From NCBI GenBank assembly GCA_009782015.1, contig WQUP01000179.1, positions 1 to 10,356 of the forward strand: a stretch of DNA of 10,356 nucleotides. Reading direction: 5' to 3'. Position numbers and translations under genes: made by a program. This stretch comes from Endomicrobiia bacterium (GTDB taxonomy: Bacteria; Elusimicrobiota; Endomicrobiia; Endomicrobiales; Endomicrobiaceae). The notes beneath the pieces were generated by a model. That model was not told where the DNA came from. It saw only the letters and a program-made list of their open reading frames with translations, and made no database searches. Positions 1-10,356 of this stretch are shown here, one piece after another (position 1 is the first letter of the stretch; every line of letters starts with the position of its first letter).

Positions 1-2
1 TC

Positions 3-3000
3 AATGCCGATGACGACAAGTACAACTCCTTATTATATGTGTCCATGGACAGATACCCTGTTTTCCGGGATTACACCGAACTTCTTGAAACCGCTAAAAA
101 GATAGATTACAAAAAAGCCTCAGACGAGCTGATGCTGCTTGTCAGCCGGCTCAAAGATACGCTTCCGTACTCAAAATACAGCGAACTTTCCGCAAAAACC
201 GCTGGCTTTACAAACGTCGAAGAGCTGAGTTTCAGGCTTTCAAATCTTGCGGCGCAATATCCTATAAACGTAAACCCGCAAAGCGATCTGGCAAAACTCA
301 TGAAATACGTGAGCGCGGGCAGGCTGATAAATCCGCTTGAACTCATAACCGAAGAAAGAAGAATTACCGAAGATTTAAGAACGGCTTTCTCAAAAGACGC
401 TACAGAAACCGACATAGCTTTTCTCAACGATTTTTATTTCTACCTTGAGTCCTTCTTCAATACCAAAATTACCGCCGACGATTATGAATATTTCAAAAGC
501 GAGTACGGCCGCTTTGCTTCGGTTTATGCCAAATACGCTTACACCAACCACCTTGCCGGCCTTCAAAAAGATATAGATTTTATCAACGAGTACTATTCGG
601 TCAACGAAGACAGAAATAAAATCTTCATGGAAAAAATCAGCGGCGGCCTTGCCTCAAGCGGCCTTTCAGCCGGAGGCCTTGCCTCAAGCGGCCTTGCCGC
701 CGGCGGCATTGCCGCGGAAAATAACAAAGCCGGCAAGGCCGGCCTGGTTGTAGTCATAACCGGCGGCTTTCACAGCGGCGGCCTTAACAGACTTTTCAAG
801 CAAAACGGCATATCGTACGTAAGCATAATGCCCTCGGTAACCAAAGAAACCAAAACCGCGGAACTCAACTATGAAAAATACGTGCGCGGCGAAGCTCTCT
901 TTGACAGATTTACCGCCAGCGCCCCTGCCTCGTCGGCTCAGCCGTTGTTAAATTCCCCTTTTGTAAAAGAGCCTGCCCTGAGCGAAGGGACATCGTCCCG
1001 AAGTCGAATGGGGGTGGCCGGAGACAACGTCTCCGGACGGGGTATCTCCGTTTCCAACCCCGTACAAAATTCCTCCGGACAAAATTCCCTAGCTCTAGGC
1101 CTAGCATCCCAAGCCGGCAGCGCAGAAATAGCCCAAATGATGATTCAATACGCCTCAAAGAAATTGAAAGAGAGCGGTCTTGAGTACAACAAAGAAAACA
1201 TTGCTTTTTTGATCGAAATGATAAGAGAGATGACCGGCGACACGATCGGAGAAAAAGATATAAAGTATACCGATTCTGATACTTACATAAAACTTTCCAA
1301 CGGCTTTGAAATAAAACTTATTAAAAATAAGAAAGGCAAAATAGAAAATTCAACTAATGTAACGGTAAATGCCGAGGCGATTGAAACCAATAAGGCAAAA
1401 TTTACATCCGAGTCGGCCGTACGCGCCGCCGTTGCAGCGGCAGAAGCCGCATCTAAGTACGATATTATATTTAATCCGCGCGTTTCTGAAATCGTAGAGA
1501 ATTTTATGCTGTTAGCCGCGAAAAATGAATTGGTAAGCGGCAACGGCCTAGTCTTCAACATTCAGACGGATCCTTCCTTCCGCGAAGCAATCAGCAAAGA
1601 CGAAGAGTTTATCGCAAGAATTCCGGATAATGTGCAGGACTCAAAATATTTAGCATATGAAAGAGATTCCGCGGCAAACTCGGAAGAAAGGATTCTTGCC
1701 CGCATCTTTTTGGCCTCATATTACGCTTTAGGATACGATAAAGCGGTGTTGGGAAAAGTTATACCGCAAAATGAAGACATGCTTTCCGACATACCGGAAC
1801 TTTCAAATTTTTCAAAACCCGCAAACACAGACGCAATTATCGAACAGTTACGCGCGGACGTGAATGAAGATAAAAAAGCGTCAATTGTTTTTGTTTGCAT
1901 CGGAAATTTTAACAGAAGCGCCGCAGCCGACGTTTTATTCAAGCAGTTTTTAAGAGATAACGGCAAAAAGAATATAGATGTTTTTTCAGCGGGTATAAAG
2001 AGAGGCTATAAGGGCCGGGAGTTGTCGCACAAACTTAAAAATATTTTGCAGGAAACCGGAAAAGTCGACGATGATATATTAGACGGGTTTCGTTCCGAAC
2101 GCATCAGGGATCTTTTATATGAACTAAAGAAAGATAATAAAGTTCCCGATTATATAGTAACCGTCAGCGAAGAACAAAGGCAGTTTTTATTGAGACTTGC
2201 CGGAAAATCGGGAATTAACCTGAATATTGTTTTGTTCAGCGAGCTTTCACCCGGACTGCCGGAGTTGGCAGACGGACGTATGCCTGATCCTGCGGCGCAA
2301 GAAATCAGCCCGCGCGGCTTAATCGATCTTATAGATAAAATTTTTGCAGAAAATTTTACATCCAATGAAAAGCCGGCCGCCGCGCAGCAAAGCGAAAAAA
2401 CGGTCGTTACGGAAGAACAGGAAGAGCACTCGTTTACGGAAGACGTAAGCGTCGGAGAGAACGTTTCTTACAGCGTAAAGGGAAGCATAGAAGAAGAAAG
2501 AAGCCTTGAAGGAATAGATCCTGCGATAATCGAAAAAGCAAGAAAAGCGACTTTTAAGCTTTTTTTATCCGCTTTTCCCGAAGAACCCAGAGTAACGGCT
2601 TCATTGGTAGAGTTTGATATCGGCGTCGAAAAACGTAAATATCTGATGGCCGCCTATCACACCGTCAGATTGCCGATAGAAAATAATGAGGACGTGCAGT
2701 TTTTAGATAAAAATGGAAATAAAATTTCGACGAAAGTTGTTTTGCACTCTCAATCTTTGGATGTAGCTTTTCTTGAAGTTCCGGAAGAGATAAACGATGT
2801 GGAGCCGTTAAAGGTAAGTCTTTCTCCGGCGGCAAAAGGAGAGAGACTTTTTTATTTAGGATACCCGTCCAATCAGGAAGTAATGAGCGGGGGATATGTG
2901 CAGGATGAAGACGGGTACAAAGGAATACTTACGACTCTCGCCATCGGAGATATTGACACCGGAGGGACTTGCGGCGCGGCCATACTTAACATGAAAGGCG

Positions 3001-6000
3001 AAGTTATAGGTATAAGAAGAAACCGCACAAAAAATGAAACTTTGGCAAAGCTTCTGAATGTTAGCGCCGACGAATTTTTTGGCTGCGAAGCTCCGATAAA
3101 CACGATGATTGAGTTTCTTAAAGATCAAGACAGCGCCAGAGGCATTTATTTTGAAAGCGAAGGAAAGAAAGTTAAAGTTTTTGACATGTCTTACGGTGAA
3201 AATATAACTAACACGGAATATTCTTACACGACCGGAGCAGGAATATTGCAAGAAGTAAATCCGGCAGCCGTTGAGAAAAGAAAAGGGCTTACGGTTTACG
3301 GCAATATGGGCGGCGTTTCGCGTTTCTTCAAAGATCCCGCATACAAAACAGGGGAGATCGTACTTACCATACAAGACCGCAACGGCAGCACAAGAACAGT
3401 AACCATAAAAACGGAAGGCAAAAAAGTAGTATCGGTAAATGAAACGAAAACCGAAGACCTCATAATCCAAAGGCTTAAAGCGTCCGGTATCGAAAGATTC
3501 GATATAAGCATGTTTGAGGAATACAATCCGGCAGGGCATAAAATTGCGGAAAACGCGCAAAAAGCGGCGCTTGCCGCAATCGGGAATAATAATGTTTTAG
3601 CGATTACTTTTAAGCGGGAAGCCGGAGAAACTTCTGAGCGGTATTACGAAAGAATCATGAGAAGCATAGAGGATTTTGCGGAAGCTGTCGAAACCGGATC
3701 CCCAAGTTTAAAGAACGGAAAATGGTTTAGCGTAAGAGAATTTTTGACGGACGCTTTTTCCCACGGCAATAATCTTGACGGCGAAAGATACGCCTACATT
3801 CACATAGCCGACGCAAAGCGCAAAGTTACCGTTATAAACGAATATCGCGGAGATTTTGATGAAGAAACCGAGGAAGCCAAACTCGCTAAAGAAGCCGGAA
3901 TTTTCGGCAAAGGAATGGGAAGAGAGTATCTTAAGACATTTGGAGAACTTTCCTACGGTATTGAATCTTTGTCAAAGGGAAAATCAATCTTTGAAAGTGT
4001 TTACGTAATCGGAGATATGTTTCCGCGGTTTAAAAGATTCTCAAATAAAGTTCCAAAGCCTGAGCTTGATAAAACAGCGGCTCCCCAAGCGGTAAAAGAA
4101 AATTTAAGCAAAGCGCCTACGGAAGACCTAATAGTTCAAAGTCTTTCCGATAATAAACTCGAGCTTCCTTGGGCCGGACGCTTTGCTGATTGGCTGCATC
4201 TAAAAGCCGACGGCAGCGCGCTGCAAAAGATTTTGAGAGCCGCAGTTGTTTCCATATCGGAATTTTTTCATTCTTTAGCGCCTTACTTTTTTGTCAAAAT
4301 GCACGGCCCGATGTCAAAAAAATCGTTTATCTCAAGAACGATAGGGCATGCTTTTATACTTGCGGCTACGGCAGCGGGAATAACGCTGGCAATATATCTG
4401 CATTTGGCGTTCCCCGCCGCGTTCTTTTTAACTCTGGCTTTAAATGTCGCAACTCACACAATTTACAATCTTTCCGTGCCTGAAGACAAACGGCTGGAAC
4501 TTGGTCAAAATGAAGCGGCTTTCAATATAGACGCGGATTACCTCAGAGATCTGCTCAGGGAACTTGAAAAGAATGACAGGGCGCTTTACATTAAAGTCGT
4601 AAGGCTTATGGGTTCGGCAATGAACGGCAGTTCTGTTTATGTTGACGGAAATTTAAACGAACTAAGCGACAACACCGAAGTCGCAATTTTATGGGACAGC
4701 AAAGGATACTCAAGAATTACTCCTCAGAGAATCGAAGAGTATGCAAAATCTGTGGGCAATGAAAGCAAGAATACTCTTGTTTCTTTGATAAAAGCTTCCG
4801 AAACCGGCGCTACGAAAGAAACGCCTTCCGAAGTTTTTAAAAAACTTAAGTCTGAGGCTCCTATTATAACAGGCAAAGAAATCGAGAACTCAATCGCGGC
4901 GCTTGAGCAGAAACTTATAGGCCTCGGCATAAAAAATATCCCTGAGTTTGCCGTACGCTCGCTTCCGCAAAAATATTATAAAACCAATCAAAACGATCCC
5001 TACGGCACGGAAATATCCGAAAAAGGCATAGACGCCGCGGCCACAGAAGCTTTCATGGTAGGCATTGATCCGAAAGGTTTTGCGGAGGATATGGAATTTG
5101 AAATGAATTGGGACATAGCGTCCGTTTACGGTCCCGACATAAACAATATGTTTGTCAAAATGCTTAAAAATACGTTCCTTGCGCTTGTGTTCGGCACGGA
5201 AGTAAATTATGCGGATATTTCTTTGAAAGACACTCCGGTTTTTATAGCTTTCAACAAAGGAGATTATCTTGTAAATATTCTTTACGAGGCTGACTCGAAA
5301 ACAAAATACTCTCTTTCGGATATTTCAGCGATAAATATAACCGACAAAGAAAAAATAAGAAGATGGTATTCCCAAGCCAAAGGGTCAACCGAAAACGGCG
5401 AAATGTTTGCGGTCAAGCTTTCACAGGCCGAACTTGAAATGCTCATCCGTTCGGTTGACAGGTTTATAGAAAACGAACTTTTCCCGTATCTGAAGTCCAG
5501 AAATTTGATTCTCGACCGCGATTACTATTTTAAAATAGCGTTTCCAAGATACATCAACAACTATCTGTACATGAAGTACCTTGAAAAGCTTGTTGAAAAT
5601 ACGGAAAAAAATATCCGCGATGCCGAAAGTTTAGGAAATAGCGCAGGCGGCAAGTTCGGATTTGGCAACAAACAAATTAATATGGAGATTCTTAAAAATG
5701 CGCTGATGCGTCTTAAGAAAATCGATGACACCTATTACATGCAGGCTAAAGACCTTGTTGCGAAGGTTATTTACAACGATGCTTCGTATAATTGGGAAAA
5801 AGAGAAGAAAAATAATATATTTTTTGAACTACTTACTCCGAAAAATATACGAGACACAGCTAAAGCTTACGGCATTTACGATATAAATATTGTCAATTTG
5901 GTTGCAGAACTTGCGGAATTGGCAAAATCTTCCGGAAAAATGTCGGAAGACGAGATATTTTCAAAGTTTGAGCGAGCCAAAGGCGAATCGAAGATCTTTC

Positions 6001-9000
6001 GCGGCGTATATATGGGAATTGACAAAAACGGCAATATGCGTTTCGATACGGAAGAAGAGCGTCTGCGATATATGGAAAGTATTGCAAGGGAGTTTAAATT
6101 TTGGCAGCCGGAATATGATGAAACCGAAATAAACTGGATGCGCGCTCAGCTTGATGCCCGCGCGAGAGGGGAAGAAGTATTGACGCATGAGATGAAAGAG
6201 GCGCGCGAGACGTTGGCGTTGGAAAGCGCTCCTGCTTTCAACAGTAAGATAGGATTTGCAAAAGAAAATGCCATAAAGAAGGCATTTGGTGAAGTTTATA
6301 CAAGTTATATAAGAATGCCCCTTCCGTACAATGCCGAGTTGCGCATGTATAAACGCAAAGAATACACAGATAAAAGGACAGAGTATTTTGCCGTTGAAAT
6401 AGTAGATAAAGCCGACGGCAAGTCGCTTATCGACGAAAAAAACGATGCCAATAAATCATATATTTACGCCGAAGGCGTAAAGCACGAGCTTAGCTTGTAC
6501 CATTTTGCGAAAGAGATTGTCCCAAATGCCATAGATGCGGCTTTCAGGAAGCATACGGAAAAATTATTGATACAGGCTCAGTTTGATCTTTCGTTGGCTG
6601 CGAGTCTTGCCGAGAGATTCGGTTCAAAAGGCAGCGGCAGCACAACTGCGATGATTCTTCCCGAAAATATAATGCCGAAAATTAACGATGCCGGACTTGA
6701 ATTAAAATGGTCTTCGCGCCTTGCTGACAGGATCGTTTTAAAATCAGACGGTAATTTAGCGCAAATGATATTGAGAGCTGTTTTCATTGCCGTTGTAGAA
6801 TCTCCCGTTTCGATTTTGCCGTATTTATTCGCGAGAATGCATTACGGCCGCGCCGGGCCGGCGGAATCTCAAAAAAGCGATTTCCGTTCGAGACTTTTTG
6901 GGAATTTTTTAATAATATTTTTTACCTTATCCGGAGCTGCAATATCAATAGCTTTCTCGCTTCAGGGACCGCTGTCGTTTATCCTGCCTCTCATGTTAAA
7001 CATCACAACACATGCCGTATATAATTTCTACGTTTATAAAAAAGCGCAATCGGAAGCCGCTCAATCAGCCGCAAATAAAAAGCGCGAGCAAGATCTTGTT
7101 TTCGGAGAAAGAATCAATAATTCTTTAAAGGCAAGAATGAAGAGATATGACGATTTGCTTTTGAAGAAGGAAGATTTCATTGAAAAATTTGCCATTAGCG
7201 GCGCGGAATTCGATAAAGTTAGCAACATTATAAGCGGGAAAAATAAAAAAACAGCTGCAGAGTTCCTGCGAAAATCTAACAATATAAATGCCGGACTTTT
7301 TGTGTTTTTTCATTTCGCGGACGATAGCGATTTTCTGCAGCAAATTTTAGAAGAAAACAATATCGATATCAGAATAAGATTGTATGCTTACGCGAAAGCG
7401 AAAAGCGAAGGAATATCCGTTTCAAAAACTTCATTCGACGGCATTGCATCGCAAGTAAGCGGCTTAATAAAATCCAAAATGATTGCGGCGAAAGACGGCT
7501 CTAATGAAGCCGAGATTAACGCTTTTTTAGAAGATGAATTGTTCAGGGATGAAATATTTGCAAGTTATCATGCCGCCGTGCTTCTCAATCTGTTAAAAGT
7601 ACGGCCCGATAAACAAGCAAATGATTCGCTTTTTAACGATTTGCTTAAAACCAGGATTTCAAAAGCGTATTCAAGGCCGGGTTGCGACGATTTTATTTAC
7701 GGGGAATCCTCTTTAAAAGATAATAAGAGTTTTGCGAATACGGCGGCGCATGAATTCGGGCATAAACTTCTGCATATGCTCGGTTTTCGCGTTCATGAAG
7801 GAACGTCTCTGCTCAGGTGGAGATTTGCCGGAATCATTCATGAATTTTACTCCGAATTGACCGCGGGCATTCTTATGAATGAAAATGGTTTCGGAGAAGG
7901 CTATTTAAAATCAAAAACATCCAGAAGGTTTAATGAATTAAAATTTCAGAATGAATATGAAAACTACAGCACGAAAGAGAACAATCCTCATCTCGGCGGA
8001 TATTCGCTGCTTCACATGTTTGACGGTCTTTTGGATTTGTCAAAACAAGAGAATGCCGTAAATCTTTCAAAAGCCGCGGAAAATACGGCAAATGATTTTG
8101 CGTCCGCCAATAAGATAAATTCATTCGGAATTTATGATTATACCTTGCGCCTGATAGAAGAATACGGCAGAATTTCCGGCTTAGACGTGTCAAAAACAAT
8201 AAAATGGCTGAAAGAAAACCGTCCTAAACGCATAAACAATCCTTATTTGCTTATATTCCCGAAAATCGATGAGATTCCCGAAAACTATAAACCTGAGCTT
8301 AAAAAAGCCGGACATCAGGCTGAAAGTGCCGAGGTATCTGCGGCAAAAACTAAGAAGTTCGGGTTTCTTGGAAAATTTTTCGGAAAACCACTTGCGATAA
8401 TGGCGGTACTTTATGTCGCCGTTTCGTCTGTAATGCCGGCGTTCGGGTATAACTTTGTCAATGACAGCGTATTTAACGTTGTAAACAAAAATATTCAGCA
8501 GGGCAGGCATTCGGCATTTGCTCCAAAGCAAGATCCCTGGGGTACATTTTATCAGGAGGAAAAGCACAAAACAGAAGTTGAGATTGTGAAAAACTTCAAG
8601 CTTCTTGATGAAAAAGAATTATTCGGCAAATCCGAAGCGAGATATTACGAGATGATGAGCTTTGCCGAAACAGGCGAATTTGAAAAACTGACAGACATAT
8701 TTAACAACGATAAAGATATAAATTACAGATTATTCGCGGCGCTGCAGCTTAAGAGCAAAGGAAGAAACGTAAATATTGGCCAAATAACAAAAGATTTTCT
8801 TGAGCTTGAAAGAACAAATCCCAAAAGAAAAGTATCCAATGATTTTGAACTGCGTTCGAATATAGCCGGAGTTTACTTCGTTTTGATGTCTGCAATGAAC
8901 GGAGTTCCCGGCTTTGAGGAGTTTGCAAACAATGAAAATATCTATAACTTGATCAACAAGGCGGTTTACGCGCGTATTCAGGGCGGTTTCGCGGCATACG

Positions 9001-10356
9001 CAACGCAGACATATAAATCTTTTACGGCATCTACTGCCGCCCACGAATTATTTCATGATATTCTGGAACAATTAGGATTTTTGTATCCCGACGATTTGCA
9101 TACGATTTATCATGAATTTTTCGGCCCTCAAGGCGAGAAAATATATGAGTTTTCGGTGTCCGGCGCTAAATATAAATTGATACGGATTTCAGATAACAAA
9201 AATATTAAGTATAAAGCTTATAAACCCGCGGCAAAACTTTTAAATTCTGTGCAAGCCGGCCTTATGGCTCTGGAGTCCGAATACGGCGTTGATATTGATA
9301 TCAGAATTATACCCGAGATATCTTTGTATGCCGTAAACAACAATCTTGTCGATGATGATTTTATAAACATAGCCAAAGGCACTCCGGGATTTTTTAAAGT
9401 TTTAGCGCAGAAAATAGAAGAGAAGTACGCAATAAAAGCCGAAGATGCGATTTTAATATTTGGAAACGTTTTCGCAGACGCGAGAAAGGACAAGCGCGGC
9501 GATCGATTCTTTGAAAAATACTGGAACGCGTGGAAAAAGAATCAGCGCGGGACAGATAAAGCATTACAAACGGGCAAAGGCGCAGTTAACGAGACAGCCG
9601 GCGGCAGCGCGCCGGCGATGATTCTTCCGGAAAATATGGCTATGGTTGATAAAATGATAGCCGAAGGAAAGTCTGCCGTCAGAATTCTGCTTAAGATAGC
9701 CGGAATTGAATTTTGGGATTCGCTTAAAGATAATTTTGCCGAAAGGCATTTTTTCGATAGATACGGGAACGCAAAAAACTTGAGCGAGGCCGATAAAGAT
9801 AAATATAGAAAAACCGCCGAGTATATGCGGATAGGAACGCTTGCCGGAATGTTTGTTGCCGGCGCGGTGAGTTTTGCATTCGGACTGCCGGGCATTTTTT
9901 CGTTTGAACTTTTGACTATCGCGCTTAATCTTTCCGTTGCGGCAATCGGCGCTTTTGCCGGAAATGCGGCCGTTCATATTTTAGCGGATTACAGAATCGT
10001 AAAAGAGAAGATAAATCTGGCAAAGGCCGAGAAGTATGCGATAGAGAAAAAAGGCGGCGACATAGTAGCGCCCGTGATGATAGTAAACGAAGAGCCGGGA
10101 AATCCACGTGATTTCGGTTTTAAAAACACTTCGTTAAAGATCGGCGGACAAAGCGTCTGGATAAGCTCGAAATCTAAATCGCTTGTGATATTTGCAAAAG
10201 GAGCGTCTTTTGCCGATATAGAAAACGCTGCAAAGCAGGAAAATTCTCAAATTCAAAGACAGCTCTCTGAAGCGATAAAAAAGCAGACGGGCATTTCGCT
10301 TAACTCCTCTAAACTCGCAATAGACTGGATAAACGTCGATACTGCGTCGGATTCTT
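3..10356 (+). CDS. Giant multidomain membrane protein, interior fragment (both ends outside the window)
   Basis: One uninterrupted frame runs through the window; I read all 3,451 codons from base 3 and met no stop. Neither a start codon nor a terminator can be assigned, so the full protein is longer. Domains in order are: helical GGFH domain (residues 1-301), LMW tyrosine phosphatase (624-785), Cys-type trypsin-fold protease (837-1042), GHKL-like ATPase (1150-1346), membrane module 1 (1386-1492), unrecognised region (1493-2213), membrane module 2 (2232-2346), HEXXH protease A (2347-2780), signal-like segment (2782-2816), HEXXH protease B (2817-3198), membrane module 3 (3213-3330). Repeated modules indicate growth by internal duplication. 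Conserved motifs hold one register from start to end, which argues against frameshifts or a pseudogene. The overall role is unknown. A membrane-anchored, self-processing or proteolytic giant is an inference. Existence of the ORF is near certain; function is not. Confidence 0.93.
642..716 (+). repeat. In-frame 30-bp tandem repeat encoding GGLASSGLxA
   Basis: Two units, 642-671 (GGLASSGLSA) and 672-701 (GGLASSGLAA), are followed by a partial third, GGIAA. The 21-base core ggccttgcctcaagcggcct(t) is identical at 645-665 and 675-695, exactly 30 bases apart, so the frame is kept whatever the copy number. The product is a flexible small-residue linker just upstream of the GGFH strand. Recent slippage expansion is likely; copy number could vary between strains. 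Confidence 0.8.
689..741 (+). repeat. 11-bp perfect inverted repeat inside the coding sequence
   Basis: The arm cggccttgccg at 689-699 is the exact reverse complement of cggcaaggccg at 731-741, with a 31-base spacer. The left arm overlaps the tandem repeat. It could form a GC-rich hairpin in the message. Because gccggc and ggcctt words are common here, chance from composition is a fair alternative, and no T-run follows to suggest a terminator. Confidence 0.4.
943..1107 (+). repeat. Palindrome-rich element read through in frame (probable inserted dispersed repeat)
   Basis: Hairpins are packed end to end: ccct/aggg at 976-989; gggac-atc-gtccc at 987-999; ccggagac-aac-gtctccgg at 1018-1036 (8-bp perfect stem, 3-base loop); acggggt at 1037-1043 pairing with accccgt at 1057-1063; and the perfect palindrome ctaggcctag at 1095-1104. 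The words cctgccctgagcgaaggg and gaagtcgaa resemble a dispersed palindromic repeat I remember from many environmental bacterial genomes (type ccctgagcgaagtcgaaggg). Codons here (ggg, cga, ccc, tcc, cta) differ from the rest of the gene. The translation is a Ser/Pro/Gly/Asn-rich linker, roughly residues 314-369. The words aaattcc (950-956) and acaaaattcc (1064-1073, 1079-1088) sit near its edges; they might be boundary repeats. Exact ends are uncertain. Confidence 0.6.
1110..1871 (+). other. Unrecognised region between repeat insert and phosphatase
   Basis: Residues 370-623 match no family I can name. The first part (about 374-415) looks helical and acidic. Next comes a short strand-rich piece around DTYIKLSNGFEIKLIKNKKG (423-442), then an Ala-rich helix SAVRAAVAAAEAASKY (about 464-479). 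The rest is mixed alpha/beta and leads into a charged linker just before the phosphatase. There is no membrane segment and no cysteine pattern. It could be a spacer or a domain too diverged to see by eye. Confidence 0.4.
1872..2357 (+). other. Low-molecular-weight protein tyrosine phosphatase / ArsC-like domain
   Basis: A strand SIVFVC runs into the P-loop C-I-G-N-F-N-R-S, an exact CX5R(S/T) signature with Cys632, Arg638 and Ser639. It is followed by an acidic residue in the helix, as in the family pattern VCxGNxxRSxxAE. The conserved general-acid Asp-Pro appears as MPDPAAQE with Asp762, 130 residues after the Cys; LMW phosphatases have it roughly 115-120 after. VFSAGI and YIVTVSEEQRQFLLRL match the usual central strands and helices. 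Length, about 160 residues, is right for the family. LMW phosphatases remove phosphate from tyrosine, and relatives reduce arsenate. With catalytic residues present, activity is plausible. Fusion into a giant protein is unusual, because family members are normally stand-alone. The substrate is unknown. Confidence 0.85.
2511..3128 (+). other. Trypsin/HtrA-fold protease domain with cysteine at the nucleophile position
   Basis: The layout is that of a chymotrypsin-like protease. AAYHTVRLP carries His886 (compare TNYHVV in HtrA), SLDVAFLEVPE carries Asp920 (compare DLAVLKV), and GGTCGAAILNMKGEVIGI carries Cys990 where HtrA has GNSGGPLxNxxGxVIGI. Spacings of 34 and 70 residues are close to those of DegP (about 30 and 75) and of picornaviral 3C proteases. 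The Ser-to-Cys change gives the GxCG signature of viral 3C/3C-like enzymes. A His-Asp-Cys triad is therefore complete on paper. The next two residues are Ala-Ala instead of Gly-Pro, so the active-site loop is altered and inactivity is possible. It follows the phosphatase after an acidic linker of about 50 residues. Cutting of the parent chain is an inference. Confidence 0.78.
3129..3449 (+). other. Probable beta-rich segment after the protease
   Basis: Residues 1043-1149 contain alternating hydrophobic stretches (KVKVFDMSY, EIVLTIQDRNG, TRTVTIKTEGKKVVSV) that read as beta strands with tight turns. HtrA proteases carry PDZ domains at this position, but I cannot find a convincing PDZ carboxylate-binding loop, so that is only a possibility. 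No catalytic motif is visible. Confidence 0.35.
3450..4040 (+). other. GHKL / RsbW-like ATPase domain, degenerate
   Basis: The segment EFLTDAFSHGNNLD (residues 1246-1259, His1254) aligns with the N-box of anti-sigma-factor type histidine-kinase-like ATPases (E-A-L-x-N-A-x-x-H-G-N). The Glu is kept, but the magnesium-binding Asn is replaced by Asp1250. A strand pair YAYIHIADAKRKVTVINEY follows, with Asn-Glu-Tyr where the D-x-G-x-G box is expected. Then GKGMGREYLKTF (1302-1313) matches the glycine-rich GxGxG lid before the last helix. GHKL domains bind ATP in kinases, Hsp90 and MutL. Here two of three boxes are changed, so ATP binding is doubtful and a protein-interaction role is possible. The HGNNLD form resembles, from memory, a domain of Omnitrophota giant proteins. 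A short motif TEDLIIQRL (1150-1158) at its start recurs as TEDLIVQSL at 1373-1381. Confidence 0.5.
4158..4478 (+). repeat. Membrane module, copy 1
   Basis: Residues 1386-1492 begin LELPWAGRFADWLHLKADG, continue through QKILRAAVVSISEFF and LAPYFFVKMH, and end with two hydrophobic stretches. The first, AFILAATAAGITLAIYLHLA, starts at residue 1450. The second, FFLTLALNVATHTIYNL, follows directly. Copy 2 at 6696 shares LELxWxxRxADxxxLKxDG, QxILRA, LxPYxFxxMH and LNxxTHxxYN in the same order, so the two are clearly homologous. At least two, perhaps three, membrane passes are expected. Soluble catalytic domains lie upstream, so this probably anchors the chain in the inner membrane. Topology cannot be decided by eye. 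Confidence 0.75.
4479..6641 (+). other. Unrecognised 721-residue region between membrane modules 1 and 2
   Basis: Residues 1493-2213 contain no membrane segment and no motif I can assign. The first part is a charged helix (DADYLRDLLRELEKND) followed by MGSAMNGSSVYVDGNLNEL and a strand TEVAILWDSKGY. The middle (about 1670-1900) has long helices and aromatic-rich stretches such as YYFKIAFPRYINNYLYMKYL. A Gly/Phe loop NSAGGKFGFGNKQ lies near 1880. The later part is highly charged and helical (EEERLRYMESIAREFKFW, EEVLTHEMKEARETLALE). The end (about 2100-2165) has strands around TEYFAVEIVDKADGKSL and then a helix with SLYHFAKEIVPNAID. It may hold two or three domains. HTEKLL, SLYHF and LTHEM are not HEXXH motifs. 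Confidence 0.4.
6642..6674 (+). repeat. AMILPEN linker, copy A
   Basis: GSTTAMILPENIM follows a Gly/Ser run and sits just before membrane module 2. The DNA gcgatgattcttcc-gaaaatat at 6648-6671 matches copy B at 9615-9638 in 22 of 24 bases. Conservation at both DNA and protein level, ahead of two different membrane modules, suggests a recently copied junction. Confidence 0.65.
6696..7040 (+). repeat. Membrane module, copy 2
   Basis: Residues 2232-2346 repeat copy 1: LELKWSSRLADRIVLKSDG, QMILRAVFIAVV, SILPYLFARMH, then FLIIFFTLSGAAISIAFS and LSFILPLMLNITTHAVYNF. The hydrophobic segments are more strongly apolar here than in copy 1, and three passes are plausible. A basic, Ala-rich stretch (YKKAQSEAAQSAANKKREQ) follows, as expected for a cytoplasmic-side exit under the positive-inside rule, though this is only suggestive. 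The AMILPEN linker precedes it, and metalloprotease unit A follows. Confidence 0.75.
7041..8340 (+). other. Zinc metalloprotease-like unit A (HEFGH) with helical N-terminal part
   Basis: A helical stretch (residues 2347-2560) includes DFLQQILEENNIDIRIRLYAYAKAKSEG, which resembles a HEAT-like helix pair. TAAHEFGHKLLHMLGF then gives a perfect HEXXH zinc-binding motif (His2583, Glu2584, His2587). Downstream, GIIHEFYSELTAGIL offers Glu2614 or Glu2618 as the third ligand, 27-31 residues after the second His, in the style of gluzincin peptidases. Unit B repeats the pattern: helix pair, TAAHExxHxxLxxLGF, then xHEF. After the motif the chain is helical and soluble (GGYSLLHMFDGLLD and beyond). A peptidase that binds zinc through HEXXH and a Glu is expected. 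The family is not identified and the substrate is unknown. Confidence 0.7.
8346..8450 (+). other. Internal signal-peptide-like or single membrane segment
   Basis: Residues 2782-2816 have a Lys-rich start (KTKKFGFLGKFFGK), a hydrophobic core PLAIMAVLYVAVSSVMPAFG (2796-2815) and a small-residue end, then a polar stretch starting YNFVND. That is the layout of a secretory signal, placed 2,780 residues into the visible chain and exactly between protease units A and B. It may act as one membrane pass that puts unit B on the other side, or be a relic of an ancestral secreted protein fused into the giant gene. No start codon with a ribosome binding site was found here. Confidence 0.6.
8451..9596 (+). 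other. Zinc metalloprotease-like unit B (HELFH) with helical N-terminal part
   Basis: Residues 2817-3198. EFEKLTDIFNNDKDINYRLFAALQLKSKG (from residue 2892) matches the helix pair of unit A at 2443. TAAHELFHDILEQLGF carries HEXXH (His3014, Glu3015, His3018). TIYHEFFG supplies Glu3038, 20 residues after the second His, which is the spacing seen in thermolysin-type gluzincins. Distances from helix pair to HEXXH are about 122 residues here and 140 in unit A. The units therefore look like diverged duplicates. After the motif, strands such as EFSVSGAKYKLIRIS and VDIDIRIIPEISLYAV differ from unit A. Catalytic residues are present in both copies, so both may be active. Confidence 0.7.
9597..9638 (+). 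repeat. AMILPEN linker, copy B
   Basis: AGGSAPAMILPENM again follows a Gly/Ser/Ala run and precedes a membrane module. Nearly the same DNA as copy A, about 2.97 kb upstream; the difference in phase is a whole number of codons. Confidence 0.65.
9639..9992 (+). repeat. Membrane module, copy 3 (diverged)
   Basis: Residues 3213-3330. An amphipathic start (SAVRILLKIAGIEFWDSLKDNF) and a charged loop are followed by hydrophobic stretches IGTLAGMFVAGAVSFAFGLPGI and LLTIALNLSVAAIGAFAGNAAVHIL, with at least two passes. Only scattered matches to copies 1 and 2 remain (RILLKIA for the ILRA region, ALNLSVA for LALNVAT). The shared position after AMILPEN supports relationship, but independent origin cannot be excluded by eye. 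Confidence 0.5.
9993..10356 (+). other. Soluble tail of the fragment, unrecognised
   Basis: After membrane module 3 a basic helix (VKEKINLAKAEKYAIEKK) leads to short strands (IVAPVMIVNEEPGN, SLKIGGQSVWISSKSKSLVIFAKG) and an amphipathic helix IENAAKQENSQIQRQLSEAI. No motif is recognised. The frame is still open at the window edge, so a domain is cut here. Confidence 0.4.

Follow-up and report, generated by a model that had tools for sequence, protein, structure and literature searches.

A reading frame that runs without interruption through an entire contig raises the question of whether it belongs to one gene at all and, if so, where that gene begins and ends and what kind of protein it encodes. 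The stretch of DNA analysed here (the window, 10,356 nucleotides) makes up all of contig C179 in a metagenome-assembled Endomicrobiia genome, an assembly of 1.58 Mb in 290 contigs which is 71% complete.

Results

One gene with its ends on two other contigs

The third frame of the plus strand is free of stops from 3 to 10355, a run of 3,451 codons constituting the interior of one gene, and the five remaining frames contain 106–236 stops apiece with a longest open run of 246 codons. A single giant gene therefore fills the window, as a preliminary description made from the letters alone had proposed. At the base composition of the window the probability of a stop-free run of this length is ∼10^-99. 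Third-position GC along the frame lies between 0.39 and 0.47, except for 0.54 over the first 300 codons, codon-position GC being otherwise steady and similar to that of three further large ORFs of the genome (0.40–0.45). RNA families were absent from the window at gathering score.

The same description had noted that neither gene end is visible, which is the case, since the window is all of C179 and the start and stop must lie outside it. Extension of the contig, which had been recommended as a check, placed the two ends on contigs C170 and C156, as follows.

C170:9896-10606, upstream part, 237 codons with a predicted signal peptide, starting MKKLLSIFTLCCFLISVIGTDIARA
9975..10355, plus strand, start of the conserved C-terminal region, carrying on in C156 (alignment to orthologue L064)
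C156:14-1333, downstream part, 440 codons and then a stop, ending ...ESLLSAA

The upstream part matches residues 15-233 of an orthologous ORF, L066, at 51% identity, and residue 3 of the window aligns to residue 244 of the same ORF, so that ∼8 codons are absent between C170 and the window; the two frames agree if this gap is a multiple of three. Downstream, the last 14 bases of the window are the first 14 of C156, an overlap which preserves the frame and is the sole one of at least 8 nucleotides when 15 of the 290 contigs are compared (840 oriented end pairs). Residues 2-444 of the C156 frame match residues 4539-4975 of a second orthologous ORF, L064, at 40% identity, taking over where the window's own match to L064 stops, at residue 4541. 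On these alignments the complete gene is estimated at about 12.4 kb and ∼4,136 amino acids (237 + 8 + 3,451 + 440 codons), below both the 20-kb limit for 'giant' ORFs and the 5,000-amino acid limit for 'huge' proteins given in the available sections of PMC10066038 and PMC11573180, respectively.

A fragmented, incomplete metagenome assembly is a setting in which separate genes might be joined in one frame through errors, and the internal signal-peptide-like segment at 8346-8447 would fit such a join. Against an artefact of this kind stand the improbability of the open run, the similar codon-position GC along the frame and the preservation of frame across the 14-nt overlap. In addition, orthologues in separate genomes of the same genus are single open frames of 4,625 and 4,975 codons, and the modules of the window recur in frame within unbroken ORFs elsewhere in the genus and family, a pattern that speaks against chimerism or a concealed frameshift. 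An artefact is thus extremely improbable.

Both neighbours belong to the same family. A same-strand family ORF of 2,783 codons precedes the window gene on C170 and another, of at least 921 codons, comes after it on C156. Two further contigs, C33 and C188, each carry a 5'-open frame ending in an Ala-Ala tail, followed by a family start directly on C33 and after one 209-codon ORF on C188; because of this tail, we infer that the 5'-open frames are also family members. Across 30 Endomicrobiaceae loci, the two final residues are Ala or Ser in 10/10 ORFs which have both the N-terminal module described below and a visible stop, compared with 9/98 other ORFs of at least 150 codons. Six of these nine are 5'-open and include the C156 frame that ends the window gene. 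Among the Elusimicrobia and Omnitrophota loci examined, such a tail is no general feature. That it might act as an SsrA-like degron is an idea only. In one relative, a tmRNA match at L149:1501-1901 has one frame reading ...FMPIAA and then a stop, resembling the Ala-Ala tails of the giant proteins; ARAGORN gives a different tag peptide.

A conserved N-terminal module with a predicted hydrolase active site

The window opens within the module by which this large family of giant proteins, represented in Elusimicrobiota and Omnitrophota, can be recognised, followed by a second conserved module.

3..902, plus strand, N-terminal TIKI/Ere-like module, its C-terminal part (residues 1-300; alignments A1 and A3, orthologue model and fold comparison)
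642..707, plus strand, 15-bp tandem repeat (GGLASSGLSAGGLASSGLAAGG), in frame, within the linker that joins the conserved Arg to GGFH
1110..1802, plus strand, second conserved module (residues 370-600), following the N-terminal module in both orthologues too

The first half of the N-terminal module lies on C170, where it reads IQDLH...VEGG; the window row of the alignment has the Arg and the last His only, with the conserved Arg at residue 204 and GGFH at residues 254-257. In the available sections of PMC6254334 and PMC7979712, the catalytic set of the TIKI/Ere/ChaN superfamily is described as two His and two Glu together with a conserved basic residue. The corresponding positions are invariant in alignment A3, which omits L109, L115, L118 and L120 (4 of the 40 loci with the module): an acid (36/36 rows; Asp in 33, Glu in 3), His (36/36), Glu (36/36), Arg (37/37) and His (37/37), the spacing from Arg to His being 28 or 29 in 21/37 rows. 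A model of an orthologue was compared with solved members of the superfamily for their parallel beta-sheet core and flanking helices, with the rows after the first five in the VIA-align comparison taken as background. The module is predicted to be a TIKI/erythromycin-esterase-type hydrolase, resembling the superfamily in its acid-His-Glu-Arg-His set and in an equal His-to-Glu spacing, and perhaps in fold. It differs in a long helical insertion between Glu and Arg, in the predominance of Asp in place of the first Glu and in being fused to a giant chain with predicted export.

Near the cut-off, the helical part of the module matches Pfam DUF1722 in L064 (residues 202-276) and L066 (residues 168-248). 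The second conserved module (residues 370-600) is without a Pfam match.

Enzyme-like modules of the interior

The description from the letters alone had included a phosphatase and protease-like domains, of which the phosphatase and a trypsin-like protease are supported by Pfam.

1821..2396, plus strand, low-molecular-weight phosphotyrosine phosphatase module (residues 607-798; Pfam PF01451, PDB matches, family alignment)
2550..3182, plus strand, trypsin-like protease domain (residues 850-1060; Pfam PF13365, alignment to solved serine proteases; nucleophile region 2961-2981)

The phosphatase is supported by an LMWPc (PF01451) match over residues 628-768 with an E of 5e-7 and 30.4 bits against a cut-off of 23.2. 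The Cys-x5-Arg loop of low-molecular-weight phosphatases is present as CIGNFNRS (632-639) and their late Asp-Pro acid in MPDP (760-763). In six copies from the family the loop is found in five and the DP in four. The copy lacking the catalytic Cys loop occupies residues 1322-1494 of L053, an ORF of 1,654 codons, in a genome which also has loop-keeping copies.

The trypsin-like domain matches Trypsin_2 (PF13365) over residues 876-1004 with an E of 9e-11, the domain alone scoring 47.6 bits against a cut-off of 27.6. His 886 and Asp 920 are present, with Cys 990 at the position of the Ser nucleophile. Cysteine nucleophiles are known in 3C-like proteases. A search of the family's 75 other genomes (E up to 0.001) detected no relative of this domain.

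These active sites bear on whether the chain could be a surface adhesin or coat protein binding other cells, as has been proposed for Omnitrophota giants, in which enzyme-like domains would be scaffolds. The signal peptide, membrane segments and length would fit, as would the catalytic Cys lost from one of the six phosphatase copies, and the available sections of PMC10066038 report giant Omnitrophia ORFs with adhesion domains. Pfam detects no adhesion domain, however, in the window or in the nine sibling proteins scanned. In addition, the invariant N-terminal active-site set in the aligned rows and the Cys-x5-Arg loop in 5/6 phosphatase copies count against a scaffold, because a mere scaffold needs no active site. 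An adhesin is therefore considered unlikely.

The remaining soluble modules are defined by motif or by homology.

3462..4022, plus strand, module with an N-box-like motif (residues 1154-1340)
4662..5642, plus strand, soluble module of unknown fold (residues 1554-1880; homologue in genome G005, 37% identity)
5640..6650, plus strand, soluble module of unknown fold (residues 1880-2216; homologue in genome G001, 29% identity)
7194..8375, plus strand, HExxH module 1 (residues 2398-2791; HEFGH 2583-2587, conserved Glu 2614; alignment A5)
8490..9482, plus strand, HExxH module 2 (residues 2830-3160; HELFH 3014-3018)

Gluzincins, a class of zinc metallopeptidases, are recognised by HExxH, a third ligand and a zincin fold. 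In module 1 the HExxH motif and a downstream Glu are invariant in the three proteins aligned (A5). Neither HExxH domain has a Pfam match passing the cut-off; the protease-like assignment has profile support for the trypsin-like domain and extends to the HExxH pair by motif only. Identification of the HExxH domain by structure was abandoned, as the model of module 1 is poor (pLDDT 62) and its matches are meaningless, with no fold match at E up to 0.001. Module 2 is probably a diverged duplicate of module 1, on mixed sequence evidence: pairwise BLAST gives an E of 8e-5 without composition correction and the whole-sequence profile score of 7.2 exceeds the best of 500 shuffles (4.9), whereas the best single-domain score, 4.5, is lower than that of the best shuffle (5.4).

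A GHKL-like domain had also been proposed. Its N-box-like motif is variable and partly kept in the orthologues, and residues 1150-1380 have no Pfam match, including to the GHKL ATPase profile, at E up to 10. A degenerate GHKL fold is a weak possibility.

Membrane hairpins, internal signal-like segments and linkers

Membrane modules, which had likewise been anticipated, are present as three copies of one hairpin family, found in 15/247 genomes.

951..1049, plus strand, in-frame inter-domain linker copy of a composite palindromic repeat scattered through the genome
4131..4484, plus strand, membrane hairpin module, copy 1
6651..7037, plus strand, membrane hairpin module, copy 2
8346..8447, plus strand, internal signal-peptide-like segment (residues 2782-2815) before HExxH module 2, recognised by eye rather than by a predictor
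9600..9962, plus strand, membrane hairpin module, copy 3, degenerate

Sibling proteins have another type of membrane module, five of six scanned matching the Rce1-like profile PF02517, three of these above the cut-off. Rce1-like (CPBP) peptidases are characterised by the motifs EExxxR, FxxxH and HxxxN. Two window hairpin copies scanned alone do not match the Rce1-like profile; a profile comparison with the siblings' Rce1-like-matching modules gives 37% probability around an HxxYN motif, so that a link between the two types is only suggested. A skillet-type lipocone, from the available sections of PMC12419801, was considered as a candidate for the membrane modules.

By eye, internal signal-peptide-like stretches similar to that of the window occur in L064, L066, L067 and L050. 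The palindromic repeat recurs on C133 (83 bp at 97.6% identity) and as shorter pieces at 15 more sites in the genome (E up to 1), and linkers of siblings L056, L059 and L061 contain translations of what look, by eye, like similar repeats. Our literature search found nothing on a palindromic element in Endomicrobium. A repeated MILPEN linker was rejected as a general cleavage site: among the scanned ORFs it occurs twice in the window, and L023 has a single ILPEN.

Relatives share both ends and differ in the interior

Comparison with the two orthologues indicates which parts of the chain are constant. Both L064 and L066 resemble the window in their first two modules and in the C-terminal region, to which L066 adds the N-box module and one hairpin. 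The interior order has changed in L064. In the window the phosphatase (607-798) precedes the module at 1888-2220, an order reversed in L064 (2053-2242 and 1327-1655, respectively), with a strong match in each case (E 5e-70 and E 8e-18). The window module at 1615-1831 likewise lies on the opposite side of 1888-2220 in L064, in a weak match (E 6e-4). Judged by these alignments, close relatives retain the two end regions while the cassettes between them vary.

The window gene is one of many with the N-terminal module in its own genome (13 matches on 12 other contigs). In a Pfam scan of nine sibling proteins (E up to 0.001), three have PPDK_N, two have PEP-utilizers domains (one below the cut-off), phosphomannomutase domains, RamC_N, LPD3 and LMWPc are found in one each, and two siblings are without a match. 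L099, L066, L054 and L052 are exported-looking giants with PPDK_N, PEP-utilizing or phosphomannomutase domains, which are usually cytoplasmic enzymes.

Such a mosaic invites comparison with the polyvalent proteins of phages and conjugative elements, which the window protein might resemble in kind as a chain delivered into another cell, cut by its peptidases and borne on or derived from a mobile element. Like them it is a multi-enzyme chain, and its rearrangement and embedded peptidases agree with the description in the available sections of PMC5512222, as does LPD3, a domain described there and present in one orthologue. PHROGs profiles also hit the protease domain at E 1.7e-8 and the phosphatase, less strongly, at E 1.4e-4. 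In contrast to polyvalent proteins, however, export of the window protein is predicted from its signal peptide, the N-terminus, inspected by eye, is signal-peptide-like or hydrophobic in those aligned members whose start is visible, and the accessible main text of PMC5512222 is without mention of a signal peptide, Elusimicrobi- or Omnitroph-. Family members also occur on 12 other contigs of the same genome, and in the adjoining stretches seen, on C170 and C156, the neighbouring genes are further family members rather than genes of phages or conjugation. This reading is judged quite improbable.

Host and distribution

The preliminary description had named Omnitrophota as known to encode giants. 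An origin there is rejected, since the best matches come from same-genus genomes identified as Endomicrobium and Endomicrobia MAGs of the Elusimicrobiota and the lineage is Endomicrobiaceae, a family which the available sections of PMC11257099 place in termite guts, rumen and digesters.

When named genomes were scanned, the N-terminal module was found at 40 loci. Besides the window's genus, with four other genomes, these represent additional Endomicrobiaceae, Elusimicrobia outside that family, Omnitrophota and a single record titled just 'bacterium'. Within Endomicrobiaceae the module is rarer in a small-genome genus (12/41 genomes) than in the other genera (28/35), as it is among genomes at least 90% complete (6/14 and 18/20, respectively); these counts are uncorrected for relatedness and take all 76 family genomes as among the 247 searched, of which 168 gave no match and a few of those may have gone unsearched. 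The small-genome genus is probably Endomicrobiellum, flagellate endosymbionts, to judge from the available sections of PMC11257099. The rarity of the module there would fit a role outside a host cell.

Discussion

Our preferred reading, to which we assign about even chances, is that the window is the interior of one ∼4,136-codon Endomicrobiaceae gene for a Sec-exported, envelope-anchored protein with a predicted TIKI/Ere head, kept ends and a cassette interior, whose enzymes are extracytoplasmic and which possibly cuts itself. Of this, the frame, the placing of its two ends, the end regions in common, the altered interior order of one orthologue and the conservation of active sites are what the analysis shows directly. 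The signal peptide predicted on C170 would direct the chain across the inner membrane by Sec, and the hairpins would anchor it in the envelope. The interior cassettes here would comprise the phosphatase, the Cys-type trypsin-fold protease, two HExxH domains, the membrane hairpins and domains of unknown fold, and the enzymes among them would act outside the cytoplasm on material of other cells or on the surroundings. By analogy, the embedded peptidases may cut the chain into working pieces, as the available sections of PMC5512222 describe for polyvalent proteins, in which a peptidase within a multi-effector chain cuts it into units. MARTX-type chains, in the available sections of PMC6254334, offer a further parallel, in that a single secreted protein bears several effector domains, including one of TIKI type, a likeness which may be one of design only. 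Counting against the proposed mechanism are the usually cytoplasmic domains in sibling proteins.

A broader reading, more speculative and rather unlikely, is that a class of Sec-exported polyproteins, so far undescribed, is common to Elusimicrobiota and Omnitrophota. These would have a TIKI-type head, a conserved C-terminal end ([A/S][A/S] in Endomicrobiaceae) and recombining enzyme cassettes, some with a hairpin or internal signal peptide of their own, and would be cut after export by embedded peptidases into separate effectors.

Giant Omnitrophota ORFs were already known (Seymour et al. 2023, PMC10066038) and, according to the available sections of that paper, show little conservation and carry few annotated domains. 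The window gene resembles them as a very long single ORF with membrane helices from a related group, and relatives of its N-terminal module occur in Omnitrophota. It differs in coming from Elusimicrobiota and in falling under the 20-kb limit, and the shared N-terminal hydrolase-like module, shared ends and reordered interior, all seen in the window family, do not appear in those sections. The available sections of PMC11257099 likewise yielded no mention of giant, secreted or effector proteins. The literature searched yielded no paper on the N-terminal module or on giant proteins of Endomicrobia; the giant-gene preprint of West-Roberts et al., outside the search, may cover parts.

The shared N-terminal module with its invariant predicted active site provides a handle by which giant genes can be found, counted and tested, and shared ends around an exchangeable interior suggest how such genes diversify. 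From the sequences compared, this design seems common to many giant genes in two little-known phyla, Elusimicrobiota and Omnitrophota.
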